Of a stretch of 64,000 nt of DNA, positions 1 to 64,000 are shown piece after piece (positions within the stretch are counted from its first letter, which is position 1; every line of letters starts with the position of its first letter). The position numbers and the translations under genes were made by a program. The notes under the pieces are model-generated. The model saw only the letters and a program-made list of their open reading frames with translations. It was not told the DNA's origin and did no database searches. Source of the DNA: Salinigranum marinum (GTDB lineage Archaea; Halobacteriota; Halobacteria; Halobacteriales; Haloferacaceae); assembly GCF_024228675.1 (NCBI RefSeq), contig NZ_CP100461.1, positions 3,903,398 through 3,967,397 on the forward strand, written 5' to 3'.

Positions 1-78
1 CCGCCGCTTCAGATCGCCGAACGGCTCGTCGCGGCCCCCGTCGCCCGTCGGTCCGTCGTCGGATCCCCCCTCACTCAT
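1..78 (-). CDS. partial protein of unknown function, N-terminus only
   Basis: Only the first 26 codons lie in the window; the gene continues past base 1. It begins MSEGGSDDGPTGDG and is rich in Gly and Asp. Its ATG lies inside the last codons of the 306-aa coiled-coil gene upstream, with an 8-base overlap, so the two are probably co-transcribed and translationally coupled. Nothing in these residues points to a function. Confidence 0.6.
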   Translation of the reverse strand, partial: MSEGGSDDGPTGDGGRDEPFGDLKRR

Positions 79-991
79 CTCTCGTCTCCGTGAACAGTTC
101 GGCCGTGTCGACGACCGGGCCGTCCCGCCCGGCGTCGTTCTCGGTCGTCGTGTTTTGATTCCCCTGATCCACGCCGTTCTCCGTCGGCCGCTCGCCGGCC
201 GTCAGCGCCGGGGTGTCGTCGACCGTCAGGGTGGCCGACCCGAAGAACCGCGGCGACGGCTCGACCCCGGCGAACCGGACATCGCAGTGCGGGCAGCGCG
301 GCTCGGTCAACAGCCCGATCGCGACCCGGCTCCCACAGCCGTCGCAGTTCGCGGTCGTCTCGCCGTGTCGGGCGGCGGCCGTCTTGAGGTCGTCCACGGC
401 CTCGCGTGTCGCGAGCGCGCGCTCTGCCTCGGCGGTCCGCCGTCTGAGATCGACGACGACCGACGCGAGTCGGGTGAGCTTCTCGTCGAGGTCGTCGGTC
501 GTGTCGGTGAGGTGTTCTGCGATCTCCTCGTAGTTCTCGAACCCGCTGTCGACGTGCGCTTCGAGTTCGTCGATCCGCTCGCTCGCCCGCGTCGCGGACG
601 CCCCCGCCCGGTCGACTCGCTCGCGGAGTTCGGCGTGGTCGTGGTCGGCGGGTGCCTTCCCGTCGACCTCACGCTTGACCTGAATGACGCGCTCGCGGAG
701 ATCCGTGACCTTCTCGTCGAGGTCCGCCTCCACCGTCTCGACGCGGCGATCGACGCTCCTCAGCCGGTCGTCGAACTCCGTCAGTCGGTCGTCGAACCCC
801 GTCAGTTGGTCGTCGAACCCGTCGCCGGGGGGGATGTCGGCGTCCGCCGACGCCGCGTGTTCCTCGACGAGGCGATACAGAGTGACGGCCCGAGAGAGGA
901 GTTCGTCGGTGTCCTCGCCGGACACCGCCGCCTGTTCGTCCACCCACGTTCTGAGTGTCTCGGGTAGCACGTCCCCCTGTTTTCCAGCCAT
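71..991 (-). CDS. coiled-coil protein with C-terminal zinc ribbon
   Basis: A 306-residue acidic protein. Residues about 1-45 look like a small N-terminal helical domain. Residues about 55-195 are heptad-like and predicted coiled coil, opening with a short tandem repeat of the type FDDRLTE. A CDGCG...CPHCD pair near residues 215-240 forms a probable zinc ribbon, and the C-terminus is a disordered Asp/Thr/Asn-rich tail. A TATA-like element (TTTAAG on the minus strand, near base 1019) sits 28 bases before the ATG, so a leaderless start at 991 is likely. The family looks haloarchaeal and I cannot name it. It overlaps the next gene by 8 bases, which suggests an operon. A scaffold or DNA-associated role is only a guess. 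Confidence 0.75.
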   Translation of the reverse strand: MAGKQGDVLPETLRTWVDEQAAVSGEDTDELLSRAVTLYRLVEEHAASADADIPPGDGFDDQLTGFDDRLTEFDDRLRSVDRRVETVEADLDEKVTDLRERVIQVKREVDGKAPADHDHAELRERVDRAGASATRASERIDELEAHVDSGFENYEEIAEHLTDTTDDLDEKLTRLASVVVDLRRRTAEAERALATREAVDDLKTAAARHGETTANCDGCGSRVAIGLLTEPRCPHCDVRFAGVEPSPRFFGSATLTVDDTPALTAGERPTENGVDQGNQNTTTENDAGRDGPVVDTAELFTETRDE

Positions 992-1050
992 CTGTGTGTC
1001 GGTTCACCGCGGTGTGCTTAAACGTTGGTCGCCGATTATCGAATCTTGGA

Positions 1051-1887
1051 TCACCGGATCTTTCGGATGTCACTGATGTCGAAGCCGCCGTCGTGGATCT
1101 CCGTCTCGAACTGCACGATGTTCTCGTCTTCGAGTCTCGACAGCACGCCGCGGAACTCCTGGACGACCATCGTCCGCGCGCGCTTGGATCCCCCGGACTC
1201 CCACTCGAAGCAGAACGTCCCGTCGACGGCGTCTTTCAACAGCCCGAGTTCGCCGTCCTCGAGCGTCTCGCGGTTCACCAACAGGAGGATCAGGCCGCCC
1301 CACTGGTGGGCGGCCTTGCTCAACCCCTTGAGGACGAGTGCGATGTCGCTCCACGTCGTCTCGTCGGAGACGGCAGCCACGAGGTCCGTCACTGAGTCGA
1401 TGACGACGAGGCTGTCGGTGGCGTGCTCGGACAGATACGTCCCGAACGCCTCCAGCACGTCGTCGTGCTCCTGGCGCGTCCCTAGGTCACGGAGCGCGCT
1501 CGTTTCCCCCAGATACCACTCCCTGGGGACCGGGCTTGGGTGGAAGTACTCCCGAGAGAGGTCGGCGAACCGGATCTGTTCGGCGGCGCGGTCGACCAGT
1601 TCGGGGTCCATCGTAAAGCCCATCTGCCGGGTGAGGTACGCCTCGTCGGCGGTAAAGGAGACGTAGTGGACCTCCGGCGGTGGCGTCGCGTCCCCGGCCA
1701 ACTCGCCGTAGTGCAACTCGAACAGTTCCTCGTCGATCCGGGCGATCGTGTTCATCACCGCGCTGGTGTAGAGAAACTCCCGTCCCCCGGCACCCGACTC
1801 GCTCGCGAGGAGCACCACCGACCCCTGCGGTGCGCCTCCGTCGACGAGCGAGTCCAACCGGGAGACGCCGAACGGAACGGTGTTCAT
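1051..1887 (-). CDS. RecA/KaiC-like ATPase-fold protein with degenerate P-loop
   Basis: This 278-residue protein starts MNTVPFGVSRLDSLVDGG, the usual opening of KaiC/RadA-like domains. The segment where Walker A should be reads ASESGAGGREF and lacks the P-loop lysine. A hydrophobic strand ending VVIDSVTDL near residues 155-165 fits Walker B. The C-terminal part (residues 200-278) has the core beta strands, including FCFEWESGG. In haloarchaea such single-domain proteins are annotated as HTR-like or RecA-superfamily proteins. Without the lysine, ATP hydrolysis is doubtful, so it may be a sensory or scaffold relative. It lies 59 bases upstream of the coiled-coil gene on the same strand. Confidence 0.7.
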   Translation of the reverse strand: MNTVPFGVSRLDSLVDGGAPQGSVVLLASESGAGGREFLYTSAVMNTIARIDEELFELHYGELAGDATPPPEVHYVSFTADEAYLTRQMGFTMDPELVDRAAEQIRFADLSREYFHPSPVPREWYLGETSALRDLGTRQEHDDVLEAFGTYLSEHATDSLVVIDSVTDLVAAVSDETTWSDIALVLKGLSKAAHQWGGLILLLVNRETLEDGELGLLKDAVDGTFCFEWESGGSKRARTMVVQEFRGVLSRLEDENIVQFETEIHDGGFDISDIRKIR

Positions 1888-1955
1888 ACGCCCCCTGCGA
1901 ATCGAGGGTACAAGAGGCTGCGCCCGGCGCTATCTCATCTGATTCTGCTGTCGCG

Positions 1956-2930
1956 TCAGTCGTCGGTCTCGACCTGCGCGCCGCGGTTCCGCCCGCGGAC
2001 GATCCGGACCTGCCCCGCGACGCCCGCCGCCGCCAGCGCCTCCTCGCCCGCCGCGCCCGCCGCGTCGGCGTTCGCCGCGTCGGTCACGCCGTACACCGCC
2101 GGCCCCCACGACGACTGCCCCGCACCGAACACCGCGGGCGTCTCCGACAGCGTCGCCACGATTTTGCCGACCGGCGGGCGGTACGTCCCGCCCTGTTCGT
2201 CGGCGTACCACGCGCCGTTCAGCCGGCCGACCTCCTCGACGGCCGAGCCGAAGCGCTCGGCGTTCCCGGTCGCGACGGCGGGGAGCACGCGCCGCGTCAA
2301 CACGCCCGCGATCCGGTTCGAGATCACGGGATCGGCCCGTTCGACGGCGGTGCGCATGCTCGCGTCCTCCACCTCCCCGCTCCGGCCCTCGTCGAGTTCG
2401 GGGAGGACGAGCAGGAAGCGCCACCCGGCGGGGACGGGATGGCTCGCCGCCACTGGGGGGACCGTCCAGTCGCCGTCCGCCGGCCGCGACGTGGTGAACC
2501 GAACGGTCGGGTGGCCCGCGTCGAGGACGAACCCGCCGGACTCGAACGTCGCCACGCCGACGCCGGAGCGACCGCCGCGCCCGAGGTCGGGGGCCAGTTC
2601 TCTGACCGCCGGTTCGACGCCGTTGGCCCGCGCGACGGCCGTCAGCGTGGCGAGCGCCAACTGCGTCCCGCTGCCCACGCCGACGTGTCGCGGGAGCGAT
2701 CGCTCGACGGTGAGACGAGCGCCCGGCACGCCGAGCAGCGAGACGGCCCGACGGGCGTACGCGGCGGCGCCAGGGTCGTCACAGTCGACGCCGTCGGTCG
2801 GGGCGGCGGTGACGACGGTTCGCGGCTCGCGGAGCGCCAGGCCCAGCCCCCCGTAGAGTCGCTCGTGCGACAGGCTCAGATTGGTGAAGCCGAAGTGGAG
2901 CCGCCCACCAGTCGAGACACGCACGGTCAT
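1956..2930 (-). CDS. beta-ribofuranosylaminobenzene 5'-phosphate synthase-like (GHMP superfamily)
   Basis: This 324-residue protein opens MTVRVSTGGRLHFGFTNLS, typical of beta-RFAP synthases. It has the Gly/Ser-rich GHMP loop LPRHVGVGSGTQLAL near residues 90-104. In methanogens the enzyme condenses PRPP with p-aminobenzoate, releasing CO2 and PPi, in the first committed step of the methanopterin branch. Haloarchaea do not make methane but often carry this homologue. A methanopterin-pathway enzyme, mch (55945-56898), is also in this window. The true substrate here is unproven, and other GHMP kinases such as mevalonate-type kinases are the main alternative. The gene stands alone on the minus strand with no overlaps. 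Confidence 0.75.
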   Translation of the reverse strand: MTVRVSTGGRLHFGFTNLSLSHERLYGGLGLALREPRTVVTAAPTDGVDCDDPGAAAYARRAVSLLGVPGARLTVERSLPRHVGVGSGTQLALATLTAVARANGVEPAVRELAPDLGRGGRSGVGVATFESGGFVLDAGHPTVRFTTSRPADGDWTVPPVAASHPVPAGWRFLLVLPELDEGRSGEVEDASMRTAVERADPVISNRIAGVLTRRVLPAVATGNAERFGSAVEEVGRLNGAWYADEQGGTYRPPVGKIVATLSETPAVFGAGQSSWGPAVYGVTDAANADAAGAAGEEALAAAGVAGQVRIVRGRNRGAQVETDD

Positions 2931-3040
2931 ACGCTTCCCTTCGACGGCGGCGGTAAGTCGGTTCGGATTCGCGCCCCGCGACGACGCGACCTGCGCCCTG
3001 TGCCTTGCGCCTCGGTTGGTTCCCCCCTCGTCGCCGGCGT

Positions 3041-3370
3041 CTAGCCGGAGCCCGGAAGCGGGCAGAGACTCGCGGTGAACACCACGGCGTCGTCCGTGTC
3101 GTTGCGCGCGCCGTGGGGGACGCCGCGTTCGTGGAGGACGACGCCGGGAGCCGCAACCCGTTCCTCGTCGTCGCCCTGCAGGACCGTCACTTCCCCGTCG
3201 AGCACGTGGAAGACGTTCGTGCTGTCACCGTGTTCGTGTGGATCCAGCGTCGCGCCGGGTCCGAGCGCGAACGCCTTCACCAGCACGTCGTCGGTCACGA
3301 CCAGTTCTCCCGTCTGGACCTCACCGTCGCCGGGGTCGAACGAGGCGAGGTCGAGTCTGTCGAGCGTCAC
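3041..3370 (-). CDS. cupin-domain protein
   Basis: This is a 109-residue single-domain cupin. Motif 1 is visible as DPHEHGDSTNVFHVLDGEVTV, with the metal-ligand pattern HxH...E split over it, and motif 2 as GVVLHERGVPHG. I chose the GTG at 3370 over the longer frame that opens at 3676. The TATA-like run of seven T (minus strand, bases 3391-3397) lies 21-27 bases upstream of it, and the extra 102 residues are Arg-rich and unlike a folded protein. Cupins of this size bind a metal and may be isomerases, dioxygenases or binding proteins; the substrate is unknown. The gene is not overlapped by its neighbours. Confidence 0.75.
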   Translation of the reverse strand: MTLDRLDLASFDPGDGEVQTGELVVTDDVLVKAFALGPGATLDPHEHGDSTNVFHVLDGEVTVLQGDDEERVAAPGVVLHERGVPHGARNDTDDAVVFTASLCPLPGSG

Positions 3371-3807
3371 GACTGCCCTCTCGTCGCGGTCGAAAAAAAG
3401 CGTGCGGGTGGGCGCTCCGTCGGCCAGTGCTCGGCGCTCGATCCGGCCCGCCCGTCGTGCATCTCCGATCGGACGCGTGCGCCCGACCGGGGGGAGCGCT
3501 CGTTCGCGTCCCCTGTGGCCCGAACGCTCTCCCTCTCCTCCCCTTCGGGTGGATGCGACATCGATACTCGTTCTCGCTCGGGCACGGCGTGCGACGAACG
3601 GGCCCTCGGAAGTGCCGAGCAGCGACCGGACGCCCACCGCACGTGGCTGCGACGACTCGCGTCGTGTCCGTCGCACGTGGTCGTCGGGACCGAAGGGGCT
3701 TGAACCGTCCCGACGCCGAACCCGAGTTGTCCCCGGTTGTACACCGATTAACGCCGATTCACGGGATTAATCCGTGCCTAAGACCGCAGGAAAGGCGACT
3801 CGCGCGC
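3371..3807. other. intergenic region with hairpin and cupin promoter
   Basis: This 437-base gap between two minus-strand genes has no convincing coding frame. It holds the T7 TATA-like element of the cupin gene at 3391-3397. A 9-bp perfect inverted repeat (CGTCGGGAC / GTCCCGACG, about 3683-3715) encloses a loop containing CTTGAACC, which reads like a tRNA T-loop on the minus strand. The near-palindrome ACGGGATTAATCCGT lies near 3762-3776, just downstream of the universal stress gene, and may act as its terminator. Confidence 0.5.
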
Positions 3808-4257
3808 TCAGTCGGCCTGCCGGACGATGTGGACGTCGTACGTCGCGTCCTCCGAGAGCGGGTTGCCGACGCTCGACAGCGGGCTCGCGACCCGACCGGC
3901 GTTCTCGCTCCCGAGGAACAGGATCGTCGTCCCCTCCTCGTGAGCGACCTCGCGGACCTTCCGGACCACGTCGAGCGTCGTCGTCGCGACGGGGTCGTCC
4001 TCGTCGTCGAGGGGTTCGTACCGGAACCGCGCGTTGGGGGCGATCTCGTCGACTCGCCGCTCGAGGCGCTCGACGATGGCGTCGACGGTCGAAGGCGTCC
4101 GTTCGGTCAGCCAGCCACGTGATTCGGCGTAGTCGGGGTCGTCGGGGACGACGGTGAGCGCGACCACCTCGCGGTCCATGAACGCCGCGAACTCGCCCGC
4201 GCGTTTCAGCGCGGCGCGGGAGAGCGGTGAGTCGTCGAACGGGACGAGAAGTGTCAT
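3808..4257 (-). CDS. universal stress protein (UspA family)
   Basis: A 149-residue single UspA domain. It starts MTLLVPFDDSPLSRAAL, the beta-1/alpha-1 signature in which the Asp contacts the nucleotide in ATP-binding members. The late ATP-binding motif is weak: ILFLGSENAGRV stands where G2xG9G(S/T) is expected, so ATP binding is uncertain. The usual C-terminal strand (DVHIVRQ) is present. Haloarchaeal genomes carry dozens of these proteins, and their individual roles in stress signalling are mostly unknown. The gene is monocistronic by spacing, 69 bases from the 107-aa gene upstream. Confidence 0.88.
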   Translation of the reverse strand: MTLLVPFDDSPLSRAALKRAGEFAAFMDREVVALTVVPDDPDYAESRGWLTERTPSTVDAIVERLERRVDEIAPNARFRYEPLDDEDDPVATTTLDVVRKVREVAHEEGTTILFLGSENAGRVASPLSSVGNPLSEDATYDVHIVRQAD

Positions 4258-4326
4258 CGCCTCAGGGTTCGCCGACGGCGTTCAAGAAAGTACCCCTCGG
4301 TCGCCGTCGCGCCGGTTCCGCCCCGC

Positions 4327-4650
4327 CTACGCCAGTTCCTCGGCGACGAGGTCGGGACTGAAAAGCGCCGGATCGAGCGCCAGATCCGCCTGTGCCCGGG
4401 CGAACTCGGGCAGCGAGTCCGTCGCGTACGTCACCACGCGCACGTCCGGGTTCAGGTCCTTCGCCACCGAGATGGCGGTCGCGTCGGTCATGTCGGTGAG
4501 GACGAACACGTCGGCGTCGTCGATCCCTGCCGCGGCGAGGGAGTTGCGGGTGGCGATCCCGTCGATGCGGCTGACGTCGGCCCCGGCGGCGTCGAGCGCC
4601 GCCGCGACCCCTTCGTCGTCGCCCCCCGCGAGCACGATCCGGACGCTCAT
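4327..4650 (-). CDS. small TrkA-N-like Rossmann protein in the pyrG-guaAB operon
   Basis: A 107-residue protein beginning [19 protein letters not shown]. It has a Gly-rich first strand and alternating beta/alpha pattern like the N-terminal half of TrkA/RCK nucleotide-binding domains ([27 protein letters not shown]). The ATG at 4650 overlaps the guaAB stop in an ATGA quartet, so it is the third gene of the pyrG-guaAB operon. I cannot assign a reaction. The constant partnership with two glutamine-dependent nucleotide synthases hints at nucleotide sensing, which is inference. Longer in-frame starts upstream fall inside guaAB and are not credible. Confidence 0.75.
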
Positions 4651-5564
4651 TCGTACTCGATGGTCGCGGGCGGTTTGTGGGTGACGTCGTAGACGACCCG
4701 GGCGACGTTCGGGAGCGTGCCGGTGATCCGCGACTGGATGCGCTGGAGGGTCTCCCACGGGAGTTCCTGCGCCCGGGCGGTCATCCCGTCCCGGGACTCG
4801 ACCGAGCGCACGGAGACGACCCAGCCGTGGACGCGGTTGTCACCTTTCACCCCGGTCGCCTTGCCGATCACGGCCGCGAAGGCCTGCCACGGCTCGTGCT
4901 CGGCGACTTCCTCTTCGACGATGTGACACGACTCGCGGGCCACCTCTAGCTTCTCCTCGGTGATCTCGCCGATGATCCGCACCGCGAGACCGGGCCCCGG
5001 GAACGGCATCCGCTCGGAGATGATCTCCTCTAACCCCAGTGCCCGGGCCACCGCGCGCACCTCGTCCTTGTAGAGATCGCGGACGGGTTCGACGATCCCC
5101 TCGAAGTCCACCACGTCGGGAAGGCCACCGACGTTGTGGTGCGATTTGATGTTGCCCTCGCTCTCGATCCGGTCGGGGTAGATCGTCCCCTGGACGAGGT
5201 AGTCGGCGTCGCTCTCTCTCGCCATCGTCTCGAACTCCCGGATGAACTGCTCGCCGATGGCGTGGCGTTTCTCCTCCGGGTCGGTCACGCCGGAGAGCGC
5301 GTCGAGGAACCTGTCCTGGGCCTCGACGACTTCGAGGGAGTCCATGAACGCGAACGTCTCGCGGATCCCCTCGGTCTCACCCTTCCGCATTAGCCCCGTG
5401 TCGACGTACACCGGCGTGAGGTTCTCGCCGAGCGCCTCGTACGCGAGCGTGGCGGCGACCGACGAGTCGACGCCGCCCGAGAGGGCGATGATGGCGTGTG
5501 CGTCGCCGACCGCCGCCTCGATCTCGGCGACCGCCTCCTCGACGAACGCCTCTGTGTCGACCAT
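4647..5564 (-). CDS. guaAB: GMP synthase (glutamine-hydrolysing) subunit B
   Basis: A 305-residue ATP pyrophosphatase subunit that adenylates XMP and aminates it to GMP, the last step of de novo GMP synthesis. The PP-loop SGGVDSSV is at residues 30-37, and the C-terminal dimerisation domain ends [11 protein letters not shown] as in archaeal subunits. Archaea keep the glutaminase (subunit A) on a separate gene, and it is not in this window. The frame is open far upstream, but the ATG at 5564 is right: it shares its first base with the pyrG stop (TGATG) and gives the standard [12 protein letters not shown] start. It overlaps the downstream small gene by four bases. Confidence 0.95.
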
Positions 5565-7234
5565 CAGGCGGTCACCTCCTCGCCCTCGGCCGCGTCGTCG
5601 CGCTCGCGTTCGACGTCCGCCCGTTCGAGGACTGCGTCGAGGAAGCCGACGAACGCCGGCGAGGCGCGGTCGGGCCGCGACCGGAACTCGGGGTGGAACT
5701 GCGTCCCGAAGAAGAACGGGTGGTCCGTCCGTTCGAGGATCTCCATGCGGGGGCCGGCCGTTCCCGAAAAGCGCAGGCCCTCGGACTGCAGTCGGTCGAT
5801 GTACGCGGGGTTGACCTCGTAGCGGTGGCGGTGGCGCTCCGTACAGGAGTCGCCGTACAGCTCTTGAGCGAGGGTCCCCGACTCGATCTCGGTCTCGTGT
5901 GCGCCCAGCCGCATCGTCCCGCCCATGTCGTCGAGCTCCTTCTGCTCGGGGAGGATGTCGATGACGGGGTGGGGCGTGTCGGCGTCGAGTTCGGCCGAGT
6001 GTGCGCCGTCGAGCCCGAGGACGTTCCGCGCGTGGTCGACGACGGCCATCTGGAAGCCCAGACAGAGCCCGAGGAACGGGACGGCGTTCTCGCGGGCGTA
6101 CCGCGTCGCGTCGACCTTCCCCTCGGTCCCGCGCGAGCCGAACCCGCCGGGGACGACGATGCCGTCCGCCTGATGGAGGCGGTCGCGGTGGGTCGTCCGC
6201 ATCTTTTCGGCGTCGACCCACAGGACGTTCACCTCGACGCCGAGTTCGATCCCGGCGTGTTTCAGCGACTCGTGGATGCTCATGTAGGCGTCCTCGAGGC
6301 CGTACTTGCCGACGAGCGCGACGTCGACCTCCCCCTCGCGTGGCCGCGTCACGAGTTCGCGCCAGCGGTTGTCCCGCTCCGGGCCGGGAAGCGCCTCGCC
6401 GTCGAGGCCCAACCGCTCCATCACGTACTCGTCGAGCCCCTCGTCTTCGACCATCAGCGGGACGTGGTAGATGTCGTCGACGTCGGGGTTCGAGAAGACG
6501 GCCTCGGTCGGGATGTCACAGAACAGCGCGATCTTCTCTTTCGTCTCGGCGTCGAGTCGCTGCTCGTTGCGGCCGATGATGACGTCCGGATGCAGGCCGA
6601 TCGAGCGGAGTTCCTTCACCGAGTGCTGGGTCGGCTTGGTCTTCTGCTCGCCGTTCTTCGAGTACGGGACGAGCGTCACGTGCATGAACAGGAGGTCCTC
6701 GTCGTTCTGCTCGCTGGCGAACTGCCGGAGCGCCTCGAGGAAGGCCATCCCCTCGATGTCGCCGACCGTGCCGCCGACCTCGACGATACAGACGTCCGAC
6801 CCCTCCGCAGCCTCGCGGATACGCCGCTTGATGTCGTCGGTGATGTGCGGGATGATCTGGACCGTCTTGCCCAGGTAGTCGCCGGCGCGCTCGCGCTCGA
6901 TGACGTGTTTGTACACCTTCCCCGTCGTCACGTTGTGGTCCGAGGTCATGTCCACGCCCAGGAAACGCTCGTAGTTCCCCAGGTCGAGGTCGACCTCGCC
7001 GCCGTCCTTCAACACGTACACCTCGCCGTGCTCGTAGGGGTTCATCGTCCCCGCGTCGACGTTGAGATACGGGTCGATCTTGACCGCGGTCACGTCGAAG
7101 CCGGCGTTGGCGAGCAGTCGGCCGGTACTCGCCGCGGTGATCCCCTTTCCGAGCCCGGACATCACGCCCCCTGTCACGAAAACGAATTTCCGACCCAGCG
7201 TCGGGTCGTACCCTGTCTCGGGTTCCTTCGGCAT
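5564..7234 (-). CDS. pyrG: CTP synthase
   Basis: A 556-residue enzyme that aminates UTP to CTP with ATP and glutamine. The N-terminal synthase domain has [13 protein letters not shown] (residues about 17-29). The C-terminal class I glutaminase domain carries the nucleophile in GLCLGFQM and the His-Glu pair in GTQFHPEF. The start is set at MPKEPETGY: the element AAAAT (7259-7263, TTTTG on the minus strand) is 26 bases upstream, so the transcript is leaderless. The alternative ATG at 7249 would lie upstream of the transcript start. It is the first gene of the operon with guaAB and a TrkA-N-like gene, and is divergent from the PHP gene. Confidence 0.95.
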
Positions 7235-7255
7235 ACCGACCATCCGCAACCGCTC

Positions 7256-7266
7256 TTCAAAATCGT
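7256..7266 (-). promoter_or_regulatory. pyrG operon TATA element
   Basis: On the minus strand the sequence reads GATTTTGAAG, centred near 7261, 26-27 bases before the chosen pyrG ATG. This is the expected spacing for a leaderless haloarchaeal promoter and decides between two possible pyrG starts. Confidence 0.6.
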
Positions 7267-7331
7267 TTCGGGACCGACGACCCGTGACACCGGCTCACGA
7301 GCCTCACTTCGTTAGGGATTGACAGATAACG

Positions 7332-8183
7332 ATGGACGAACGTTCAGTTTCGAGCGACTCTCGGCGCTCACCCGACAGCTTCTCGGCCGCCCGGGTCGTA
7401 CCGCCGTCCGTGCCTATCGCCGACTACCACGTCCACTCGAACTACTCCGACGGTCGCTTCCTCTGGTCGATGGTTCGCGCCGCCGCCGACGCGGATTTCG
7501 ACGCCGTCGGCGTCGCCGACCACTGTACCGTCTCCGAGCGCGACGCGATGCGCCGGACCCGCGCTCGGATGGGGTTCAACCTCGACCGGACGTACGAGCG
7601 CCGCCGGGAGGCGATCGCGTCGCTCGACGACCGGTTCGACCTCGACGTGTACGACGCCGTCGAGATGGACTACGACCCCCGCGACGAGGCGGCGATCGAG
7701 GCGTTTCTCACGCGCGCCGGCTTCGACTACGCTGTCGGCAGTGTCCATTACCTCGACGGCGTCAACGTCCACTTCGAGGGACACTTCGCCCCGAAGTCCG
7801 ACGCCGAACGCCGAGCGCTCGTCGACCGCTACGTCGAGAAACTGGTGGCGCTCGTCGAGTCGGAGCTGTTCGAGATCGCCGCCCACCCGGATCTCCTCGA
7901 ACGCAACCCCGCCTTCCGCGGACTGCTCACGCGCGACCACTACGTCGAACTCGCCGAGGCCTTCTCGAACTCCCGGACGGTCCCCGAGATCAACGCCGGT
8001 CGCGTCCTCGACGACTACGGCGACTTCCACCCCACGGGCGAGTTCCTGACCGTGCTCTTGGACCACGGGGTCGACGTGACGCTCGGGACGGACTCGCACG
8101 CGCCCGCGGAGTTGGCCCCGCGGGCCCGGGAACTCGAACGAGTCGTGGGGGAGGTCGGCGTCGAACCGACCCGGGTGCTGTGA
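7332..8183 (+). CDS. PHP-domain phosphoesterase, histidinol-phosphatase-like
   Basis: A 283-residue protein with a complete PHP metal-site set: YHVHSNYSDG, VADHCTV, VEMDY, GSVHYL, AAHPDLL and GTDSHA. The order and the GTDSHAP ending match the HisJ/HisK-type branch, which removes phosphate from L-histidinol phosphate, but DNA polymerase X-type PHP domains are related. The first 26 residues are Ser/Arg-rich and a GTG at 7410 (VPIADYHVHS) would give the usual short N-terminus. I keep the ATG at 7332 with that reservation. The gene is divergent from pyrG, 97 bases away. Confidence 0.8.
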   Translation: MDERSVSSDSRRSPDSFSAARVVPPSVPIADYHVHSNYSDGRFLWSMVRAAADADFDAVGVADHCTVSERDAMRRTRARMGFNLDRTYERRREAIASLDDRFDLDVYDAVEMDYDPRDEAAIEAFLTRAGFDYAVGSVHYLDGVNVHFEGHFAPKSDAERRALVDRYVEKLVALVESELFEIAAHPDLLERNPAFRGLLTRDHYVELAEAFSNSRTVPEINAGRVLDDYGDFHPTGEFLTVLLDHGVDVTLGTDSHAPAELAPRARELERVVGEVGVEPTRVL

Positions 8184-8226
8184 GTTCTCTCCGCGTGTGA
8201 CGCGCGTCGACTACTTCATCGACGAC

Positions 8227-8353
8227 GCGGTGCGGTGGCGCGCGCTGGCGCGACTGCGGTCGCGCCCAAGCGCGCGAGGGATGAAGTGAGTGGCCGAGTG
8301 GAACGAGGGCACGAACGAATCGGCTGGGGAGGCTCGTGGTTTCCCCGCCCTGG
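8227..8353 (+). repeat. dispersed GC-rich intergenic repeat, copy 1
   Basis: This copy lies in the 360-base gap between the PHP and aldo/keto reductase genes. It shows all the landmarks of the family: GCGGTGCGGTGGCGCGCG at the left, GCGCGAGGGATGAA in the middle, and AATCGGCTGGGGAGG followed by CCCCGCCCTGG at the right. Related copies lie at 37168-37447 (two), 49091-49350 (two) and 57319-57448. No coding frame is credible, and nothing else is evident in the rest of this gap. Confidence 0.7.
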
Positions 8354-8543
8354 CGATACGCGGTACTCGACGCTCCCTCGACCCGCTCACAACGGGACTC
8401 TGATCCACTCTCCCCGGGCTCTGCCGCCTCCCTCGCACCGCCCGTCCCGTCTCCGTTCCCCAGCACGGCACTCGCGGCCACGCTCGCGACGAACCCACAA
8501 GCTTTGACACCAGGGGCCGTCCAGACGGGAACGACCGACCCTC

Positions 8544-9368
8544 ATGGATCTCCCGTTCCCCGACATCGGCCTCGGCACCTACCGCATGACCGACCGCGAC
8601 GAGTGCGTCACCGCCGTCGAAGCCGCCCTCGACGCCGGCTACCGCCACGTCGACACCGCCCAGATGTACGACAACGAGTCGTTCGTCGGCGAGGCGCTCG
8701 AAACGGCCTTCGAGAGCGACGCCGGCGTCGACCGCGAGGACGTCGTCGTGGCCACGAAACTCGACACCGACAACACCGGCTTCGACGACGCGGTCTCGAC
8801 CGCCCGCGAGAGTCGCGCGCGCCTCGGACTCGACGCGATCGACCTCCTGTACGTCCACTGGCCCATCGGGACGTACGATCCCGAGGAGACGCTGCCGGCG
8901 CTCGACGAACTCGTCGACGACGGCGTCACGAGGGAGGTCGGGCTGTCGAACTTCACACCCGCCCAACTGGAGCACGCGATCGACCGCCTCGACCACGACC
9001 TGTTCGCCCACCAGGTCGAGATGCACCCGCTGCTCCAACAGCGCGAACTCCACGACCTCGCGCGCGAACACGACCACTACCTCGTCGCGTACTGTCCTAT
9101 CGCCCGCAACCGGGTCACAGACATCCCCGTCCTCGAAGCGATCGCCGCCGCCCACGACGCCACGCCGGCGCAGGTGTCGCTCGCGTGGCTCGCGACCAAA
9201 GAGCAGGTCGTCCCCATCCCGAAGTCGTCGACCCCGGCGCACATCCGCGAGAACCTCGCGGCGCTGGAACTCACCCTCTCCTCCGACGAGATCGCCCGCA
9301 TCGACGCGCTGGCCGACGACCACCACGAACGCGTCGTCGACTTCGAGGCGGCACCCTGGAACCGGTAG
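8544..9368 (+). CDS. aldo/keto reductase
   Basis: A 274-residue AKR TIM-barrel oxidoreductase. The catalytic tetrad is visible: Asp and Tyr in DTAQMYDNE, Lys in VVATKLDTD and His in LLYVHWPIG. The C-terminal NAD(P)H-binding segment reads VVPIPKSSTPAHIRENL, where the Lys-Ser pair favours NADPH. It ends DFEAAPWNR, close to bacterial 2,5-diketogluconate reductase-type AKRs. The natural carbonyl substrate cannot be read from sequence. It is a single gene, preceded by a dispersed repeat and followed by a short gap. Confidence 0.9.
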   Translation: MDLPFPDIGLGTYRMTDRDECVTAVEAALDAGYRHVDTAQMYDNESFVGEALETAFESDAGVDREDVVVATKLDTDNTGFDDAVSTARESRARLGLDAIDLLYVHWPIGTYDPEETLPALDELVDDGVTREVGLSNFTPAQLEHAIDRLDHDLFAHQVEMHPLLQQRELHDLAREHDHYLVAYCPIARNRVTDIPVLEAIAAAHDATPAQVSLAWLATKEQVVPIPKSSTPAHIRENLAALELTLSSDEIARIDALADDHHERVVDFEAAPWNR

Positions 9369-9647
9369 CGGACGAGCCCCCAGATCCACCGATCGAAGCC
9401 AAGACAGAAATCGGCCGAAGCGGCCGAAAACTGCGGAATAGATGGACGAAATCCCACACACGACGCCCACCTGATCCTGGAGGCGACTGCCGTCGTCGCG
9501 GGTTCGCGGGCGGCGCGGCCGATGGCGGCGACGGACGGTAATTCTCACCGATCGTCGGGATTGGTCTCACGCTCCGAACATCACGTGGAAAGACAGTCAG
9601 CGATCGACTGCAAAAATTATATTTCGTGTATTCGACGATACACTACC

Positions 9648-9815
9648 ATGGGGACTGCTATGCTGGCCTGTCCGTACTGCGGACAGGGGGTCGAGGCACC
9701 GACAACGGAGTCAGCGCGAGTCGGCGGTGTTCGCCGGCGGCTGAAACAGGAGTACCGCCTCACGCGCAACACCTGTCCCGAGTGCGGCCACGAGTACGAC
9801 GTCCGCCGCGCCTGA
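9648..9815 (+). CDS. small CPxCG zinc-finger protein (55 aa)
   Basis: A 55-residue micro-protein with two zinc knuckles, LACPYCGQG and NTCPECGHEYDV, giving a four-cysteine zinc ribbon. The ATG at 9648 is 24-36 bases downstream of the AT-rich element at 9611-9624 (AAAAATTATATTTC), which fits a leaderless transcript. The frame is open further upstream, but that stretch precedes the promoter. CPxCG micro-proteins are abundant in haloarchaea, and some affect biofilm formation or swarming in Haloferax. The role of this one is unknown. It is convergent with ppc. Confidence 0.8.
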   Translation: MGTAMLACPYCGQGVEAPTTESARVGGVRRRLKQEYRLTRNTCPECGHEYDVRRA

Positions 9816-9890
9816 GGCTCGTCCGTTCTTTCGCTCCGGTATCTCCGTAGAGGCTTTTCGATTCGAAGTACTGTCTCCGACCGACGCGGA

Positions 9891-12581
9891 TCAGCCCGTG
9901 TTCTTCATCCCGGCCGCGATGCCTTTGACCGTCAGCCGGAGGGTCTGTTCCTCGTCGGGAGTCCGGTGCGTCTGCGCCATGAGGTGGGTCTGGAGCAGGT
10001 TCAGCGGGTCGACGTAGGGGTTGCGCCGCGAGAGACTCTCGTCGAGCCACTCGCGCTTGAGGAGCGTGTCACGACCGCAGATGGCGAGCGCGTGACCGAC
10101 CGCGCGTTCGTACTCGTCGCTGAGCCGCGGGAAGAACGACTCGCGGAGGTCGGTGTCGGCGAGGTCGGCGTACTCCGCGGCAATCTCGAGGTCGGTCTCG
10201 GCTAGCGACACCGTGGCTCGGTCGACCGTCGTCCGGAAGAACGGCCACTCCTCGTACATCTCCTGGAGCATCTCGACGTCGCCCTCCTCGAGGAAGGTGT
10301 CGACGCCCGTCGCCAGCGCGTACCAGCCGGGGAGGATACAGCGCGACTGCGTCCACGAGAACACCCACGGGATCGCCCGGAGGTCCTCGACGGTGCGTTC
10401 GCCGGTCCTGGAGGCGGGCCGGGAGCCGAGGTTGAGGTTCTCGATGACGGTGATCGGGGTGGCCTGCTCGAAGTAGGCGACGAACCCCTCCGATTCGAGG
10501 AGGTCGCGGTACTCCTCGCGGGCGGCGGTCGCCATCGTCTCCATCGCGTCGGCCCACTCGTCGGGCACCTGCTCTTTCGGTTCGCGGATAGCGATGTGTC
10601 GCGCACGGACCTGCGCGTTGAGCATCTGTTCGAGGTTGCGCTCCGCGATCCGGGGGTTGGCGTACTTTTCGGCGATCGCCTCGCCCTGTTCGGTGAACTT
10701 GATCTGTCCCGTGACGGTCTCGTTCGGCAGCGCGAGCATCGCGCGGTTCATCGGGCCGCCCCCCCGAGAGATCGAACCGCCGCGGCCGTGGAACAGCCGC
10801 ATCGTCACGTCGAAGTCGTCGGTGATGTTCGCGAGGCGGCGTTGGTTCTTGTAGAGGTCCCAGTTCGCCGCCAGGAAGCCGTTCTCCTTGTTGGAGTCGG
10901 AGTAGCCCAGCATGATCTCCTGGACGTTCTTCCTCGCGCTCAGGGCCTGCCCGTACGCCTCGTTCTCGAACAGCGTGCCCATGATGCGCCGGGCACCGTT
11001 GAGCGCGCTCTCGGTCTCGAGGAGCGGGACGACGTCGATCCCGCAGTGGTCGGGCAGGGAGACGACGCCCGCCTGGTCGGCGAGGAAGAGCACCTCGAGG
11101 ACGTGCGAGGGCTCTTCGGTCATCGAGATGCAGTACGTGTCGATCGCGCCGACGCCGTACTCCCGCTGCCAGTCGCCGAGCCTGTCGAACAGTTCGAGAA
11201 CGCGCGCGGCGGTGTCCGTCACGTCGCCCGGTTCGTCGAGATCGACGATCGCCTCCTCCTGGAGGATGGCCTCGGTCAGGAGATCGACGCGCTCGTCCTC
11301 GCTCATCCCGTCGTAGTCGACGCCGGCCCCGGCGAACACCTCGCGCACCGCTTCGGTGTGGTTTTGGCGGTGGTCGCGGAGGTCGAGGCTCGCGAGCGTG
11401 AAGCCGAACGTGTCGGCCTGGCGGCGCAGGGGCTCGACGTACGTCGACGCGACCTGTTCGGCACCGGTCGCACAGAGGCTGTCGTGGATCACGTCGAGGT
11501 CCTCGATGAACGCCTCGACGTCGGGGTAGCCGTTGGGCCGGACGTCCGAGATGCGACGGAGTCGCTCGCGCATCAGCTTCAGCTTCTGTCGGTACGGTTC
11601 GTCGGGGTACCGCGCTTCGACCTCCTTGCCGACCACCGGCAGGTGTTCGCGGTCGGCCGTGATCGACTCCCGGAGCGCGTCGCCGACGTCGACCCGGCGG
11701 CCGTCCTGACTCAACACGCCGGAGAGCCGCTTCAGCGCGTCGAGATACTTCTCGATGACGACCGCGCGCTGGCGTTCGAGCGTGTCGGCGGTCACCTCGG
11801 GCGTGACGAACGGGTTGCCGTCGCGATCCGAGCCGGCCCACGAGCGGAACTCGAACAGCTTGGGAACGTCGATGTCGGGATACTCCTCGTGAACGACGTC
11901 CTCGAACTCCTGGTACACCTCGCCGACGACGTCGAAGAGGATGTTCTCGATGTAGTACTGGACGTTCCGCGCCTCGTCCTGTGGCTCGGGCCGGCGGTCA
12001 CGGACCTGCGACGTCTGCCAGAGGCTCGTCACCTCGGCGTCGACCTCGTTCCAGACGTGCTCGAACTCCTTGTCGGTCAGCCGGCGCTCGTCGATCTCTT
12101 CGAGGTCCGTCGCGATGGAGCGGAGCTTGGCCTTCACCGTCTTCCGGCGGGCCTCGGTCGGGTGTGCAGTAAACGTCGGCTCGATGAGCACGTCGTCGAG
12201 GATCCCCTGGACAGTCTCGGCGTCGGCGTCGGCCTCGATCAGCCCCTGGACCGTCTCCTCGAGTCCGTCCTCGAGCGTCCGTGCCTGCGAGGCCTCCCGG
12301 TTGGCGCGGACCCGCTCGCGCTCCTCGGCGAGGTTGATGAGCTCGAAGTACGTGGTGAACGCGCGGGCAACGACGCTCGCGCCGCCGGGATCGAGCCGGT
12401 CGAAGACGTCGTGGAGACCCTGGCGCGAGTCGACCTCGCCCGCCCGGTACGCGATCGCGCTCGTTCGAAGCCCCTCTACCGTCTCGAACGCCTCGGTCGA
12501 CGACTGGTCCTCGAGGACGTCTCCGAGGAGCGCCCCGAGCTCGCGGACGTCCTGTCTGACGTCCCTCGTGTGCAGTTCCAT
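9891..12581 (-). CDS. ppc: phosphoenolpyruvate carboxylase
   Basis: An 896-residue bacterial-type PEPC that carboxylates PEP to oxaloacetate, the anaplerotic feed of the TCA cycle. Catalytic motifs are intact: FTAHPTEARRKT, GYSDSNKENGF, and FHGRGGSISRGGGP with the catalytic His and Arg residues. It ends in the invariant NTG. The ATG at 12581 gives MELHTRDVRQDV. The element GTTTTAC (minus strand, near 12609) is 28 bases upstream, so the longer in-frame start at 12809 is rejected because it would pass through the promoter. It is divergent from the Rieske gene and convergent with the small zinc-finger gene. Confidence 0.95.
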   Translation of the reverse strand: MELHTRDVRQDVRELGALLGDVLEDQSSTEAFETVEGLRTSAIAYRAGEVDSRQGLHDVFDRLDPGGASVVARAFTTYFELINLAEERERVRANREASQARTLEDGLEETVQGLIEADADAETVQGILDDVLIEPTFTAHPTEARRKTVKAKLRSIATDLEEIDERRLTDKEFEHVWNEVDAEVTSLWQTSQVRDRRPEPQDEARNVQYYIENILFDVVGEVYQEFEDVVHEEYPDIDVPKLFEFRSWAGSDRDGNPFVTPEVTADTLERQRAVVIEKYLDALKRLSGVLSQDGRRVDVGDALRESITADREHLPVVGKEVEARYPDEPYRQKLKLMRERLRRISDVRPNGYPDVEAFIEDLDVIHDSLCATGAEQVASTYVEPLRRQADTFGFTLASLDLRDHRQNHTEAVREVFAGAGVDYDGMSEDERVDLLTEAILQEEAIVDLDEPGDVTDTAARVLELFDRLGDWQREYGVGAIDTYCISMTEEPSHVLEVLFLADQAGVVSLPDHCGIDVVPLLETESALNGARRIMGTLFENEAYGQALSARKNVQEIMLGYSDSNKENGFLAANWDLYKNQRRLANITDDFDVTMRLFHGRGGSISRGGGPMNRAMLALPNETVTGQIKFTEQGEAIAEKYANPRIAERNLEQMLNAQVRARHIAIREPKEQVPDEWADAMETMATAAREEYRDLLESEGFVAYFEQATPITVIENLNLGSRPASRTGERTVEDLRAIPWVFSWTQSRCILPGWYALATGVDTFLEEGDVEMLQEMYEEWPFFRTTVDRATVSLAETDLEIAAEYADLADTDLRESFFPRLSDEYERAVGHALAICGRDTLLKREWLDESLSRRNPYVDPLNLLQTHLMAQTHRTPDEEQTLRLTVKGIAAGMKNTG

Positions 12582-12818
12582 GTGACCGGATACGTAGTCG
12601 CTCGTGTAAAACCCACGAGTTTTCCTCGAAAAATTGCCTCGGGGGCGAGTAGCTCTTCCCGTCCGACGGTTCCGGGAGAGAGATCCGCCGAAACGCCAGC
12701 GAGCGGACGTGTGCGACGGCGGTTCGACCAGACAGAGATCGGACCGTCCCGGTCGGCCGAGCGGCGACCGGGTCCCGTACTTCGTCACCCTTTTTACCGG
12801 CGGCTCCAAGGTTCAGAC

Positions 12819-13667
12819 ATGAGCGAGAGCGACGACAAGTACCCCACAGAATCCGGACGACGCCGGTTCGTCAAGGGCGTCGTCGGGGGGGCAGCGTTGG
12901 CGGGCGTCGGCGCTGCCGGTTCGGCGGCCATCAACTCCGCGACGACCTCCCCCGGCGCGGGCGGTGGCCCCACCGAGGCGTACGCCATCGAGAACACCGC
13001 GGGGCCCGCCCCGCGCGGGATGCCGCTCATTCCCGTCGAGATCGACTCGGAGGGGTACCTCAAGGGCGTCTGGCCCGAGGTGCGGACGGAGACCCAGAAC
13101 GGGATCGAGATCGAGATCGCGGCGACCGAGGACTTCCGCGGCAGCGGCGTCACCTACTCGTCGGAGTGGTTCCAGTACTGTGGCGTCCAGTCGTACCCGC
13201 AGCTCGCGCCCTCCTACGACGGTGACAACTTCTTCCGGTCCGACTCCGGGGCGTACACGTGGCAGCAGGAGACGTACGAGGCCGGCGATCAGCTCCACGT
13301 CGACGACTTCTCCGATTACCAGGAGTGGGGGAACGAGTTCGGGACGGCCGGCATCGGCAAGCCCGCCACCGGCACCTGGCGCTCGACCGACTCCGACGAC
13401 ACCATGCCCATTCAGGTCATCAAGAGCGACATCGTCGAGCAGCGAGCGCCGGAGGTCGGCGGCTTCTTCGAGGCCGCGACCCAGGAGGGGTTCATCGCCT
13501 GGCTCAACAAGTGTACGCACTTCTGTTGCGTTCCGGGCTGGAAGCAGTCGGGCGACGCCGCCAAGTTCGGCGACGCCGATGGCGTCTACTGCCAGTGCCA
13601 CCAGTCGATCTACGACCCGTTCTCGGTCGTCCAGACGCTGTTCACCGCACTGCCGCGTCCCGACTAA
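12819..13667 (+). CDS. Tat-exported Rieske 2Fe-2S protein
   Basis: A 282-residue protein with a twin-arginine signal (GRRRFVKGVVGG, residues 13-24) and a hydrophobic helix that probably remains as a membrane anchor. The Rieske cluster ligands are clear: Cys232 and His234 in CTHFCC, and Cys258 and His261 in CQCHQS. Cys237 and Cys260 are placed for the disulfide. The region between anchor and cluster is long, as in haloarchaeal quinol-oxidising Rieske proteins. A TATA-like CTTTTTACC (12790-12798) is about 25 bases before the ATG. No cytochrome b gene is adjacent, so its redox partner must lie elsewhere. The stop overlaps the convergent samp1 stop. Confidence 0.88.
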   Translation: MSESDDKYPTESGRRRFVKGVVGGAALAGVGAAGSAAINSATTSPGAGGGPTEAYAIENTAGPAPRGMPLIPVEIDSEGYLKGVWPEVRTETQNGIEIEIAATEDFRGSGVTYSSEWFQYCGVQSYPQLAPSYDGDNFFRSDSGAYTWQQETYEAGDQLHVDDFSDYQEWGNEFGTAGIGKPATGTWRSTDSDDTMPIQVIKSDIVEQRAPEVGGFFEAATQEGFIAWLNKCTHFCCVPGWKQSGDAAKFGDADGVYCQCHQSIYDPFSVVQTLFTALPRPD

Positions 13668-13948
13668 CCGCCGCTCACCGGCGGGAACAGCGCCAGTTCG
13701 TCCTGCTCGTCGACCGGCGCGTCGAGCCCCTCGTCGCTCGTCTCGACGTTCGATCCGTTCTTCAGCACGTTCACGTGGTCGTAGAGCCGGCCGTCGTCGT
13801 CGAAGACGCGCCCGTCGAGCCCCGGCCGCGCCTCGACGAGCGCCGTGAGCGCCTCCCCGACCGTGGCTCCCGCGTCGAGTTCGACGGTCACGCGACCGTC
13901 GCCGGCGCGCTCTTTCAGGTCGGCGAACAGCTTCCACTCGAGTTCCAT
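13664..13948 (-). CDS. samp1: SAMP1-like ubiquitin-fold modifier / MoaD family
   Basis: A 94-residue beta-grasp protein ending FPPVSGG, the exposed diglycine needed for adenylation by an E1-like enzyme. It starts MELEWKLFADLKERAG and contains GRLYDHVNVLKNG. From memory this resembles Haloferax SAMP1, which is conjugated to lysines of target proteins and also serves as the sulfur carrier for molybdopterin synthesis. A pure MoaD role cannot be excluded. The ATG at 13948 matches the family length. The gene is convergent with the Rieske gene and their stop codons overlap by four bases. No E1 (UbaA) or MoaE gene is in the window. Confidence 0.85.
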   Translation of the reverse strand: MELEWKLFADLKERAGDGRVTVELDAGATVGEALTALVEARPGLDGRVFDDDGRLYDHVNVLKNGSNVETSDEGLDAPVDEQDELALFPPVSGG

Positions 13949-14063
13949 ACTCCCCTCTCGGAGGCCGCGACTCAAAGAGGGTTGCGACGACGGCGGTCCG
14001 ATCCGTCGCAGGTCGCGGCCGCGATCGGAGGCCAACGCCGTGCGGACGACGGCGCGGCCACCC

Positions 14064-14747
14064 TCACTCCGGTCGGCCGACGCCGAGGGCGGCCCACGGC
14101 CGGAGGTCGATCACCGAGAGGCCGACGAGGAGGGCGAAGCCAGCGGGGGCCGTTCGGAACCGGGGATCGCCGGCGAAGGGAGCGCCGACGAAGAGCGCGA
14201 GCGTCAGCGAGGAAGCGGCGTAACAGAGCCGCCCGAGGGTCGCTCGGGTCGTCTCGGGGGTCAGCCAGGGGATCAGCGCGACGCCGCCGAACGCGAGCGC
14301 CACCGCGACGCCGATCGTGGCCGACAGCGACCCGACGAGGAGCCCGACGGCCGCGCCCCCGTACGTCGCGACGCCGAGGGCGTGGTTGAGCAGGACGCCC
14401 CGCCTGAACACCGCCCAGTAGCCGCCGGCGAACGACAGGCGGTCGCTCGTGATTGCCGGCCACGGACGGCCCGCCGAGAGGTGCCCCTCGCGGAGCGCGC
14501 CGACGACGAGCGGCGTCACGACCGCGAGCACGAGCACGGTCGGCTTGAGGTGTGAGGCGGCCCGCGGCGACCGGAAGATCAGCCACAGGACCGGCGCGGA
14601 GAGGAGGAACACCTGGGCGAGCCCCTGGTAGCCGCTGGTCCAGAGCCACCGGCCGACGGTCGTCGAGAGACGGTCGGGCGTGGGAGCCGACTCCGCAGCG
14701 AGTCGCCGGTCGTCGTTGGTCTGCAGCCGGTCGGTGCCTGAGGACAT
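14064..14747 (-). CDS. multi-pass membrane protein of unknown function
   Basis: A 227-residue protein with about six hydrophobic segments: FLLSAPVLWLIF, VLVLAVVTPLVVGA, LGVATYGGAAVGLLVG, VAVALAFGGVALI, a segment around LTLALFVGA, and the last near GFALLVGL. A polar 30-residue N-terminal tail precedes them. I see no known catalytic motif. A TATA-like element (about 14773-14780, inside an AT-rich near-palindrome) lies 26-33 bases upstream of the ATG at 14747, so it is transcribed separately from the TrkA-C gene pair upstream. I do not recognise the family. Confidence 0.7.
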   Translation of the reverse strand: MSSGTDRLQTNDDRRLAAESAPTPDRLSTTVGRWLWTSGYQGLAQVFLLSAPVLWLIFRSPRAASHLKPTVLVLAVVTPLVVGALREGHLSAGRPWPAITSDRLSFAGGYWAVFRRGVLLNHALGVATYGGAAVGLLVGSLSATIGVAVALAFGGVALIPWLTPETTRATLGRLCYAASSLTLALFVGAPFAGDPRFRTAPAGFALLVGLSVIDLRPWAALGVGRPE

Positions 14748-14823
14748 CGGCAGCCGTCGGTACGGAGAGCTCGCAGTAAAGCGTTTTTCCGGATCGAATC
14801 GGAGAAAAACGTTTCTCCCCGGC
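14748..14823 (-). promoter_or_regulatory. AT-rich near-palindrome: terminator and promoter gap
   Basis: Between two minus-strand genes the stretch at about 14781-14812 reads CGTTTTTCCG, then an 8-base spacer, then CGGAGAAAAACG, a near-perfect inverted repeat with T-rich arms. It lies just after the TrkA-C gene stop and 26-50 bases before the next start. It can therefore serve as the first gene's terminator and the second gene's TATA region. Confidence 0.45.
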
Positions 14824-16080
14824 TCAGTTCGTCGTCGCCCCGACCGCCGACTCGGCCGACGGTGGCACTTCGACGACGACGCTGGCGCGCGCTTCGAGTC
14901 GGCGGAGCATCTCGGGACGGGCGACGACGTACAGGGTGTCGCCCGCGTCGATCGTCCGCGAGCGCGTCGGGATCGCCTCGACCGACCCCGACGCGGTGCG
15001 GACCGCGGCGACCGTCACGTCGAGCGAACCGAGCGTCTCGCCGACGACCGCCGACGCGTCGGTGACGGCCACGGCGGCCATCGTCTCGTCGGCCGCGCGG
15101 AGCAGGGAGGCGAACTCCCGGTCGGCCTGCGGCTCGGCCGGGAGCGAGACGAGCCGGTAGCTCGTCGCCGCGTCGAGCAGGCCGGCGTCGACGGCGTCGA
15201 CCGCGAGGGTGACGACGTCGCCGGATCGGGCCCGCAACTCGCCCGTGAGGAGCCGTTCAGGCGGGTGACGCGTCCCCTCCTCGTCGTCGCCCGCGCCCGG
15301 ATCGACGCGCGCGGGTCGCCACACCTGCACCACGTCGCCCGGACTCGCGGCGTGTGCGGGGTCCGCCCGGACCGAGACGGCGACGGTGCCGTGACCGAGC
15401 GTCGGCCCCAGGCCCGCAGCCCGACTGCCAACGGCGAGATACTCGATCACGCCGCGGTCGGTGATCTCGACGTCGACGTAGCCGATGCGGTAGTCGTCTT
15501 TCAGTCGGGCGACCAGCCGGTCGCGGAGTTCGTCGACCGAGAGCCGGTTCGGGAACAGCAGGGTCTTCTCGCCCATCTCCGCTTTCAACTCCGCCGACAC
15601 CGGGTCGTAGCTATCCATGTCGCCGATCTCGTCCGCCTCGGGGAGGGTGACCGTCGTGACCCGCCCGACGGTGCGGACGATCCGTGACACCTCCGCGTCG
15701 AGTTCCTTCGCGCCGGTGACGGCGAAGACGTCGGTCGCCACGCGGTCACCGGCGCGCCGGCCGACGGGCGTCGCGAGCCCCGCGAGCACGATGGCGACGA
15801 CGTTGAACACGACCGCGTCGAGCGCGAAGATCCCGCTCGACGCCCCGCCGACGAGCTGGCTGAACAGCCCGACCGTGTTGAGATACAGCGCGACGACCGA
15901 GAGGCCGAGCAGGGTCGACACGCCGAGCGGGACCGGCTCGCGGGTGTACCACCGGAAGACGAGCGCGGCGACCCCCGACACCCCGCCCGCGGCGAGGACG
16001 AACGCGAGGAGTCGACCGGCGTTCTGCGCGAGTGTCGGATCGTCGAGCGGGGTCGCCTGGATGAGTGCGAGGGGTGTCAC
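14824..16080 (-). CDS. membrane protein with TrkA-C domains, second of a pair
   Basis: A 418-residue protein. The N-terminal about 110 residues hold three to four hydrophobic segments (LLAFVLAAGGVSGVAALVF, LGVSTLLGLSVVALYLNT, VVFNVVAIVLAGLA). The cytosolic part carries two TrkA-C/RCK-C-like beta-alpha units, the last ending DTLYVVARPEML. It lacks the NAD-binding TrkA-N domain. The GTG at 16080 overlaps the stop of the upstream gene (GTGA), so the pair is translationally coupled. Such pairs in haloarchaea are annotated as potassium-transport-associated proteins. Ligand gating by a nucleotide is plausible, but transport itself is not demonstrated. A K+ channel gene is divergent on the far side of its partner. 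Confidence 0.78.
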   Translation of the reverse strand: MTPLALIQATPLDDPTLAQNAGRLLAFVLAAGGVSGVAALVFRWYTREPVPLGVSTLLGLSVVALYLNTVGLFSQLVGGASSGIFALDAVVFNVVAIVLAGLATPVGRRAGDRVATDVFAVTGAKELDAEVSRIVRTVGRVTTVTLPEADEIGDMDSYDPVSAELKAEMGEKTLLFPNRLSVDELRDRLVARLKDDYRIGYVDVEITDRGVIEYLAVGSRAAGLGPTLGHGTVAVSVRADPAHAASPGDVVQVWRPARVDPGAGDDEEGTRHPPERLLTGELRARSGDVVTLAVDAVDAGLLDAATSYRLVSLPAEPQADREFASLLRAADETMAAVAVTDASAVVGETLGSLDVTVAAVRTASGSVEAIPTRSRTIDAGDTLYVVARPEMLRRLEARASVVVEVPPSAESAVGATTN

Positions 16081-17288
16081 GCGGCCACCTCCGCGAACGC
16101 GGCGAGCGCGTCGCGCCGCCCGACGACGAAGAGGTCGTCGCCGGCCGCGACCGACTGTGACCCGCGCGGGGTGATCCGCCACACACCCTCGTGGCGGACC
16201 GCGAGGACCACCACGGCGTAGCTATCGCGGACGCTCACTTCCCCCAGGGTGACGCCGTCGAGCACCCCACCCTCCCTGACCGTGAGCTTGCGGAAGCGGT
16301 GTCCGCCCCGCCGGAGCAGCGAGATGAGCTCGAACTCGCGCCGGACGCCGCGGGAGTTCACGACGAGCCGGTCGATCGTCGACGCCCCGAGGAGGAACTC
16401 CGCGTCGGCCCGGCTGACCGAGACGGTGACGCGCCCCTCGCCACCGGTCGCGGTCGGCGTCGCCGGTGCCGGCGTCGACGCGTCGGTCCCGCCGTCGGTC
16501 GCGGCCGCGTCCGACGGTTCGGCTTTCGCGTCGCTCTTCGCGCTGAGGACGGTTCCCGAGACGGTCCGACCGTCGGCGGTGACCTCGACCCGGTCGCCTA
16601 CCGCTAACCCGGTCGGGATCAGCGCCGTCACAGAGACGGCCCGTCGCCCGGCCGGGATGCGTTTCGAGAGCGCGCCCACGGGCGGTGCGGCGTTCACCGT
16701 CGCACGTGCGTCCTCGTCGAGGCGGACCGAGACGTCGGCGAGGTCGAACTCCGAGCGGAGCCGGTCGGCGAACCTGGTTTCGAGTTCCACGAGCGGGATG
16801 TCGGCCGGAAACGTCCACTCCCCGTCGCGGACGCTCGCCCGGAGGTCGGCCGGGAGCGCCGGATACCCCTCCATGTCGCCCACGTCGCCGGCGACGGTGA
16901 CACGGACCTGTCCGCGCCCACCGACGAGTTCGACGACGTCGGTGTTGAGCGTTCGTTCGGTCAGCTTGCGGAGGTTCAGCCGCTTCGGGACCGCCGTGCC
17001 GAGCTTGTCGCCCTGGCTGTGGGCGTACAGCGAGAGCATCAACACGACGAGCACGGCGACGATGAACCGCTCGCCCGAGCCGACGAGCGCCGGGTCGTAC
17101 AGCGCCATGAGCCCCCCGTTGGCCCCCGCGATGGCGAGCGAGAGGACGACGACCCCGAGCCCGGGGATTGTCACCCCCGTGACGTACTTGAAGACGAAGC
17201 CGAGCGCCCCGGAGACCAGCGCCGGGATGATGCCGGTGAGGAGTCCGAGGTAGAGCCCGAACAGCACCTCGATCGGGAGCGAAGCCAT
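16077..17288 (-). CDS. membrane protein with TrkA-C domain, first of a pair
   Basis: A 403-residue protein opening MASLPIEVLFGLYLGLLTGIIPALV, with three or four N-terminal membrane segments through about residue 95. The soluble region ends in a TrkA-C module (YAVVVLAVRHEG...DDLFVVGRRDAL). A Ser/Thr/Pro/Ala-rich linker sits near residues 260-280. The TATA-like TTGTATACC (minus strand, 17311-17319) is 27 bases before the ATG at 17288, favouring that start over the ATG at 17300. It overlaps the following paralogous gene by four bases. It is divergent from the K+ channel gene with a 110-base gap, which suggests a potassium homeostasis unit (inference). Confidence 0.8.
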   Translation of the reverse strand: MASLPIEVLFGLYLGLLTGIIPALVSGALGFVFKYVTGVTIPGLGVVVLSLAIAGANGGLMALYDPALVGSGERFIVAVLVVLMLSLYAHSQGDKLGTAVPKRLNLRKLTERTLNTDVVELVGGRGQVRVTVAGDVGDMEGYPALPADLRASVRDGEWTFPADIPLVELETRFADRLRSEFDLADVSVRLDEDARATVNAAPPVGALSKRIPAGRRAVSVTALIPTGLAVGDRVEVTADGRTVSGTVLSAKSDAKAEPSDAAATDGGTDASTPAPATPTATGGEGRVTVSVSRADAEFLLGASTIDRLVVNSRGVRREFELISLLRRGGHRFRKLTVREGGVLDGVTLGEVSVRDSYAVVVLAVRHEGVWRITPRGSQSVAAGDDLFVVGRRDALAAFAEVAA

Positions 17289-17398
17289 ACTCTCGCTCAC
17301 TCGCGGGGCCGGTATACAAGTTCCGTCCCGTCGGATTCCCCTGCGACCGCGCTACCCGACCGAGCCGTTTAATACATCCAGTCCACCCAACGACGGGT

Positions 17399-18610
17399 AT
17401 GGTCAGCCGCGAGTGGATCGGGGGACGGGCCGCAGTCCTGTTGACCTTCGCGGTCGCACTCGCGTCGATCGTCACCGGCATCGCCAACATCGGTGCCCCG
17501 CCCCGCCCGATCGGGCCGATCGCGACGGTCGTCCCCGCCTTCGTCCCGACGATCGCCGGCTTCACGGGCGCGCTCACGGGGTTCGTGCTCCTCGCGAGCG
17601 CGTTCGGCCTCCGGCGGGGGCTCCGCGCCGCGTGGTACGCGACGCTGGTTCTGCTCCCCGTGACGGCGCTCCAGGGGGCGTTGCAGTCGAACGAGCGGGC
17701 GGTACCGCTGGTCGCGCTGTCGGCGGTCGCGTTCGTCGTCCTCGCGTTCAATCGGAAGCGGTTCCACCGCGACCTCGACGTGTCGGCGACCGAACTGGCC
17801 GCGCTCGCCGCCATCGTCGGCGCGCAGACGTACGGCACCGTCGGCGCGTACGCGCTCCGCGACGAGTTCACCGGGCTGAACAACCTCGTCGACGCGTTCT
17901 ATTTCGCGCTCGTCACGGGCTCGACGGTCGGCTACGGCGACATCACCCCGGCGACCCCGATCGCTCGACTGTTCGGGATGTCCGTCCTGCTCGTGACGGT
18001 CTCCTCCTTTGCGGTGGCGCTCGGGGTGTTGCTCACGCCCGCCATCGAAGCACAGCTCTCCAAGGCACTCGGACGCATGACAGAGACACAGCTCGACCTC
18101 CTCGAAAACCACGTCCTCGTGCTCGGCTACGGGGACCTAACGGAACCGATCCTCGAAGAACTCTCCGGCAAGGCGCGGTACGTCATCCTCACCCAGGACA
18201 CGGAACGGGCGCGACTCCTCACGGAGCGCGATCTCGACGTCTTCACCGCGGATCCGAGCGACGTCGAGTCGCTCGAACGCGCCCGCGTCGACACCGCCCG
18301 CGCGGTCGTCGTCGCCACGAACAACGACGCCGAGGACGCGCTCGCCATCCTCACCGCGCGGCAGTTGAACCCCGACATCAGGATCGTCGCGGCGGCCTCC
18401 AACCGGGAGAACGTCGAGAAGCTCAAGCGCGCGGGCGCGAACACGGTCATCAGCCCGACCACCCTGGGCGGGCACCTGATGGCCGAGTCCGCCCTCGGCG
18501 GCGACTCCGAGAAGGTCGAAGAGCAGGTGATGGAGGTCCACCCCTCGGAGGACGACCCCGTCGAGGAGCCGAACGTTGAACCCGACGCCGACGGCGACCC
18601 CGACCGCTGA
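17399..18610 (+). CDS. ion channel with RCK domain (MthK-like), K+ selective
   Basis: A 403-residue channel. About four N-terminal hydrophobic segments (residues 10-115) precede a pore module whose filter reads STVGYGDITP (residues about 177-186), the K+ signature, followed by the inner helix LLVTVSSFAVALGVLL. From about residue 235 a TrkA-N/RCK domain begins with HVLVLGYGDLTEPIL, with later DPSDVESLERARV and VVVATNNDAEDALAIL, as in RCK domains that bind nucleotides or Ca2+. The C-terminus is very acidic. TATA-like GTTTAATAC (17368-17376) lies 27 bases before the ATG. It is divergent from the TrkA-C gene pair, consistent with shared potassium control. Confidence 0.9.
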   Translation: MVSREWIGGRAAVLLTFAVALASIVTGIANIGAPPRPIGPIATVVPAFVPTIAGFTGALTGFVLLASAFGLRRGLRAAWYATLVLLPVTALQGALQSNERAVPLVALSAVAFVVLAFNRKRFHRDLDVSATELAALAAIVGAQTYGTVGAYALRDEFTGLNNLVDAFYFALVTGSTVGYGDITPATPIARLFGMSVLLVTVSSFAVALGVLLTPAIEAQLSKALGRMTETQLDLLENHVLVLGYGDLTEPILEELSGKARYVILTQDTERARLLTERDLDVFTADPSDVESLERARVDTARAVVVATNNDAEDALAILTARQLNPDIRIVAAASNRENVEKLKRAGANTVISPTTLGGHLMAESALGGDSEKVEEQVMEVHPSEDDPVEEPNVEPDADGDPDR

Positions 18611-18679
18611 CGCGTCGTTGGACTGTCGACTCGGCCCGTTTCGTCGTCTCTCTCGACCGGTGACAGTCTCGAGCGGTCG

Positions 18680-18703
18680 TGCTGCATACAGGGCGCGAAT
18701 CGT
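18680..18703 (+). repeat. direct repeat, left copy (TGCTGCATACAG)
   Basis: The 12-mer TGCTGCATACAG and a further partly matching stretch GGCGCGAATCG recur at 19564-19586 as TGCTGCATACAG then AGCACGTATCG, in the same orientation. The two copies bracket the lower-GC NTF2-like gene and the decayed TnpB 3' end. Confidence 0.55.
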
Positions 18704-18792
18704 TCACCGACTGGTTTCCTTTCACTCCTTGCAGATTTGCACCGAGTAAGACTATGATACAGCGACACGTAGTAACATGGTCGAGGTGTCCC

Positions 18793-19224
18793 ATGGCCGA
18801 AACAAGACCGCTTGAGCACAAACAGATGATCGAGCGGTATCTTACGGCGTTCAACGAGCAAGACGTGGACGCTTCACCCGAGTTAGTGACTGAGGATGTT
18901 CTTGCTCAGGGGTTGATCGGTGCCGATGGGGATGTGAACGGTATCGAGGAGTATGGCGAATGGTGGAGAGAGACGTTGTCTGGTCTCCCGGATGCCCATA
19001 TCGAAATAGACGATTACTTGCAGTCCGGGGAAAGGGCTGCTGCACGCTGGACCTTCACCGGAACTCACGAAAAGGACCTCTTTGAGATTCCTGCGACGAA
19101 TCGGGCCTTCGAGATTACAGCCCTTGCGCTCTTCCGAATGGAAGGCGGGAAGATCGCCGAAAAGAGGTACCGACAGGACGATCTCGGCATGCTCCAACAA
19201 CTCGGCATCATCGAGGTGGACTGA
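18793..19224 (+). CDS. SnoaL/NTF2-like polyketide cyclase-family protein
   Basis: A 143-residue alpha+beta-barrel protein of the NTF2-like superfamily. Visible elements are the N-terminal helix MIERYLTAFNEQDVDA, then WWRETLSGLPDAHIEIDDYLQSGERAAARWTFTGTHE, and the closing strand RMEGGKIAEKRYRQDD. The pattern is that of SnoaL-type ester cyclases; no catalytic role can be fixed, and many members only bind small ligands. An ATG at 18754 is an alternative start. Codon use and GC are visibly lower than in neighbours, and the gene lies between two copies of a short direct repeat, so recent acquisition is likely. Confidence 0.78.
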   Translation: MAETRPLEHKQMIERYLTAFNEQDVDASPELVTEDVLAQGLIGADGDVNGIEEYGEWWRETLSGLPDAHIEIDDYLQSGERAAARWTFTGTHEKDLFEIPATNRAFEITALALFRMEGGKIAEKRYRQDDLGMLQQLGIIEVD

Positions 19225-19390
19225 CGTTCTCCCGACCTCTCCTGTACTCTCACACACTACTATCTTCGATATTTCAGTATTGAGGTCATCGATCTCTCAT
19301 GACACCGTTCCTGTCTGTCGATGATGACATACCCTCTGTCTCGGGCACGCTGTTATTGATGGGAATCGTTCAGTTAGCTGAACTGAGGCG

Positions 19391-19560
19391 CTAAGCCCCC
19401 TTCTTCAGCGATCGCCGACCGAAGGGAAGCCGCCTGCGGAGTCTAGAGCCGCTGTGTCCACGGCGGATGCAAGCTCCGACACAGAAACAGGAAGTCCCGA
19501 CCTCAACAAGCGAGGGCCGAGCAGGTCCGAGCGCGGTAGGTCGGGGGAGTTCACCGAGGG
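19391..19560 (+). pseudogene. tnpB: decayed 3' end of an IS200/IS605-type tnpB
   Basis: Reading codons in the frame of base 19460 gives TADASSDTETGSPDLNKRGP. This matches my memory of haloarchaeal TnpB tails, which end ...ETGSPxLK/N. It is followed by the GC-rich element end GCGGTAGGTCGGGG and GAGTTCACC (19529-19552), the usual right end of these insertion sequences and the 3' end of the omega-RNA. Nothing of the RuvC or zinc-finger domains remains upstream, so it is a remnant of about 170 bases. The flanking sequence is low in GC. Identification rests on the tail motif and right end only. Confidence 0.55.
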
Positions 19561-19563
19561 CAC

Positions 19564-19587
19564 TGCTGCATACAGAGCACGTATCGA
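19564..19587 (+). repeat. direct repeat, right copy (TGCTGCATACAG)
   Basis: Second copy of the 12-mer found at 18680, with a partly conserved extension (AGCACGTATCG). It begins a dozen bases after the putative TnpB element right end. The spacing between copies is 884 bases. Confidence 0.55.
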
Positions 19588-19706
19588 CCAACGAATTCGC
19601 TTTTGCCGGACGCTGAATTGAGTTGGTACAGATAGCGGTAGGCAGGTCTGTATTCGTTCGCTGAGGACTCCGAGGCACGTCTGTCTAAGGCCTTACTCGC
19701 CGCCAC

Positions 19707-20126
19707 TCACCGGGTGACGATTACCGGGATGGGCGACTGGCGGACCACCTTCTGGGCGACGTTCCCGACGACCAGCCGATCGACTAACGAACCGCTGTGG
19801 CTACCGAGTACGATCGCATCGAAGTCGTCGGCTCTGTTCAAAATCGCCCGGGCCGGATGACCCATCTGAACGTCGGTGGCGATCTCGACATCGTACTCGG
19901 CGGCGAGTTTCCGGGCGTCCTCGAATACCGCCTCAGAGCGCTCTTCAGCGGCCTCTTCCGGATCCTCCTCGAGAGCGAGTGCCGTGGCTGCTCCCGCCAT
20001 CAGTGACGGTTCGCCCACGACATGTAAGACCGTGATCTCCGCCTCGGGATGGTTCTCGAGAGCGTACTCGAGCGCTCGCTGGGCCATCTCCGAATCGTCC
20101 ATCGGGACGAGAATCCGTGATATCAC
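19707..20126 (-). CDS. universal stress protein (UspA family)
   Basis: A 139-residue UspA protein. The start signature is ISRILVPMDDSEMAQRAL and the ATP-binding motif is complete: GSHSGSLVDRLVVGNVAQKVVRQSPIPV matches G2xG9G(S/T/N). The GTG at 20126 is chosen because the TATA-like TTTTATACA (minus strand, 20149-20157) is 27 bases upstream. The longer frame starting at 20231 would cross the promoter and adds an atypical 35-residue head. It binds ATP by family rule; its stress signal is unknown. Its neighbours across 226 bases are the HPP-USP fusion gene and uridine phosphorylase. Confidence 0.9.
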   Translation of the reverse strand: MISRILVPMDDSEMAQRALEYALENHPEAEITVLHVVGEPSLMAGAATALALEEDPEEAAEERSEAVFEDARKLAAEYDVEIATDVQMGHPARAILNRADDFDAIVLGSHSGSLVDRLVVGNVAQKVVRQSPIPVIVTR

Positions 20127-20352
20127 ATCCAGACTACGGTCAGGACGTGTATAAAATGGAAGCTCGCTCGTCTCAGGCTCTGCGTCGGACTGGCACCAGC
20201 TGCCGGACTCATCGTGTTTACCGTGAGTCACTTCCGCTGGGTCGCCGCCCCGTCCCGGCGACCCAACGGTAAACAGTCACAATAAACACTATCACCGCTG
20301 AATTCAGCGCACGGGTCGTATCACCCACCGAGGAGTTCGACGAAAACTCACC

Positions 20353-21723
20353 TCAGGGGTTCCCGCGATCGAAGACGGCGACGTCCGTCTCGATCTCGCC
20401 GATCCGCTCGAACGTTGGGGGGGAGATGAACCGTGAGGCCGCCGACCGGTCGCCGCTGGAGCCGATGACCACTAAGTCGTAGGCGCCGGCGTTCGCCGTG
20501 AGGTACTCCGTCACGGCCGAGCGGGCGACGCGGGTCTCGGCCGGCCGTTCGACGGTCTCGACGAGGTTCGCCAGTCGGGTCTCGGCGGGTCGCCGTTCGA
20601 CCTCGCGACTGATGCAGGTACAGACGCTCAGGTCCCCGCCGTCGCCGGTGAGCCGCGCCGCGAAGTCGATCATCGCGTGTGCCGAGTCGCCGGGCCGGGC
20701 GACCATCACCAGCACGCGACGCCAGTCGCGTCGCCCGGTCGCCGAGCGGAACGCGATGGCGTCCTCCGGGCCGCCGAAGACGCCACGGACGTACTCGGTG
20801 AGCGTGCCGTCGTCGGCCTCGTACGGCGTGACGACCAGGTCACAGCCGGTGTCGCGGACGGACCGGAGCGTCGCCGTGATCGGGTCGCCCTCGGTCACGA
20901 CGACCTCGCAGGCGACGCCGTCGGCGACCGTGTCGGCGACCCGGTCGAGACGCTCCCGGACGGCTGGCGCGGTCGCCTCGTCGGTCGCGTCGACGAAGCC
21001 GAGGAGGACGACCTTCCCCGCGTCGTGGGCCGCGGCGAGCCGCGAGCCGAAGACGGCGGTCGCCTCGGCGGCCCAGTCGGGGCCGCGCATCGGGACGAGG
21101 ACGCGGTCGTCGGCGGCGACGGTGCTGTAGAGGTAGCGCGCCCGCTTCTCGTAGAACCGCCCGCGCCAGACGTAGAAGACGCCCGCGACGAGCGTGCCGA
21201 AGACGGCGACCGAGAGGACGTACGCCTGCGGCGTCGCCCGGTCGGTCACGAGGACGAGCAGTGCGGTCGAGAACGCCGCCGGCTCCTCGACCTGCAGTGC
21301 CCACGTCACCCCGCCGGTGAGGAGGATCGACAGCGCCGCGCTCGCCGGCAGAACGCCGAACCTGCCCGTGGGCGACCCCGAGACGAGAAGCGTGAGTTCG
21401 AGCGCGGCCCAGCCCGCGAGCGCCCCCAGCGTGAGGCCGCCGACGAACTTCACGGGCGACGCGTACTGCCCCTCGGGGTCGGCGAAGAGGGTGTAGGTGC
21501 CCGATGCGAGCGGCGGGAACAGGAGGAACGACAGTTCGGTCAGGGCGTTCGCGACGACCGTGACGCCGCCGATCAACAGGGGGACGAACAGCAGGATCGT
21601 GAGGTGGATCAGGTTGTTCGTGTTCTCGATCCACCGACGGAACTCCGTGAGTTCGCGGCGCTCGATCCGGCGGAGCCGCCGGCCGATCGCGACGAGTCGG
21701 GCGACGAGAGAGTCGAGTGCCAC
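20353..21723 (-). CDS. HPP-family membrane protein fused to two UspA-like domains
   Basis: A 456-residue protein. Residues about 35-190 contain five hydrophobic segments (LIHLTILLFVPLLIGGVTVV, FVGGLTLGALAGWAALELTLL, LPASAALSILLTGGVTWAL, VLSVAVFGTLVAGVFYVW) resembling the HPP membrane family. Two UspA-like halves follow: DRVLVPMRGPDWAAEA (from about 205) and WRRVLVMVARPGDSAH (from about 340), the latter ending DLVVIGSSGDRSAASRF. HPP proteins have been linked to nitrite transport in plants and cyanobacteria; the role here is unknown. It starts 13 bases after the uridine phosphorylase stop, so the two are probably one transcript. Confidence 0.8.
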   Translation of the reverse strand: MALDSLVARLVAIGRRLRRIERRELTEFRRWIENTNNLIHLTILLFVPLLIGGVTVVANALTELSFLLFPPLASGTYTLFADPEGQYASPVKFVGGLTLGALAGWAALELTLLVSGSPTGRFGVLPASAALSILLTGGVTWALQVEEPAAFSTALLVLVTDRATPQAYVLSVAVFGTLVAGVFYVWRGRFYEKRARYLYSTVAADDRVLVPMRGPDWAAEATAVFGSRLAAAHDAGKVVLLGFVDATDEATAPAVRERLDRVADTVADGVACEVVVTEGDPITATLRSVRDTGCDLVVTPYEADDGTLTEYVRGVFGGPEDAIAFRSATGRRDWRRVLVMVARPGDSAHAMIDFAARLTGDGGDLSVCTCISREVERRPAETRLANLVETVERPAETRVARSAVTEYLTANAGAYDLVVIGSSGDRSAASRFISPPTFERIGEIETDVAVFDRGNP

Positions 21724-21736
21724 GGCTGTGACCCGA

Positions 21737-22462
21737 TTACAGGTCGACGACGGCGTCGAGCGTCAGCGCGATGGCGCGCTCGACGTTGTCCTTCGCCTTC
21801 TCGGGGAGTTCGTCCTCGGAGTCGGCCCCCTTTTGCGTGCCCTCGACGAGGTTGCCGTCGACGGTACAGATCGCCCCCGCTCGGAGCCCCTTCCGCCGCG
21901 CGAGGGTGAACACCGTGGCGGCTTCCATCTCGACCGAGAGGATGCCGGCCGCCTCCCACTCGCTGACGTACGCCTCGGTCTCGGCGTAGTAGGCGTCGTC
22001 GGAGACGATGGGGCCGACGTGGACGTCCTCGTCTCGGGCTTCGGCGCTGTCGACCAGCGCTCGGAGCACCTCGAAGTCGGGGACGGCGGGGAACTCGGCC
22101 GGTTCGTACCGCTTGGAGGTGCCCTCGTTCTTCGCCGCGCCCGAGGCGACGATCATGTCGCCGATCTCGATTCCCTCCTGCAGTGCACCGGTGGTCCCGA
22201 CGCGGACGAACGTCTCGACGCCGACGCGCGAGAGTTCCTCCACCGCGATGGCCGCCGACGGACAGCCGATGCCCGTCGAGCAGATCGTGAGGGGACGGCC
22301 CTCGTAGGTGGCGTTGACGACGGTGTACTCCCGGTTCGTGGAGACGTGCTCGACGTCGTCGCAGTGGCCGGCGATGCGTTCGACGCGCCCCGGGTCGCCC
22401 GGGACGAGCGCGAGGTCCGCGACGTCGCCCTCCTCGACCAGGAGGTGCGGTTGCTTGCCCAT
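21737..22462 (-). CDS. udp: uridine phosphorylase / nucleoside phosphorylase
   Basis: A 241-residue member of nucleoside phosphorylase family 1, which splits nucleosides with phosphate to base plus (deoxy)ribose 1-phosphate. Diagnostic stretches are LVPGDPGRVERIAG (phosphate binding), FVRVGTTGALQ and LSVEMEAATVFTLA, with the Glu-Met-Glu sugar-binding triad. The sequence is nearest Udp by motif, but purine specificity cannot be excluded. The run TTTTTTC (minus strand, near 22488) is 26 bases upstream of the ATG. A PfkB sugar kinase and deoC lie within 5 kb, consistent with nucleoside salvage and pentose catabolism. It is co-directional with the HPP-USP gene. Confidence 0.9.
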   Translation of the reverse strand: MGKQPHLLVEEGDVADLALVPGDPGRVERIAGHCDDVEHVSTNREYTVVNATYEGRPLTICSTGIGCPSAAIAVEELSRVGVETFVRVGTTGALQEGIEIGDMIVASGAAKNEGTSKRYEPAEFPAVPDFEVLRALVDSAEARDEDVHVGPIVSDDAYYAETEAYVSEWEAAGILSVEMEAATVFTLARRKGLRAGAICTVDGNLVEGTQKGADSEDELPEKAKDNVERAIALTLDAVVDL

Positions 22463-22576
22463 ACCCGGCGTCGCGCAGCGGAGGGTGAAAAAACGCGCGG
22501 GTGCGCCGGGGGTCGGCGTCCCGCCCGCCCCGGAATCGGCCGGACGACTCTTGTCGACGGCAACCGGAGACGGAGT

Positions 22577-22765
22577 ATGACCGCTGACACCGCGGACGAC
22601 CTCTCGGTCAATCGGTTGTTCGGCGGCGGCGTCCTCGCGGGTGCCGTCGTCGGCCTCGTCGCCTTCGTCGCCGGCGTCGACACGGCCTTCGCCGTCGGAA
22701 CCGGCCTGTTCGTCGCGGTACTCGTGGCCGCGGGCGGCCTCGCCGTCCTCGGTCGCGGCCGGTAA
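22577..22765 (+). CDS. small two-helix membrane protein (62 aa)
   Basis: A 62-residue protein with a polar N-terminus and two hydrophobic segments, GGGVLAGAVVGLVAFVAGV and AFAVGTGLFVAVLVAAGGLAVL. It has no cysteines or catalytic motifs. It is divergent from udp and convergent with the PfkB kinase gene. It is short, but the uninterrupted membrane pattern and good spacing support a real gene; the family is not recognised. Confidence 0.65.
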   Translation: MTADTADDLSVNRLFGGGVLAGAVVGLVAFVAGVDTAFAVGTGLFVAVLVAAGGLAVLGRGR

Positions 22766-22798
22766 CGGTCGCTCTCGGCTCCGCGGGCGTGCTTACTC

Positions 22799-23659
22799 TC
22801 ACTCCAGCCCGCGCGACCGAAGCGCCTCGACCGCCGCCCACGAGAGGTCCGCGCGGGCCCCGCGGATCTCCGACGCCAGTGCGCCGCAGGCGTTCGCCAC
22901 GACGAGCGCCTCCCCGTGGTCCGCGCCGTCGAGCGACGCGGCGATGAAGCCCGCCGCGAAGGCGTCACCCGCGCCGGTCGTGTCGACGGCCGCGGCCGCG
23001 AACCCACGGTGTGTGTGCCGCTCGTCGTCGCCGACGACCTCGGCCCCCTCGTGGCCGCGCTTCCTGACCACGACGCCGCCGACGTCGGTGACACAGCGCG
23101 CCTCGCGGTCGTTCAGGAAGACGACGTCAGCCCGCGCGAGCACCGGCTCGAAGTCGCGGGCCTCGACCTGCCGTCCCGGGTCGACGCTTACCGTGAGGCC
23201 GGCCGCCTGTGCCCGCTCGGCGAGGCGGGTCGCCGTCGCCGGGGCCTGACCGGTGAGGTGGAGGTGCTCCGCCGGGGCCAGCGCCGCCTCGGGGACCCCC
23301 GCGGCGTCGAACGCCTCGTTCGCCCCCGGAACGCCGAACACCATCACCTCGCCGACGTCGTCGACGGCGATGTACTTGACCGCGGTCGGCCGGTCGGGGG
23401 CCGTCTGGATGTGGGTCGTATCGACGCCCGCGGCGGCCAGTTCGTGGCGCGCCTCGGTCCCGTTGCTGTCGCCGCCGACGCTTCCGAGCAGCGCCGTCTC
23501 CACGTCGAGGCCGACGAGGCCGCAGGCGACGTTCGCGGCGCTCCCGCCGCCGCCGGCCTGCAGTTCGCGGACCTGCGCCTCCCCGTCGGGTCCGGGCAGG
23601 TCGTCGACGTGGAGCGTCACGTCCCAGTTGACGTGGCCCACACAGATGACGCGCGGCAT
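22799..23659 (-). CDS. PfkB-family carbohydrate/nucleoside kinase
   Basis: A 286-residue ribokinase-fold kinase. Substrate-side motif GGGGSAANVACGLVGLDV (residues about 36-53) and the catalytic/anion-hole motif DTTGAGDAFAAGF (from about 226) are intact. It transfers phosphate to a sugar hydroxyl; the exact sugar is not readable. With uridine phosphorylase on one side and deoC nearby, a ribose-1-phosphate or nucleoside kinase in pentose salvage is an attractive inference. Other options are 2-keto-3-deoxygluconate kinase or ribokinase. TATA-like GTTTTGAAG (minus strand, near 23687) is 28 bases before the ATG, so the transcript is leaderless. Confidence 0.85.
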   Translation of the reverse strand: MPRVICVGHVNWDVTLHVDDLPGPDGEAQVRELQAGGGGSAANVACGLVGLDVETALLGSVGGDSNGTEARHELAAAGVDTTHIQTAPDRPTAVKYIAVDDVGEVMVFGVPGANEAFDAAGVPEAALAPAEHLHLTGQAPATATRLAERAQAAGLTVSVDPGRQVEARDFEPVLARADVVFLNDREARCVTDVGGVVVRKRGHEGAEVVGDDERHTHRGFAAAAVDTTGAGDAFAAGFIAASLDGADHGEALVVANACGALASEIRGARADLSWAAVEALRSRGLE

Positions 23660-23830
23660 CTCTCGTACCAGTCAGCGCCCGTCTTCAAAACACCTCCGCC
23701 GTCTCGGGGTCGGGGTTCGAACGGCCCGCCGATCGGTGTCTGGTATTTTTGACTGTTCATCGGCCTACGGGACACGTTCAGCGTACGTGCGTCCGTCCTC
23801 GGCCGACTCCGACCCGGCTCCCGACCGAGG

Positions 23831-24652
23831 TCACGCGATCGCGAACAACAGCAGGTTGTGCGCCCCCGGCCCCAGTCCGACCGCGGCGACGAACCCCAGG
23901 AGGAGCGACCCTTCCCGGGGATCCTCCCGCATTAGGTCCGCGAGGAGCACGACCACGACGCTCGCGACGACGAGCTTCACCACGACGAACAGCCAGCCCG
24001 CGCCGATGACGTCGGCGGTCGGGAGCGCCGCCGCGACCTCGATGATGACGCGCGACAGCGGGGTCCGCTCGCCGAAGCCAAGGATGTCGATGCCGACCGC
24101 AGTCGAGACGCCGTCGAGCGCGTGTCCGACGACCGCGAGCGCCCCGACCGAACCGGCGACCTCGACCCCGGGAGCCACCCGTCGCAGGAGCCACCACGCG
24201 GCCGCCCCGACCACGAGGCTCACGGCGAGTGCGACCGCGGACCAGAAGGGAGCGAACGTTCCGCGGGCGAGGCCGACGGCGATGCCCGCCGCGCACGGGG
24301 CGACGAACGCCGCGAGGCCGGCGAATCCGAGCGCGCGCGGGGCCGTCTCGTCGTCGAGGCCGGCGTCGGTCGCGAGCCAGGCGACGCCGCCGACGACGGC
24401 GACGGTGAGGTAGACGGCCGGCGTCCCCCCGAGGGGCCCGAGAAGTGGCGGCAGCGCGTCGACGACGTACAGCGCGTGGACGCACGATCCCGCGAGGATC
24501 CAGGGGACGAACGCGAGCACGTGTCGGCCGTCGAGCGCGGGGTCCCGCCGGGTCGCGCCGACGCTGACGGCCACGACCCCGGCCACGAGAACGACGAGGT
24601 ACGGCAGCGGCGGCAGGGCGAACCCCTCGGGCAGGACCTGCAGGATCGTCAT
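23831..24652 (-). CDS. DUF63-like multi-pass membrane protein
   Basis: A 273-residue protein with about seven or eight hydrophobic segments, from YLVVLVAGVVAVSVGA to GSLLLGFVAAVGLGPGAHNLLL. Segments such as VVGHALDGVSTAVGID, with polar His-Asp in a membrane helix, are typical of the archaeal DUF63 family. Its function is unknown; intramembrane polar residues suggest an enzyme or transporter. The ATG at 24652 follows TATA-like GGTTTACTC (minus strand, near 24679) by 27 bases. The longer frame beginning at 24874 would overlap the divergent beta-propeller gene and is rejected. Confidence 0.78.
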   Translation of the reverse strand: MTILQVLPEGFALPPLPYLVVLVAGVVAVSVGATRRDPALDGRHVLAFVPWILAGSCVHALYVVDALPPLLGPLGGTPAVYLTVAVVGGVAWLATDAGLDDETAPRALGFAGLAAFVAPCAAGIAVGLARGTFAPFWSAVALAVSLVVGAAAWWLLRRVAPGVEVAGSVGALAVVGHALDGVSTAVGIDILGFGERTPLSRVIIEVAAALPTADVIGAGWLFVVVKLVVASVVVVLLADLMREDPREGSLLLGFVAAVGLGPGAHNLLLFAIA

Positions 24653-24753
24653 GCCGTGTCGACCGTGACCTCGGAGTAAACCACTTACGCTCTCGTGTGG
24701 TCGCTCACTGTCGGCGGGGTTTTTGTCCGTGCCCCACGGCGAGGAGAGAGTAG

Positions 24754-25968
24754 ATGCCAACACGACGACAGTGGCTCCGGCGCGCCGGCGGCGCTTTCGG
24801 TGTCGGTCTCGCTGGCTGTGCGGCGGCCCCGCGGGCCGCGGACCGGTCGGCGTTCGACCCGCTCGCACCGACACCGCTCGACGAACGCGCAGTCACGGCG
24901 TTCCGCGGCGGGCTCCACAACCGCGGGTACGTCGACGTGGCCGTCCCCTCGGCGGTCCGAGTCGACTGGTCGCTGCCCGTGAACCGCGGTGAACACACCG
25001 CCGCGAAGTCGACACCGGTCGCCATCGGGGGCGACGTGGTCGTCGCCGGCGACACCGGCGAACTGCGGCGCGTGGGATCCGATGGGGAGACCCGGTGGAC
25101 CGCCCGCGTCGAGCCGACAACCCGTGGCATCCACGGCACGCCCGCGGTCGCCAACGGGCACGTCTACGTCGGCGCGTACGACGGGGCGCTCTACGCGTTC
25201 GACCTCGCGACCGGCGACCGCCGGTGGCGGACGAAACTCGGTGACGCGATCGGCTCCAGCCCCGTCTACTACAACGGGCACTGTTACATCGCCGTCGAGT
25301 ACGCCGAGCCGAGCGGGAGCGTCGCCGCGGTCCACGCCGCCTCGGGGGAGGTTCGCTGGATCGACCACTGGCCGACGGACCACCCGCACTCGACGCTCGC
25401 GCTCGCGCGCGACACCGGCCGGCTGGTCGTCGGCGCGAACGACGGCACCTGTTACGCCTGGTCGTTCCCCGGCCTCGAACGCGCCTGGACGTTCGAGACG
25501 AGCGGGGCGATCAAGGGTCCGGTCGCGGTCGTCGATGGGCTGGCGGTCTTCGGCTCGTGGGACCACCGGGTGTACGCTCTCTCGCTCGCCGACGGGAGCG
25601 AGGTGTGGTCGTTCGCGGCCGACGCCGACGTGATGTCCGGCCCCGCCGTCGCCCACGGTCGGGTGTACGTCGGCAGCCACGACACGCGCCTGTACGCGCT
25701 CGACGCCGCCACCGGGCGGGAGCGGTGGCGGTTCGACACCGACGGCTGGCTCATCGGCTCGGTGACGGCGACCCCCGACCACGTGCTCGTGGGCTCGTAC
25801 GACGCCAGGCTGTACGCGGTCGACGCCGCCTCGGGCGAGGAGACGTGGCGCGCGACCGGCCGGGGTCAGGCCACGAGCGCCGCGCTCGTGACGGACGACG
25901 CCGTCTACTACGCCGAACGGGCGACCGAGGATCGGGCGGGGAACCTGTACCGGCTGGTCTCGGGGTGA
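24754..25968 (+). CDS. Tat-exported PQQ-type beta-propeller lipoprotein
   Basis: A 404-residue secreted protein. The N-terminus [19 protein letters not shown] combines a twin-arginine motif with a lipobox (LAGC), so Cys23 is the likely lipid-attached residue. The rest is a PQQ-like WD propeller with about seven blades. The repeat core is [15 protein letters not shown], with variants [11 protein letters not shown] and [13 protein letters not shown]. Such proteins may bind ligands or assemble outer-surface complexes; no PQQ-ligand residues can be confirmed. It is divergent from the DUF63 gene and followed by deoC, which has its own promoter. Confidence 0.85.
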
Positions 25969-26036
25969 CCGGCTCCCGCCGGGCAGGCGTCCGATCGACC
26001 CCCGCGTTTTTACCGTCAGTTCACGTCTCACGACGC

Positions 26037-26672
26037 ATGGACCGCAGCGAGTTCGCCGCCCGCATCGACCACACCGTCCTCGGCCCCGAGACCCCGCCGG
26101 CGGACGCCGAGCGCGTCGTCGACGAGGCGCAGGGCTACGGGATGAACGCCTGCATCCCGCCCTGTTACGTCGCGGAGGCCCGCGAGCACGCGCCCGACCT
26201 CACCATCGCGACCGTCGTCGGCTTCCCCCACGGCCAGCACGCTACGATCGCAAAACGTGAGGAGGCGGCGACGGCCTGGCGCGACGGCGCGGACGAACTC
26301 GACGTCGTGCTTAACGTCGGTCTCCTCCACGCGGGCGAGGACGCCGCGGTCCGCGACGAACTCACCGAGATCGTCGCCGCGGTCCCGATCCCGGTGAAGG
26401 TCATCATCGAGACGGCGCTCTTGGACCGAGAAGAGAAACACCGCGCCTGCAAACTCGCCCGCGACGCCGACGCCGACTTCGTCAAGACCTCGACGGGCTT
26501 CGCTGACGGCGGCGCGACGGTCGAAGACGTCGAACTCATGGCCGAGTACCTGCCGGTGAAGGCCAGCGGCGGCATCGGGAGCTACGAGGAGGCGAAGTCG
26601 ATGCTCGATGCAGGCGCCGAACGCATCGGCGCGTCGTCGGGCGTCACCATCGTCGAGGGCTTCCCCGAGTGA
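26037..26672 (+). CDS. deoC: deoxyribose-phosphate aldolase
   Basis: A 211-residue class I aldolase that cleaves 2-deoxyribose 5-phosphate to glyceraldehyde 3-phosphate and acetaldehyde. Schiff-base Lys150 is in [11 protein letters not shown], and the conserved [11 protein letters not shown] phosphate-binding loop follows. Other family marks are DHTVLGP and DVVLNVG. TATA-like GTTTTTACC (26005-26013) lies 28 bases before the ATG. With uridine phosphorylase and a PfkB kinase 4 kb away on the other strand, it supports nucleoside catabolism as a local theme. Confidence 0.95.
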
Positions 26673-26694
26673 GTCGCAGACCCACAGTCGAGCC

Positions 26695-27096
26695 TCAGGC
26701 GGTGGACTTCGTCTGGGGCCGCTCCCGCCTGTCGGCGACCATCCCGCCGATCGCGCCGCCGACGATCCCGGGAACGCCGGCGACGACGACGAGCACGAAC
26801 AGCGTGAGCGTGAGTGTCAGCCCTGCGAACAGCCCCTCCGCGACCGTCCCGACGAGAATCAAAGCGAGCGAGACGACGATCGCACTGATCGACGTGGCGA
26901 GAAAGCCGTTGAGCGCGCCGTCGCTAGGGCCGAAGCGGGCGACGTAGCCGGCGGTAAACCCGCCGAGGAGTCCGCTGAGTCCCTGGACGATGGCCGGGTA
27001 GGTCGCCCCCGAGTACGGCAGTGTCGACCCACCGACGATGCCGATGACCAACGCGACGAGGAATCCGACCCCGATCGCTCTGCTGTTAATTCTCAT
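26695..27096 (-). CDS. DUF5518-like small membrane protein
   Basis: A 133-residue protein with four hydrophobic segments, starting MRINSRAIGVGFLVALVIGIVGGS and containing GGFTAGYVARFGPSDGALNG between helices 2 and 3. That Gly-rich pattern (GLLGGFTAGY...) is typical of the DUF5518 family in haloarchaea. The function is unknown. The AT-rich TAAAAATTTAAAC at about 27118-27130 is about 27 bases upstream of the ATG at 27096, which supports that start over the longer frame. It is convergent with deoC. Confidence 0.78.
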   Translation of the reverse strand: MRINSRAIGVGFLVALVIGIVGGSTLPYSGATYPAIVQGLSGLLGGFTAGYVARFGPSDGALNGFLATSISAIVVSLALILVGTVAEGLFAGLTLTLTLFVLVVVAGVPGIVGGAIGGMVADRRERPQTKSTA

Positions 27097-27490
27097 TCCG
27101 CTGTAACGGTGCGACACGTAAAAATTTAAACAATTTTCAAGGATTGCCTGACGGTATCGGAAATCATCCCGTTGTCGGACACTCACTCGAATCCGTCACA
27201 CTCGCGGTGGCGCGACTGACAGTCGATACCCTGGCCGTAACCGCGAGCGAACCCTGCCGGCGCGAAGCCAGAGGGGTTCGCACCCCGACGTTCATATCCG
27301 AAGCCGTGGCCACCCGTCGTGTGACCTGACAACGGCCGCGACGCGGTACGGAGCGCGCCTGCGCTCGACCATACCGGCACAACCGCGTCGCGCGAGCGAG
27401 CGTGCCGGTCGTTCGCCACACCTCTGTTCCTCACCCCGACCCGAGACCGTCGTGTTTTTGCCCGTTCGACGGCAAGCGCGAGCGAAGCGA
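27097..27490. other. intergenic region between DUF5518 and methylthiotransferase genes
   Basis: This 394-base gap has no convincing gene. It holds the DUF5518 promoter (27118-27130), a perfect 13-base palindrome CGACTGACAGTCG (27213-27225), and a 12-base match to the dispersed repeat core (GCGGTGGCGCGA, 27204-27215) directly beside it. A GGGGTTCGCACCCC hairpin lies at about 27273-27286, and the TGTTTTTGCC element (27452-27461) sits in front of the methylthiotransferase gene. Confidence 0.45.
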
Positions 27491-28741
27491 ATGGCCCGGT
27501 ATCACATCGAGACGTACGGCTGTACGTCCAACCGCGGGGAGAGCCGACAGATCGAGTCGGCGCTCCGCGACGCGGGACACTACCGCGTCGACGGTCCGGA
27601 CGAGGCCGACGTCGCCATCATGAACACCTGCACCGTGGTGGAGAAGACGGAGCGGAACATGCTCCGTCGGGCCAAGGAACTCGAAGACGAGACCGCGGAC
27701 CTCATCGTCACCGGCTGTATGGCGCTCGCCCAGGGCGACCTCTTCCGCGAGGAGCACGTCGACGCTCAGATCCTCCACTGGGACGACGTCCCCTCGGCGG
27801 TGACGAACGGCGAGTGTCCGACGCCCGGCCCCGGTGTCGAACCCGTCCTCGACGGCGTCGTCGGCATCCTCCCCATCGCCCGCGGCTGTATGAGCGACTG
27901 CTCGTACTGCATCACGAAGCGGGCGACGGGGAAGATCGACTCCCCACCGGTCGAGGAGAACGTCGAGAAGGCCCGCGCGCTCGTCCACGCCGGCGCGAAG
28001 GAGCTCAGAATCACGGGCCAGGACACGGGCGTCTACGGGTGGGACCAGGGCGAACGAAAGCTGCCCCAGCTCTTAGAGCGCATCTGCGACATCGACGGCG
28101 ACTTCAGGGTCAGAGTGGGGATGGCCAACCCGAAGGGGCTCCACGGCATTCGCGAGGAGCTCGCACGGGTGTTCGCCGAGAACGAGAAGCTCTACAACTT
28201 CATCCACGCGCCCGTCCAGTCGGGGTCGAACGCCGTCCTCGGAGAGATGCGTCGCCAACACCAGGTCTCGGAGTACGTCGAGGTGGTCGAGACGCTCGAT
28301 TCGTCCCTGGACTACTGGACGCTCTCGACGGACTTCATCGTCGGCTTCCCCACCGAGGACGAGGCCGATCACCAGCAGTCGCTGGCGCTGCTCCGCGAGA
28401 CGCGCCCAGAGAAGATCAACGTCACCCGCTTCTCGAAGCGCCCCGGCACCGACGCCGCGCGGCTGAAGGGACTCGGTGGCACGATCAAGAAGGAGCGATC
28501 GAAGGAGATGTCGGAGCTGAAGATGGCGGTCGTCGGCGAGGCGTACGACGAGATGGTCGGCACCACCCAGGAGGTGCTCGTCGTCGAAGACGGGACGGGC
28601 GACTCGGTGAAGTGCCGCGACGGCGCGTACCGGCAGATCGTCGTCCAGCATGCCTCCGACCACGGGCTCGAACCCGGCGACTTCTGCGCGGTCGAGGTGA
28701 CGGGGCACCAGACGGTGTACGCCTTCGGCACGCCGATCTGA
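27491..28741 (+). CDS. tRNA threonylcarbamoyladenosine methylthiotransferase (MiaB/e-MtaB family)
   Basis: A 416-residue radical-SAM enzyme that adds a methylthio group to t6A37 of tRNA, giving ms2t6A, in archaea of this family. Domain order is UPF0004 (residues 1-115, starting YHIETYGCTSNRGE, with cluster Cys in GCTSN, NTCTV and TGCMA), radical SAM (RGCMSDCSYC, the CxxxCxxC cluster, near residues 133-142), then TRAM from about residue 355. The ATG at 27491 follows TGTTTTTG by about 32 bases. Expected partners are the t6A synthesis enzymes, none of which is nearby. The substrate is assigned by archaeal family membership. Confidence 0.9.
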   Translation: MARYHIETYGCTSNRGESRQIESALRDAGHYRVDGPDEADVAIMNTCTVVEKTERNMLRRAKELEDETADLIVTGCMALAQGDLFREEHVDAQILHWDDVPSAVTNGECPTPGPGVEPVLDGVVGILPIARGCMSDCSYCITKRATGKIDSPPVEENVEKARALVHAGAKELRITGQDTGVYGWDQGERKLPQLLERICDIDGDFRVRVGMANPKGLHGIREELARVFAENEKLYNFIHAPVQSGSNAVLGEMRRQHQVSEYVEVVETLDSSLDYWTLSTDFIVGFPTEDEADHQQSLALLRETRPEKINVTRFSKRPGTDAARLKGLGGTIKKERSKEMSELKMAVVGEAYDEMVGTTQEVLVVEDGTGDSVKCRDGAYRQIVVQHASDHGLEPGDFCAVEVTGHQTVYAFGTPI

Positions 28742-28841
28742 ACGCCTCGATCCCGACGACCCGCTCTGCGTCGATCGCTCGTACCCACCGCACACTGCCG
28801 TCGACCGGTGGCCTCTTGTCGCCGCCGCGTCCGCGTCCTGT

Positions 28842-29420
28842 GTGGCCCCTCCAGACCGATCTGACGGCCGTCTCGGCACCGTCGCCCCCGCAGCGGTCGT
28901 CCTGTTGCTGTTCGCCCTCTTGGTCGTGGTCGCCGGCGCGTGGCCCCCGTTCGTTGCGGTCGAGAGCGGAAGCATGGAACCGCATCTCGAACGCGGCGAC
29001 CTCGTGTTGCTGACGGCGACCGACCGGTTCGCTCCTCCACACGCCACCGACGCCGGCGTCGTCACCAGCGCCACGGCGTCGACGTACCGCCGGCTCGGTG
29101 CCCCCGGCGACGTGATCGTCTTCGCTCCGCCGTCGCGCGACGGTTCGCCGGTCATCCACCGCGCGGCGTTCCGCGTCGAGCGCGGCGAGAACTGGTACGA
29201 CGAGGCGGATCCGGACGCACTGCCCGCGTCGGTCAACGGCTGCGACGACCTCGCTCACTGTCCTGCTCCGCACGCCGGTTACGTCACCAAAGGCGACGCC
29301 AACGGCGCGTACGACCAGGCGGGACGGTTCACCGTCGTCCGCGACGCCCGGCTCCGCGGCAAGGCACAGGTCGCGATCCCGTGGGTCGGACACCTTCGAC
29401 TGTTGCTCGCGGGTGCCTGA
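28842..29420 (+). CDS. signal peptidase I (archaeal S26B type)
   Basis: A 192-residue membrane protease. An N-terminal helix (VAPAAVVLLLFALLVVVAGAWP) is followed by the catalytic Ser in VESGSMEPHL. The second catalytic residue is His in GSPVIHRA, as in archaeal and ER-type signal peptidases that use His instead of Lys. It ends with a second hydrophobic stretch HLRLLLAGA. It uses a GTG start at 28842. It is shorter than many archaeal SipW homologues but has all active-site boxes. It removes signal peptides on the outer face of the membrane. A paralogue elsewhere is likely, as in other haloarchaea. Confidence 0.85.
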   Translation: MAPPDRSDGRLGTVAPAAVVLLLFALLVVVAGAWPPFVAVESGSMEPHLERGDLVLLTATDRFAPPHATDAGVVTSATASTYRRLGAPGDVIVFAPPSRDGSPVIHRAAFRVERGENWYDEADPDALPASVNGCDDLAHCPAPHAGYVTKGDANGAYDQAGRFTVVRDARLRGKAQVAIPWVGHLRLLLAGA

Positions 29421-29473
29421 CGTTGTCGGGACGCCGTCGGCGACGCCGCCCTTCCGGATGAGTGCACGCCGCC

Positions 29474-30904
29474 CTACCGGAGGTACTCGCCGTGAAAGCC
29501 CAGCGGCAGGGCGTGTGGGAGCCACGCCCGCGCCTCCGCTCCGAACGTTCGGGCGTCGAGCACGAGCAGGAACGACCGCTCGCGGTCGCGGTTGAGCACG
29601 ACCGAGAGCACGACGCCGTCGTCCTCGGTCGCGCGTTCGTCTCCGGCGCCGTCCCGGCCGTCGCCGCCGTCATCGTCGCTGGCGTCGGCACGCGGCACGA
29701 ACACCGGCTCGCCGGCGAAACAGTCGTGTTCGCGCCACACGGTCTCCGACCCGTCGGTGACGTCCACTTTGACCAGGCCGGTCGCCGCCCCGTCACCGGT
29801 TCGCTGCGCGTACGCGTACCGGTAGGGACGACGCCGAACCGTGGGTGCGGTCCGCGGGAGCGCGACGTCGTCCGCGATCGGCCGACTGGTCACCCGTCCG
29901 CCGCCGACCGGGAGCCGGTACCGGCGGAGTTCGCCGGTCGCCCGCCGGATACCCTGTTCGACCCGATCGAACGCGAGCGCCCTGACGACCGACGCGTCCG
30001 CGAACGCGACGAGGTCGACGACGACCTCGCGACCCGCGGCACCGTCGCGCTCGAACGCGTTCACCGTGTGGAAGAAGAAGAACGGCGGTCCAGTGACGGT
30101 CTCGACGGAGCCGTCCGCGCGATCGACGAGGTGAAAACGGGTCCCGCGGTCGCCGTCCCAGCGGAAGGCGTCGACGAACGACTCGACGCCAGGGGAGAGA
30201 AAGCGGCGCGGGTCGGCGGTGAACGGCACCGCCGGGACGACGGCGTACCGGTCCGTGAGCCCGATACTGTGGACGTATGCGGGTTCGGCGACCGGGATTC
30301 GGGCGATCTCCGTCCGGCTCCGAGCGCCGTCGGGGAGCCGGTAGACGTGGTACGACGACTCCCGGCCGAACCGGAGGGTCAGGCCGACCTGCTCGGCTCG
30401 CTCCCGATCGCGTTCGAGGTGGGCCGCGGTCCACTGCCCGGGGAGGTCGTCGTCGAACGTCCGCTCGCCGAACGTGACGAGCCGCTCGGGATCGAAGGCG
30501 ACCATCCGCGGCGTCTCGGTGAGCGCGACGTGCCGCCCGGCGACGCGCGCGACGGTGACGTTCGCGTTGTCGGTGGCCGTCGGCATGAGGAGCGATCCGA
30601 CTCGCCTGAGGAGCGAGGTCGGACCGGTCCCGAACTCGGTGGTGGCGACGTCGCCGTTCACGCGCGAGCGGTACGCCGCAGTCCGGAGGAAGCGGTTGGT
30701 GTACCGCACCTCGCCGTCGGCGAAGCCGAACCGACGGAGCATGGCGAGGCCGTCGAACCAGTGGTTGACGCGCCCCGCCGCCGTCTCGAAGTGGGCCGGC
30801 CCGTTGCGGACGAGCGCGCCGTCGAGCCAGGCGGGGACGGTGCCCTCGACGTCGAGTCGTCGGTCGCGCACCTCCTCGGTGAGCGTCCGGAACCACGGGT
30901 GCAT
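29474..30904 (-). CDS. carotenoid cleavage oxygenase (RPE65/CCO family)
   Basis: A 476-residue iron-dependent oxygenase. Four His ligands of the seven-bladed propeller can be placed: SYHVYRLP, YVHSIGLTD, FFFFHTVNAFE and the C-terminal GFHGEYLR. It starts with the family-typical VEGTVPAWLDGALVRNGPAHFE. Members split carotenoids or apocarotenoids; in a haloarchaeon the substrate might be beta-carotene (retinal supply) or bacterioruberin intermediates, which is inference. An Asp/Gly-rich insert of about 30 residues sits near residue 415. It is followed upstream on the same strand by a CDF transporter, with 30 bases between the genes. Confidence 0.88.
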   Translation of the reverse strand: MHPWFRTLTEEVRDRRLDVEGTVPAWLDGALVRNGPAHFETAAGRVNHWFDGLAMLRRFGFADGEVRYTNRFLRTAAYRSRVNGDVATTEFGTGPTSLLRRVGSLLMPTATDNANVTVARVAGRHVALTETPRMVAFDPERLVTFGERTFDDDLPGQWTAAHLERDRERAEQVGLTLRFGRESSYHVYRLPDGARSRTEIARIPVAEPAYVHSIGLTDRYAVVPAVPFTADPRRFLSPGVESFVDAFRWDGDRGTRFHLVDRADGSVETVTGPPFFFFHTVNAFERDGAAGREVVVDLVAFADASVVRALAFDRVEQGIRRATGELRRYRLPVGGGRVTSRPIADDVALPRTAPTVRRRPYRYAYAQRTGDGAATGLVKVDVTDGSETVWREHDCFAGEPVFVPRADASDDDGGDGRDGAGDERATEDDGVVLSVVLNRDRERSFLLVLDARTFGAEARAWLPHALPLGFHGEYLR

Positions 30905-30934
30905 ACGGTGTGGGCGGCCGCTGGCGGCAAAGCG

Positions 30935-31930
30935 CTACTGGCCGCGGCGACCGCCGTCGGGCACGGTCGAGTTGCCGTCCGCGTCGAGGTCCGCGTCGTG
31001 TCCGTCCTCCTCGTCGAACAGTCGCTGGTCGAGGAGATCGGTCGTCTCGTCGTCCTTCCACTCCCCGAGTTCCCGCGGATCGACGTGGACGAAGACGTCG
31101 TCGACCTGCGGTAGTTCGCGGATCGACTCGATGACCTCGGTCTCGATGTCGTGCGCTTCGAGGAGTGTCATCTCGCCTTCGACCTCGATGTGGAGGCTGA
31201 CGTCGATCTCGGGGCCGACGTAGTGGGCGACGACATCGTGTGCGCCCTTCACGTCGGGGTGGGCGAACGCCCGCCGGAGGATCTCGACGCGGAGGCTTTC
31301 CGGTGGGGCCGCCCCGACCAGATAGTTGAGATTGTCGCGGACGATCTCGTAGCCGGTGTAGAGGATGCCGAACGAGACGACGCCCGCGGCGATGGGGTCG
31401 AGGATCGGAAAGCCCACCGACGCCCCGAGCACGCCCACGATCGCCGCCCCGGCGGTCAGCACGTCGTTGCGGTTGTCGAGCGCGGTCGCCTCCAGCGCGG
31501 GCGAGTGGTAGCGCTCGCCCATCCGGAGGCAGTACCGGTAGAGGCCGATCTTCACGAGCGCGCCCACGCCGAGCACGCTTAGCCCGAGCGGGCCGGCGAC
31601 GCCGCCGTAGTCGCCGGTCGCGACCGACGAGACGGCCTGCCAGAGCACGGCGATACCGGCGGCGAAGACGCCCAGCGCGATGACGAGCGAGACGAACGGC
31701 TCGATGCGCTCGTGGCCGTGGGGGTGCTCGAAGTCCGGCGGCTGGGTCGTGAGATACAACCCCGCCAGCACGACCAAACTGTAGACGGCGTCGGACAGGC
31801 TGTTGACCGCTTCGGAGCCAACCGCGAGGCTGCCGGTGAGGTACCACGCCCCACCCTTCAGGAGCGCGAGCACGAGGTTCACCGCGAGGATGACGGCGCC
31901 GACGCGCCGCACCGCATCCGACCGGTCCAT
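30935..31930 (-). CDS. cation diffusion facilitator (zinc/metal exporter)
   Basis: A 331-residue CDF transporter with six membrane helices. Metal-site motifs are in helix 2 (SEAVNSLSDAVYS) and helix 5 (ALDNRNDVLTAG), followed by the loop DFEHPHGHERIEPF. The cytosolic C-terminal domain (from about 210) has VHVDPRE and an acidic His-containing tail. Helix 2 carries N64-x3-D-like Ser/Asp ligands, so the metal (Zn, Fe or Mn) is not certain. The ATG at 31930 gives MDRSDAVRRVGA; upstream codons in frame run into the HIT gene stop. It sits between HIT and carotenoid oxygenase genes, all on one strand. Confidence 0.88.
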   Translation of the reverse strand: MDRSDAVRRVGAVILAVNLVLALLKGGAWYLTGSLAVGSEAVNSLSDAVYSLVVLAGLYLTTQPPDFEHPHGHERIEPFVSLVIALGVFAAGIAVLWQAVSSVATGDYGGVAGPLGLSVLGVGALVKIGLYRYCLRMGERYHSPALEATALDNRNDVLTAGAAIVGVLGASVGFPILDPIAAGVVSFGILYTGYEIVRDNLNYLVGAAPPESLRVEILRRAFAHPDVKGAHDVVAHYVGPEIDVSLHIEVEGEMTLLEAHDIETEVIESIRELPQVDDVFVHVDPRELGEWKDDETTDLLDQRLFDEEDGHDADLDADGNSTVPDGGRRGQ

Positions 31931-31984
31931 CACTCCCCGTTGGCCCGTGGAGGTCAAAGACGCTTCGACCGACGGCACCGGCAT

Positions 31985-32524
31985 TCAGTCGAACCGCAAC
32001 CGCACGGCACCGGTCTCCGTCACCGACGCACCGGGCTGTGCCGCGAAGGCGTCGTGGACCCGCTCGTACGTCTCCGCGATCGCCTCGACGATGACCGACG
32101 TCTCGGCGATGACGGGCATGAAGTTCGTGTCGCCGTTCCACCGCGGCACCACGTGGGTGTGGAGGTGGTCGGCGATCGACCCCCCGGCGGGGCCGCCGAG
32201 GTTCAGCCCGGCGTTGAACGCGTCCGGGCCGAGCCCCGCCTCCAGGGCGTCGAACGTCCGCGCCTTCAGCCGCGCGTGGTCGAGCAGTTCCGCCTCGGTG
32301 AGCGCGCCGTACTCGCCCGTGTGCTGGTACGGGATGACCATCACGTGCCCCGGGTTGTACGGGTAGTTGTTGAAGAGGACGAACGTGTGTTCCGAGCGTG
32401 CGACGACGCGCGCGTCGGCGTCGTCGCCGCGCTCGGGGAGGGTACAGAACGGACAGCCGTCGTCGGCGTTGTCGCCCTCGCGCTCGACCCACTGGATGCG
32501 CCAGGGGGCGAAGATCTGGTCCAT
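31985..32524 (-). CDS. HIT-family nucleotide hydrolase/transferase
   Basis: A 179-residue histidine-triad protein. The HxHxHxx motif is HLHTHVV (residues 120-126), with His122 the probable nucleophile. Cys24 and Cys27 in CPFC, with His46 and His68, form the structural zinc site of the Fhit/Ap4A-type branch. Typical substrates are dinucleoside polyphosphates or adenylated small molecules. TATA-like GGACTAAGCG (minus strand, near 32551) is 27 bases before the ATG. It probably shares a transcript with the CDF gene 54 bases downstream. Confidence 0.88.
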   Translation of the reverse strand: MDQIFAPWRIQWVEREGDNADDGCPFCTLPERGDDADARVVARSEHTFVLFNNYPYNPGHVMVIPYQHTGEYGALTEAELLDHARLKARTFDALEAGLGPDAFNAGLNLGGPAGGSIADHLHTHVVPRWNGDTNFMPVIAETSVIVEAIAETYERVHDAFAAQPGASVTETGAVRLRFD

Positions 32525-32629
32525 GTTTCCGCCAGTCGCGGCGGCCGCTTAGTCCTGTTCGTCCGCCGCGAGTCGCCCGAATCGTGGCCGCGAAAACCGA
32601 CGGACATCGGCGAGGTGGTCGGGTAGAAA

Positions 32630-32660
32630 CCCAACTAGTTGGGCACGTGTTTCAAACACG
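32630..32660 (+). promoter_or_regulatory. two perfect palindromes upstream of a small zinc-finger gene
   Basis: CCCAACTAGTTGGG (32630-32643) is a 14-base perfect palindrome. CGTGTTTCAAACACG (32646-32660) is a 15-base perfect inverted repeat separated from it by two bases. Both sit just upstream of the TATA-like GTAAATTAAT (32672-32681) of the gene at 32708, the position expected for operators. No regulator is identified. Confidence 0.5.
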
Positions 32661-32707
32661 GAGTTGTAGAAGTAAATTAATGACGGACGAATCCTTAGCG
32701 CCGTTCG

Positions 32708-32908
32708 ATGGCTACGCGACCATCAGACACAGACGGGATGACCGAACCCTGCGAGGAGTGTGGGCGAGAGACGCTCCATCGGGTTCAGGTCGAGCTTCGA
32801 ACGGAGAGTTCGAAGCCGGAGAACGCGGAGTACTCGCGCGAGCCGTATCGCGTGTCCACCTGCCTCGACTGCGGGGTGACCTCCGCGCGGCGGATGAACG
32901 ACGCCTGA
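32708..32908 (+). CDS. small zinc-finger protein (66 aa)
   Basis: A 66-residue micro-protein with two cysteine knuckles, PCEECGRETLH (residues 14-24) and STCLDCGVTS (residues 50-59), that can form one zinc ribbon. The ATG at 32708 fits a leaderless transcript from the TATA-like element centred near 32677; a second ATG ten codons later is possible. Two perfect palindromes directly upstream suggest specific regulation. This is a haloarchaeal conserved family without assigned role. It is convergent with the methionine aminopeptidase gene. Confidence 0.78.
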   Translation: MATRPSDTDGMTEPCEECGRETLHRVQVELRTESSKPENAEYSREPYRVSTCLDCGVTSARRMNDA

Positions 32909-32952
32909 GCCGGACGGGCGCTCTTTTTTCGGTGGTCGCCGCCGAGCGACGG

Positions 32953-33843
32953 CTACGCCGTCGTGATCTCGCAGCCGTCCTCGGTGACGATGACGGTGTG
33001 TTCGGCCTGGCTCACCATCCGGCCGTCTTCTTCTTTCAGCACGGGGTAGCCGTGGAGGACGCCCTGGCGGGAGAGCCGCTTGATCGCCATCTCCGCCCGC
33101 GGCGTGTCCACCCACCGCGCGGCGAACGGGAGCGTCCGGTAGTTCTCGGTAACGTGGTCGAGCACCTCGCGGGCCTGGCGGTTGCGGACCGAACGCTCGT
33201 GTTCGAGGCTGTAGATCTCCTCTTTCGAGCCCTCGCCTACCTTCCCGCGACCGTCGGTCGCGAACGGCTCGATAGCGACCACGTCGCCGACTTCGAGTTC
33301 GACCCCTCGATCCGTCCCCCGGTTGGGGATGTTCGGGCCCGTGTGGGCGTCGTACTGGGCGACGCCGTGGCCCGAGAGGTTCAACACGGGCGTGAAGCCG
33401 TAGCCGCGGATGACGTCCTCGATGGCCTTGCCAACCGTGCCGGTCTCGACGCCCGGGCCGACCTCGTCGAGCGCGGCGTCGAGCGCCTGTTCGGCGGCCT
33501 CGGTCAGTTCGTCCTCGCCGGCGAGGTCGACGGTGACGGCGGCGTCGGCGATGTAGCCGTCGACGTGGACGCCCAGATCCAAGCAGACGAGGTCCTCGCC
33601 GAACGCGGTGTCGTCGTCGCGGGCGGGCGTCGAGTGCGACGCCTCCTCGTTGACGGAGATGTTGGCGGGAAAGGCGGGGCCGTCGGCGAGTTCGTCGATA
33701 CGCGCTTCTGCGTGCTCGGCCACTTCGAGGTGGGTCACCCCCGGTTCGACCATCTCGCGCGCCTCGTCCATCACCGTCCGGAGGATCTCGCCGGCCTCGC
33801 GGTACTTCTCGACCGTCCCGTCGTCGAGGGGTCCGATTGCCAT
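32953..33843 (-). CDS. map: methionine aminopeptidase, type II
   Basis: A 296-residue dimetal protease that removes initiator methionine. The pita-bread fold ligands are visible: CLDLGVHVDGYIADAAVT (two Asp), LSGHGVAQYDAHTG (His), AIEPFA (Glu) and the last Glu near SQAEHTVIV. The type II insert lies between them, at about residues 195-260. The longer open frame starting at 33969 adds an Arg-rich head. The ATG at 33843 gives the family start MAIGPLDDGTVEKYREAG. The gene faces the metallophosphoesterase gene across a 194-base divergent gap. Confidence 0.93.
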   Translation of the reverse strand: MAIGPLDDGTVEKYREAGEILRTVMDEAREMVEPGVTHLEVAEHAEARIDELADGPAFPANISVNEEASHSTPARDDDTAFGEDLVCLDLGVHVDGYIADAAVTVDLAGEDELTEAAEQALDAALDEVGPGVETGTVGKAIEDVIRGYGFTPVLNLSGHGVAQYDAHTGPNIPNRGTDRGVELEVGDVVAIEPFATDGRGKVGEGSKEEIYSLEHERSVRNRQAREVLDHVTENYRTLPFAARWVDTPRAEMAIKRLSRQGVLHGYPVLKEEDGRMVSQAEHTVIVTEDGCEITTA

Positions 33844-33966
33844 GCCCCCGCTTTGCGGGAGGCGCGGAAAGAGGTTGCGGGCCGTCCATCCGCCGCCGAC
33901 CGTGGTGTGTCCCCGTCTCGATCCGGACCGTTGGGACCGCATCCGCCTCGCCACCATGTCTCTATC

Positions 33967-33980
33967 CATCTATATAGATG
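33967..33980. promoter_or_regulatory. palindrome CATCTATATAGATG in a divergent gap
   Basis: A perfect 14-base AT-rich palindrome lies in the 194-base gap between map (start 33843) and the metallophosphoesterase gene (start 34038). A related TCTAGAT half appears at 34009-34015. It could be an operator or part of the promoter. TATA function is less likely because the spacing to either start is too long. Confidence 0.4.
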
Positions 33981-34037
33981 ACTTAGCAACCCTTTAGATA
34001 CGATCCGTCTAGATCCCTTACAACGACTGCCTCCCCT

Positions 34038-34733
34038 ATGACTGTCCCTCAGTTCAACCACAGCGTCGCGGCCCAGCACCACCGCATCGACGCGGACGAG
34101 TGGGACGACATCTACGTCGTCGGCGACGTCCACGGCTGTCTGCGCGAACTCCGGACGCTCGTCGACCGCATCGGTCCCTCGGACGACGACCTCCTCGTCT
34201 TCGTCGGCGACCTCGTCCGGAAAGGTCCCGACAGCAAGGGCGTCGTCGACTACGTCCGCGAGGCGGACAACATGGTCACGATCCGCGGCAACAACGAGGA
34301 GAAGCTCCTCCGGGGGACCAAGGAACTGCCGGAACTCACCCACGACGACCTCGCGTGGATCCGCTCGCTCCCCGTGGCGATCTCCTTCGAGGACGCGCTC
34401 GTCGTCCACGGCGGCGTCGATCCACGGAAGTCTCTGGCGGAGCACGACGTCGACGACCTCTTGGAGATGCGGTCGCTATCGAGCGGCTACGAGCGCCCCT
34501 TCTGGTGGGAACGACACGACGGCCCGCAGACGGTCTTTTTCGGCCACACTCCGATCAACTCGCCTGTCCTCCGCGAGCACGCGGTCGGACTCGACACCGG
34601 CTGCGTGTACGGCGGGTCGCTGACGGCGTACAGCTGGTACGACGAGGCCGTGATCGAACTGGCGACCGACCGGGTCGTCGAGCACCGTCCCGCCTCGAAG
34701 TTCGTCACGCCGCGGCACCCGGTTCGCCAGTGA
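34038..34733 (+). CDS. metallophosphoesterase, Ap4A hydrolase/PrpE-like
   Basis: A 231-residue calcineurin-like phosphoesterase. Metal-site motifs are complete: GDVHGC, GDLVRKGPDS, RGNNEEKL, VVHGGVD and GHTPINSP. The last box and length match symmetrical Ap4A hydrolase and bacterial PrpE rather than large phosphatases. Substrates could be diadenosine polyphosphates or phosphoproteins. Its stop is 31 bases before polyphosphate kinase with no promoter visible between them, so the two form an operon. A phosphate or alarmone link is inferred from that partnership. Confidence 0.88.
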   Translation: MTVPQFNHSVAAQHHRIDADEWDDIYVVGDVHGCLRELRTLVDRIGPSDDDLLVFVGDLVRKGPDSKGVVDYVREADNMVTIRGNNEEKLLRGTKELPELTHDDLAWIRSLPVAISFEDALVVHGGVDPRKSLAEHDVDDLLEMRSLSSGYERPFWWERHDGPQTVFFGHTPINSPVLREHAVGLDTGCVYGGSLTAYSWYDEAVIELATDRVVEHRPASKFVTPRHPVRQ

Positions 34734-34764
34734 ACTCAAGACCCGCCGGAGCCTAACGTCGAGG

Positions 34765-37065
34765 ATGTCGCAGGACGAACTGCCCGGCGACGCCGACCGC
34801 GACGAGCTGTCGGACGGATCGGGCGTCGTTGATGCCGCGGAGACAGCTCCCTCGTCGGATGCGGCCGTCGACGCCGATCGGGTCGACCTCGACGATCCCG
34901 CGCTGTATCTCAACCGCGAACTGTCCGAGTTGGCCTTCCAGCGCCGCGTCCTCCACGAAGCCGTCGACGAGCGCAACCCGCTGTTGGAGCGCGTGAAGTT
35001 CCTCGCCATCTTCACGCGCAACATGGACGAGTTCTTCATGAAACGGGTGGGGGGACTCAAACAGCAGATGGACGCCGGCGTCACCGAGCTGACGCCCGAC
35101 GGCCGGACGCCCGAGGAACAGTGGGAAGCGATCTTAGAGGAGTCGCGCGACCTCTTCGGCCGACAGGCCGACTGTTACGACGCCGTCCGGTCGGAACTCG
35201 CCGCCGAGGGGATCCGCATCGTCGACTGGGACGGCCTCTCCGACGCCGAACGCGCCGACCTGCGGGACTACTTCGAGCAGTCCGTCCTTCCGACGCTGAC
35301 GCCGCTGACGTTCGACCCCGCCCATCCGTTCCCGTTCATCTCGAACCTCTCGCTGTCGCTTGCGGTGCTCACGCGCGACGACGCCGACGTGAAGTTCTCC
35401 CGGGTGAAGATCCCGCGCAACCGACCGCGACTCGTCCGCGTCGGCGACGACGACCACCGCTACGTCCGGCTCGAACACGTCGTCGAGGCGAACCTCGACC
35501 TCCTCTTCCCGAACGTCGAGGTGATCGACACCTCGCTGTTCCGCGTCACCAGAAACGCCGAGGTCAGGCGGAACGAGGAGATCGCAGAGGGGCTCATCGG
35601 GGTGATCGAGGACGTGCTCCGCCAGCGCCGGTTTGCGACCGTGGTCCGGCTCGAACTCTCCGCTGACGCGCCGGACCGCGTGCGGGAACTGCTGGTCGAA
35701 CAGTTGGGGGTCGCCGAGCGCGAGGTGTTCGAACACGACGGTCCGCTCGACTTCACGGCGCTGTTCTCGCTCGTCGACGTCGACCGGCCCGAGCTCAAGC
35801 TCGAACCGTGGACGCCGCAGGTCCACCCCCGTTTCGCCGGCGTCGACTCCGACGACCCGGCGGCGCTGTTCGCCGAGATCGGCCGCGAGGACGTGCTCGT
35901 CCACCACCCGTACCACTCGTTTACGACGACCGTCCAGTCGTTTCTCGACGCCGCGGCGTCGGACCCGGACGTGCTCGCGATCAAGGCGGCGATCTACCGC
36001 ACGGCGTCGGACTCGAAGGTCATCGAGCGCCTCATCGAGGCGGCGAAGAACGGCAAGCAGGTGGCGGTGATGGTCGAACTCAAAGCGCGGTTCGACGAGG
36101 AGAACAACCTCCGGTGGGTCAAACGCCTCGAGGAGGAAGGCATCCACGTCGCCTACGGCACGATCGGCCTGAAGACCCACTCCAAGACGGCGCTAGTCGT
36201 CCGCGAGGAAGACGACGGCGTCCGGCTGTACTCCCACGTCGCCACGGGCAACTACCACTCCGAGACGGCGAAGACGTACACCGACCTCGGGCTCCTGACG
36301 ACCGACCGCGACGTTGGCCAGGACCTGGTGAAGCTGTTCAACTTCTTCACGGGCCACTCCCTGCACGAGTCGTACCGCAAGCTGCTCGTCGCCCCGGAGA
36401 ACATGCGCCGGGAGTTCACCCGGCTCGTCCGTCGGGAGGCCGACCACGCTCGCGCGGGTCGCGAGGCGAAGATCGTCTTGAAGATGAACTCGCTGGAGGA
36501 TCCGGAGATGGTGAAAGAGCTGTACCGTGCGTCGATCGCCGGCGTCGACATCGATCTTCTCGTCCGCGGCATCTGCCGGCTCCGCCCCGGCATCGACGGC
36601 GTGAGCGACACCGTCTCCGTCTCGTCGGTCGTCGGGCGCTTCCTCGAACACTCGCGGATCTTCTACTTCGAAAACGGGGGGCAGTCGGAGACCCCCCAGG
36701 CAGCCGGTGAGGCCGGCGACGGGAGCGGCCCCGAGTACTACATCGGCTCGGCGGACTGGATGACGCGCAACCTCGACCGCCGCGTCGAAGCCGTCACGCC
36801 CGTCGAGAACCCCGCCCTGCGGGCGGAGCTCCAGTTCGTCCTCGACGCCATGCGCGAGGACAACCGCAAGCGCTGGGTGATGGATTCGGACGGGAGCTAC
36901 GAACAGGTCACGCCGGGCGACGACCCGGTCCGGAACACCCACCGGCGGCTGATGCGCCGCGCTGAGCGGTCGGTCCCCGAGGCGGACCGGACCGCGGGGT
37001 TCGCCGACGACGCGACCCGCGACTCCGGCGTCGACCTCGACGACGTGTTCACCGACGATCGGTAG
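34765..37065 (+). CDS. ppk: polyphosphate kinase 1
   Basis: A 766-residue PPK1 that makes polyphosphate from ATP. The N-terminal domain starts at YLNRELSELAFQRRVL after an acidic 50-residue head. The catalytic core holds KAAIYRTASDSKVIERL and the phospho-accepting His in IGLKTHSKTALVV. The second phospholipase D-like half has YIGSADWMTRNLDRRVE. An extra Gly/Glu linker of about 20 residues interrupts the region before the second half (near residue 645). It lies downstream of a metallophosphoesterase in the same operon. The long gap after it holds dispersed repeats. Confidence 0.95.
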   Translation: MSQDELPGDADRDELSDGSGVVDAAETAPSSDAAVDADRVDLDDPALYLNRELSELAFQRRVLHEAVDERNPLLERVKFLAIFTRNMDEFFMKRVGGLKQQMDAGVTELTPDGRTPEEQWEAILEESRDLFGRQADCYDAVRSELAAEGIRIVDWDGLSDAERADLRDYFEQSVLPTLTPLTFDPAHPFPFISNLSLSLAVLTRDDADVKFSRVKIPRNRPRLVRVGDDDHRYVRLEHVVEANLDLLFPNVEVIDTSLFRVTRNAEVRRNEEIAEGLIGVIEDVLRQRRFATVVRLELSADAPDRVRELLVEQLGVAEREVFEHDGPLDFTALFSLVDVDRPELKLEPWTPQVHPRFAGVDSDDPAALFAEIGREDVLVHHPYHSFTTTVQSFLDAAASDPDVLAIKAAIYRTASDSKVIERLIEAAKNGKQVAVMVELKARFDEENNLRWVKRLEEEGIHVAYGTIGLKTHSKTALVVREEDDGVRLYSHVATGNYHSETAKTYTDLGLLTTDRDVGQDLVKLFNFFTGHSLHESYRKLLVAPENMRREFTRLVRREADHARAGREAKIVLKMNSLEDPEMVKELYRASIAGVDIDLLVRGICRLRPGIDGVSDTVSVSSVVGRFLEHSRIFYFENGGQSETPQAAGEAGDGSGPEYYIGSADWMTRNLDRRVEAVTPVENPALRAELQFVLDAMREDNRKRWVMDSDGSYEQVTPGDDPVRNTHRRLMRRAERSVPEADRTAGFADDATRDSGVDLDDVFTDDR

Positions 37066-37167
37066 TGCTCGGCCATCGGGTGGTGGATGGGGTGGGCTCT
37101 TCGCGTTCCGTGAGTGGTCGCGTTCCGTGAGCAATCAGGCTCTCCGAGCGAGACAACTGCGTCAGTC

Positions 37168-37290
37168 CATAGGGCGGTGACGCCTCGCCCTCCCCAGCCG
37201 ACTCGTTCGCTCGTTTCACTCGCTCACTCGCCCCTCGCGCGAGTCGCTCACTGCGTTCGCTCCCGCGCGTCGACCGCCGCGAGCGGTGTG
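37168..37290 (-). repeat. dispersed GC-rich intergenic repeat, copy 2a
   Basis: Read on the minus strand this copy shows the family landmarks: GCGCGAGGGGCGAG, then CGAACGAGTCGGCTGGGGAGG, ending GGCGTCACCGCCCTATGG. It faces copy 2b head-to-head. Its tail (GAGGCGTCACCG) is nearly the same as that of copy 3b at 49228-49350. Confidence 0.65.
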
Positions 37291-37447
37291 GTGGCGCGTG
37301 TCGTCGCGGCCTCTGTGGTCGTTCCCGTGAGGCATCCGAACGGGAGCCAGCGAGGCCGTGGTCTCGCCTGGCGACGGACGCGTGAGGGATGAGTGGACGA
37401 GTGAACGGCGTGAGCGAGTGAGCGACTCGGCTGGGGAGGTCTTCGGG
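37282..37447 (+). repeat. dispersed GC-rich intergenic repeat, copy 2b
   Basis: The plus-strand copy begins GCGGTGTGGTGGCGCG (37282-37297), has GCGTGAGGGATGAG in the middle (37380-37392) and ends ACTCGGCTGGGGAGG (37425-37439). It has about 60 extra bases after the left landmark compared with copy 1. Confidence 0.65.
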
Positions 37448-37583
37448 CGTGAGCGAGACGAACGACCGAACGGCTCGGAGCGCCGCGGGCGCTCCGGTGG
37501 CGCGGCCGCACCGTCCTGGCGCATCGTCCCCTGTCGGTCAACGAACCACTGCCTCGTCCACTCGCCAGGTCACGAACCGAACG

Positions 37584-39254
37584 TCACCGATCCACCTCAC
37601 CCATGATCGTGTCGAGACTCCCGAGCGCCGCGATCATGTCGGGGACGTGTTCGCCCTCGGCCATCTCGGGCAGGGCCTGGAGGTTCGAGAACGAGGGGCC
37701 GCGGATCTTGAAGCGCGCGGGCTTGTCGGTGCCGTCGCTCCGGATGTAGATCCCGAGTTCGCCCTTCGCGGCCTCGACGGCCCGGTAGATCTCGGTGTCG
37801 TCCTCGGGCCGCAGGGTCCGCGGGACGTTCGCCTGGATCTCCCTGTCCTCTTCGGGCCAGTCCTCCAGTCGGTCGACGCACTGCTCGACGATCTTCGCCG
37901 ACTCCTCGACCTCCCGGAGGCGGACCAGCAGTCGGGAGAAGTTGTCACAGCCGTCTTCGGTGACGACCTCCCAGTCGAGGTCCGGGTAGGAGCCGTAGGG
38001 GTCGTCGCGGCGGAGGTCGTAGTCGATCCCCGACCCGCGGGCGACCGGGCCGGTGACGCCGTACTCCTTGGCGACCGCCGGCGGAAGGACGCCCGTATCG
38101 ACCGTGCGCATCTGCAGGATCTCGTTCGCAGTCAGCAGGTCGTGGTACTCCTCCAGCGCGCCCGCGAAGCCGTCGACAAAGTCCCGCACCTTCTCGAAAA
38201 AGTCCTCCCGCGGTTCGGGGAGGTCCCAGACGACGCCGCCGAGCCGGAAGTAGTTGAACATCAGCCGCTGGCCCGTCAGGTCCTCGAGGAGGTTCTGCAC
38301 CCGCTCGCGGTCGGTGATCGCGTACATGAACGTCGCGGTGAAGTCGCCGGTGACGTCCAGCGCGTACGCGCCGACCGCGAGCATATGCGCGAGGATGCGG
38401 GAGAGTTCGGCGCTCAGCGTCCGTAGGAGCCGGGCGTACTCGGGGACGTCGATCCCGGCCAACTCTTCGGCGACACGCGCGTAGGCCCACTCGTTGAGCA
38501 GGCCCCCGCCGCTCCAGTCCCAGCGGTCGGGGTACGGCATGATCTGATACCGGTAGGTCCCCTGCTGGCACATCTGCTCCTCACACCGGTGGATGTAGCC
38601 GATGTCGGGGTCGAGGTCGACGACCTGCTCGCCGTCGAGGACGGCTTCGAGGTGGAGCACGCCGTGGGTCGCCGGGTGGTGTGGCCCGATGTTGATGAAC
38701 ATCGTCTCGCCCGCGCGGTGGTCTTCGTCGATCGGGTTGGCGTGTTCGGTGTACGGGACGATCTGAGGGCGGTCCTGGTCGTAGTCGAGCGAGAGCGGGT
38801 GGCCCTGCCACGTCTCGGGGAGGAGGATCCGTCGGAGATCGGGGTGGCCCTCGTACTCGATCCCTACCAGATCGTAGGCCTCCCGTTCGTGCCACTCGGC
38901 CGTTCTGAACACGGGTTCGGCGGTCTGGCTCTTCGGGGCGCCCTTCGACGTGGGAACGACCACGCTCACCTCCCGGGTCCGGTCGTCGTACGAGGTGAGG
39001 TGGTAGATCGACTCGTAGCGGTCCTCGTACTCCTGGCTCGTCACGCACGAGAGGTGGTCGAAGCCAGCCTCGTCTCTGAGCGTCGACAGCACGTCCTGGA
39101 CCGCGTCCGGACGGATCACCACCGCCGGTGCGTTGACGTGGTCCTCGAAGCCGAGGACGCGGTCGCCCAGGAGCGCCCGGAGCGCGGTGCGGGGGTCGTC
39201 GCGGACGTCGGGGCGGGTCGTCGCCGCGACGTCCGACGTCTGGGAGGGAGACAT
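37584..39254 (-). CDS. nuoCD: NADH-quinone oxidoreductase subunit CD (fused NuoC-NuoD), orphan
   Basis: A 556-residue fusion. NuoC occupies residues about 1-170 (FDHLSCVTSQEYEDRYESIYHL and the signature EREAYDLVGIEYEGHPDLRRIL). NuoD runs from GPHHPATHGVLHL to the C-terminus DTIMGEVDR, with the quinone-site motif GPHHPATHG. These subunits form the quinone-binding arm of complex I. The ATG at 39254 gives MSPSQTSDVAATT; the open frame further upstream overlaps a divergent gene. No other nuo gene flanks it, which is unusual because haloarchaeal nuo genes are normally clustered. It is intact and shows no decay. Confidence 0.93.
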   Translation of the reverse strand: MSPSQTSDVAATTRPDVRDDPRTALRALLGDRVLGFEDHVNAPAVVIRPDAVQDVLSTLRDEAGFDHLSCVTSQEYEDRYESIYHLTSYDDRTREVSVVVPTSKGAPKSQTAEPVFRTAEWHEREAYDLVGIEYEGHPDLRRILLPETWQGHPLSLDYDQDRPQIVPYTEHANPIDEDHRAGETMFINIGPHHPATHGVLHLEAVLDGEQVVDLDPDIGYIHRCEEQMCQQGTYRYQIMPYPDRWDWSGGGLLNEWAYARVAEELAGIDVPEYARLLRTLSAELSRILAHMLAVGAYALDVTGDFTATFMYAITDRERVQNLLEDLTGQRLMFNYFRLGGVVWDLPEPREDFFEKVRDFVDGFAGALEEYHDLLTANEILQMRTVDTGVLPPAVAKEYGVTGPVARGSGIDYDLRRDDPYGSYPDLDWEVVTEDGCDNFSRLLVRLREVEESAKIVEQCVDRLEDWPEEDREIQANVPRTLRPEDDTEIYRAVEAAKGELGIYIRSDGTDKPARFKIRGPSFSNLQALPEMAEGEHVPDMIAALGSLDTIMGEVDR

Positions 39255-39339
39255 GCTCGGACCGACGGCAGCCAGCGTCCTCGGCGTTCTGCCGCATGCG
39301 TGCGGCGCTTTTATTCCATCGCCGGCCGAGGCGGGCCGT

Positions 39340-40053
39340 ATGCGAGCCCTGCGTCTCCGCCTGCATCCCGACCCCGATGCGATCCACCCGATGCACGAGT
39401 TCGTGATCCGACACGACGGGTTCACCCGGGCGCGACTCCTCGCGGAGGGCGAGCGGCGACCGGGCGGAAGCGACGGAAACGACGACGTCGACGAGATGGC
39501 CGACGAACCGCAGGCACTCCTGTTTCACGTCGAGGGCTCCGACCCCGCACGCGAGGCGTACGCCGCGGCGCTGCGCGACACCGACAGCGTCGCCGAATTC
39601 GAACTCGACCGCCGCGGCGACGTGCTCTACGCGTACGTGCTGGAGGCGCGGTCGCCGTTCGACACGCGGCTGGCGGCGACGTTCACCCGACTCCAGCTCG
39701 TGATCGTTCCGCCCGTGGAGTTCGTCGCCGACCGGACGATCCGGCTCACGGTCGTCGGCGGCGCGAGCGCGGTCCAGTCGGCGGTCGAGGCGCTCCCGGC
39801 GGCGGTCGAGGCGGAGGTGCGCCGGATCGGCGGCTTCGACGGTGCCGTCGTGGATTCGTCGCCCGCGGCGGCGCTCACCACGCGACAGCGCGAGGCGGTC
39901 GCGGCGGCGGTCGACGCCGGCTACTACGGCGCGACGCGCGAGGGGAGCGTCGCGGCCGTGGCCGAGACACTCGACTGTTCGACGGGGACGGCGGCCGAAC
40001 ACCTCCGCAAGGCCGAGGCCCGGGTGATGCGTGCGGTCGTCGGCGAACGGTGA
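39340..40053 (+). CDS. Bat-type HTH-10 transcriptional regulator
   Basis: A 237-residue regulator. The C-terminal HTH-10 domain (TTRQREAVAAAVDAGYYGATREGSVAAVAETLDCSTGTAAEHLRKAEARVM) is the bacterio-opsin-activator type found in many haloarchaeal regulators. The N-terminal part (residues 1-170) resembles the associated ligand or sensor module, beginning MRALRLRLHPDPDAIHPMHEFV. TATA-like CTTTTATTCC (39309-39318) is 26 bases before the ATG, so it is leaderless. It is divergent from nuoCD, 85 bases away, which makes control of nuoCD worth testing (inference). Confidence 0.88.
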   Translation: MRALRLRLHPDPDAIHPMHEFVIRHDGFTRARLLAEGERRPGGSDGNDDVDEMADEPQALLFHVEGSDPAREAYAAALRDTDSVAEFELDRRGDVLYAYVLEARSPFDTRLAATFTRLQLVIVPPVEFVADRTIRLTVVGGASAVQSAVEALPAAVEAEVRRIGGFDGAVVDSSPAAALTTRQREAVAAAVDAGYYGATREGSVAAVAETLDCSTGTAAEHLRKAEARVMRAVVGER

Positions 40054-40080
40054 CGCTCTCCGTCGGCCCCGTCGCGGTCG

Positions 40081-40959
40081 TCACCGCTCGGCCACGGCGG
40101 TCTGCATCGCGTCGCTGTTGTACGCGCTCCCGACGCCCTCGGCGTCGAGGACGATCAGTCCCGCCGTCGACCCGGTCTCGTCGGCGAACGCCGCGATCGC
40201 GGCCTCGGCGGCCGACTGGGCGCTCGCGCCCGCGCCGAGACGGTCGACGGCCCGCCGCGTGAGCGTCACGCGGGCGATGTCCTCGCCGGCCCCGGTCGCG
40301 GAGGCGCCGCCCGCCGCCCCGCAGTAGAAGCCGGAGCCGACCTGCGGGACGTCGCCGACCCGGCCGGCGAGGGCGAACCACCGCCCGCCGGTCGACGTCG
40401 CCGCCGCGAACGTCTCGCCGTCGCCGGCGACCGCGCCGACGGTGTCGTGGTCGGTGGTGGGGTCCGCCCCGCCCGCGTCGTCGCCGAAGCGGTCACGGAG
40501 CCACGCGAGCTGGTCGGCCGCGTCCCCGTGCGGGGGGTCCGCCGCCGCGAACCGCTCGCGGGTCGCCTCGGTCAGGAGATCGACGCCGGTCTCGACGCCG
40601 ACGCACTCGGCGAACGCCTCCCCGGGCGGGCCCGCCAGCAGGACGTGCGGCGTCTCCACACAGACGGCTCGGGCGACGGAGATCGGGTGTTCGACGCCCG
40701 CGAGGGAGGCGACCGCGCCGATTTCTCCCCCAGAAGTCATCACGCCGGCGTCGACCCGGACCCGACCGTCGGACTGGACCGCCCCGCCGCGGCCGGCGTT
40801 GAACCGCTCGTCGCGTTCGAGCGTCCGGAGGGCGGCCTCGACCGCGTCGACCGGCGTCGACGCGCCGACGCCGGCGGCGGCCGCGTCGTCGAGGACGGCC
40901 TGTCTGGCCGCCGGCGCGGCGGGAGACGATCCGGCTCCACCGTGAACGATGAGTCGCAC
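40081..40959 (-). CDS. isoaspartyl peptidase / L-asparaginase (Ntn hydrolase)
   Basis: A 292-residue plant-type asparaginase precursor. The start MRLIVHGGAGS and the inner FNAGRGGAVQSDG are diagnostic. The autoprocessing site and nucleophile is Thr173 in DHDTVGAVA, which splits the chain into about 172- and 120-residue subunits. The later GSGFYCG motif is the substrate loop. It can hydrolyse asparagine and/or remove isoaspartyl dipeptides; the preference is not readable. TATA-like GGCTATAAGTC (minus strand, near 40984) is 26 bases before the ATG. Confidence 0.92.
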   Translation of the reverse strand: MRLIVHGGAGSSPAAPAARQAVLDDAAAAGVGASTPVDAVEAALRTLERDERFNAGRGGAVQSDGRVRVDAGVMTSGGEIGAVASLAGVEHPISVARAVCVETPHVLLAGPPGEAFAECVGVETGVDLLTEATRERFAAADPPHGDAADQLAWLRDRFGDDAGGADPTTDHDTVGAVAGDGETFAAATSTGGRWFALAGRVGDVPQVGSGFYCGAAGGASATGAGEDIARVTLTRRAVDRLGAGASAQSAAEAAIAAFADETGSTAGLIVLDAEGVGSAYNSDAMQTAVAER

Positions 40960-41126
40960 GTTCGACCCTGTCGTGGCGTCGACTTATAGCCCGCCGACCG
41001 CGCTCCGGTGGCCCCCCGTCCGCCGTCATCGATCGATCCCGCGGCCGCGGTTCGTACTCGTCTTCTGTCACTTGTTGACGGAGAACGGCAGGCCTTTTAA
41101 CGTGGTCTGGAAAGTCGTGGTTGTTC

Positions 41127-42392
<1,266 letters not shown>

Positions 42393-42573
42393 GCGACTCG
42401 ACTCCACGCTCCGATTTCCCGACCGTCGTTCGGTTCGCTCACCGTCTCGTGTGGGACCCCTCCCGGCCCGACGCGACACGCGCGAATCTGCCCGACATCG
42501 TCTTTTTATCGGCCGGACGTCGTCTCTCTCGCCGTCAGCGACGGGACGACCGACGGTGACTCGGCCCGTCGGT

Positions 42574-42807
42574 TCACTCCCCCGACTCGGTCGTGTCGAG
42601 GCCGAGCGTCGCGTTCGCGCCGCAGAAGCACGTGGTCGCGTTGAAGCCGGCCCCGAGCGCGCCGAGCGCCGCGAGTCCGCCGAGCGCCGCGAGTCCGCCG
42701 AGCGAGCGGCTTCCCGACCGGAGCGCACGCACGGCGACCACCGCCAGTCCGACGGCGAGCAGTCCGCGGGCGATCCTGTCGGCACCGCCGACGTTTCGTT
42801 CGGTCAT
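42574..42807 (-). CDS. DUF2892 (YgaP-type) small membrane protein
   Basis: A 77-residue protein opening MTERNVGGADRIARGLLAVGLAVVAVRAL, the DUF2892 pattern, in which NVGxxDRxxR precedes two hydrophobic helices. The second hydrophobic block is built from an 18-base tandem repeat (GGLAALGGLAALGALGAG). A CFCG cysteine pair precedes the acidic tail. DUF2892 domains sit at the C-terminus of rhodanese YgaP in bacteria; stand-alone copies are common in haloarchaea and their function is unknown. It is divergent from the nucleotidyltransferase gene. Confidence 0.78.
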   Translation of the reverse strand: MTERNVGGADRIARGLLAVGLAVVAVRALRSGSRSLGGLAALGGLAALGALGAGFNATTCFCGANATLGLDTTESGE

Positions 42808-42943
42808 GCCCGTTCGTTGGCCCGCGCACGCTAAACGACGACGGCCCCTCACTGGGTGACCGCGCGGCCCGACCACGGGGCCAGCACGCGGTCGACCAAC
42901 CCGACCACGAGGCTTTTACTGGCTGGCACCCGTGTGGGCGGGC

Positions 42944-43660
42944 GTGTACGGCGTCGTTCTCGCGGCCGGCGAGGGAACCCGACTGCGCCCGCTGACGGCC
43001 GAGCGGCCGAAGGGGCTGGTCGAGGTCGCCGGCGTGCCGATCCTGACGCGCTGTTTCGAGACGCTCCGCTCGCTCGGCGTCGACGAACTGGTCGTCGTCG
43101 TGGGCTACCGCGGGGACGACGTCGTCTCGTACTACGGCGACCGATTCGGCGACCTTCCGATCACGTACGCCACACAAGCGGAGCGGAAGGGGTCGGCCCA
43201 CGCGCTGGCGATCGCCGGCGCACACGTCAACGGCGACGCGGTCGTGATGAACGGCGACAACGTCTGCGACGCGACCCTCTCGGCGGTCGTCTCCCGACAC
43301 GCCGAGACCGACGCCGACGCGACCCTCCTCGTCGACCGGGTTCCCCGCGACCGGGCGTCCCGAACCGGTGTGGTCGAGTTCGACGACGACGGCGGCGTCG
43401 TCGGCCTCGTCGAGAAGCCGGACGACCCGCCGTCGACCACGGTCCCGCGGGGCTTCTACGCCTTCTCGCCGCGGATCTTCGAGGCCTGCCGCGCCGTCGA
43501 GCCGTCGCCGACCAGGGAGTACGAACTCACGGCCGCGATCGACCGCCTCCTCGCGGCGGGTGGCCGGGTCGAGACCGTCCCGCTCGACGGCTGGTGCGTC
43601 AACGTGAACACGGCCGCGGACCGCAGCCGGGCCGAACGACGGCTGGGCGAGCGGTCCTGA
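42944..43660 (+). CDS. sugar nucleotidyltransferase
   Basis: A 238-residue NTP transferase. The N-terminal signature VVLAAGEGTRLRPLTAERPKGLVEVAG is complete, followed by the metal Asp in MNGDNVC. Motif VEKPDDPPSTTVPRGFYAF is typical of glucose-1-phosphate thymidylyl/uridylyltransferase-type enzymes, but the nucleotide and sugar are uncertain. I chose the GTG at 42944 because the TATA-like CTTTTACT (42913-42920) is 28 bases upstream; the GTG at 42932 is only 16 bases from it. It is probably involved in surface glycan or S-layer glycosylation precursors (inference). Confidence 0.85.
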   Translation: MYGVVLAAGEGTRLRPLTAERPKGLVEVAGVPILTRCFETLRSLGVDELVVVVGYRGDDVVSYYGDRFGDLPITYATQAERKGSAHALAIAGAHVNGDAVVMNGDNVCDATLSAVVSRHAETDADATLLVDRVPRDRASRTGVVEFDDDGGVVGLVEKPDDPPSTTVPRGFYAFSPRIFEACRAVEPSPTREYELTAAIDRLLAAGGRVETVPLDGWCVNVNTAADRSRAERRLGERS

Positions 43661-43741
43661 GCCGACCCGTCCCCGTCGGCGTTGGTTTCGAACACGCCCG
43701 GTCGCGCGCCGCGCTTCGGGCGACGTTCGCCGCGGCGACGC

Positions 43742-44158
43742 TCAGACCTCCAGCACCTCGACGAGGTTCCCCTCCGGATCGCGGACGAACAGGATCTTGG
43801 TCCCACTGGCCGTCCGCTGGGGGGCGCTCTGGGTTTCGACCTCGGCCGGAAGCGACTCGTAGAACGCGTCCAGGTCGGGCGTCGACAGCCCCACGTGTGC
43901 CGTCCCCGGCCGGTTCACAGTCCCCGATTCGACGGCCGTGCCCTCGGGGTCGTACGCGACGAGTTCGACGCGGACGCCGTCGGCGTCGAGGTGTGCGAAC
44001 TCGGCGCTGGCACCGTCGACGCCGACGCCGGTCGCGAACGCTTCGCCGTCGACCGAGAAGCGGTCGACGACGGCGAGACCGAGGACGTCGCGGTAGAACG
44101 CGACCGCCCGGTCGAGGTCGCTCACGGTCAGCCCGACGTGGTGTGCGCGGGGTGGCAT
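43742..44158 (-). CDS. VOC-family (glyoxalase-like) protein
   Basis: A 138-residue vicinal oxygen chelate protein with two beta-alpha-beta-beta-beta modules. The first is AHHVGLTVSDLDRAVAFYRDVLGLAVV and the second TAHVGLSTPDLDAFYESLP, ending GNLVEVLEV. Candidate metal ligands are His6 or His7, a Glu in the first module, and the His and Glu in the second. Members include glyoxalase I, extradiol dioxygenases and methylmalonyl-CoA epimerase; the reaction cannot be assigned. It is convergent with the nucleotidyltransferase gene. Confidence 0.85.
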   Translation of the reverse strand: MPPRAHHVGLTVSDLDRAVAFYRDVLGLAVVDRFSVDGEAFATGVGVDGASAEFAHLDADGVRVELVAYDPEGTAVESGTVNRPGTAHVGLSTPDLDAFYESLPAEVETQSAPQRTASGTKILFVRDPEGNLVEVLEV

Positions 44159-44292
44159 ACTCGGGTGGGCGTGCGGGCCGGGGATACCGGTTTCGGCTCG
44201 ACGCCACCGCGCCGTCGGGGACGGCCGGCCGCCGGCCGACAGCCGACGAGCGCCCCAACGTCTTTTTGTACCGTCATTTCACTCGGTAGGGT

Positions 44293-45201
44293 ATGGACGG
44301 CGACCGCGCCGAAGGGGTCCTGCTCGGCTTAGCCTGTGGTGACGCGCTCGGCCGCCCGGTCGAGTTCGAGACGCCGGCGCGGATCCTCGCGCAGTACGGC
44401 GAGGTGACCGAGATGCTCGCGAACGGCACCTGGAACAAGCCCGCGGGAACGGTGACCGACGACACCGAGATGGCGCTCCGTCTCGCGCGGAGCCTCGTCG
44501 ACCGGGGTGCGTTCGACCCGGCGGACGTCGCCGAACGGTTCGTCGCGTGGTACGAGTCGGGGCCGTTCGACATCGGTAACATGACCGCCTCGGCGCTCGG
44601 TCGGATCCGCGACGGGGAGCCGTGGCACGTCGCCGGACAGCGGGTGTGGGAGGCGTCGCCCGAGGGGTCGAACGCCGGCAACGGGAGCGTGATGCGCGCC
44701 GCGCCGCTCGCGGTCGCGTTCGCGTCCCGAGAGTCCGAACTCGTCGACGCGAGCGTGGCGAGTTCGAAGATCACGCACGCCGACCCGCGCTGTACGGCCG
44801 GCTGTGCCGTGTTGAACCTCACGCTCGCGGGACTCGCCTCCGGCCGGTCCGAGCCGCTGTCGCGCGCGCTCGACCGCGCGGAGCCGCCGGAGCCCCTCGA
44901 AGACGCCCTCCGACCGGTCGCGGCGGCCGCCGCCGCCCCCGACGACCTCCGGTCGACCGGCTACGTCGTCGACACGCTCCGGACGGCGTTGTGGTACGGT
45001 CTCCGGGCCGGGACCGCGGAGAACGCGCTCGTCGACGTGGTGAACATGGGCGGCGACGCCGACACCGTCGGCGCGATCACCGGCGCGGTCGTGGGCGCGC
45101 GGTTCGGTGCCGACGCCCTCCCGGACCGGTGGCTCGCCGAACTCGATACCGCCGACGAACTTCGGGCGCTGGCGCGCGACCTCACGACCGTCGGGGAGTA
45201 A
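44293..45201 (+). CDS. ADP-ribosylglycohydrolase (DraG family)
   Basis: A 302-residue all-alpha hydrolase with a two-Mg site. Motifs visible are GLACGDALGRPVEF, VTDDTEMAL (TDDT metal ligands), and MGGDADTVGAITGA (the second metal-ligand motif). It removes ADP-ribose from proteins or small molecules, such as arginine-linked ADP-ribose in DraG; the target here is unknown. TATA-like TTTTTGTACC (44262-44271) is about 27 bases before the ATG. No DraT-type transferase is adjacent. It is convergent with the membrane-protein pair. Confidence 0.9.
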   Translation: MDGDRAEGVLLGLACGDALGRPVEFETPARILAQYGEVTEMLANGTWNKPAGTVTDDTEMALRLARSLVDRGAFDPADVAERFVAWYESGPFDIGNMTASALGRIRDGEPWHVAGQRVWEASPEGSNAGNGSVMRAAPLAVAFASRESELVDASVASSKITHADPRCTAGCAVLNLTLAGLASGRSEPLSRALDRAEPPEPLEDALRPVAAAAAAPDDLRSTGYVVDTLRTALWYGLRAGTAENALVDVVNMGGDADTVGAITGAVVGARFGADALPDRWLAELDTADELRALARDLTTVGE

Positions 45202-45207
45202 CTCGGC

Positions 45208-45687
45208 TCAGAGCCACGAGCGCCCGACCGCGGGCCACAGCCGCCTGTGGGCCCACACGAGGACGGAGAAGCCGACGGCACCGGCCGTGTCGGCGACGAG
45301 GTCCACGGCGGTGTCTTCGAGGTAAAAGGCGCGGCTCCAGTTCACCCAGAAGTCGGTGAACAGTCGCTCGTACACCTCGAACCACGTCCCGATGGCGAGC
45401 ACCAGGAGTGGCAACACGACGAAGACGGCGAAGAACCCGCGGGCGAGCCGTGGTCGGTAGACGTAACAGAGCGCGGCGACGCCGAAGCCCGAGAGGGCGT
45501 GGACGAGCATGTCCCACCACCAGATCTTCGAGTAGAGGAACAGGCCCATGCTGGCGAAGTGCAGGCCGGTCACGGCGACGCCGAACCCACCGACCGCGTA
45601 CACCGCGCCCGGGTGAAGCGACCGGCGGCGACTGAACGCCTCGACCCACCGGGTCGAACGAGCGACGGTTCGGGGTCGGGGAATCAT
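45208..45687 (-). CDS. DUF2238-like membrane protein, paralogue B
   Basis: A 159-residue membrane protein with four hydrophobic segments. Landmarks shared with its neighbour are WWWDMLVHALSGFGVAAL, GTWFEVYERLF.DFW and DTAVDLVADTAGAVGF. Acidic and His residues sit inside or next to membrane helices (WWWDxLxH, FEVYE, DLVxDTxGA), like the DUF2238/YjdF family. The ATG at 45687 follows a TATA-like CCCTTTTGC (minus strand, near 45713) by 26 bases. It lies 46 bases downstream of its paralogue and arose by tandem duplication. Function unknown. Confidence 0.8.
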   Translation of the reverse strand: MIPRPRTVARSTRWVEAFSRRRSLHPGAVYAVGGFGVAVTGLHFASMGLFLYSKIWWWDMLVHALSGFGVAALCYVYRPRLARGFFAVFVVLPLLVLAIGTWFEVYERLFTDFWVNWSRAFYLEDTAVDLVADTAGAVGFSVLVWAHRRLWPAVGRSWL

Positions 45688-45733
45688 AGCCGAACCGAGG
45701 GAGAGACGCAGCAAAAGGGTTTGCCCCCGGTTA

Positions 45734-46225
45734 TCAGAGCTGGCGCTCGTCCGCCGCCGGCGACGCCGACGACGCCCGCTCACGCCGGAGGCGGCCGTAC
45801 AGTCGGAGCACGGCCCCGAACGCGAGTGCCCCCGCCGTGTCGAGGACGAGGTCGATGCCCGTGTCCTGGAGGTAAAACGACAGCGACCAGCCCCACCAGA
45901 AGTTCCTGAACAGGCGCTCGTACACCTCGAACCACGTCCCGACGCAGAGGACGCAGACGGGCAACACGACGAAGAGGCCGAGCCGGGAGCGGAAGCCGTC
46001 GGTCCACGCCAGGTAGAGCAGGGCGGCGACGCCGAAGCCCGACGTCGAGTGGGTGAGGAGGTCCCACCACCAGATCTCGGTGTAGATGCCGTACGCCAGC
46101 CCCGCGAAGTGGAGCGTCGAGACGGCGACGCCCCAGACGAGCGCGGCCGTCCACGCCCCGCGACGGTGCCGTCGGTAGCGAACGTCCAGCTCGTCGATGC
46201 TCGGAGTCCGTTCTGTCAGTGACAT
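45734..46225 (-). CDS. DUF2238-like membrane protein, paralogue A
   Basis: A 163-residue membrane protein of the same family as the gene directly downstream. It shares WWWDLLTHSTSGFGVAAL, GTWFEVYERLFRNFW and DTGIDLVLDTAGALAF. The N-terminus is polar (SLTERTPSIDELDVRY). Unlike most genes here it has a purine-rich GGAGGAG four bases before the ATG, and the nearest TATA-like element lies about 120 bases upstream. It therefore probably has a leader, which contains a short open frame (46216-46320). Function unknown. Confidence 0.8.
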   Translation of the reverse strand: MSLTERTPSIDELDVRYRRHRRGAWTAALVWGVAVSTLHFAGLAYGIYTEIWWWDLLTHSTSGFGVAALLYLAWTDGFRSRLGLFVVLPVCVLCVGTWFEVYERLFRNFWWGWSLSFYLQDTGIDLVLDTAGALAFGAVLRLYGRLRRERASSASPAADERQL

Positions 46226-46320
46226 CGTCTCCTCCGGTCGCGTTCGACTCCGCCCGGCGCGTTCGACCGTGACGGCCGACCGACGGGGAGGGACGTCGAC
46301 GGTGCCGGCAGGTCCTCCAT
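46216..46320 (-). CDS. possible short leader open frame before DUF2238-like gene
   Basis: A 34-codon frame, MEDLPAPSTSLPVGRPS..., starts 28 bases after a TATA-like CTATTTATCC (minus strand, centred near 46348), as a leaderless start would. Its stop codon overlaps the beginning of the DUF2238-like gene by 10 bases in another frame. The peptide is Arg/Pro-rich and looks non-structural. It may be an upstream regulatory frame or chance; translation is unproven. Confidence 0.3.
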   Translation of the reverse strand: MEDLPAPSTSLPVGRPSRSNAPGGVERDRRRRCH

Positions 46321-46455
46321 CACCCGTCCGCTCTCACGCGTCGGATAAATAGCCGCTCGAAGTGTCGTCAGCCGCCCCGTCGACGGTGACGAGCGGCGTC
46401 TCGGTGGTGATCGGCTCGCGCTCGTCCACCTGCACCTCGCCGACGACAGCCCGTC

Positions 46456-46797
46456 TCAGTCGCCGGCCCAGTCGGGGTTCAGCCGTGGCGGGGCGAAGAC
46501 GTCGACGCCCTCGACCACGCGCTCGCCCCGGTTCTCGACGGCGTGGGGCTCGTCGCCCGGGATGGCGTACGAGTCGCCGGCGGAGACGACGATCTCCTCG
46601 CCGTCGATGATGAAGGTGAGCGTCCCCGCCGCGACGTAGCCGGTCTGTTCGTGGGGGTGGGCGTGTTCGGGGACCACGGCCCCGGGTTCGATGCGGAACC
46701 GCTGGACGCTCATCTCCGAACCCGCGGCGTGCTGTGCGAGGTGGACGCCGTCGACGGCCTCCGTGGGATCGACCGCCGAACCCGAGACGTGCTTCAT
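46456..46797 (-). CDS. cupin-domain protein
   Basis: A 113-residue single cupin. Motif 1 is PEHAHPHEQTGYVAAGTLTFII, with the HxH...E metal-ligand pattern, and motif 2 is GDSYAIPGDEPHAVENRG, so the metal site is complete. The protein begins MKHVSGSAVDPTEAVDG. The start is fixed by the TATA-like element at 46818-46827, 26 bases upstream. Small cupins like this include auxin-binding-like and dioxygenase folds; the substrate is unknown. It shares its promoter element with the divergent DUF5817 gene. Confidence 0.85.
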   Translation of the reverse strand: MKHVSGSAVDPTEAVDGVHLAQHAAGSEMSVQRFRIEPGAVVPEHAHPHEQTGYVAAGTLTFIIDGEEIVVSAGDSYAIPGDEPHAVENRGERVVEGVDVFAPPRLNPDWAGD

Positions 46798-46817
46798 ACC
46801 ACCGCCGGGACGGCGAG

Positions 46818-46827
46818 CGATATAAGC
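46818..46827. promoter_or_regulatory. single TATA element between two divergent leaderless genes
   Basis: CGATATAAGC is the only AT-rich element in the 52-base gap. Its centre (46823) is 26 bases from the cupin ATG at 46797 on the minus strand and 27 bases from the ATG at 46850 on the plus strand. It is nearly symmetrical (GCGATATAAGCG), so both genes may use the same element. Confidence 0.6.
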
Positions 46828-46849
46828 GTGCGGGGCGTCGTGGTCGGGT

Positions 46850-47368
46850 ATGTACGCGGTGGTCGGCTGCACCGACTGTGCGGCGCTGTGGCTGGTCTCG
46901 GATCCCCAGTCGTCGAAGACGGCCCAGTGTCCGCGTTGCGGACGGCGACACCAGCTCCGAAAACTCAAGCGCCTCTTCGAGTCCGACGACCGCGACGTGG
47001 CCCGGCAGGCACGCGCGGAACTCCTGGCAAAGAAGCAGGGGGCGTCCGAAGCGTTCGAGCGCCTCGACTCGGTCGCGGCGATGGAACGGCAGGTCGACGA
47101 ACCGGCCGTCGACGACCGCGAGTACCTGACGGGGTCGGGGCTGGACGCCGACGCGGTGGCGGCAGCCGGCGAACGGGAGGCTGAATCGCGGAGCCGCGAC
47201 CGGATCGTCAGGGACGCCGTCGGGCAGCAGGACCGGCCGACCGAGGCGGCGGTGGTCGACTACGCCACCGAGCACGGCGTGCCGGCCGACGCCGCCCGCG
47301 ATCTGCTCGAGGCGCTGACCCGCCGGGGGGAGGTCTCCGAGAGCCGCGGCCGGTACCGGCTGGTCTGA
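46850..47368 (+). CDS. DUF5817-like zinc-ribbon/winged-helix protein
   Basis: A 172-residue protein. An N-terminal zinc ribbon has CTDCAALW (residues 7-14) and CPRCGRRHQ (from residue 27). A helical middle follows, then a C-terminal winged-helix-like domain (residues about 110-172: AAVVDYATEHGVPADAARDLLEALTRRGEVSESRGRYRLV). The architecture fits the haloarchaeal DUF5817 family, which is thought to be associated with replication or DNA binding; that role is not established. It has a leaderless start from the shared TATA element. Confidence 0.8.
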   Translation: MYAVVGCTDCAALWLVSDPQSSKTAQCPRCGRRHQLRKLKRLFESDDRDVARQARAELLAKKQGASEAFERLDSVAAMERQVDEPAVDDREYLTGSGLDADAVAAAGEREAESRSRDRIVRDAVGQQDRPTEAAVVDYATEHGVPADAARDLLEALTRRGEVSESRGRYRLV

Positions 47369-47376
47369 AGCCGCCC

Positions 47377-47393
47377 GCGGTGTGGTGGCGCGG
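47377..47393 (+). repeat. fragment of the dispersed repeat (left landmark only)
   Basis: GCGGTGTGGTGGCGCGG repeats the left end of copy 2b. The rest of the family sequence is not recognisable in the gap that follows (47394-47487), so this is a truncated copy or a chance match of 16-17 bases. Confidence 0.4.
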
Positions 47394-47487
47394 CCGGGCC
47401 GACTCCGTGGCGTTCCCGCGAACCGCTCGCAGCGACCGCGTCGCTTCGGTGGACGAGCGACGATCGAACCCGAAGAAAAGAGAGCGT

Positions 47488-47616
47488 TCAGAGCACGCCC
47501 AGCAGGCGGAGCACGGTCAGGGCGGACACGGCGATCCCGAGGACGAGCTTCACCACTCGCAGCGTCAGGACCGTCCGCCGGTACTCGTCGGTCGTCTCGG
47601 TCGTCTCGGTCGGCAT
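47488..47616 (-). CDS. small single-helix membrane protein (42 aa)
   Basis: A 42-residue frame: a Thr/Glu-rich N-terminus (MPTETTETTDEYRR) and one hydrophobic helix VVKLVLGIAVSALTVLRLLGVL. It lies 99 bases downstream of HMG-CoA reductase on the same strand. Its polar-then-hydrophobic design and good codon bias suggest a real micro-protein. No family is recognised and no promoter is obvious. Confidence 0.5.
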   Translation of the reverse strand: MPTETTETTDEYRRTVLTLRVVKLVLGIAVSALTVLRLLGVL

Positions 47617-47715
47617 GGTGGACGCGCCCGCCGGTGCTCGCCGGCGCGCGCACCGGAAGCGACGGTCCCGAGGTGAAAAAGCGCGAGCCAGACGCGCGGC
47701 GGAAGTGAAACTGGT

Positions 47716-48969
47716 CTACCTGCCGAGCGACTCGTGCGCCGAGGAGAGGTGTCGCGACGCCAGCGCCGACAACAGCGAGAGTTCGCCGGCGAGCGCGCCG
47801 ACGGCGACGCACTCCGCGAGCGCGTCGGCGTGTTCGCCCGGCGGGTCGCCACCGCCCCGAACGCCGAGGACGTCGAGCCCCTCCGACTGCGTCGGGAGCT
47901 TCGTCCCGCCGCCGACCGTCCCCACTTCGAGCGAGGCGAGCGAGACGCCGACGTACAGCCCCGACTCGCGGACCTCCACCGTCGTGATGGCGTTCGATCC
48001 CTCGACGACCTGTGCGGCGTCCTGGCCGGTCGCGAGGAACATCGCCGCGACGACGTTGGCGACGTGGGCGTTGAACCCGAGCGACCCCGCCTTGGCGCTC
48101 CCGACGAGGTTCTTCCGGGTGTTGACTTCTGCCACCGCCTCGGGGGTGGTGTGCAGGCGCTCCTCGACGACCTCCCGGGGGACGAGCACGTCCGCGGTGA
48201 CCGAACGCCCGCGCCCCTCGACGGCGTTGACCGCGGCGGGTTTCTTGTCCGTGCAGAGGTTGCCGGACAGCGCCACGAGCGACGCTGGCGTTTCGGACTC
48301 GATCACCTCACACGCCGCGCGGGTGGCGATGGTCGCCATGTTCATTCCCATCGCGTCCTTCGTGTCGTAGCGGAACCGAACGAAGACGTTGTCGCCGACG
48401 ACGTACGGTTTCGCCGCGAGGAGTTCGCCGTGGCTCGTCGTCTCCTCGGCCGCCGCCGCCAGCGCCGCGTGGTTGTCGCGGACCCACGACGCGAGCGCTT
48501 CCGCCTCGACGACGCTCTCGACGCGGAAGACGGGCGCGCGGGTCATCCCCGCGGCGGTGACGCGCGCGGCCGCCCCGCCGGCGCGGTCGATGACCGAACA
48601 GCCGCGGTTCACCGAGGCCAGCAGGGCACCTTCGGTGGTCGCCATCGGGAGGTAGTACTCGCCCGACGCGGCACCGCCGTCGATCGAGACGGGGCCGGCG
48701 ACCCCGGCCGGGATCTGGACGGCACCGATCATGTTCTCGATGTTCGCGTCGGCCGCGGCGGCGTCGAAGCCGTACGCGCCGACGGTGTCGAGCGACGCGC
48801 CCGACTGCGCTTCGACCAGGTGACGTCGCGCGGCCGCGGCCGTGTCGGCGTCGGTGTGCGCTTCGAGTTCGTGGAACCGGAGGTCGCCGGCGCGGACGCG
48901 CTCGGCGAGTGACGTCGCGTCCACGTCCATGTCCGCGCCGGGGTCCGAATCCGAGTCCGAGTCGGTCAT
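47716..48969 (-). CDS. hmgA: 3-hydroxy-3-methylglutaryl-CoA reductase, class I
   Basis: A 417-residue enzyme that reduces HMG-CoA to mevalonate with NADPH, the committed step of archaeal lipid synthesis and the target of statins. Motifs are ENMIGAVQIPAGVAGPV (substrate), YDTKDAMGMNMAT (cofactor/active site) and GTVGGGTKLPTQ (NADPH loop). The usual catalytic His is in the C-terminal SRHLSSAHESLG. An acidic Ser-Asp repeat head precedes the fold. TATA-like CGGTTAGCC (minus strand, near 48993) is 24 bases before the ATG. Monocistronic. Confidence 0.96.
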   Translation of the reverse strand: MTDSDSDSDPGADMDVDATSLAERVRAGDLRFHELEAHTDADTAAAARRHLVEAQSGASLDTVGAYGFDAAAADANIENMIGAVQIPAGVAGPVSIDGGAASGEYYLPMATTEGALLASVNRGCSVIDRAGGAAARVTAAGMTRAPVFRVESVVEAEALASWVRDNHAALAAAAEETTSHGELLAAKPYVVGDNVFVRFRYDTKDAMGMNMATIATRAACEVIESETPASLVALSGNLCTDKKPAAVNAVEGRGRSVTADVLVPREVVEERLHTTPEAVAEVNTRKNLVGSAKAGSLGFNAHVANVVAAMFLATGQDAAQVVEGSNAITTVEVRESGLYVGVSLASLEVGTVGGGTKLPTQSEGLDVLGVRGGGDPPGEHADALAECVAVGALAGELSLLSALASRHLSSAHESLGR

Positions 48970-49090
48970 ACGCTCCCGTCTCCCTCGCGCGGCTAACCGT
49001 TGTCGGTCCGTATCGTCTCCCTGGGAACGTTCCAGCCCGGGCTTGTGGCGCCAGGTGTCGCGGCCTCGGATCGGACGAAGCCGGGAGCAG

Positions 49091-49230
49091 CCAGGGCGGG
49101 GTATTCCACGACCTCCCCAGCCGATTCGGACGCTCGCTCCCGTCGGTCGCTCCCGTCCTCATCCCTCGCGCGCTCACTCGCTCACATCCGTTCGCTCCCT
49201 CGTCGCGCGCCACCGCAGCCGCTCCGTGAG
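49091..49230 (-). repeat. dispersed GC-rich intergenic repeat, copy 3a
   Basis: On the minus strand it runs GCGGTGGCGCGCGACGAG, GCGCGAGGGATGAGG, CCGAATCGGCTGGGGAGG and TACCCCGCCCTGG. The tail is close to that of copy 1 (8300-8353). It faces copy 3b with left ends together. Confidence 0.7.
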
Positions 49231-49350
49231 CGGTCGGCGTGCGGGAGTAAAGCGAGTAAAGCGAGCGAACGACTCGCGTGGGGGGCGACCGACCGAGTGA
49301 AACGAGCGAAGGAGTCGGCTGGGGAGGAGTGAGGCGTCACCGACCTGGCG
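49228..49350 (+). repeat. dispersed GC-rich intergenic repeat, copy 3b
   Basis: The plus-strand copy has a diverged left part (GAGTAAAGCGAGTAAAGCGAG is an internal duplication), then GAAACGAGCGAAGGAGTCGGC and TGGGGAGG followed by GAGGCGTCACCGACCTGG. Together with copy 3a it fills most of the 508-base gap between hmgA and the amidohydrolase gene; the remainder shows no gene. Confidence 0.65.
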
Positions 49351-49477
49351 TCCGTTCTCCCCGTCTCCGGCCGACACCCGCTCTCGTCTCTGTATCCACG
49401 CCTCACAGACGACGGCACACGACACCATCCCGGGCCGGCTCCCGAACGTTCTTGGCTCCGCCCGCCGGTGAGAGCGT

Positions 49478-51082
49478 ATGACCGCGGCCGCCGACCTCGT
49501 CTTGACGAACGCGGAGGTTCACACGCTGACAGACCCGGACGAGACGTACGAGGCTCTCGCCGTCCGCGACGGCCGGATCGCCCGCCTCGGGAGCGCCTAC
49601 GACGTCGACTTCCTCGTCGGCACCGACACGCGCGTCGTCGACCTCGAGGGACGGGTCGTGCTCCCGGGGTTCGTCGACGCCCACACGCACCTCCCGATGG
49701 TCGGTCGCCGGCTCGTTCACGCCGACCTCGCGGTCGGCTCTCGAGCGGCGTCGATCGACCGACTCCGCGAGCGCGCGGTGGATCTCACGGTCGAGAGTTC
49801 GGGCGACGGCGAGGGCGGCGAGTGGATACAGGGCTTCGGCTACGACGAGTCGGGGTGGGACGACGACGGCTACCTCCTCGGGGAGGAACTCGACGAGGTC
49901 TCCGACGACCGCCCCGTGGTGGCGTTCCGCGAGGACATGCATGTCGCCTCGGTGAACTCGGTCGCGCTCGACCGGCTCGGCCTGGCAGCGGGCGACCACG
50001 GGGGTGACGTCCGCGAGCAGGGCGGCGACCCGACGGGCGTCCTCGTCGAACGGGCGGTCGACGACGTCTGGGACGCCGTTTCGCCCTCGAAGGAGGAGAC
50101 GAGAGCGCTCCTCACGGCTGCCCAGCGGTACGCGAACGAGCGCGGTGTCACCGCCGTCCACGACATGGTCCGGGGGTCGCACGCACCCGGGGTGTACCGC
50201 GACCTCGAACGGGCGGGGGAGCTCACCCTCCGCGTCCGGCTGAACTACTGGGCCGACCACCTCGACGCCCTCAGAGAGGTCGGCCTACGGACGAACCACG
50301 GCGCGGGGCTCGTCCGTCTCGGCGCGATCAAGACGTACACCGACGGTAGCTTCGGCGGGCGGACGGCGAAGCTCTCCGCACCGTACGCCGACGCCGACGA
50401 GAGCGACACCGACCCGACGGGACAGTGGGTCGTCCCCCCCACCGAACTGGACGAGATCGTCCGCGCGGCCGACGACGCGGGCTTTCAGGTCGCCGCTCAC
50501 GCGATCGGGGACGCGGCGGTCGACGCCGTTCTCGACGCGTTCGAGCGAGTCAGCTCCGACGGAGACGACGGGTCCCGACACCGGATCGAACACGCCGAGC
50601 TCGCCGACGATGCGGCGATCGACCGCATGGTCGACCTCGGCGTCGTCGCCTCCGTGCAGCCGAACTTCCTCAAGTGGGCCGGCGAGGGCGGCCTGTACGA
50701 CCGCCGCCTCGGCGACCGTCGGACGGAGACGAACCGATACCGCGTCATGGCCGAGGCGGGCGTCCCGCTCGCGTTCGGGAGCGACTGCATGCCGCTCGAC
50801 CCGCTGTTGGGCGTCTCCCACGCCGTCGACGCGCCCGCGGACGACCAGCGGCTCTCGACCACGGCGGCGCTCAGGGCGTACACGAGCGGGGGCGCGTACG
50901 CGGGCTTCGACGAGGACCGCCTGGGCACCGTCACGCTCGACAGCCACGCGGATCTGGTCGCCCTCGACGGCTCGCCGTGGGCCGAAGGGATCGACGGGAT
51001 CGACGGGATCGACCCGGTGCTGACCGTCGTCGACGGCCGGGTGGTGTACGACGCGGTGGACGGCGCCGCGCGGTCCCGCTGA
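49478..51082 (+). CDS. amidohydrolase, YtcJ-like (amidohydrolase family 3)
   Basis: A 534-residue metal-dependent hydrolase. The beta-sandwich start is LVLTNAEVHTLTDPDETYEALAV, with the first metal-ligand motif GFVDAHTHLPMVG. Later ligands are in HDMVRG, AAHAIGDAAVDAV, RIEHAEL and FGSDCMPLDPL. The C-terminal sandwich holds a 9-base DNA triplication giving GIDGIDGID near residues 506-514. YtcJ-type enzymes hydrolyse N-acyl or formamide-like substrates; the true substrate is unknown. The ATG at 49478 has no clear TATA, and the gene is followed by pyrF with its own start. Confidence 0.88.
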   Translation: MTAAADLVLTNAEVHTLTDPDETYEALAVRDGRIARLGSAYDVDFLVGTDTRVVDLEGRVVLPGFVDAHTHLPMVGRRLVHADLAVGSRAASIDRLRERAVDLTVESSGDGEGGEWIQGFGYDESGWDDDGYLLGEELDEVSDDRPVVAFREDMHVASVNSVALDRLGLAAGDHGGDVREQGGDPTGVLVERAVDDVWDAVSPSKEETRALLTAAQRYANERGVTAVHDMVRGSHAPGVYRDLERAGELTLRVRLNYWADHLDALREVGLRTNHGAGLVRLGAIKTYTDGSFGGRTAKLSAPYADADESDTDPTGQWVVPPTELDEIVRAADDAGFQVAAHAIGDAAVDAVLDAFERVSSDGDDGSRHRIEHAELADDAAIDRMVDLGVVASVQPNFLKWAGEGGLYDRRLGDRRTETNRYRVMAEAGVPLAFGSDCMPLDPLLGVSHAVDAPADDQRLSTTAALRAYTSGGAYAGFDEDRLGTVTLDSHADLVALDGSPWAEGIDGIDGIDPVLTVVDGRVVYDAVDGAARSR

Positions 51083-51190
51083 CCCGCCGTGCGGCCACCC
51101 TGCACGGAGGCCGTCCACCTCGGGGCCGAACGCCGCCCACCTCGCGCCCGGATGGAAGGGTTGAGGTACGTCCCCGGGTATCGTCCGCCC

Positions 51191-51997
51191 ATGACAACGA
51201 CCGGCTTCTTCGACCGGCTCCGAGCGCGCATCGAGCGGATCGACAGCGTCGTTTCCGTCGGGCTCGATCCCGACCCCGCACGGATCCCCGATCACCTCCG
51301 CGAGTACGACCTGCCGCGGTGGGCGTTCAACCGGCGCATTATCGACGCGACGCACGAATACACCGCCTGCTACAAGCCCAACGCCGCCTTCTACGAGGAC
51401 GGCGACGGGTGGCGCGCCCTCCAAGAGACGATCGCGTACGCCCACGGGAAGGACGTTCCCGTCCTCCTCGACGCCAAGCGCGCCGACATCGGCAACACCT
51501 CACGGCAGTACGCGAGCCTCCTCGACGACGCCGACGCGATCACGGTGAACCCCTACCTCGGACGGGACTCGCTGGAACCGTTTCTGTCCCAGGCAGACAA
51601 GGGCGTGTTCGTCCTCTGTCGCACCTCGAACCCCGGCGGCGGCGACCTCCAGGACCTCGAACTCGCCTCGGGCGACCGGGTGTACGAACGCGTCGCGGCG
51701 CTCGCGGAGCTGTGGAACGCGAACGACAACGTCGGACTCGTCGTCGGCGCGACCACGCCCGACGAACTCGCCGACGTCCGCGAACAGGTGCCCGGACTCC
51801 CGTTTCTCGTCCCGGGCGTCGGCGCACAGGGCGGCGACGCCGAGGCGGCCGTCGAACACGGCCTCGCCGACGGCGTCGGTCTGGTCAACTCCTCGCGCGG
51901 GATCATCTTCGCCGGCGAGGACAGGGGGGAGGCGTTCGCCGGGGCGGCCGGCGAGGCGGCCAAACGGCTGCAGAAGCGGCTCAACCAGCACCGCTGA
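51191..51997 (+). CDS. pyrF: orotidine 5'-phosphate decarboxylase (PyrF subfamily 2)
   Basis: A 268-residue enzyme converting OMP to UMP. The catalytic DxKxxD motif is LLDAKRADIGNT. Other marks are VGLDPDPARIPDH at the N-terminus, YKPNAAFYE, and the C-terminal FLVPGVGAQGGD and NSSRGIIFA. The long subfamily-2 form is typical for haloarchaea and some bacteria. Codons upstream are open to 51089, but the ATG at 51191 fits the family. It adds to the nucleotide synthesis genes in the window (pyrG, guaAB). Confidence 0.94.
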   Translation: MTTTGFFDRLRARIERIDSVVSVGLDPDPARIPDHLREYDLPRWAFNRRIIDATHEYTACYKPNAAFYEDGDGWRALQETIAYAHGKDVPVLLDAKRADIGNTSRQYASLLDDADAITVNPYLGRDSLEPFLSQADKGVFVLCRTSNPGGGDLQDLELASGDRVYERVAALAELWNANDNVGLVVGATTPDELADVREQVPGLPFLVPGVGAQGGDAEAAVEHGLADGVGLVNSSRGIIFAGEDRGEAFAGAAGEAAKRLQKRLNQHR

Positions 51998-52026
51998 CCG
52001 GACCCGTCCCCGCGGCCGTTCCTCGA

Positions 52027-52167
52027 TCAGTCGACGAGTCCGACCGCCCGAACGTGCGCTCGAAGGGCGCGCTCGGAGTCGAACTCTTTCCCGCAGGACT
52101 CACACCGGTACGTCTCGCGTTCGTCCATGTACATCGATCCGTCCTGTCGTTCGTCGTGATCCGGCAT
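52027..52167 (-). CDS. small C2H2-like zinc-finger protein (46 aa)
   Basis: A 46-residue frame with one zinc finger: YRCESCGKEFDSERALRAHV. Two Cys and one His are present, but the expected second His is absent (AHVRAVGLVD). A VGLVD ending is familiar from haloarchaeal small finger proteins. The start could also be the ATG at 52134 or 52128. No TATA is seen. It lies between convergent pyrF and divergent J-domain genes. Confidence 0.6.
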   Translation of the reverse strand: MPDHDERQDGSMYMDERETYRCESCGKEFDSERALRAHVRAVGLVD

Positions 52168-52370
52168 GAGCGTTCGCCCGCCGGGCGTCCCCTCCGTCCA
52201 GCCGGCTGGGCGACGTTCCCGGTGACGGAACGTGAGAGGGACCGTGGCGCGTCGGTCGGCGTGACGCGGGTGGCCCGACAGTTCCCGATCGCCGCGGTCG
52301 CTCCGCCGACGCTATCTCTGACCGCCGACACGTGCGAGACGCTTACAACCCCGCGTTCCCAATCGCGGGT

Positions 52371-52868
52371 GTGGACCGCGACCGACTCGTCTTGGGACTC
52401 GCGGCGGTGTTCGCCGGCCTGACAGTGTTGCTAGTCGTCGCCTCGCTCGCGTCCGGGCCGTGGTACCTGATCCTCCTCGCCGTCCCGTTCGGCGCGACGA
52501 CGTACTTCATGTGGTACCAGGCGAGCGGCCGGCTCGAAGAACGGACGCGGACGAGGCGGGTCCGCGCCGGCAGTCGCTTCGGCCGTGGCGCGCGGAGGAA
52601 CGATCCGAACGGTCCAGGGGGGTTCGGTGCTGGCGCACGGAACGGCCGCACGCGGGGGCGCGCGAGCGTTCGGCCCCCGTCGTCGGGGCCCTCGCCGACA
52701 GAGGCGTACCGGACGCTCGGGCTCGACCCCGGGGCCGACGAAGACGCCGTGCGGCAGGCCTACCGACAGCGAGTCAAGGAGGTCCATCCGGACAGGCCGT
52801 CGGGAGACGAGGACGAGTTCAAGCGGGTCAACCGGGCGTACGAGCGGCTGACCGACGAACAGACGTAG
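52371..52868 (+). CDS. membrane-anchored J-domain protein
   Basis: A 165-residue protein. Two N-terminal helices (LVLGLAAVFAGLTVLLVVASL and WYLILLAVPFGATTYFMWYQ) are followed by a basic Arg/Gly linker. A C-terminal J-domain (residues about 105-165, AYRTLGLDPGADEDAVRQAYRQRVKEVHPDRP) keeps the HPD motif needed to stimulate Hsp70/DnaK. The GTG at 52371 is chosen because the TATA-like GCTTACAACC (52342-52351) lies 24 bases upstream; the GTG at 52332 would be upstream of it. A membrane-tethered co-chaperone is the likely role. Confidence 0.82.
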   Translation: MDRDRLVLGLAAVFAGLTVLLVVASLASGPWYLILLAVPFGATTYFMWYQASGRLEERTRTRRVRAGSRFGRGARRNDPNGPGGFGAGARNGRTRGRASVRPPSSGPSPTEAYRTLGLDPGADEDAVRQAYRQRVKEVHPDRPSGDEDEFKRVNRAYERLTDEQT

Positions 52869-52975
52869 CTTCCTGATCGATGCTCGCCGGAGGCGTCGTC
52901 CGTCGGGGGTGTTCGTGTGACATGAAGACTCATCCCACGGAAACGCTTAACGTGGGTGGTTTCCTACGCGCGACC

Positions 52976-54577
52976 ATGAGCGCTGATCGGGCCGTCCTTG
53001 AGGAGGCCCTCGAGCGCGGCGAAGAGGAGGGCGGGCACATCGAGTTCAAAGAGCGGCTCTCTCGCGACATTCACCTCTCGGAGGGACGAATGGAGAGCCT
53101 GGCCGCTCAGCTCCGCCACCGCGTCCTCTCGGGCGACGGGACGGCGACGTACGTCGTCGGCGTCACGGACGAGGGTGGCATCGCCGGCATCTCCCGCGAC
53201 GCGTTCTCCGAATCGATGGACGTCCTCTCGCTTCTGGCCGAGGAGGCCGGCGCTCACATTCACGACGTCGAGACGTGGGGCGTCGGCGACGACGGCCTCG
53301 TCGGCGTCGCGACCCTCCGGGAGGGAGGGATGCTCGACGGCGACGACGACCACATCGTCGTCGGCACGGCCGGTCACGTCGACCACGGCAAGTCGACGCT
53401 CGTGGGATCGCTCGTCACCGGCCGACCCGACGACGGCGAGGGCGAGACGCGTTCGTTCCTCGACGTCCAGCCCCACGAGGTCGAACGCGGGCTATCCGCC
53501 GACCTCTCGTACGGCGTCTACGGCTTCGACGACGACGGGCCGGTCCGTATGGACAACCCCCACCGGAAGGCCGACCGCGCTCGGATCGTCCAAGAGGCCG
53601 ACCGGCTGGTGTCGTTCGTCGACACCGTCGGTCACGAGCCGTGGCTCCGGACCACGATCAGGGGCCTCGTCGGGCAGCGCCTCGACTACGGGCTCATCGT
53701 CGTCGCGGCGGACGACGGCCCCACCCGAACGACGCGGGAGCACCTCGGGATCCTCCTGGCCATGGAGCTCCCGACGCTCGTCGCGCTCACCAAGGTCGAC
53801 ATGGTCGACGACGAGCGCGTCAGCGCGGTCGAGCGTGAGGTCGAGCAGTTGCTCCGCGACGTCGGCAAGACCCCGCTCCGCGTCGAACGTCACGGAGTCG
53901 AGACGGCCGTCGAGGAGATCAGCGACGCCGTCGTCCCGATCCTCCAGACCAGCGCCGTGACGATGCAGGGGCTCGACCGTCTCGACTACCTGTTCGAGCA
54001 CCTCCCGAAGACGACGCGCGAGGAGGGCCGGTTCCGGATGTACATCGATCGGTCGTACTCCGTGACGGGCGTCGGTGCGGTCGCCTCCGGGACGGTCAAC
54101 TCGGGAAGCGTCGAAGCCGGCGACGAACTCCTCGTCGGGCCGATGGCCGACGGGGCGTTCCGTGAGGTCGAGGTCCGCTCGATCGAGATGCACTACCACC
54201 GGGTCGATCGCGCGAAGGCCGGCCGTATCGTCGGCATCGCGCTCAAGGGCGTCCGCGAGGCGGATCTCGAACGCGGGATGGTGCTCCTACCGCGCGACGC
54301 CGACCCCGACCCCGTCCGGCGGTTCGAGGCAGAAGTGATGGTGCTCAACCACCCAACCAGGATCGGTGCAGGCTACGAACCCGTCGTCCACCTCGAAACG
54401 ATCAGCGAGGCCGCGGTGTTCCGCCCCGAGGGCGGGCAGTTGCTCCCCGGCGACACCGGCACGACGGACGTGGAGTTCAAGTTCCGGCCGTATCTCGTCG
54501 AGGCCGGCCAGCGGTTCGTCTTCCGCGAGGGCCGGAGCAAGGGCGTCGGAACCGTCACGCGCGTCTACGACGACTGA
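52976..54577 (+). CDS. GTPBP1-like translational GTPase
   Basis: A 533-residue GTPase of the GTPBP1/GTPBP2 type, related to EF-Tu. A 125-residue N-terminal extension precedes the G domain, which has G1 GTAGHVDHGKST, G3 DTVGHE and G4 TKVD. Beta-barrel domains 2 and 3 follow (YIDRSYSVTGVGAVASGTV, GDTGTTDVEFKFRPY). In eukaryotes such proteins assist ribosome rescue or mRNA decay; the archaeal role is unproven. TATA-like CGCTTAACG (52943-52951) is about 29 bases before the ATG. It is one of the longer monocistronic genes in this region. Confidence 0.9.
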   Translation: MSADRAVLEEALERGEEEGGHIEFKERLSRDIHLSEGRMESLAAQLRHRVLSGDGTATYVVGVTDEGGIAGISRDAFSESMDVLSLLAEEAGAHIHDVETWGVGDDGLVGVATLREGGMLDGDDDHIVVGTAGHVDHGKSTLVGSLVTGRPDDGEGETRSFLDVQPHEVERGLSADLSYGVYGFDDDGPVRMDNPHRKADRARIVQEADRLVSFVDTVGHEPWLRTTIRGLVGQRLDYGLIVVAADDGPTRTTREHLGILLAMELPTLVALTKVDMVDDERVSAVEREVEQLLRDVGKTPLRVERHGVETAVEEISDAVVPILQTSAVTMQGLDRLDYLFEHLPKTTREEGRFRMYIDRSYSVTGVGAVASGTVNSGSVEAGDELLVGPMADGAFREVEVRSIEMHYHRVDRAKAGRIVGIALKGVREADLERGMVLLPRDADPDPVRRFEAEVMVLNHPTRIGAGYEPVVHLETISEAAVFRPEGGQLLPGDTGTTDVEFKFRPYLVEAGQRFVFREGRSKGVGTVTRVYDD

Positions 54578-54694
54578 GCGCAGGGGCGAACGGACGGCAC
54601 CACAATCGCATCCCCGAGAGACGGTGTGCCGCCGCGTCGCGTGCCGTCCCGCGGCCGGTGTCAGCGCACGGGCCCGCTGGCTTCGGCTTCGTAC

Positions 54695-55372
54695 TTAATG
54701 CCACGGTCGCGCCGCCAGTTCGGCGAGCGACTCGAGCTCGTAGTGGGGTTCGATCGTCGCGTCCTCCGCGTACGCGGGGATCCAGACGCTTCGGAGTCCG
54801 GCCGCGTGCGCCCCGGCGACATCCGACGCGAGCGAGTTGCCGACGTGCACCGCCCGGTCCGACTCGCCGCCAAGCGTCGCGAGCGCCCGGTGAAACGGCT
54901 CTGGCTTCGGCTTCGGTTCCGTGTCGTGTCCGGCGAAGACGACCGTCTCGAACGCGCCGTCGAGGCCCGCCCCCGCGAGCTTGGGCCGCTGGACGTCCGG
55001 CGGGCCGTTCGTTACGACCCCGACCCGGTACTCGTCGGTGAAGGCGTCGACGACCTCTCGCGCGCCCGGGAGGAGTCGGACGTCGCCGTGGTCGCGCCGG
55101 GCGCTGAACGCGCGGGCGACGTCGCGGCCGAGCGTGGGGTCGCGTCCCCGGTCGTCGGCGACGGCCGCGAAACACGCCTCGCGGAGCTCCTCGATCGATC
55201 CCGTCGTGGGAAGGAACTCCTCGTACCGCTCGAAGTACGCCTCCGCGGGAAAAAACGGGTCGACGCCGACGGCGGCGAACGCCTCGTCGAGTACCTCGCT
55301 CGTGGTCCGGTTGTACGTGACGAGGGTGTCGTCGAGGTCGAACAGCACGGTGTCGACCGGCTCTGTCGTCAT
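54695..55372 (-). CDS. HAD-superfamily hydrolase (phosphatase)
   Basis: A 225-residue HAD phosphatase. Motif I is LFDLDDTLVTYN, motif II GVVTNGPP, motif III around KPKPEPFHRAL and motif IV HVGNSLASDVAGA, all in order. The helical cap sits between motifs I and II (residues about 20-90). Phosphoglycolate phosphatase and 5'-nucleotidase families are near relatives; the substrate is unknown. The ATG at 55372 is supported by TATA-like CCTTTTATTC (minus strand, near 55397), 25 bases upstream. The long open frame further upstream runs antisense or out of frame through its neighbours and is rejected. Confidence 0.88.
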   Translation of the reverse strand: MTTEPVDTVLFDLDDTLVTYNRTTSEVLDEAFAAVGVDPFFPAEAYFERYEEFLPTTGSIEELREACFAAVADDRGRDPTLGRDVARAFSARRDHGDVRLLPGAREVVDAFTDEYRVGVVTNGPPDVQRPKLAGAGLDGAFETVVFAGHDTEPKPKPEPFHRALATLGGESDRAVHVGNSLASDVAGAHAAGLRSVWIPAYAEDATIEPHYELESLAELAARPWH

Positions 55373-55415
55373 CGTCCTCGGTAGGTTCGGTGTGAATAAA
55401 AGGTGTGTGGCGGGT

Positions 55416-55934
55416 TCAGCCGCCGTTCTCGACCGAGCCGTCGGGCGGCTCCGCGGCGACGTACCCGTCGCTCTCGCGGGCCGCGAGGTCGAGGAGGACG
55501 AGCCAGTCGAGGAGGTGGTCGACGCGCTCGCGCCACGTGTCGCGCCATCGCGCGGGGTCTTTGTGCCGCTCCCACTCGGGGACCCGCGCTTCGAACCGCT
55601 CGAAGACGGCGTCGGCGTCGACCGGCCTCGGGCCGAGGGCGTCGTTGATCTCGCGTGCCCCGTAGACGCCGTCGAGAAACGCCGCGCGCAGGTAGCCGGG
55701 CGTCGGCTCCCGCGTGAGACGGACGAACCCCGACTCCCGCTCCGCGGCGAGCCCCAGCGCCCGAAGGAACGTGAGCCACGTCCGCGCCACGTCGCGGCTC
55801 GGGAGTGCCAGCCGACGCACGAGCCGCGCACAGCAGTCGTCCTCGGTTCCGGGGACGAGCGGAACCGCTCGCTGGGCCTCGACGACGCCGTCGAGGGTCT
55901 CCGGGGCCGGCGGGAGGAGTTTGAACCGCGTCAT
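55416..55934 (-). CDS. conserved haloarchaeal protein downstream of mch
   Basis: A 172-residue mixed helical protein starting MTRFKLLPPAPETLDG, with WLTFLRALGLAAERESGFVRL in the middle and a winged-helix-like pattern ending RDGYVAAEPPDGS. I do not recognise a family; the two Cys residues and the helix-turn-helix-like stretch are not decisive. It begins 10 bases after mch and is almost certainly co-transcribed with it, so a link with C1 metabolism or mch regulation is possible. A longer frame from 56012 overlaps mch and is rejected. Confidence 0.7.
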   Translation of the reverse strand: MTRFKLLPPAPETLDGVVEAQRAVPLVPGTEDDCCARLVRRLALPSRDVARTWLTFLRALGLAAERESGFVRLTREPTPGYLRAAFLDGVYGAREINDALGPRPVDADAVFERFEARVPEWERHKDPARWRDTWRERVDHLLDWLVLLDLAARESDGYVAAEPPDGSVENGG

Positions 55935-55944
55935 CTCCGTCGGC

Positions 55945-56898
55945 TCACGCGAACCCGAACGACTCCGCGAGCAGGTCCTCGTCGACCGCCCCGAGGACGC
56001 GCGTCGGGCCATCGACGACGTCGACGGTCACCTGCGCGGGCGCGAACACCGAGTCAGACACCTCGTAGAAGTCCCAGCCGGCGTCCTCGAAGACCGTCTC
56101 GAACGGGGTCCCGTACTCGTCGTTGGCGGTCGACGGGAGGTCGTCGAAGACGTCGCTGTCCTCGCGCACCTGCATGTACACCTGGCCGCCGTAGGCGAGG
56201 GCGTCGTTCGTCCGGCCCATCGCGACGCCCTCGTCGTAGCTGACGGGCGCGACGGGTGCCGAGCTGGAGACGGTGAGAACGTCCTTGGGGTCGTAGCCGA
56301 GCTCGAAGAGGCGGAAGACGCCGAGTTCCGCAGCACGGGACGCCATCGTCACGCTCCCGACCGTGGAGCCGGTCGCGAACGTCGGGAGGAAGACGCCCGA
56401 CGGCTCGACGCCGGTGAGGTCGGCGACGTGCCGCGCGACGGCGTCGTCCGGCAGGTCGATGCTCTCGACGGTGAGCACGGTGAGATCGAACTCGTCGTAG
56501 TAGCCGACGGCCTGAAACTCGCTCTCCTGCCCGACGAGCGCGCGGGCGGGGCCGGCGCCGAGGCCGTCGAAGCCTCCCCCGCCATCCTGGCCCTCGAACG
56601 CGAGTTCCCAGCCGGCCTTCTGCGAACAGAGCAGCGCGAGCGCGGGGTGGTCGGTCGTGAGTTCGACGTGGGGCACCGGCGCGCCCGCGACGGTGTCCAT
56701 CCGGGTCTGGACCGTCGCGAGACCGGCCGTCTGGACCTCCGCGAGGAGCAGGCCGGCCTCCAGCCCGGCCTCCGCGTCGACGCCGCAGTCGATGACCGTC
56801 GCGCCGGAGTCGAGTTCGTAGACGACGACTCCCAGCTCGTCGGCGAAGTCGAGCACCTCGTCGACGAGTTCGATGGCCATCCGGTTGAGACTCTCCAT
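55945..56898 (-). CDS. mch: methenyltetrahydromethanopterin cyclohydrolase
   Basis: A 317-residue Mch, which interconverts methenyl- and formyl-tetrahydromethanopterin in methanogens. Typical regions are MESLNRMAIELVDEV at the start, IDCGVDAEAGLEAG, FLPTFATGSTVGSVTMASRAAELG and SYDEGVAMGRTNDALAYGG. Haloarchaea keep this gene though they are not methanogenic; it may act on a folate or modified pterin carrier. The TATA-like CCCTTTATTC (minus strand, near 56924) is 26 bases before the ATG. A beta-RFAP synthase homologue at 1956-2930 fits a retained methanopterin-like C1 pathway. Confidence 0.93.
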   Translation of the reverse strand: MESLNRMAIELVDEVLDFADELGVVVYELDSGATVIDCGVDAEAGLEAGLLLAEVQTAGLATVQTRMDTVAGAPVPHVELTTDHPALALLCSQKAGWELAFEGQDGGGGFDGLGAGPARALVGQESEFQAVGYYDEFDLTVLTVESIDLPDDAVARHVADLTGVEPSGVFLPTFATGSTVGSVTMASRAAELGVFRLFELGYDPKDVLTVSSSAPVAPVSYDEGVAMGRTNDALAYGGQVYMQVREDSDVFDDLPSTANDEYGTPFETVFEDAGWDFYEVSDSVFAPAQVTVDVVDGPTRVLGAVDEDLLAESFGFA

Positions 56899-56940
56899 AC
56901 CTCGCCTTCCGCGCCCTGGAATAAAGGGTCCTGGGTCTGG

Positions 56941-57258
56941 CTACTCGGGGCGGTCGCGCCGCGGTTCGCGCCCGAGTTCTGCTTCCACTCTGTCGACTTT
57001 CTCTCGCGCGCCCTGGCTCCGCGTGCGCTTGTCGTCGATCTTCAGGAACGTGCTCACTCTGTCGCCGTCGACGGCTTTGTGCGCCGTGGCAACCGCCGCG
57101 AGGAGGGTGTCGATGTCGTCAGCCTCGACGACAGTGCCCATCGGATTCGTCTCGTAGGCCACGTCGAAGTCGTCGAGCGCGGCGACGGCCTTCGCTACCT
57201 CGGGGGCCATGCTCCCCTCGACGACCGGTGCCACGCTCAACATTGCGATGACGGTCAT
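56941..57258 (-). CDS. MTH1187/YkoF-type thiamine-binding protein (UPF0045)
   Basis: A 105-residue ferredoxin-fold protein: MTVIAMLSVAPVVEGSMAPEVAKAVAAL, then FDVAYETNPMGTVVEADDIDTLLAAV and a C-terminal helix VSTFLKIDDKRTR. The pattern SVAPxxxG and YETNPMGT is that of the MTH1187/YqgV family, some of which bind thiamine or its precursors. The basic Arg-rich tail is unusual for the otherwise acidic proteome. The ATG at 57258 is unambiguous. It ends 43 bases upstream of mch, in the same direction. Confidence 0.85.
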   Translation of the reverse strand: MTVIAMLSVAPVVEGSMAPEVAKAVAALDDFDVAYETNPMGTVVEADDIDTLLAAVATAHKAVDGDRVSTFLKIDDKRTRSQGAREKVDRVEAELGREPRRDRPE

Positions 57259-57318
57259 ACGTGGGAGAGCACGGGGAGGAAGGTAACTGTCGGTGGTCGG
57301 CCGGACACTGACGGCGAG

Positions 57319-57448
57319 CGCGGTGCGGTGGCGCGCGGGAGCGAGCACCGCGAGCGACTCGCGCGAGGGATGAGCGACCGGGCGAGCGACGGAACGGAGC
57401 GAGCGCGAGAGCGAATTGGCTGGCGAGGACGTGGCCCAATCGCCCTGG
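57319..57448 (+). repeat. dispersed GC-rich intergenic repeat, copy 4
   Basis: Landmarks are GCGGTGCGGTGGCGCGCG at the left, CGCGCGAGGGATGAGCGA in the middle, and GAGCGAATTGGCTGGCGAGG then CAATCGCCCTGG at the right. The right end has diverged (GGCTGGCGAGG instead of GGCTGGGGAGG). It occupies the 355-base gap (57259-57613) between the UPF0045 and YihY genes; the rest of the gap includes a short duplication of CTTTCGCCCCGTCAGCCGCACC-like sequence (about 57464-57512) and no gene. Confidence 0.7.
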
Positions 57449-57613
57449 TGACTGTTCGGCGTTTTCGCCCCGTCAGCCGCACCGACGCTCTTTCGCCCCG
57501 TCAGCCGCACCGACACCGTCGCCGACCGCTCGTCACGCCCGTTGCCCGCGAACCGGTCCCGTGACACCCACTCTCCCCGCCAGGTTATCTCCACCCCGGC
57601 CGTACCACGCGCC

Positions 57614-58720
57614 ATGTCCGTCATCTCCCGCGCGACCGACGCCGATCCGCGGGTCGAGCGCGCGGTCGTCTTGCTCCGCGCGATCGTCCACGAGGTCCGC
57701 GCCGAACGGCTCACGTTCATGGCCGGCAGCATCGCCTACCACGCGTTCGTCTCGCTTCTCCCCCTGCTACTGCTGGTGCTGGCGCTCGTCGCGCGCATCG
57801 GAGACCGGAGCCTCCAAGCCGCGTTCGAGGAGTTCGTCGCGGCCGTCCTCACGCCGGGTGCGGCACCGATCTTCGTGGGCGAACTCTCCGAGGCCGGGGG
57901 CTCCGCGAGCATCTCGCTGTTCGGTGGGATCGTCCTCGTCTGGGGGACGCTCCGTATCTTCCGCGGGCTCGACACCGCCTTCTCCGACATCTACGAGTCC
58001 GAGGCCGCCAACACCTTCGCCGACCAGGTCTCCGACGGCGTACTCGTGCTCGTCGTCTTCGCACTGGCCGTCCTGCTGGTGGTGTTCGTTGAGTCGCGGC
58101 TCTCGTTCGGCGACGGAGGGGCCGCGTGGCTCGTACACCGCCTGGTGCTCGTCGCGCTCCTCTCGCTCGCGCTGTTCCCGATGTACTACGTCTTTCCCGA
58201 CTCGGACGTCGGCGTCGTCGAAGTCCTGCCCGGCGTGTTCATCGCCGCCATCGGCTTGGCGTCGTTCGAGACGCTGTTTCAGCTGTACGCCCAGTTCAGC
58301 TCGAAAGCACAGGATCCGAGCGTCGTCGCCGGTATCCTCGTCCTCCTCACCTGGCTGTACTTCAGCGGGCTCGTCATCCTGCTCGGTGCCGCGGTGAACG
58401 CTGTGCTCTCGAACCGATCGCGCGACGTCAACGTCCGGCCGGTGTTTGGCGGCGTCGACTACGACAACTCGTCGGGGCCGACGCGGACGCAGGTGACCGC
58501 CGTGGTCGAGGCACTCGAACACGCGCTCGCCACCGAGCGGCACACCGACGTGGCCGAGACGGACGTGGATACTGACGACCGGAGGGAGGTCGTGGTGACC
58601 GTCGGGGACCACCGCGTGACGCTGCCGGCCCCCGACGCCGCCGTCGCCCGGACCGACACGGGGTTGCTCGGTGGCCCCGTCACGATCGAACTCACCTGGT
58701 CGCCGAGAGAGTCGGAGTAA
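57614..58720 (+). CDS. YihY/BrkB-family membrane protein
   Basis: A 368-residue protein with about six transmembrane helices. The first conserved block is FMAGSIAYHAFVSLLPLLLLVLAL, the second GTLRIFRGLDTAFSDIYE, and the later helices include VLPGVFIAAIGLASFETLFQLYAQFSSKA and ILVLLTWLYFSGLVILLGAAVNAVL. A soluble acidic C-terminus of about 80 residues follows. The family was once called RNase BN in error; its function is unknown, possibly transport. TATA-like GGTTATCTCC (57583-57592) is about 26 bases before the ATG. Confidence 0.88.
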   Translation: MSVISRATDADPRVERAVVLLRAIVHEVRAERLTFMAGSIAYHAFVSLLPLLLLVLALVARIGDRSLQAAFEEFVAAVLTPGAAPIFVGELSEAGGSASISLFGGIVLVWGTLRIFRGLDTAFSDIYESEAANTFADQVSDGVLVLVVFALAVLLVVFVESRLSFGDGGAAWLVHRLVLVALLSLALFPMYYVFPDSDVGVVEVLPGVFIAAIGLASFETLFQLYAQFSSKAQDPSVVAGILVLLTWLYFSGLVILLGAAVNAVLSNRSRDVNVRPVFGGVDYDNSSGPTRTQVTAVVEALEHALATERHTDVAETDVDTDDRREVVVTVGDHRVTLPAPDAAVARTDTGLLGGPVTIELTWSPRESE

Positions 58721-58768
58721 CCGAGGGGAACGGTCGCAAGTTAATACCGTGGCGTGCGTCTCCCTGTC

Positions 58769-59077
58769 ATGGCGATTCGACTACCCAGTCCGATGACGCC
58801 GGGACGCGCCGAGACGACCAAGACGGCGGAGACGGGGACGCGGACGCAACGACTGGTCGAACTCGCGAGCGAGGAGCCCAGCGCCGTCACGGCTTCCCGG
58901 GCGGTCCGTCCACCCGCCCTCGTCCGGAACAAACACCTCGCGGACGACGGCTTCGGCGAGGCGTATCTCGTCTGGCGGTGTCTGGACTGCGGTACCGTCG
59001 GCTCGCTCGACGCCCTCCCGATGCGGTGTGTCTGTGGCGCGCGCCGCGAGGCCCTTGCGTACGTCGTCGAGGACTGA
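58769..59077 (+). CDS. small zinc-binding rubredoxin-like protein (102 aa)
   Basis: A 102-residue protein with a polar N-terminus and a C-terminal zinc knuckle region WRCLDCGTVGSLDALPMRCVCGARREAL. The four cysteines (CxxC and CxC) form a rubredoxin-like or zinc-ribbon site. The ATG at 58769 is favoured because the TATA-like GTTAATACC (58739-58747) is 26 bases upstream; the frame extends to an earlier ATG at 58754. The haloarchaeal family has no assigned function. Confidence 0.75.
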   Translation: MAIRLPSPMTPGRAETTKTAETGTRTQRLVELASEEPSAVTASRAVRPPALVRNKHLADDGFGEAYLVWRCLDCGTVGSLDALPMRCVCGARREALAYVVED

Positions 59078-59190
59078 GAGCGCTCACGCCGGCTTCCTGC
59101 CGGTCGCGTCCGTGTCCGTCGCCGCCACCGGTGGCGCGCCGCGCCGGGGCCGGAGGTAGTTTCAAATACGAACGCGTCGTAGCGCCGCCT

Positions 59191-59361
59191 ATGGCGATCT
59201 CTCGCCGCTGTTCTGGCTGCAACGCGCTCTTGCAGACCAAGCGTGACCTGACGAAACTCGACGGCGTGACGAAGCCCTCGTGGCGCTGTCGGCGGTGCCA
59301 GACGACGGTCCCGGGCATCGTCGCCGAGCGGCTGAAACACCAGAAACAGCACGAACTCTGA
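59191..59361 (+). CDS. small zinc-ribbon protein (56 aa)
   Basis: A 56-residue protein with CSGCNALL (residues 7-14) and CRRCQTTV (residues 33-40) forming a four-Cys zinc ribbon, and a basic helical tail VAERLKHQKQHEL. TATA-like TTTCAAATAC (59159-59168) is 27 bases before the ATG, supporting the start and a leaderless transcript. It is basic, which is rare here, so RNA or DNA binding is plausible. Function unknown. Confidence 0.7.
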   Translation: MAISRRCSGCNALLQTKRDLTKLDGVTKPSWRCRRCQTTVPGIVAERLKHQKQHEL

Positions 59362-59627
59362 GCGCCGACCGCTCGTCCGACCCCCGTCGGCTCGAGTGTC
59401 GGCCGTCGCTCCCTTTACACGGCGAGCCGTGCGTCCTCCGTGCTTCCGAGGCAGCAGTTCTCCGATTTCGGTTCGTTCGCTTTCGGGTAGATGCCACGCA
59501 CGTCCCACACAGGTCCCACTCACGTCCAGGTGGATGCCAGACCAGTGTCCGCGTGGCATAGACGTTTGTGATAATTTTAATTCGTTCTGTAGTAAAACTT
59601 TAACCCTCGGCGCCCCTTCGAACGAGT
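59362..59627. promoter_or_regulatory. AT-rich promoter region before the 58-aa gene
   Basis: The last 70 bases (59560-59627) are strikingly AT-rich, with ATAATTTTAATTC (59570-59582) and AAAACTTTAACC (59594-59605). The second is about 28 bases before the ATG at 59628, so it is the probable TATA element; the first may be a second promoter or an operator. Bases 59362-59559 show no gene. Confidence 0.55.
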
Positions 59628-59804
59628 ATGAGAAGTACGTTCACTCTCAGTAAAGCATACCGTGGCTTCGACGAAGGCACCGAGTTCGAGCGAGTCGCCG
59701 CGTACGGTCCGTGGCACGTCGCCTCGATGAAGTTAGAGAGCACCGACAACCTCCGTCGCGTCGAAGTGACCTCCGAAGAACTCGAACAGTTCTTCGCCGC
59801 GTAA
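59628..59804 (+). CDS. small acidic protein (58 aa)
   Basis: A 58-residue frame, MRSTFTLSKAYRGFDEGTEF..., ending LESTDNLRRVEVTSEELEQFFAA. It has a strong promoter-like TATA (59594-59605) 28 bases upstream and good haloarchaeal codon bias. It has no cysteines; the fold looks like a small beta-alpha protein. It is convergent with the cold-shock gene. Family and function are not recognised. Confidence 0.65.
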   Translation: MRSTFTLSKAYRGFDEGTEFERVAAYGPWHVASMKLESTDNLRRVEVTSEELEQFFAA

Positions 59805-60026
59805 ACCACCCACCGGCTTTTTCCAGCGAGTTCGACGTTTCCGTCGAGACGCGGCTGTCGCGTCCGACGCGAAGCGCTCGCCCCTGCGGGCGTTCCGTCA
59901 CGGTGAGTCTCCACCACCCGTCTCGGGTCGAGCTAGGTGGTGAAGACGGCACCGACTACGGAGCGTATCAGTGTGAAAGAACAGCGTCGTCAACCAGTCG
60001 CCGTGAGGCGACAGCTGAAACGTCGT

Positions 60027-60221
60027 TTAGTTGCGGACGAGGTTCGTCGCGCGGGGGCCCTTGGGGGCCTGTTCGATGCTGAATTCGACCTCGGTACCTT
60101 CCGTCAGGTCCTCGCCGCCGACATCCTCCATGTGGAAGAACACGTCGTCGTCAGAGTCGTCCGTCGAGATGAAACCGTAGCCGCCTGTGTCGTTGAAGAA
60201 ATCAACCTTTCCGTTTGCCAT
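60027..60221 (-). CDS. cspA: cold-shock domain protein
   Basis: A 64-residue single-stranded nucleic-acid-binding OB-fold. RNP1 is GYGFISTDD and RNP2 is DVFFHM. The start MANGKVDFFNDTGGYGF is standard; an ATG three codons earlier (60230) is possible. The C-terminus (KGPRATNLVRN) is typical of haloarchaeal Csp. It lies upstream of the tRNA-Gly region on the same strand. An AT-rich TTTTATTTATATACCC (minus strand, 60240-60255) is the probable promoter, centred about 26 bases before the ATG. Confidence 0.93.
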   Translation of the reverse strand: MANGKVDFFNDTGGYGFISTDDSDDDVFFHMEDVGGEDLTEGTEVEFSIEQAPKGPRATNLVRN

Positions 60222-60458
60222 TGCAAACAAACGTAGACTGGGTATATAAATAAAACTTGCGAGGGTCGCGGTACCATGACCCCTCCCAGGGGAGTGGAGA
60301 TCCTATCGCCCGGTGCCACGAGTGGTAACCCTCCGCGGACGCTCTCGCTGATCGGCCCTTCTCGCTGTTCTCCGGAGCCGGCACTTCCGTCGACGACACT
60401 CGTGAGTCTCCGACACCGTCGTCGCCGAGGCCTCCTCGTCTCGTACAGGAGTCGAGCC
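60222..60458. other. intergenic region between cspA and the tRNA-Gly repeats
   Basis: This holds the cspA promoter (60240-60255). A GGTACCATGACC stretch and a CCCCTCCCAGGGGAG hairpin-like sequence lie at about 60280-60295. No gene is recognised in the remainder. It runs into the tRNA-like repeat units described separately. Confidence 0.4.
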
Positions 60459-60757
60459 GTGCGCTGGTTGGGATGTTGAACCGAGTAGAGATGTGCTCGC
60501 TCGTACCTCGCTGCGCGCGACTCTCCGGGTTCAAACCTCAGGAACTCACACACCGCACTCAACGAGGCCGAGCGGCACGCGAAGCGTCCGCTCGTTGTGT
60601 TGCGTTCGGAGAAGTGCGCTGGCTGGGATGTTGAACCACGGTCGTTCCGCTCACTGCGTTCGCTCCACTCTCTGATTCGAATCCCAGGTGCTCACACACC
60701 ACGTCCGACGAGGCCGAGCGACACAGAAGTCGCTCGCCGTGTCAGATGTTGTAGAAG
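60459..60757 (-). repeat. two imperfect tandem units carrying tRNA-Gly 3' fragments
   Basis: On the plus strand GTGCGCTGGTTGGGATGTTGAA (60459-60480) and GTGCGCTGGCTGGGATGTTGAA (60614-60635) repeat the tRNA-Gly 3' end, which itself reads GTGCGCTGGCTGGGATTTGAA at 60757-60777. Spacings are 155 and 143 bases. Between the fragments, the blocks CTCACACACC, CGAGGCCGAGCG and CGCTCG recur in the same order. Within each unit an opposite-strand T-arm-like sequence (GGTTCAAACCTCAG, ATTCGAATCCCAG) lies about 60-70 bases away and can pair with it. Confidence 0.65.
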
Positions 60758-60828
60758 TGCGCTGGCTGGGATTTGAACCCAGGTTGTGACCATGGCAAGG
60801 TCACGTGATACCACTACACTACCAGCGC
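60758..60828 (-). tRNA. tRNA-Gly (GCC)
   Basis: The minus strand folds as a cloverleaf: acceptor GCGCTGG/CCAGCGC, D-arm GTGT...TCAC, anticodon stem TGACC/GGTCA with loop TTGCCAT (anticodon GCC), and T-arm CTGGG-TTCAAAT-CCCAG. The discriminator is A and CCA is not encoded. A TATA-like GGATTTTTATAGC (minus strand, 60860-60872) lies about 38 bases upstream, as expected for an archaeal tRNA promoter. Two partial copies of its 3' end lie downstream. Confidence 0.95.
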
Positions 60829-60859
60829 GTTCTGCGCATCTTCTGCTAATGCCACGGTG

Positions 60860-60872
60860 CTATAAAAATCCG
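60860..60872 (-). promoter_or_regulatory. tRNA-Gly TATA element
   Basis: GATTTTTATAG on the minus strand, 32-44 bases before the tRNA 5' end. It is the only AT-rich element in the tRNA upstream flank. Confidence 0.6.
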
Positions 60873-60980
60873 TCCTTTCACCCCTTCCGTGAGTGTCTCA
60901 CTCAGCCACGCCGGTGCGCCGGCGGTGGATCCACCCCAAACGTTCATGATCGTTCTACACGATGATTCAGGGGAGGACAC

Positions 60981-61328
60981 ATGAGCACGACGAAAGAGAT
61001 TCTCGACCACCACTGGGAGGCGTTCACGACACAGGACCTCGACATGGTCATGGAAGACTACGACGACGACTCGGTCGTCATCACTAATCTGGGGACCTTC
61101 CACGGTCTCGACGGGATCGAGGAACTGTTCACGGGCATCTTCGACGAGTTCTCACAGCCGGGATCGACGGCCGAACTCGAGATGGAAGAGATCGTCGACG
61201 ACACCGCCTACATCGTCTGGCACGGCGAGACGCCGGACAACGAGTACGCGTTCGCCACGGACACGTTCCGCATCGAAGACGGCGTCATCACCGTCCAGAC
61301 GTTCGGCGGGAAGATCGACGCGAAGTGA
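60981..61328 (+). CDS. SnoaL/NTF2-like protein
   Basis: A 115-residue cone-shaped alpha+beta-barrel protein: MSTTKEILDHHWEAFTTQDLDMVMEDYDDDSVVITNLGTFHGLDGIEEL. It ends in the beta strands AYIVWHGETPDNEYAFATDTFRIEDGVI. It fits the SnoaL-like nuclear-transport-factor-2 superfamily with a polar pocket. No catalytic residues can be named. Of the two NTF2-like genes in this window, it is the one with normal GC. It is separated from tRNA-Gly by about 150 bases. Confidence 0.85.
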   Translation: MSTTKEILDHHWEAFTTQDLDMVMEDYDDDSVVITNLGTFHGLDGIEELFTGIFDEFSQPGSTAELEMEEIVDDTAYIVWHGETPDNEYAFATDTFRIEDGVITVQTFGGKIDAK

Positions 61329-61539
61329 GCACGGCCGAAGAGGGGTCACCCGCGCTCGGGCGCTCCCGTGTGACACCCTGTGACCCCGCGTGACCCGCGG
61401 TCGATCACACCCCGACGTGTGTGTCTCTGACACACGTATTCTCGGGTCTGCGTGACTGTCAGGCCCTCACACCCCCACATACGATTCGCTATCCTTTTCA
61501 ACGAGGCTCGGGTACGTCGGGTACAGTCTAGACGCAACG

Positions 61540-61557
61540 ATGGACGGCTCGGCATGA
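61540..61557 (+). promoter_or_regulatory. five-codon micro-ORF overlapping the methyltransferase start
   Basis: ATG GAC GGC TCG GCA TGA encodes MDGSA, and its stop shares two bases with the ATG of the next gene (ATGA). The TATA-like CTTTTCAA (61495-61502) would start transcription near 61525, so the micro-ORF would be in the leader. It may couple ribosomes to the downstream gene. Confidence 0.4.
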
Positions 61558-62414
61558 CACTCAGCGTACTCGTGCCGTCTTCCCTCGTCCGGGAAGCCGA
61601 GGACCAACGCGAGGCGACTCGCAAACTCGGCTACGTCGCCCGAGCGGCGACGGTGTTCCGGGCGGACCGGCTCGTCGTCTTCCCCGACCGGGAAGGCGAA
61701 ACACGGTGGGGAGGCGGGTTCGTCGAAACCGTACTCCGGTACGCCGCCACCCCACCCCACCTCCGAAAGGAGGTGTGGGACAGGCGGGACGAACTGGCGT
61801 ACGTCGGTGTCTTGCCGCCCCTCCGAATCGCGTCTACGACCGGCTCCGACTCTGCCGAGTCGGGGTCGTTAACACAGGGAATCGTGACTGAGGTCGGACC
61901 TGAAGGCCGCGTCCGGGTCACTTGCGGACTGCAACACCCGATCTCGCTCCTCGTCCCCTCCGACATGGAGGTCGAGGAGGGAGAGCGCGTCACCATCAGG
62001 ATCTCTTCGAGAGAGCCGGTCCGTGCGCGGATCGTCGACGCCCCACAGCCGGGGTACGACGTCTCCCGTATGGACCTCGCGGAAGCGCTGGGCCGCCCCG
62101 ACGCCGGGATTCGCGTGGCGACGTCCCGGTTCGGACGGCCGCTGTCCGCCGACGGACTGGCGGATCTCACCCGCCGGGTCGCCGAGGGCGCAACGGTCGC
62201 CTTCGGCGCGCCCGGGCGGGGGCTTCCGGACATCCTCGGTATCGAGACCGAGGCCGTCGCCGCCGCGAGCGGCGAAGTCGAACCCGACGGTTCGGATCCG
62301 GGGTTCGACCTCTGGCTGAATACGATTCCGGCGCAGGGCAGCGAGGTGGTGCGAACGGAGGAAGCGATGTTCGCCTCGCTCGCGACCCTGACACTCCCAA
62401 GCCAGACGGAGTAA
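61554..62414 (+). CDS. SPOUT-like RNA methyltransferase (DUF171) heading the ribosomal operon
   Basis: A 286-residue protein of the archaeal DUF171/SPOUT methyltransferase family, beginning MTLSVLVPSSLVREAEDQREATRKLGYVARAATVFRADRLVVFPD. It contains an OB-like insert (GIVTEVGPEGRVRVTCGLQHPISL) and the knot-associated motif FGAPGRGLPDILG. It probably methylates rRNA. It sits directly upstream of rpl3 and is a known companion of the L3-L4-L23 operon in archaea. The ATG at 61554 is preferred over the longer frame from 61452 because the promoter lies inside that extension. Confidence 0.85.
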   Translation: MTLSVLVPSSLVREAEDQREATRKLGYVARAATVFRADRLVVFPDREGETRWGGGFVETVLRYAATPPHLRKEVWDRRDELAYVGVLPPLRIASTTGSDSAESGSLTQGIVTEVGPEGRVRVTCGLQHPISLLVPSDMEVEEGERVTIRISSREPVRARIVDAPQPGYDVSRMDLAEALGRPDAGIRVATSRFGRPLSADGLADLTRRVAEGATVAFGAPGRGLPDILGIETEAVAAASGEVEPDGSDPGFDLWLNTIPAQGSEVVRTEEAMFASLATLTLPSQTE

Positions 62415-62420
62415 CACAAC

Positions 62421-63437
62421 ATGCCACAACCAAGCAGACCACGCAAAGGCTCGATGGGCTACAGCCCGCGCAAGCGCGCGACGTCGGAAGTCCCGCGTTT
62501 CCGCTCGTGGCCCGACGACGATGGCTCCCCTGCACTGCAGGGCTTTGCCGGCTACAAGGCCGGGATGACCCACGTCGTCATGGTCAACGACCAGGCCAAC
62601 TCCGCCCGCGAGGGCATGGAGGAGTCGGTGCCGGTGACCGTCGTCGAGACGCCGCCGATGCGCGCCGTCGCCCTGCGAGCCTACGAACAGACGTCGTACG
62701 GGATGAGGCCGACAACGGAAGTGTGGACGAGCGAGTTCCACGAGGACCTCTCGCGCACGCTCTCCGTCCCGGCCGAAGACAGCTTCGACGAGGACGCCGA
62801 CGAACTCCGCGAGCTCGTCGACGACGGCGCGGTGGATGACCTCCGGGTCATCACCCACACCGTCCCCGGCGCGCTCGCGAACGTCCCCAAGAAGAAGCCC
62901 GACGTGATGGAGACCCGCGTCGGCGGCGGCTCCCTGTCGGAGCGCGCCGACTTCGCACTCGAGCTCCTCTCGGGGGGCGGCGAACACTCGATGAACGACG
63001 TGTTCCGCCCGGGGCAGTATCTCGACGTGTCGGGAATCACGAAAGGGAAGGGCACCCAGGGCCCCGTCAAGCGCTGGGGCGTCCAGAAGCGGAAGGGCAA
63101 ACACGCCCGGCAGGGGTGGCGCCGACGCATCGGCAACCTCGGTCCGTGGAATCCTTCGCGCGTGCGCTCGACTGTCCCCCAGCAGGGGCAGATGGGCTAC
63201 CACCAGCGCACCGAACTCAACAAGCGGCTCATCGACGTCGGCGACGGCTCCGAGCCGAGCGTCGACGGCGGCTTCGTCAACTACGGCGAGGTCGATGGCC
63301 CCTACGCGCTCGTGAAGGGGTCGCTGCCGGGGCCCAACAAGCGACTCTTACGGTTCCGCCCGGCCGTCCGGCCGAACGACCAGCCGCGCCTCGACCCCGA
63401 GGTGCGCTACGTCTCCACAGCCTCGAACCAAGGATAA
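62421..63437 (+). CDS. rpl3: ribosomal protein L3 (uL3)
   Basis: A 338-residue archaeal uL3. It starts MPQPSRPRKGSMGYSPRKRAT and has FAGYKAGMTHVV at the front. The conserved domain GKGTQGPVKRWGVQKRKGKHARQGWRRRIGNLGPWNP is near residues 210-250, followed by GYHQRTELNKRLI. It binds 23S rRNA near the peptidyl-transferase centre. It begins 6 bases after the methyltransferase stop, and its stop overlaps the L4 start by one base (TAATG), so the operon is tightly coupled. Confidence 0.97.
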   Translation: MPQPSRPRKGSMGYSPRKRATSEVPRFRSWPDDDGSPALQGFAGYKAGMTHVVMVNDQANSAREGMEESVPVTVVETPPMRAVALRAYEQTSYGMRPTTEVWTSEFHEDLSRTLSVPAEDSFDEDADELRELVDDGAVDDLRVITHTVPGALANVPKKKPDVMETRVGGGSLSERADFALELLSGGGEHSMNDVFRPGQYLDVSGITKGKGTQGPVKRWGVQKRKGKHARQGWRRRIGNLGPWNPSRVRSTVPQQGQMGYHQRTELNKRLIDVGDGSEPSVDGGFVNYGEVDGPYALVKGSLPGPNKRLLRFRPAVRPNDQPRLDPEVRYVSTASNQG

Positions 63438-64000
63438 TGAAAGCGACAGTACGCGACCTGAACGGTGACGACGCGGGCGAGGTCGACCTCCCCGACACCT
63501 TCGACACGCCCTACCGGCCGGATCTCATCCAGCGGGCGGTCGTCGCCGCGCAGGCCAACCGGAAGCAGGCGTACGGTGCCGACCCCTTCGCCGGGATGCG
63601 AACCCCGGCGGAGTCCTTCGGGAGCGGACGCGGCATGGCTCACGTCCCCCGTGAGAACGGGCAGGGCCGCCGCGTTCCACAGACGGTGGGTGGCCGCAAG
63701 GCCCACCCGCCGAAAGCCGAGAAGGACCAGGGGAAGCGAATCAACGACAAGGAGCGCCAACTCGCCGTTCGATCGGCGGTCGCCGCGACCGCGGACGCCG
63801 CCCTCGTCGCCGAGCGTGGGCACCAGTTCGACTCCGATCTGGAGCTCCCGCTCGTCGTGAGCGACGAATTCGAGGACCTGGTGAAGACCAAGGAGGTCGT
63901 CTCCTTCCTCGAAGCGGTTGGCTTAGATGCCGACATCGAGCGCGCCGAGGAGCGGACGGTCCGCGCCGGCCAGGGCAAGGCCCGCGGCCGGAAGTACCGC
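63437..64000 (+). CDS. rpl4: ribosomal protein L4 (uL4), partial
   Basis: The first 188 codons of uL4 are present; the gene runs off the window end. It starts MKATVRDLNGDDAGEVDLPDTF. The rRNA-binding loop FGSGRGMAHVPRENGQGRRVPQTVGGRKAHPPKAEK is complete, and the fold continues through VRAGQGKARGRKYR. Its first base is the last base of the rpl3 stop. Full length in haloarchaea is about 250 residues, so roughly 60 remain outside the window, followed normally by L23 and L2. Confidence 0.97.
   Translation, partial: MKATVRDLNGDDAGEVDLPDTFDTPYRPDLIQRAVVAAQANRKQAYGADPFAGMRTPAESFGSGRGMAHVPRENGQGRRVPQTVGGRKAHPPKAEKDQGKRINDKERQLAVRSAVAATADAALVAERGHQFDSDLELPLVVSDEFEDLVKTKEVVSFLEAVGLDADIERAEERTVRAGQGKARGRKYR

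Follow-up and report, generated by a model that had tools for sequence, protein, structure and literature searches.

An intergenic repeat family of haloarchaea with a conserved three-hairpin fold, probably formed in DNA rather than RNA

Six GC-rich sequences of similar build lie between the genes of the 64,000-nucleotide stretch of Salinigranum marinum DNA analysed here (the window; 69% G+C, from a genome of 4.9 Mb in 4 contigs), and they raise the question of what kind of element they represent: a mobile element, a structured RNA, or a nucleoid or terminator site, as the first-pass annotation had variously proposed. All six are confirmed from the sequence at the places claimed, and a covariance model finds exactly these copies in the window and no others; they occupy not six separate sites, however, but four loci, namely, a head-to-head inverted pair at each of 37.2 and 49.2 kb, and single units at 8.2 and 57.3 kb. 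The copies, and the parts of the first of them, are as follows (covariance model scores in brackets; H1 to H3 denote three hairpins).

8234..8356, + strand: copy 1, a single unit (109.9 bits, E = 2.2e-14), in the order box 1, H1, GCGCGAGGGATGA, H2, TCGGCTGGGGAGG, H3, CCCTGGCGA
8227..8242, + strand: box 1 of copy 1, GCGGTGCGGTGGCGCG, the 5' end of the unit and the start of the H1 stem
8272..8284, + strand: conserved box GCGCGAGGGATGA of copy 1, between H1 and H2
8285..8319, + strand: the H2 hairpin of copy 1, whose arms are imperfect (a variant form), placed from the sequence and the family structure
8320..8332, + strand: core TCGGCTGGGGAGG of copy 1, the 5' arm of H3 (exact match)
8347..8356, + strand: GCCCTGGCGA of copy 1, the 3' arm of H3 and the end of the unit
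37166..37274, − strand: copy 2a, left half of an inverted pair, GAGGGGCGAG variant (E = 2.9e-7)
37290..37450, + strand: copy 2b, right half of the inverted pair (E = 1.7e-5)
49088..49214, − strand: copy 3a, left half of an inverted pair (E = 7.7e-12)
49246..49351, + strand: copy 3b, right half of the inverted pair (E = 4.0e-5)
57327..57451, + strand: copy 4, a single unit with a diverged core, TTGGCTGGCGAGG (E = 6.5e-8)

The unit is about 120–130 nt long; for copy 1, blastn matches to copies elsewhere cover positions 8226–8356. From 5' to 3' it comprises GCGGTGGCGCG, which opens H1, then GCGCGAGGGATGA, H2, and (G)AATCGGCTGGGGAGG, which pairs with a downstream CCCTGGC to form H3. An exact core, TCGGCTGGGGAGG, is present at 8320 (+), 37189 (−), 37427 (+), 49112 (−) and 49315 (+), and the copy near 57416 carries it with two mismatches. 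The unpaired boxes are invariant, and the long boxes outside the stems are conserved across families of the order; the arms of H1 vary in sequence while their complementarity is kept. Individual copies depart from this plan: copy 2b has additional hairpin sequence within H1 and the 3' arm of its H3 is shifted to about 37521, and the H2 arms of copy 3a read GGACG...CGTCC. The CCCTGGC arm is common to the window genome (20/36) and Halosimplex (24/29), and the tail of the Natrinema copies differs from it. In Halosimplex loci such as L060, L071 and L153, the tail of the element runs into a conserved GGACTGAAAGGG (23 of 29 copies); this motif is also seen in Haladaptatus and in MAGs, and may be a second repeat. 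A further sequence at 47377 (+) of the window, GCGGTGTGGTGGCGCG, is one mismatch from box 1, with the rest of the unit absent, and is probably a chance occurrence.

Genome-wide, the core occurs exactly 40 times and, with one mismatch allowed, 86 times, versus 13 for a reversed-letter control; a two-landmark pattern gives 20 matches in this genome and none in the control. The alignment, covariance model and wider search that the first-pass annotation called for were carried out: the model, built from 20 copies and applied at E ≤ 1e-3, detects 57 copies, every one of them on the main contig of 4.0 Mb (82% of the genome), and relatives occur across the order, so that the outcome that would have spoken against a family, no further matches and an alignment no better than shuffles, is clearly not what was observed. 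Among 146 genomes sampled over the order, the exact two-landmark pattern is present in at least 33, from at least 15 of 57 genera (reversed control, 0); it marks at least 120 stretches in haloarchaeal genomes, the taxa including Natrinema, Halosimplex, Natronococcus, Haladaptatus, Halorussus, Halococcus, Haloarchaeobius and many MAGs, and many of the sampled genomes do not carry it. Two genomes, G102 and G172, hold 117 and 76 cores, respectively (controls, 0). The exact two-landmark copies of G102 are 38 forward and 19 reverse, mixed along the contig; we make no claim of a replication-strand bias, as this comparison was picked after the data had been seen. Family matches were found in five plasmid records and none in the phage records searched. 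The family is apparently undescribed: we found no account of it in the open-access literature on haloarchaeal intergenic, palindromic or MITE-like repeats (a scope that leaves most subscription journals aside), where the core string likewise led to nothing describing the family.

The copies are confined almost entirely to intergenic DNA (193 of 195 examined) and take both orientations, as had been proposed for the window. Relative to the neighbouring genes, as delimited by a home-made gene caller, 55 of 160 copies are sense, 38 antisense, 45 in convergent and 22 in divergent spacers, such that the gene-strand bias is only weak. A terminator role is unsupported by these counts, given the weak bias between sense and antisense and the copies in divergent spacers. 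Inverted pairing is a recurrent feature: the five close pairs among the covariance model matches are all −/+, and the core motif reveals more −/+ pairs. In Natrinema, an inverted pair of about 330–350 bp is the usual form, and is arranged +/−, tail-to-tail with the 3' cores on the inside, which reverses the head-to-head arrangement of the window genome.

The positions of the copies change between relatives. Three congeners whose genes are 81–84% identical show no detectable copy at the 8.2 kb site, where their spacers measure 105, 105 and 247 bp. In one congener, G146, the spacers at the syntenic 8.2, 49.2 and 37.2 kb sites are free of the element and span 105, 25 and 19 bp, respectively, versus 373–517 bp with elements in the window genome; G148 lacks a copy in the 37 kb spacer, and G147 carries single copies of its own at each of the 49.2 and 37.2 kb sites. 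The best match of the 8.2 kb copy within its own genome is about 79%, and no near-identical, recent copies are seen. Between sister species of Natrinema (91–97% identity), inverted pairs lose, replace or invert arms, and small perfect hairpins with GNA loops have been gained inside H2 of orthologous copies; no clean pair of empty and filled sites was found among these genomes, the sites being shared but rearranged, with no exact insertion boundary. Target-site duplications, which the first-pass annotation had proposed looking for, do not occur at lengths of 3–9 bp above the level of permuted pairing; insertion is therefore read from spacer length alone. Thus, of the suggestion of a non-autonomous mobile element, the order-wide spread and the changing positions are borne out, and the target-site duplications are not. 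Two further observations concern rearranged loci. An insert, TTAGCGCGGGACCGGAGGTCCCGCGAACCATGCGAACGGGTGC..., recurs after H2 at 83.2 kb of the stretch fetched from G160, at 54.6 kb in G159 and in G047 C4, and forms perfect hairpins, several with GNA loops. Additionally, L218 (G159) and G047 C4 (reverse strand, about 6.5–7.2 kb) share an orthologous gene pair, between which the left arm and spacer of one are the reverse complement of the other, as if the pair had been inverted.

These data bear on whether the repeat is a chromosomal site for protein binding, topology or repair, kept for the benefit of the host and spread only incidentally. The restriction of all 57 copies to the main contig, the scarcity of plasmid matches and lack of phage matches, the invariance of the unpaired boxes and the preference for convergent over divergent spacers (45 versus 22) would all suit such a site; however, many genomes of the order do without the family, and both position and number differ between congeners and sister species. 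We consider this explanation unlikely, although it is the best placed of the alternatives.

The feature that most distinguishes the family is its fold. RNAalifold, applied to 20 copies, returns the base of H1, H2 with gaps at tandem G.A pairs, and H3. The runs of GAGCGA/GAGTGA noted in the first-pass annotation do vary in length, but they are not filler between landmarks: they are the two arms of H2, in which, in an ungapped register, Watson–Crick dinucleotides alternate with 5'-GA-3'/5'-GA-3' tandem mismatches. The tandem G.A pairs are kept in most copies. Wobble pairing of GAGT with GAGC proved to be wrong, the fitting register being Watson–Crick. The common H2 lengths are 26, 34 and 42, as expected if one 4-nt step is added per side. 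When the 3' halves are shuffled among copies, a control that is ungapped and independent of the aligner, Watson–Crick cells number 135 of 152 in the window genome versus 82.9 ± 6.1 shuffled, and 284 of 348 in other species versus 163.4 ± 7.8. Moreover, in the 20-copy alignment, which was made without the structure, although its sequences are also those that the structure comes from, 50 cells have both sides changed, versus 12.8 ± 3.4 shuffled and at most 9 with the structure slid. A single orthologous Natrinema copy illustrates such change in H1, where CC/GG has become TC/GA and GT/AC has become GC/GC. Only one strand folds well, as the opposite strand would carry C.T mismatches. We are confident that the family has a conserved single-strand fold of three hairpins. 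At L087, L132 and L167, the sequence upstream of the GAGGGATGA box has an alternative H1 with GCGAACGGTGACCGGAGGGAACCGTGAGC, which again combines tandem G.A pairs with a GNA loop, and hairpins of this type may be common between haloarchaeal genes.

Compensatory evolution is usually attributed to RNA. In this family, folding as DNA can be told apart from folding as RNA by the statistics of base pairs and loops, a test applicable to other repeats. GNRA loops of RNA require a purine at the third position, and among DNA loops d(cGNAg) and d(cGNNAg) stand out for their stability. The triloops of H2 are GNA in 42 of 58 cases, closed by a C-G pair in 54 of 58. In G102, an independent genome analysed afterwards, 22 of 29 H2 loops are GNA or GNNA and 27 of 29 have the C-G closing pair, with C as the third base in all seven GNNA loops. 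Among H1 tetraloops of the GNNA form, the third base is C in 17, G in 14, T in 12 and A in 2, and hence they are not of the GNRA type. In the H2 stem, G.T pairs are about three times rarer than shuffling predicts, with a ratio of 0.31 (5 versus 15.8; 14 versus 46), and the ratio for A.C pairs is 0.13–0.23; by the same measure, the acceptor stems of 29 haloarchaeal tRNAs, a small control, give 0.83 for G.T and 0.18 for A.C.

A structured RNA family, in which each copy would be transcribed, be it as an sRNA or inside a UTR, and then fold into the three hairpins, would account for the limitation of good folding to one strand, the strong covariation and the slight excess of sense over antisense copies; in addition, H3 has a fully or almost fully conserved T.G/G.T pair, and such a pair would be ordinary in RNA as U.G/G.U. 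Against it, G.T is avoided nearly as much as A.C, unlike in tRNA stems, the loops are GNNA and C(GNA)G instead of GNRA, the copies lie in both orientations to genes, and Rfam, at gathering and relaxed thresholds, has no family matching at the copies. The same search places an L4-Archaeoglobi ribosomal protein leader at 61900–61999 (+) of the window (73 bits), in this haloarchaeal genome, and a tRNA gene at 60758–60828 (−; 66.7 bits). Of the marks of a structured RNA, covariation is thus present, and G.U tolerance and RNA-type loops are absent: a conserved single-strand fold, as that earlier suggestion would require, stands, and its features suit DNA better than RNA. We regard an RNA family as quite unlikely. 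The loop types, the G.T depletion and the weak gene-orientation bias together lead us to conclude that the folded form is probably DNA.

Covariation could also arise, with no selection on function, as a mutational product, should self-templated synthesis at hairpins (template switching) correct and enlarge quasi-palindromes. Indeed, the extra perfect GNA-loop hairpins that orthologous copies in sister Natrinema carry inside H2 are what such a process might leave behind; but tandem G.A pairs would be expected to be corrected away, yet most copies retain them, and conservation between families of the order extends to the long boxes that lie outside the stems, which makes this explanation very improbable. 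The unit could instead be a classical MITE, the derivative of a DDE insertion sequence that has terminal inverted repeats. Small size, high copy number and the lack of a coding frame would suit this, as would the inverted ends of the paired form, but we discount it almost entirely: no terminal inverted repeat is evident on a single unit, duplications of 3–9 bp are absent, no transposase lies between two nearby arms, and no gene recurs beside the copies.

On balance, and with moderate confidence, we favour a non-autonomous, REP/BIME-like interspersed chromosomal element of haloarchaea, which would act as folded single-stranded DNA and depend on a mover supplied in trans. No gene family was found to recur beside copies, including any Y1 gene, and PF01797 (Y1_Tnp) has no match in the element-rich genomes G005, G024 and G104; Y1_Tnp is thereby ruled out as the obligatory mover. 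Nor does the ORF between two neighbouring arms at 2.645 Mb encode a transposase: read from its translation, it is probably a host protein. The lack of target duplication, of a recurring neighbouring gene family and of Y1_Tnp in element-rich genomes is what points to a REP/BIME-like single-stranded DNA element whose mover these searches do not assign to a family. How the family moves and what it does we infer as follows. The top strand, when single-stranded, would fold into three neighbouring hairpins with C(GNA)G or C(GNNA)G loops and stems of Watson–Crick dinucleotides alternating with tandem G.A; the folded form would be single-stranded DNA that becomes accessible during replication, repair or transfer. 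A hairpin-recognizing enzyme acting in trans may have copied or inserted the units between genes, one at a time or in inverted pairs, with no duplication of the target, after which the arms would diverge while the fold was kept.

Among known systems, the REP, BIME and REPIN sequences of bacteria are closest in behaviour: they are intergenic, palindromic and present in many copies, they form inverted doublets, they lack coding capacity, and single-stranded DNA hairpins have been proposed for them (PMC3116915, PMC3733652). The haloarchaeal family is likewise high-copy, intergenic and palindromic (57 copies by covariance model; 193/195 intergenic), with frequent inverted doublets. It differs in that the REP unit is one hairpin of 20–40 bp, whereas the haloarchaeal unit has three hairpins in about 125 nt, with tandem G.A stems and GNA loops, in an archaeal host; the GTAG/CGTC tag of REPs is not evident among its conserved boxes; and the RAYT (Y1) protein linked to REPs has no counterpart tied to it, although CGTC-type REPs also seem to be without a dedicated transposase (PMC3733652). 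Membership of the REP/REPIN class therefore fails on unit size, structure and a linked RAYT. The ends and relics of IS200/IS605 elements share subterminal single-stranded DNA hairpins and the lack of target duplication, but here no Y1 gene recurs nearby and several element-rich genomes have no Y1_Tnp match. Haloarchaeal MITEs are also small, non-coding chromosomal repeats, but the present unit has no evident terminal inverted repeats or target duplication.

More tentatively, and at appreciably longer odds than the favoured reading itself, these could be order-wide elements kept by evolution as folded single-stranded DNA, through G.A-rich hairpins and DNA-specific loops, and spread by a non-Y1 enzyme dependent on single-stranded DNA, as an archaeal counterpart of REPINs. 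Were this right, the DNA-folding elements of haloarchaea would make up a large and old family for which no enzyme is known, raising the questions of what moves and maintains such elements in archaea, and of whether single-stranded DNA folds act in their chromosomes. The d(GCGAAGC) mini-hairpins and d(cGNNAg) tetraloops are super-stable motifs of DNA oligonucleotides. The first of these sequences also occurs in published work such as PMC4686876. In loop and closing pair, such mini-hairpins match most H2 and many H1 hairpins; what were oligonucleotide motifs recur here in a genomic repeat family.

Follow-up and report, generated by a model that had tools for sequence, protein, structure and literature searches.

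Many haloarchaeal tRNA genes are followed by members of a family of short units, each of which carries a copy of the 3' end of the tRNA behind which it lies. Our preferred reading, held with slightly more confidence than doubt, is that these units are apparently non-coding, non-autonomous cassettes which are site-specific for tRNA 3' ends and probably depend on a recombinase supplied in trans. A set of 167 distinct units with a recognisable inverted T-arm was obtained from behind tRNAs of 31 anticodon types under 42 haloarchaeal genome labels (28 sampled genomes and 14 from named records, two sets which may overlap), and the length of these units has a median of 126 bp and a 5-95% range of 98-156 bp.

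The array behind tRNA-Gly(GCC) and the anatomy of its units

In the window, by which we mean the whole 64,000-nucleotide stretch of DNA analysed, the tRNA-Gly(GCC) gene lies on the minus strand, and 'downstream' therefore means towards lower coordinates. The array contains the following features:

60757-60828, minus strand: intact tRNA-Gly(GCC) (ARAGORN; Rfam RF00005, 66.7 bits)
about 60757-60778, minus strand: repeat D0, the part of the intact tRNA-Gly from the T-loop to the 3' end
60689-60756, minus strand: trailer and hairpin region (hp1) of unit 1 (fold against shuffles; same place in relatives, by eye)
60674-60688, minus strand: inverted T-arm of unit 1, I1, CCTGGGATTCGAATC (sequence; cognate complementarity test on 160 units)
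60637-60673, minus strand: type A core of unit 1 (alignment A1; matches of model R1 in own genome and relatives)
60614-60636, minus strand: D1 of unit 1, direct copy of the tRNA-Gly 3' end, GTTCAACATCCCAGCCAGCGCAC
60543-60613, minus strand: trailer and hp1-like region of unit 2 (repeat detection and sequence)
60528-60542, minus strand: inverted T-arm of unit 2, I2, CCTGAGGTTTGAACC (sequence)
60482-60527, minus strand: type B core of unit 2 (alignment A2, where both sides of the inner stem have changed)
60459-60481, minus strand: D2 of unit 2, direct copy of the tRNA-Gly 3' end
60027-60221, minus strand: cold-shock protein gene adjoining the array (Pfam CSD, 67.4 bits for 60027-60215)

Unit 1 runs from 60756 to 60614 and unit 2 from 60613 to 60459, each being ~150 bp. 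The initial annotation had described three copies of a tRNA-Gly 3'-end segment at intervals of 155 and 143 bases with only the last within the intact tRNA, and this layout was recovered: the copies start at 60454, 60609 and 60752 on the plus strand, with 29-nt identities to the first of 90% for the second and 72% for the third, and as ARAGORN places the tRNA at 60757-60828 on the minus strand, the units lie downstream of it. The likeness it had reported between the spacers is 78% over 49 nt (60530-60578 versus 60676-60724), and the opposite-strand T-arm that it saw in each unit is an instance of a general pattern, described below for 160 units. Its further claim that units of about 150 bases were duplicated holds as far as the units are repeated; a simple local duplication was rejected, since the type A core is common to different tRNAs and different genomes. 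Tandem Repeats Finder gave no repeat at a score of at least 30 in the window array, which we ascribe to divergence of the units, and an Rfam scan of 60430-60756 returned no match at E<=1. The possibility that the units are remnants of full tRNAs was rejected as well, since the window repeats contain only the part from T-loop to 3' end and RF00005 and ARAGORN called no tRNA in the window array other than the intact tRNA-Gly. Elsewhere in the window, positions 61900-61999 match the L4-Archaeoglobi ribosomal protein leader (RF03135, 73 bits), inside an ORF at 61452-62414 and about 420 bases ahead of the next long ORF (62421).

Read in the direction of the tRNA, a unit begins with the trailer and hp1, continues with the inverted T-arm (I) and a core, and closes with D, a direct tRNA copy of about 22 nt which extends from the GTTC of the T-loop through the tRNA 3' end. 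Type A cores share the frame CAGGGAG, variable tip, CGACCGTG, and type B cores have an inner stem such as CCAG-T-CG / CG-T-CTGG, of which both sides have changed in alignment A2 (its left arms are misregistered in some rows, and its outer pairs could not be read and were not used). When each of 83 non-A cores had its 5' side matched with its own 3' side, the match was 5.41 compared with 4.60 for re-dealt partners (sd 0.12, 60 deals), so judged by this comparison the non-A cores preserve their inner stem, while the 74 A cores are too uniform to show covariation (3.34 versus 3.33). A strict 4-bp inner-stem pattern matched five units only, and this count was not used; a kink-turn in the core was rejected by eye, there being no 3-nt bulge beside tandem G.A pairs. 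In two arrays (L039 of G034, copy 3, and L042 of G013, copy 1) the core is replaced by a GC hairpin with A/T runs or by a reversed generic GAACGAAGTGAGCG-like repeat, and there are therefore more core types than A and B. The latter array also includes, at 415-491 and behind its intact tRNA-Gly, a pseudo tRNA-Gly of full length whose anticodon is abnormal.

The fit between the inverted arm and the tRNA was assessed in 160 units by asking how often the bases that precede the invariant GATTYGAA on its 5' side pair with the D1 T-stem. Cognate pairing at positions 1-3 was 0.82, 0.72 and 0.46, compared with 0.67, 0.45 and 0.26 for non-cognate partners (another amino acid), and was above all 200 deals; at position 4 it was 0.42 versus 0.33, which falls among the values of the deals. 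When gaps were permitted, the flank before I showed a complementarity to the cognate acceptor plus trailer of 13.01 versus 9.33 (sd 0.18), to the acceptor alone of 7.66 versus 6.81 (sd 0.13), to the trailer alone of 9.40 versus 7.52 (sd 0.15), and a lower one to D1 of 10.24 versus 9.27 (sd 0.17), all with sd values that are too small because units of related genomes are not independent. The I arm is therefore cognate: along the array an inverted copy (I) stands between two direct ones (D0 and D1), and could pair with either of them.

When folded as RNA, hp1 (60690-60756) has a z-score of -2.76, with none of 200 shuffles as good, whereas the two I-core-D hairpins of the window are no better than shuffles (z 0.83 and 0.16). 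The whole tRNA plus unit 1 RNA reaches z -2.98, and in its predicted fold the 5' end of the tRNA pairs with D1. The mean z of -3.22 over 160 units is inflated, since I was chosen by motif.

Spread over tRNAs and genomes

A search of the same genome with the window units identified five more places, behind Leu-CAA, Asp, Val-TAC, Met-CAT and Gly-CCC, where the copies are on the same strand as the tRNA, just 3' of it, and each resemble that tRNA's 3' end. In three congeneric genomes, a cognate 3'-end copy with an alignment score of at least 28 was present within about 350 nt downstream of 49 of the 147 predicted tRNAs (16/54, 15/48 and 18/45 per genome), which include some viral or doubtful ones. 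The same test gave 0/146 upstream, 2/147 antisense and 3/1109 with non-cognate probes, and the shuffled-sequence control that the initial annotation had named gave 0.0 copies with dinucleotide shuffles; the test as a whole rejects a chance origin. A cluster of tightly spaced tRNA-like genes for Arg, Glu, Met, Tyr, Thr and Gln in the same genome as the window (contig C1, about 280750-283000), possibly viral, was also noted, and no 3'-end copies were found behind its members.

A further search used R1, a covariance model built from 11 sequences of type A units. In the genome of the window it matches at least 14 places at E<=1, all of those listed being 3' of a tRNA (at one, a Trp tRNA recognised only when introns were allowed). 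At E<=1e-4, R1 matches 49 of 294 sampled genomes of the phylum, all within the order of the window, taken to be Halobacteriales, where 49 of the 53 sampled genomes match; there was no match among the 241 other sampled genomes, 16 of which are listed as the same phylum and 225 were placed outside the order from the sort order. As R1 favours type A and 14 candidates were scored per genome, the counts per genome are lower bounds.

The best R1 matches in 29 other genomes sit 19-286 nt behind a tRNA in 28 cases, the 29th being behind a displaced tRNA-Gly 3' end, and in an overlapping set of 60 loci from 10 genomes, 64 of 68 R1 matches follow a called tRNA of the same strand at a distance of 14-365 nt, and the remaining four follow displaced tRNA ends. 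All 17 pattern matches in named records (from Halorubrum, Halobium, Natronococcus and others) are also behind a tRNA, one of them an intron-bearing tRNA-Met that was read by eye. None of the R1 matches examined was away from tRNAs or displaced tRNA 3' ends. At the exceptional loci (L121/L307, L267, L304 and L305) a partial tRNA 3' end can be recognised by eye ahead of the unit, where integrated elements have presumably shifted it, and the four units behind displaced ends suggest, again by eye, later and separate integrations. Two of these partial ends (L304 in G169, L267 in G263) are preceded by ORF ends which by eye resemble integrase C-termini, and which perhaps represent further elements integrated at unit-bearing tRNAs.

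Junctions, turnover and cargo

The junctions of the units are precise. At tRNA-Glu-CTC, two congeners read ...GACGGAGCA followed directly by TCCCTTCCTGCCGCC, and in the third a unit is present, its D1 being followed by TCCTTTCCTGCCGCC. Over 37 filled/empty pairs from three genomes, which are not independent, the flank of the last D of the filled site matched the tRNA flank of the emptier genome in 13, compared with 22 of 1464 random flank comparisons. Seven of the 13 matched there only (Arg-GCG, Glu-CTC, Leu-CAG, Leu-TAA, Met-CAT, Pro-GGG and Thr-TGT), with the strongest matches for Arg-GCG, Leu-CAG, Met-CAT and Glu-CTC, and with Leu-TAA and Thr-TGT being no better than the best random ones. 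In 10 of the 37 pairs (including six of the 13) the 'empty' flank resembles the first unit of the filled genome, and some 'empty' sites therefore hold decayed, sub-threshold units. The comparison with sister genomes which the initial annotation had recommended thus shows units bounded exactly by D copies, and congeners in which the corresponding site is empty; direct repeats of the 3' end, an intact tRNA and an empty site in relatives, all seen here, are the hallmarks of elements that target tRNAs.

Arrays are variable between congeners, and the presence of units behind the same tRNA is patchy. Reciprocal best anchors in 46 array pairs located the differences at the tRNA-proximal side in nine, at inner or distal positions in 13 and at both in nine, with no difference in 15; a tRNA-proximal insertion polarity, hinted at by a first comparison, was dropped after this fuller one, which somewhat weakens both the cassette reading and the integron-like one considered below. 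Clear proximal differences were found for Gly-CCC (G001), Arg-GCG (G000) and Leu-CAG, whereas at Asp (G001) and Gly-GCC (G003) they were clearly distal. At Leu-CAG, units are present in G000 and G001 but the site of G003 is empty, which is best explained by a precise loss, and others among the differences may be gains. Near-exact tandem copies are present in Halovivax (L146), and tRNA-Lys of G253 is followed by four 111-bp units which are identical in the parts compared. Cores from different tRNAs of one genome exceed the between-genome likeness by 0.011, a value reached in 493 of 2000 permutations, so homogenisation within a genome is unsupported, and cores behind the same tRNA in different genomes are slightly more alike (0.797 versus 0.758), a pattern that speaks against recent mobility and that long residence at each tRNA would explain as well as mobility would. 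Taken together with the patchy presence in congeners, it suggests that the units are old residents which turn over, and not the product of a recent burst.

The units are almost always without genes, and cargo is rare. For 222 tRNAs, at least 900 nt of downstream sequence could be inspected; three gaps there are longer than 330 nt, two of which hold ORFs and end in another full tRNA. The third ends in a bare 3'-end copy: it is a 905-bp gap between two D copies in G001, where a gene for a PIN-domain protein is preceded by a small ORF (no Pfam match), which would fit a toxin-antitoxin pair. In G003 a unit on one side and a decayed tRNA-Gly 3' end with hp1-like sequence after it on the other enclose a cold-shock gene, which may therefore be cassette cargo, and no cold-shock gene was seen by eye at that place in G001 and G002. 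Behind the cold-shock gene of the window no further 3'-end copy was found at a score of at least 20 down to 57001. The same tRNA-Gly in G002 contains an element of ~2.1 kb with a phage-integrase gene (L049, about 1360-3580); this element has a longer att block, from anticodon to 3' end, and lies ahead of an hp1 remnant.

Origin of the units and comparison with known systems

That the junctions at D copies are precise and that only tRNAs are targeted speaks for site-specific recombination at the tRNA 3' end. In the reading that we prefer, the cassette would consist of hp1 (starting at the tRNA trailer), the inverted T-arm and the structured core, and would sit exactly between two D copies, with a second tRNA end and the native flank behind it, and the tRNA would therefore stay intact. 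A tyrosine recombinase of the tRNA-3'-end type would recognise the T-arm palindrome or hairpin and insert the cassette, recombination between D copies would excise it precisely, and cassettes would stack in tandem, leaving arrays that differ between congeners; as the units are too short for a gene, the enzyme would act in trans. No recombinase was tied to the units, and the examined loci were without an integrase-bearing element ending in I, core and D.

The initial annotation had suggested serial att-site scars of integrative elements, and precise insertion between 3'-end direct repeats and the empty sites agree with that idea, whereas scars of assorted large elements do not agree with a narrow length (98-156 bp, 5-95%) and with cores recurring behind many tRNAs. 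Length and recurring core types equally count against the unlikely, if serious, alternative that the units are att-only remnants of integrated viruses or plasmids, left as att arms (hp1, I and core) and a displaced tRNA end after deletion of the element. Integration does yield 3'-end direct repeats and empty sites, archaeal integrases commonly target tRNA 3' ends (PMC8371274), and both the integrase-bearing element in the same tRNA-Gly of G002 and the displaced tRNA ends at four loci would suit such remnants, but the att block of the G002 element is different and longer, and two exact type A patterns had no match in viral contigs and gave no parent element with the core. Unit 1 had no match in phages and one weak 34% match in plasmids, and with nothing convincing in viral contigs, phages or plasmids a halovirus or plasmid origin of the core was rejected.

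A role at the RNA level, where units co-transcribed as structured trailers would steer folding, 3' processing or termination of the tRNA, with I as antisense to and D as a decoy of the tRNA 3' end, appears improbable to us. The complementarity of the flank before I to the cognate acceptor and trailer, the stability of the window hp1 and the predicted pairing of the tRNA 5' end with D1 are all consistent with it, but the I-D hairpins of the window, which the initial annotation had pictured as possible tRNA-like transcripts read through from the tRNA promoter, do not exceed shuffles, 60430-60756 lacks an Rfam match at E<=1, and the patchy presence behind the same tRNA in congeners indicates that the units are non-essential. 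Transposition with target-site duplication at the tRNA 3' end, by a staggered cut like that of a casposase or Cas1, would copy the cognate D automatically and would be a simpler account of it, as D would fit every tRNA without a tRNA-specific donor, and casposon insertions are flanked by target-site duplications (PMC6563490). It leaves unexplained why the I arm, too, fits the cognate tRNA, no transposase was tied to the units, and we regard it as the least probable of these readings.

Were the cassette reading correct, the units would add a new layer to the archaeal mobilome, present in nearly all sampled genomes of one order and at about one third of tRNAs (three genomes). They would account for the clutter seen where tRNA genes end, which can easily pass for att scars, would be ready targets for finding the responsible recombinase, and would bear on why tRNA 3' ends are hot spots of integration. 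We found no published description of tRNA-tail units in mainly open-access literature, which is no proof of novelty.

Several known systems share features with the units. Casposon insertions and CRISPR arrays also have a repeat duplicated at a fixed site, but in the units it is the 3' end of a tRNA that is repeated. The MITEs, PATEs and small mobile repeats (SMR) of Haloquadratum are likewise short and non-coding with inverted arms or palindromes, and SMRs and PATEs are described as lacking target duplication (PMC3119063), whereas the units are strictly tRNA-specific and have a tRNA-derived direct repeat; copies dispersed beyond one target class, as in MITEs and SMRs, were not seen among the R1 matches examined. 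Integrative elements of tRNA 3' ends (tyrosine integrases, pNOB8, SNJ2 and related types) share precise insertion, direct repeats and an intact tRNA, and differ from the units, which are about 100-155 bp, have no integrase gene, show recurring cores behind many tRNAs and form arrays.

The cassette arrays of integrons and CALINs (clusters of attC sites without integrase) resemble the units in having tandem cassettes which each end in an inverted-arm element, and a boundary at GTT. The end motif of the units is GTTCRAAT, compared with GTTRRRY in integrons, and the 46 array pairs showed no clear insertion polarity such as integrons have; in addition, a tRNA gene here provides the fixed site, its 3' end is what is repeated, and genes are almost absent. 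One unit gap does hold a PIN toxin gene, and toxin-antitoxin cassettes are reported from a CALIN of the halophilic bacterium Halorhodospira halochloris (PMC7923331). The integron integrase IntI (TIGR02249) was above its curated cut-off in none of 40 genomes, and an integron integrase was rejected; weak matches at E<=0.001 were present in 26 of the 40 and in all 14 control genomes too, and are therefore probably other tyrosine recombinases. It is doubtful, though somewhat less so than an RNA-level role, that the units form an integron-like system of their own, in which tRNA genes would be the attachment platform and a recombinase would insert hairpin-ended cassettes behind the T-loop, each with a spare cognate 3' end and in a few cases also a gene, for a PIN toxin or a cold-shock protein. 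The anatomy of the units, with outer arms, spacer, inner stem and variable tip, resembles that of attC, a resemblance which we take as analogy and not as membership.
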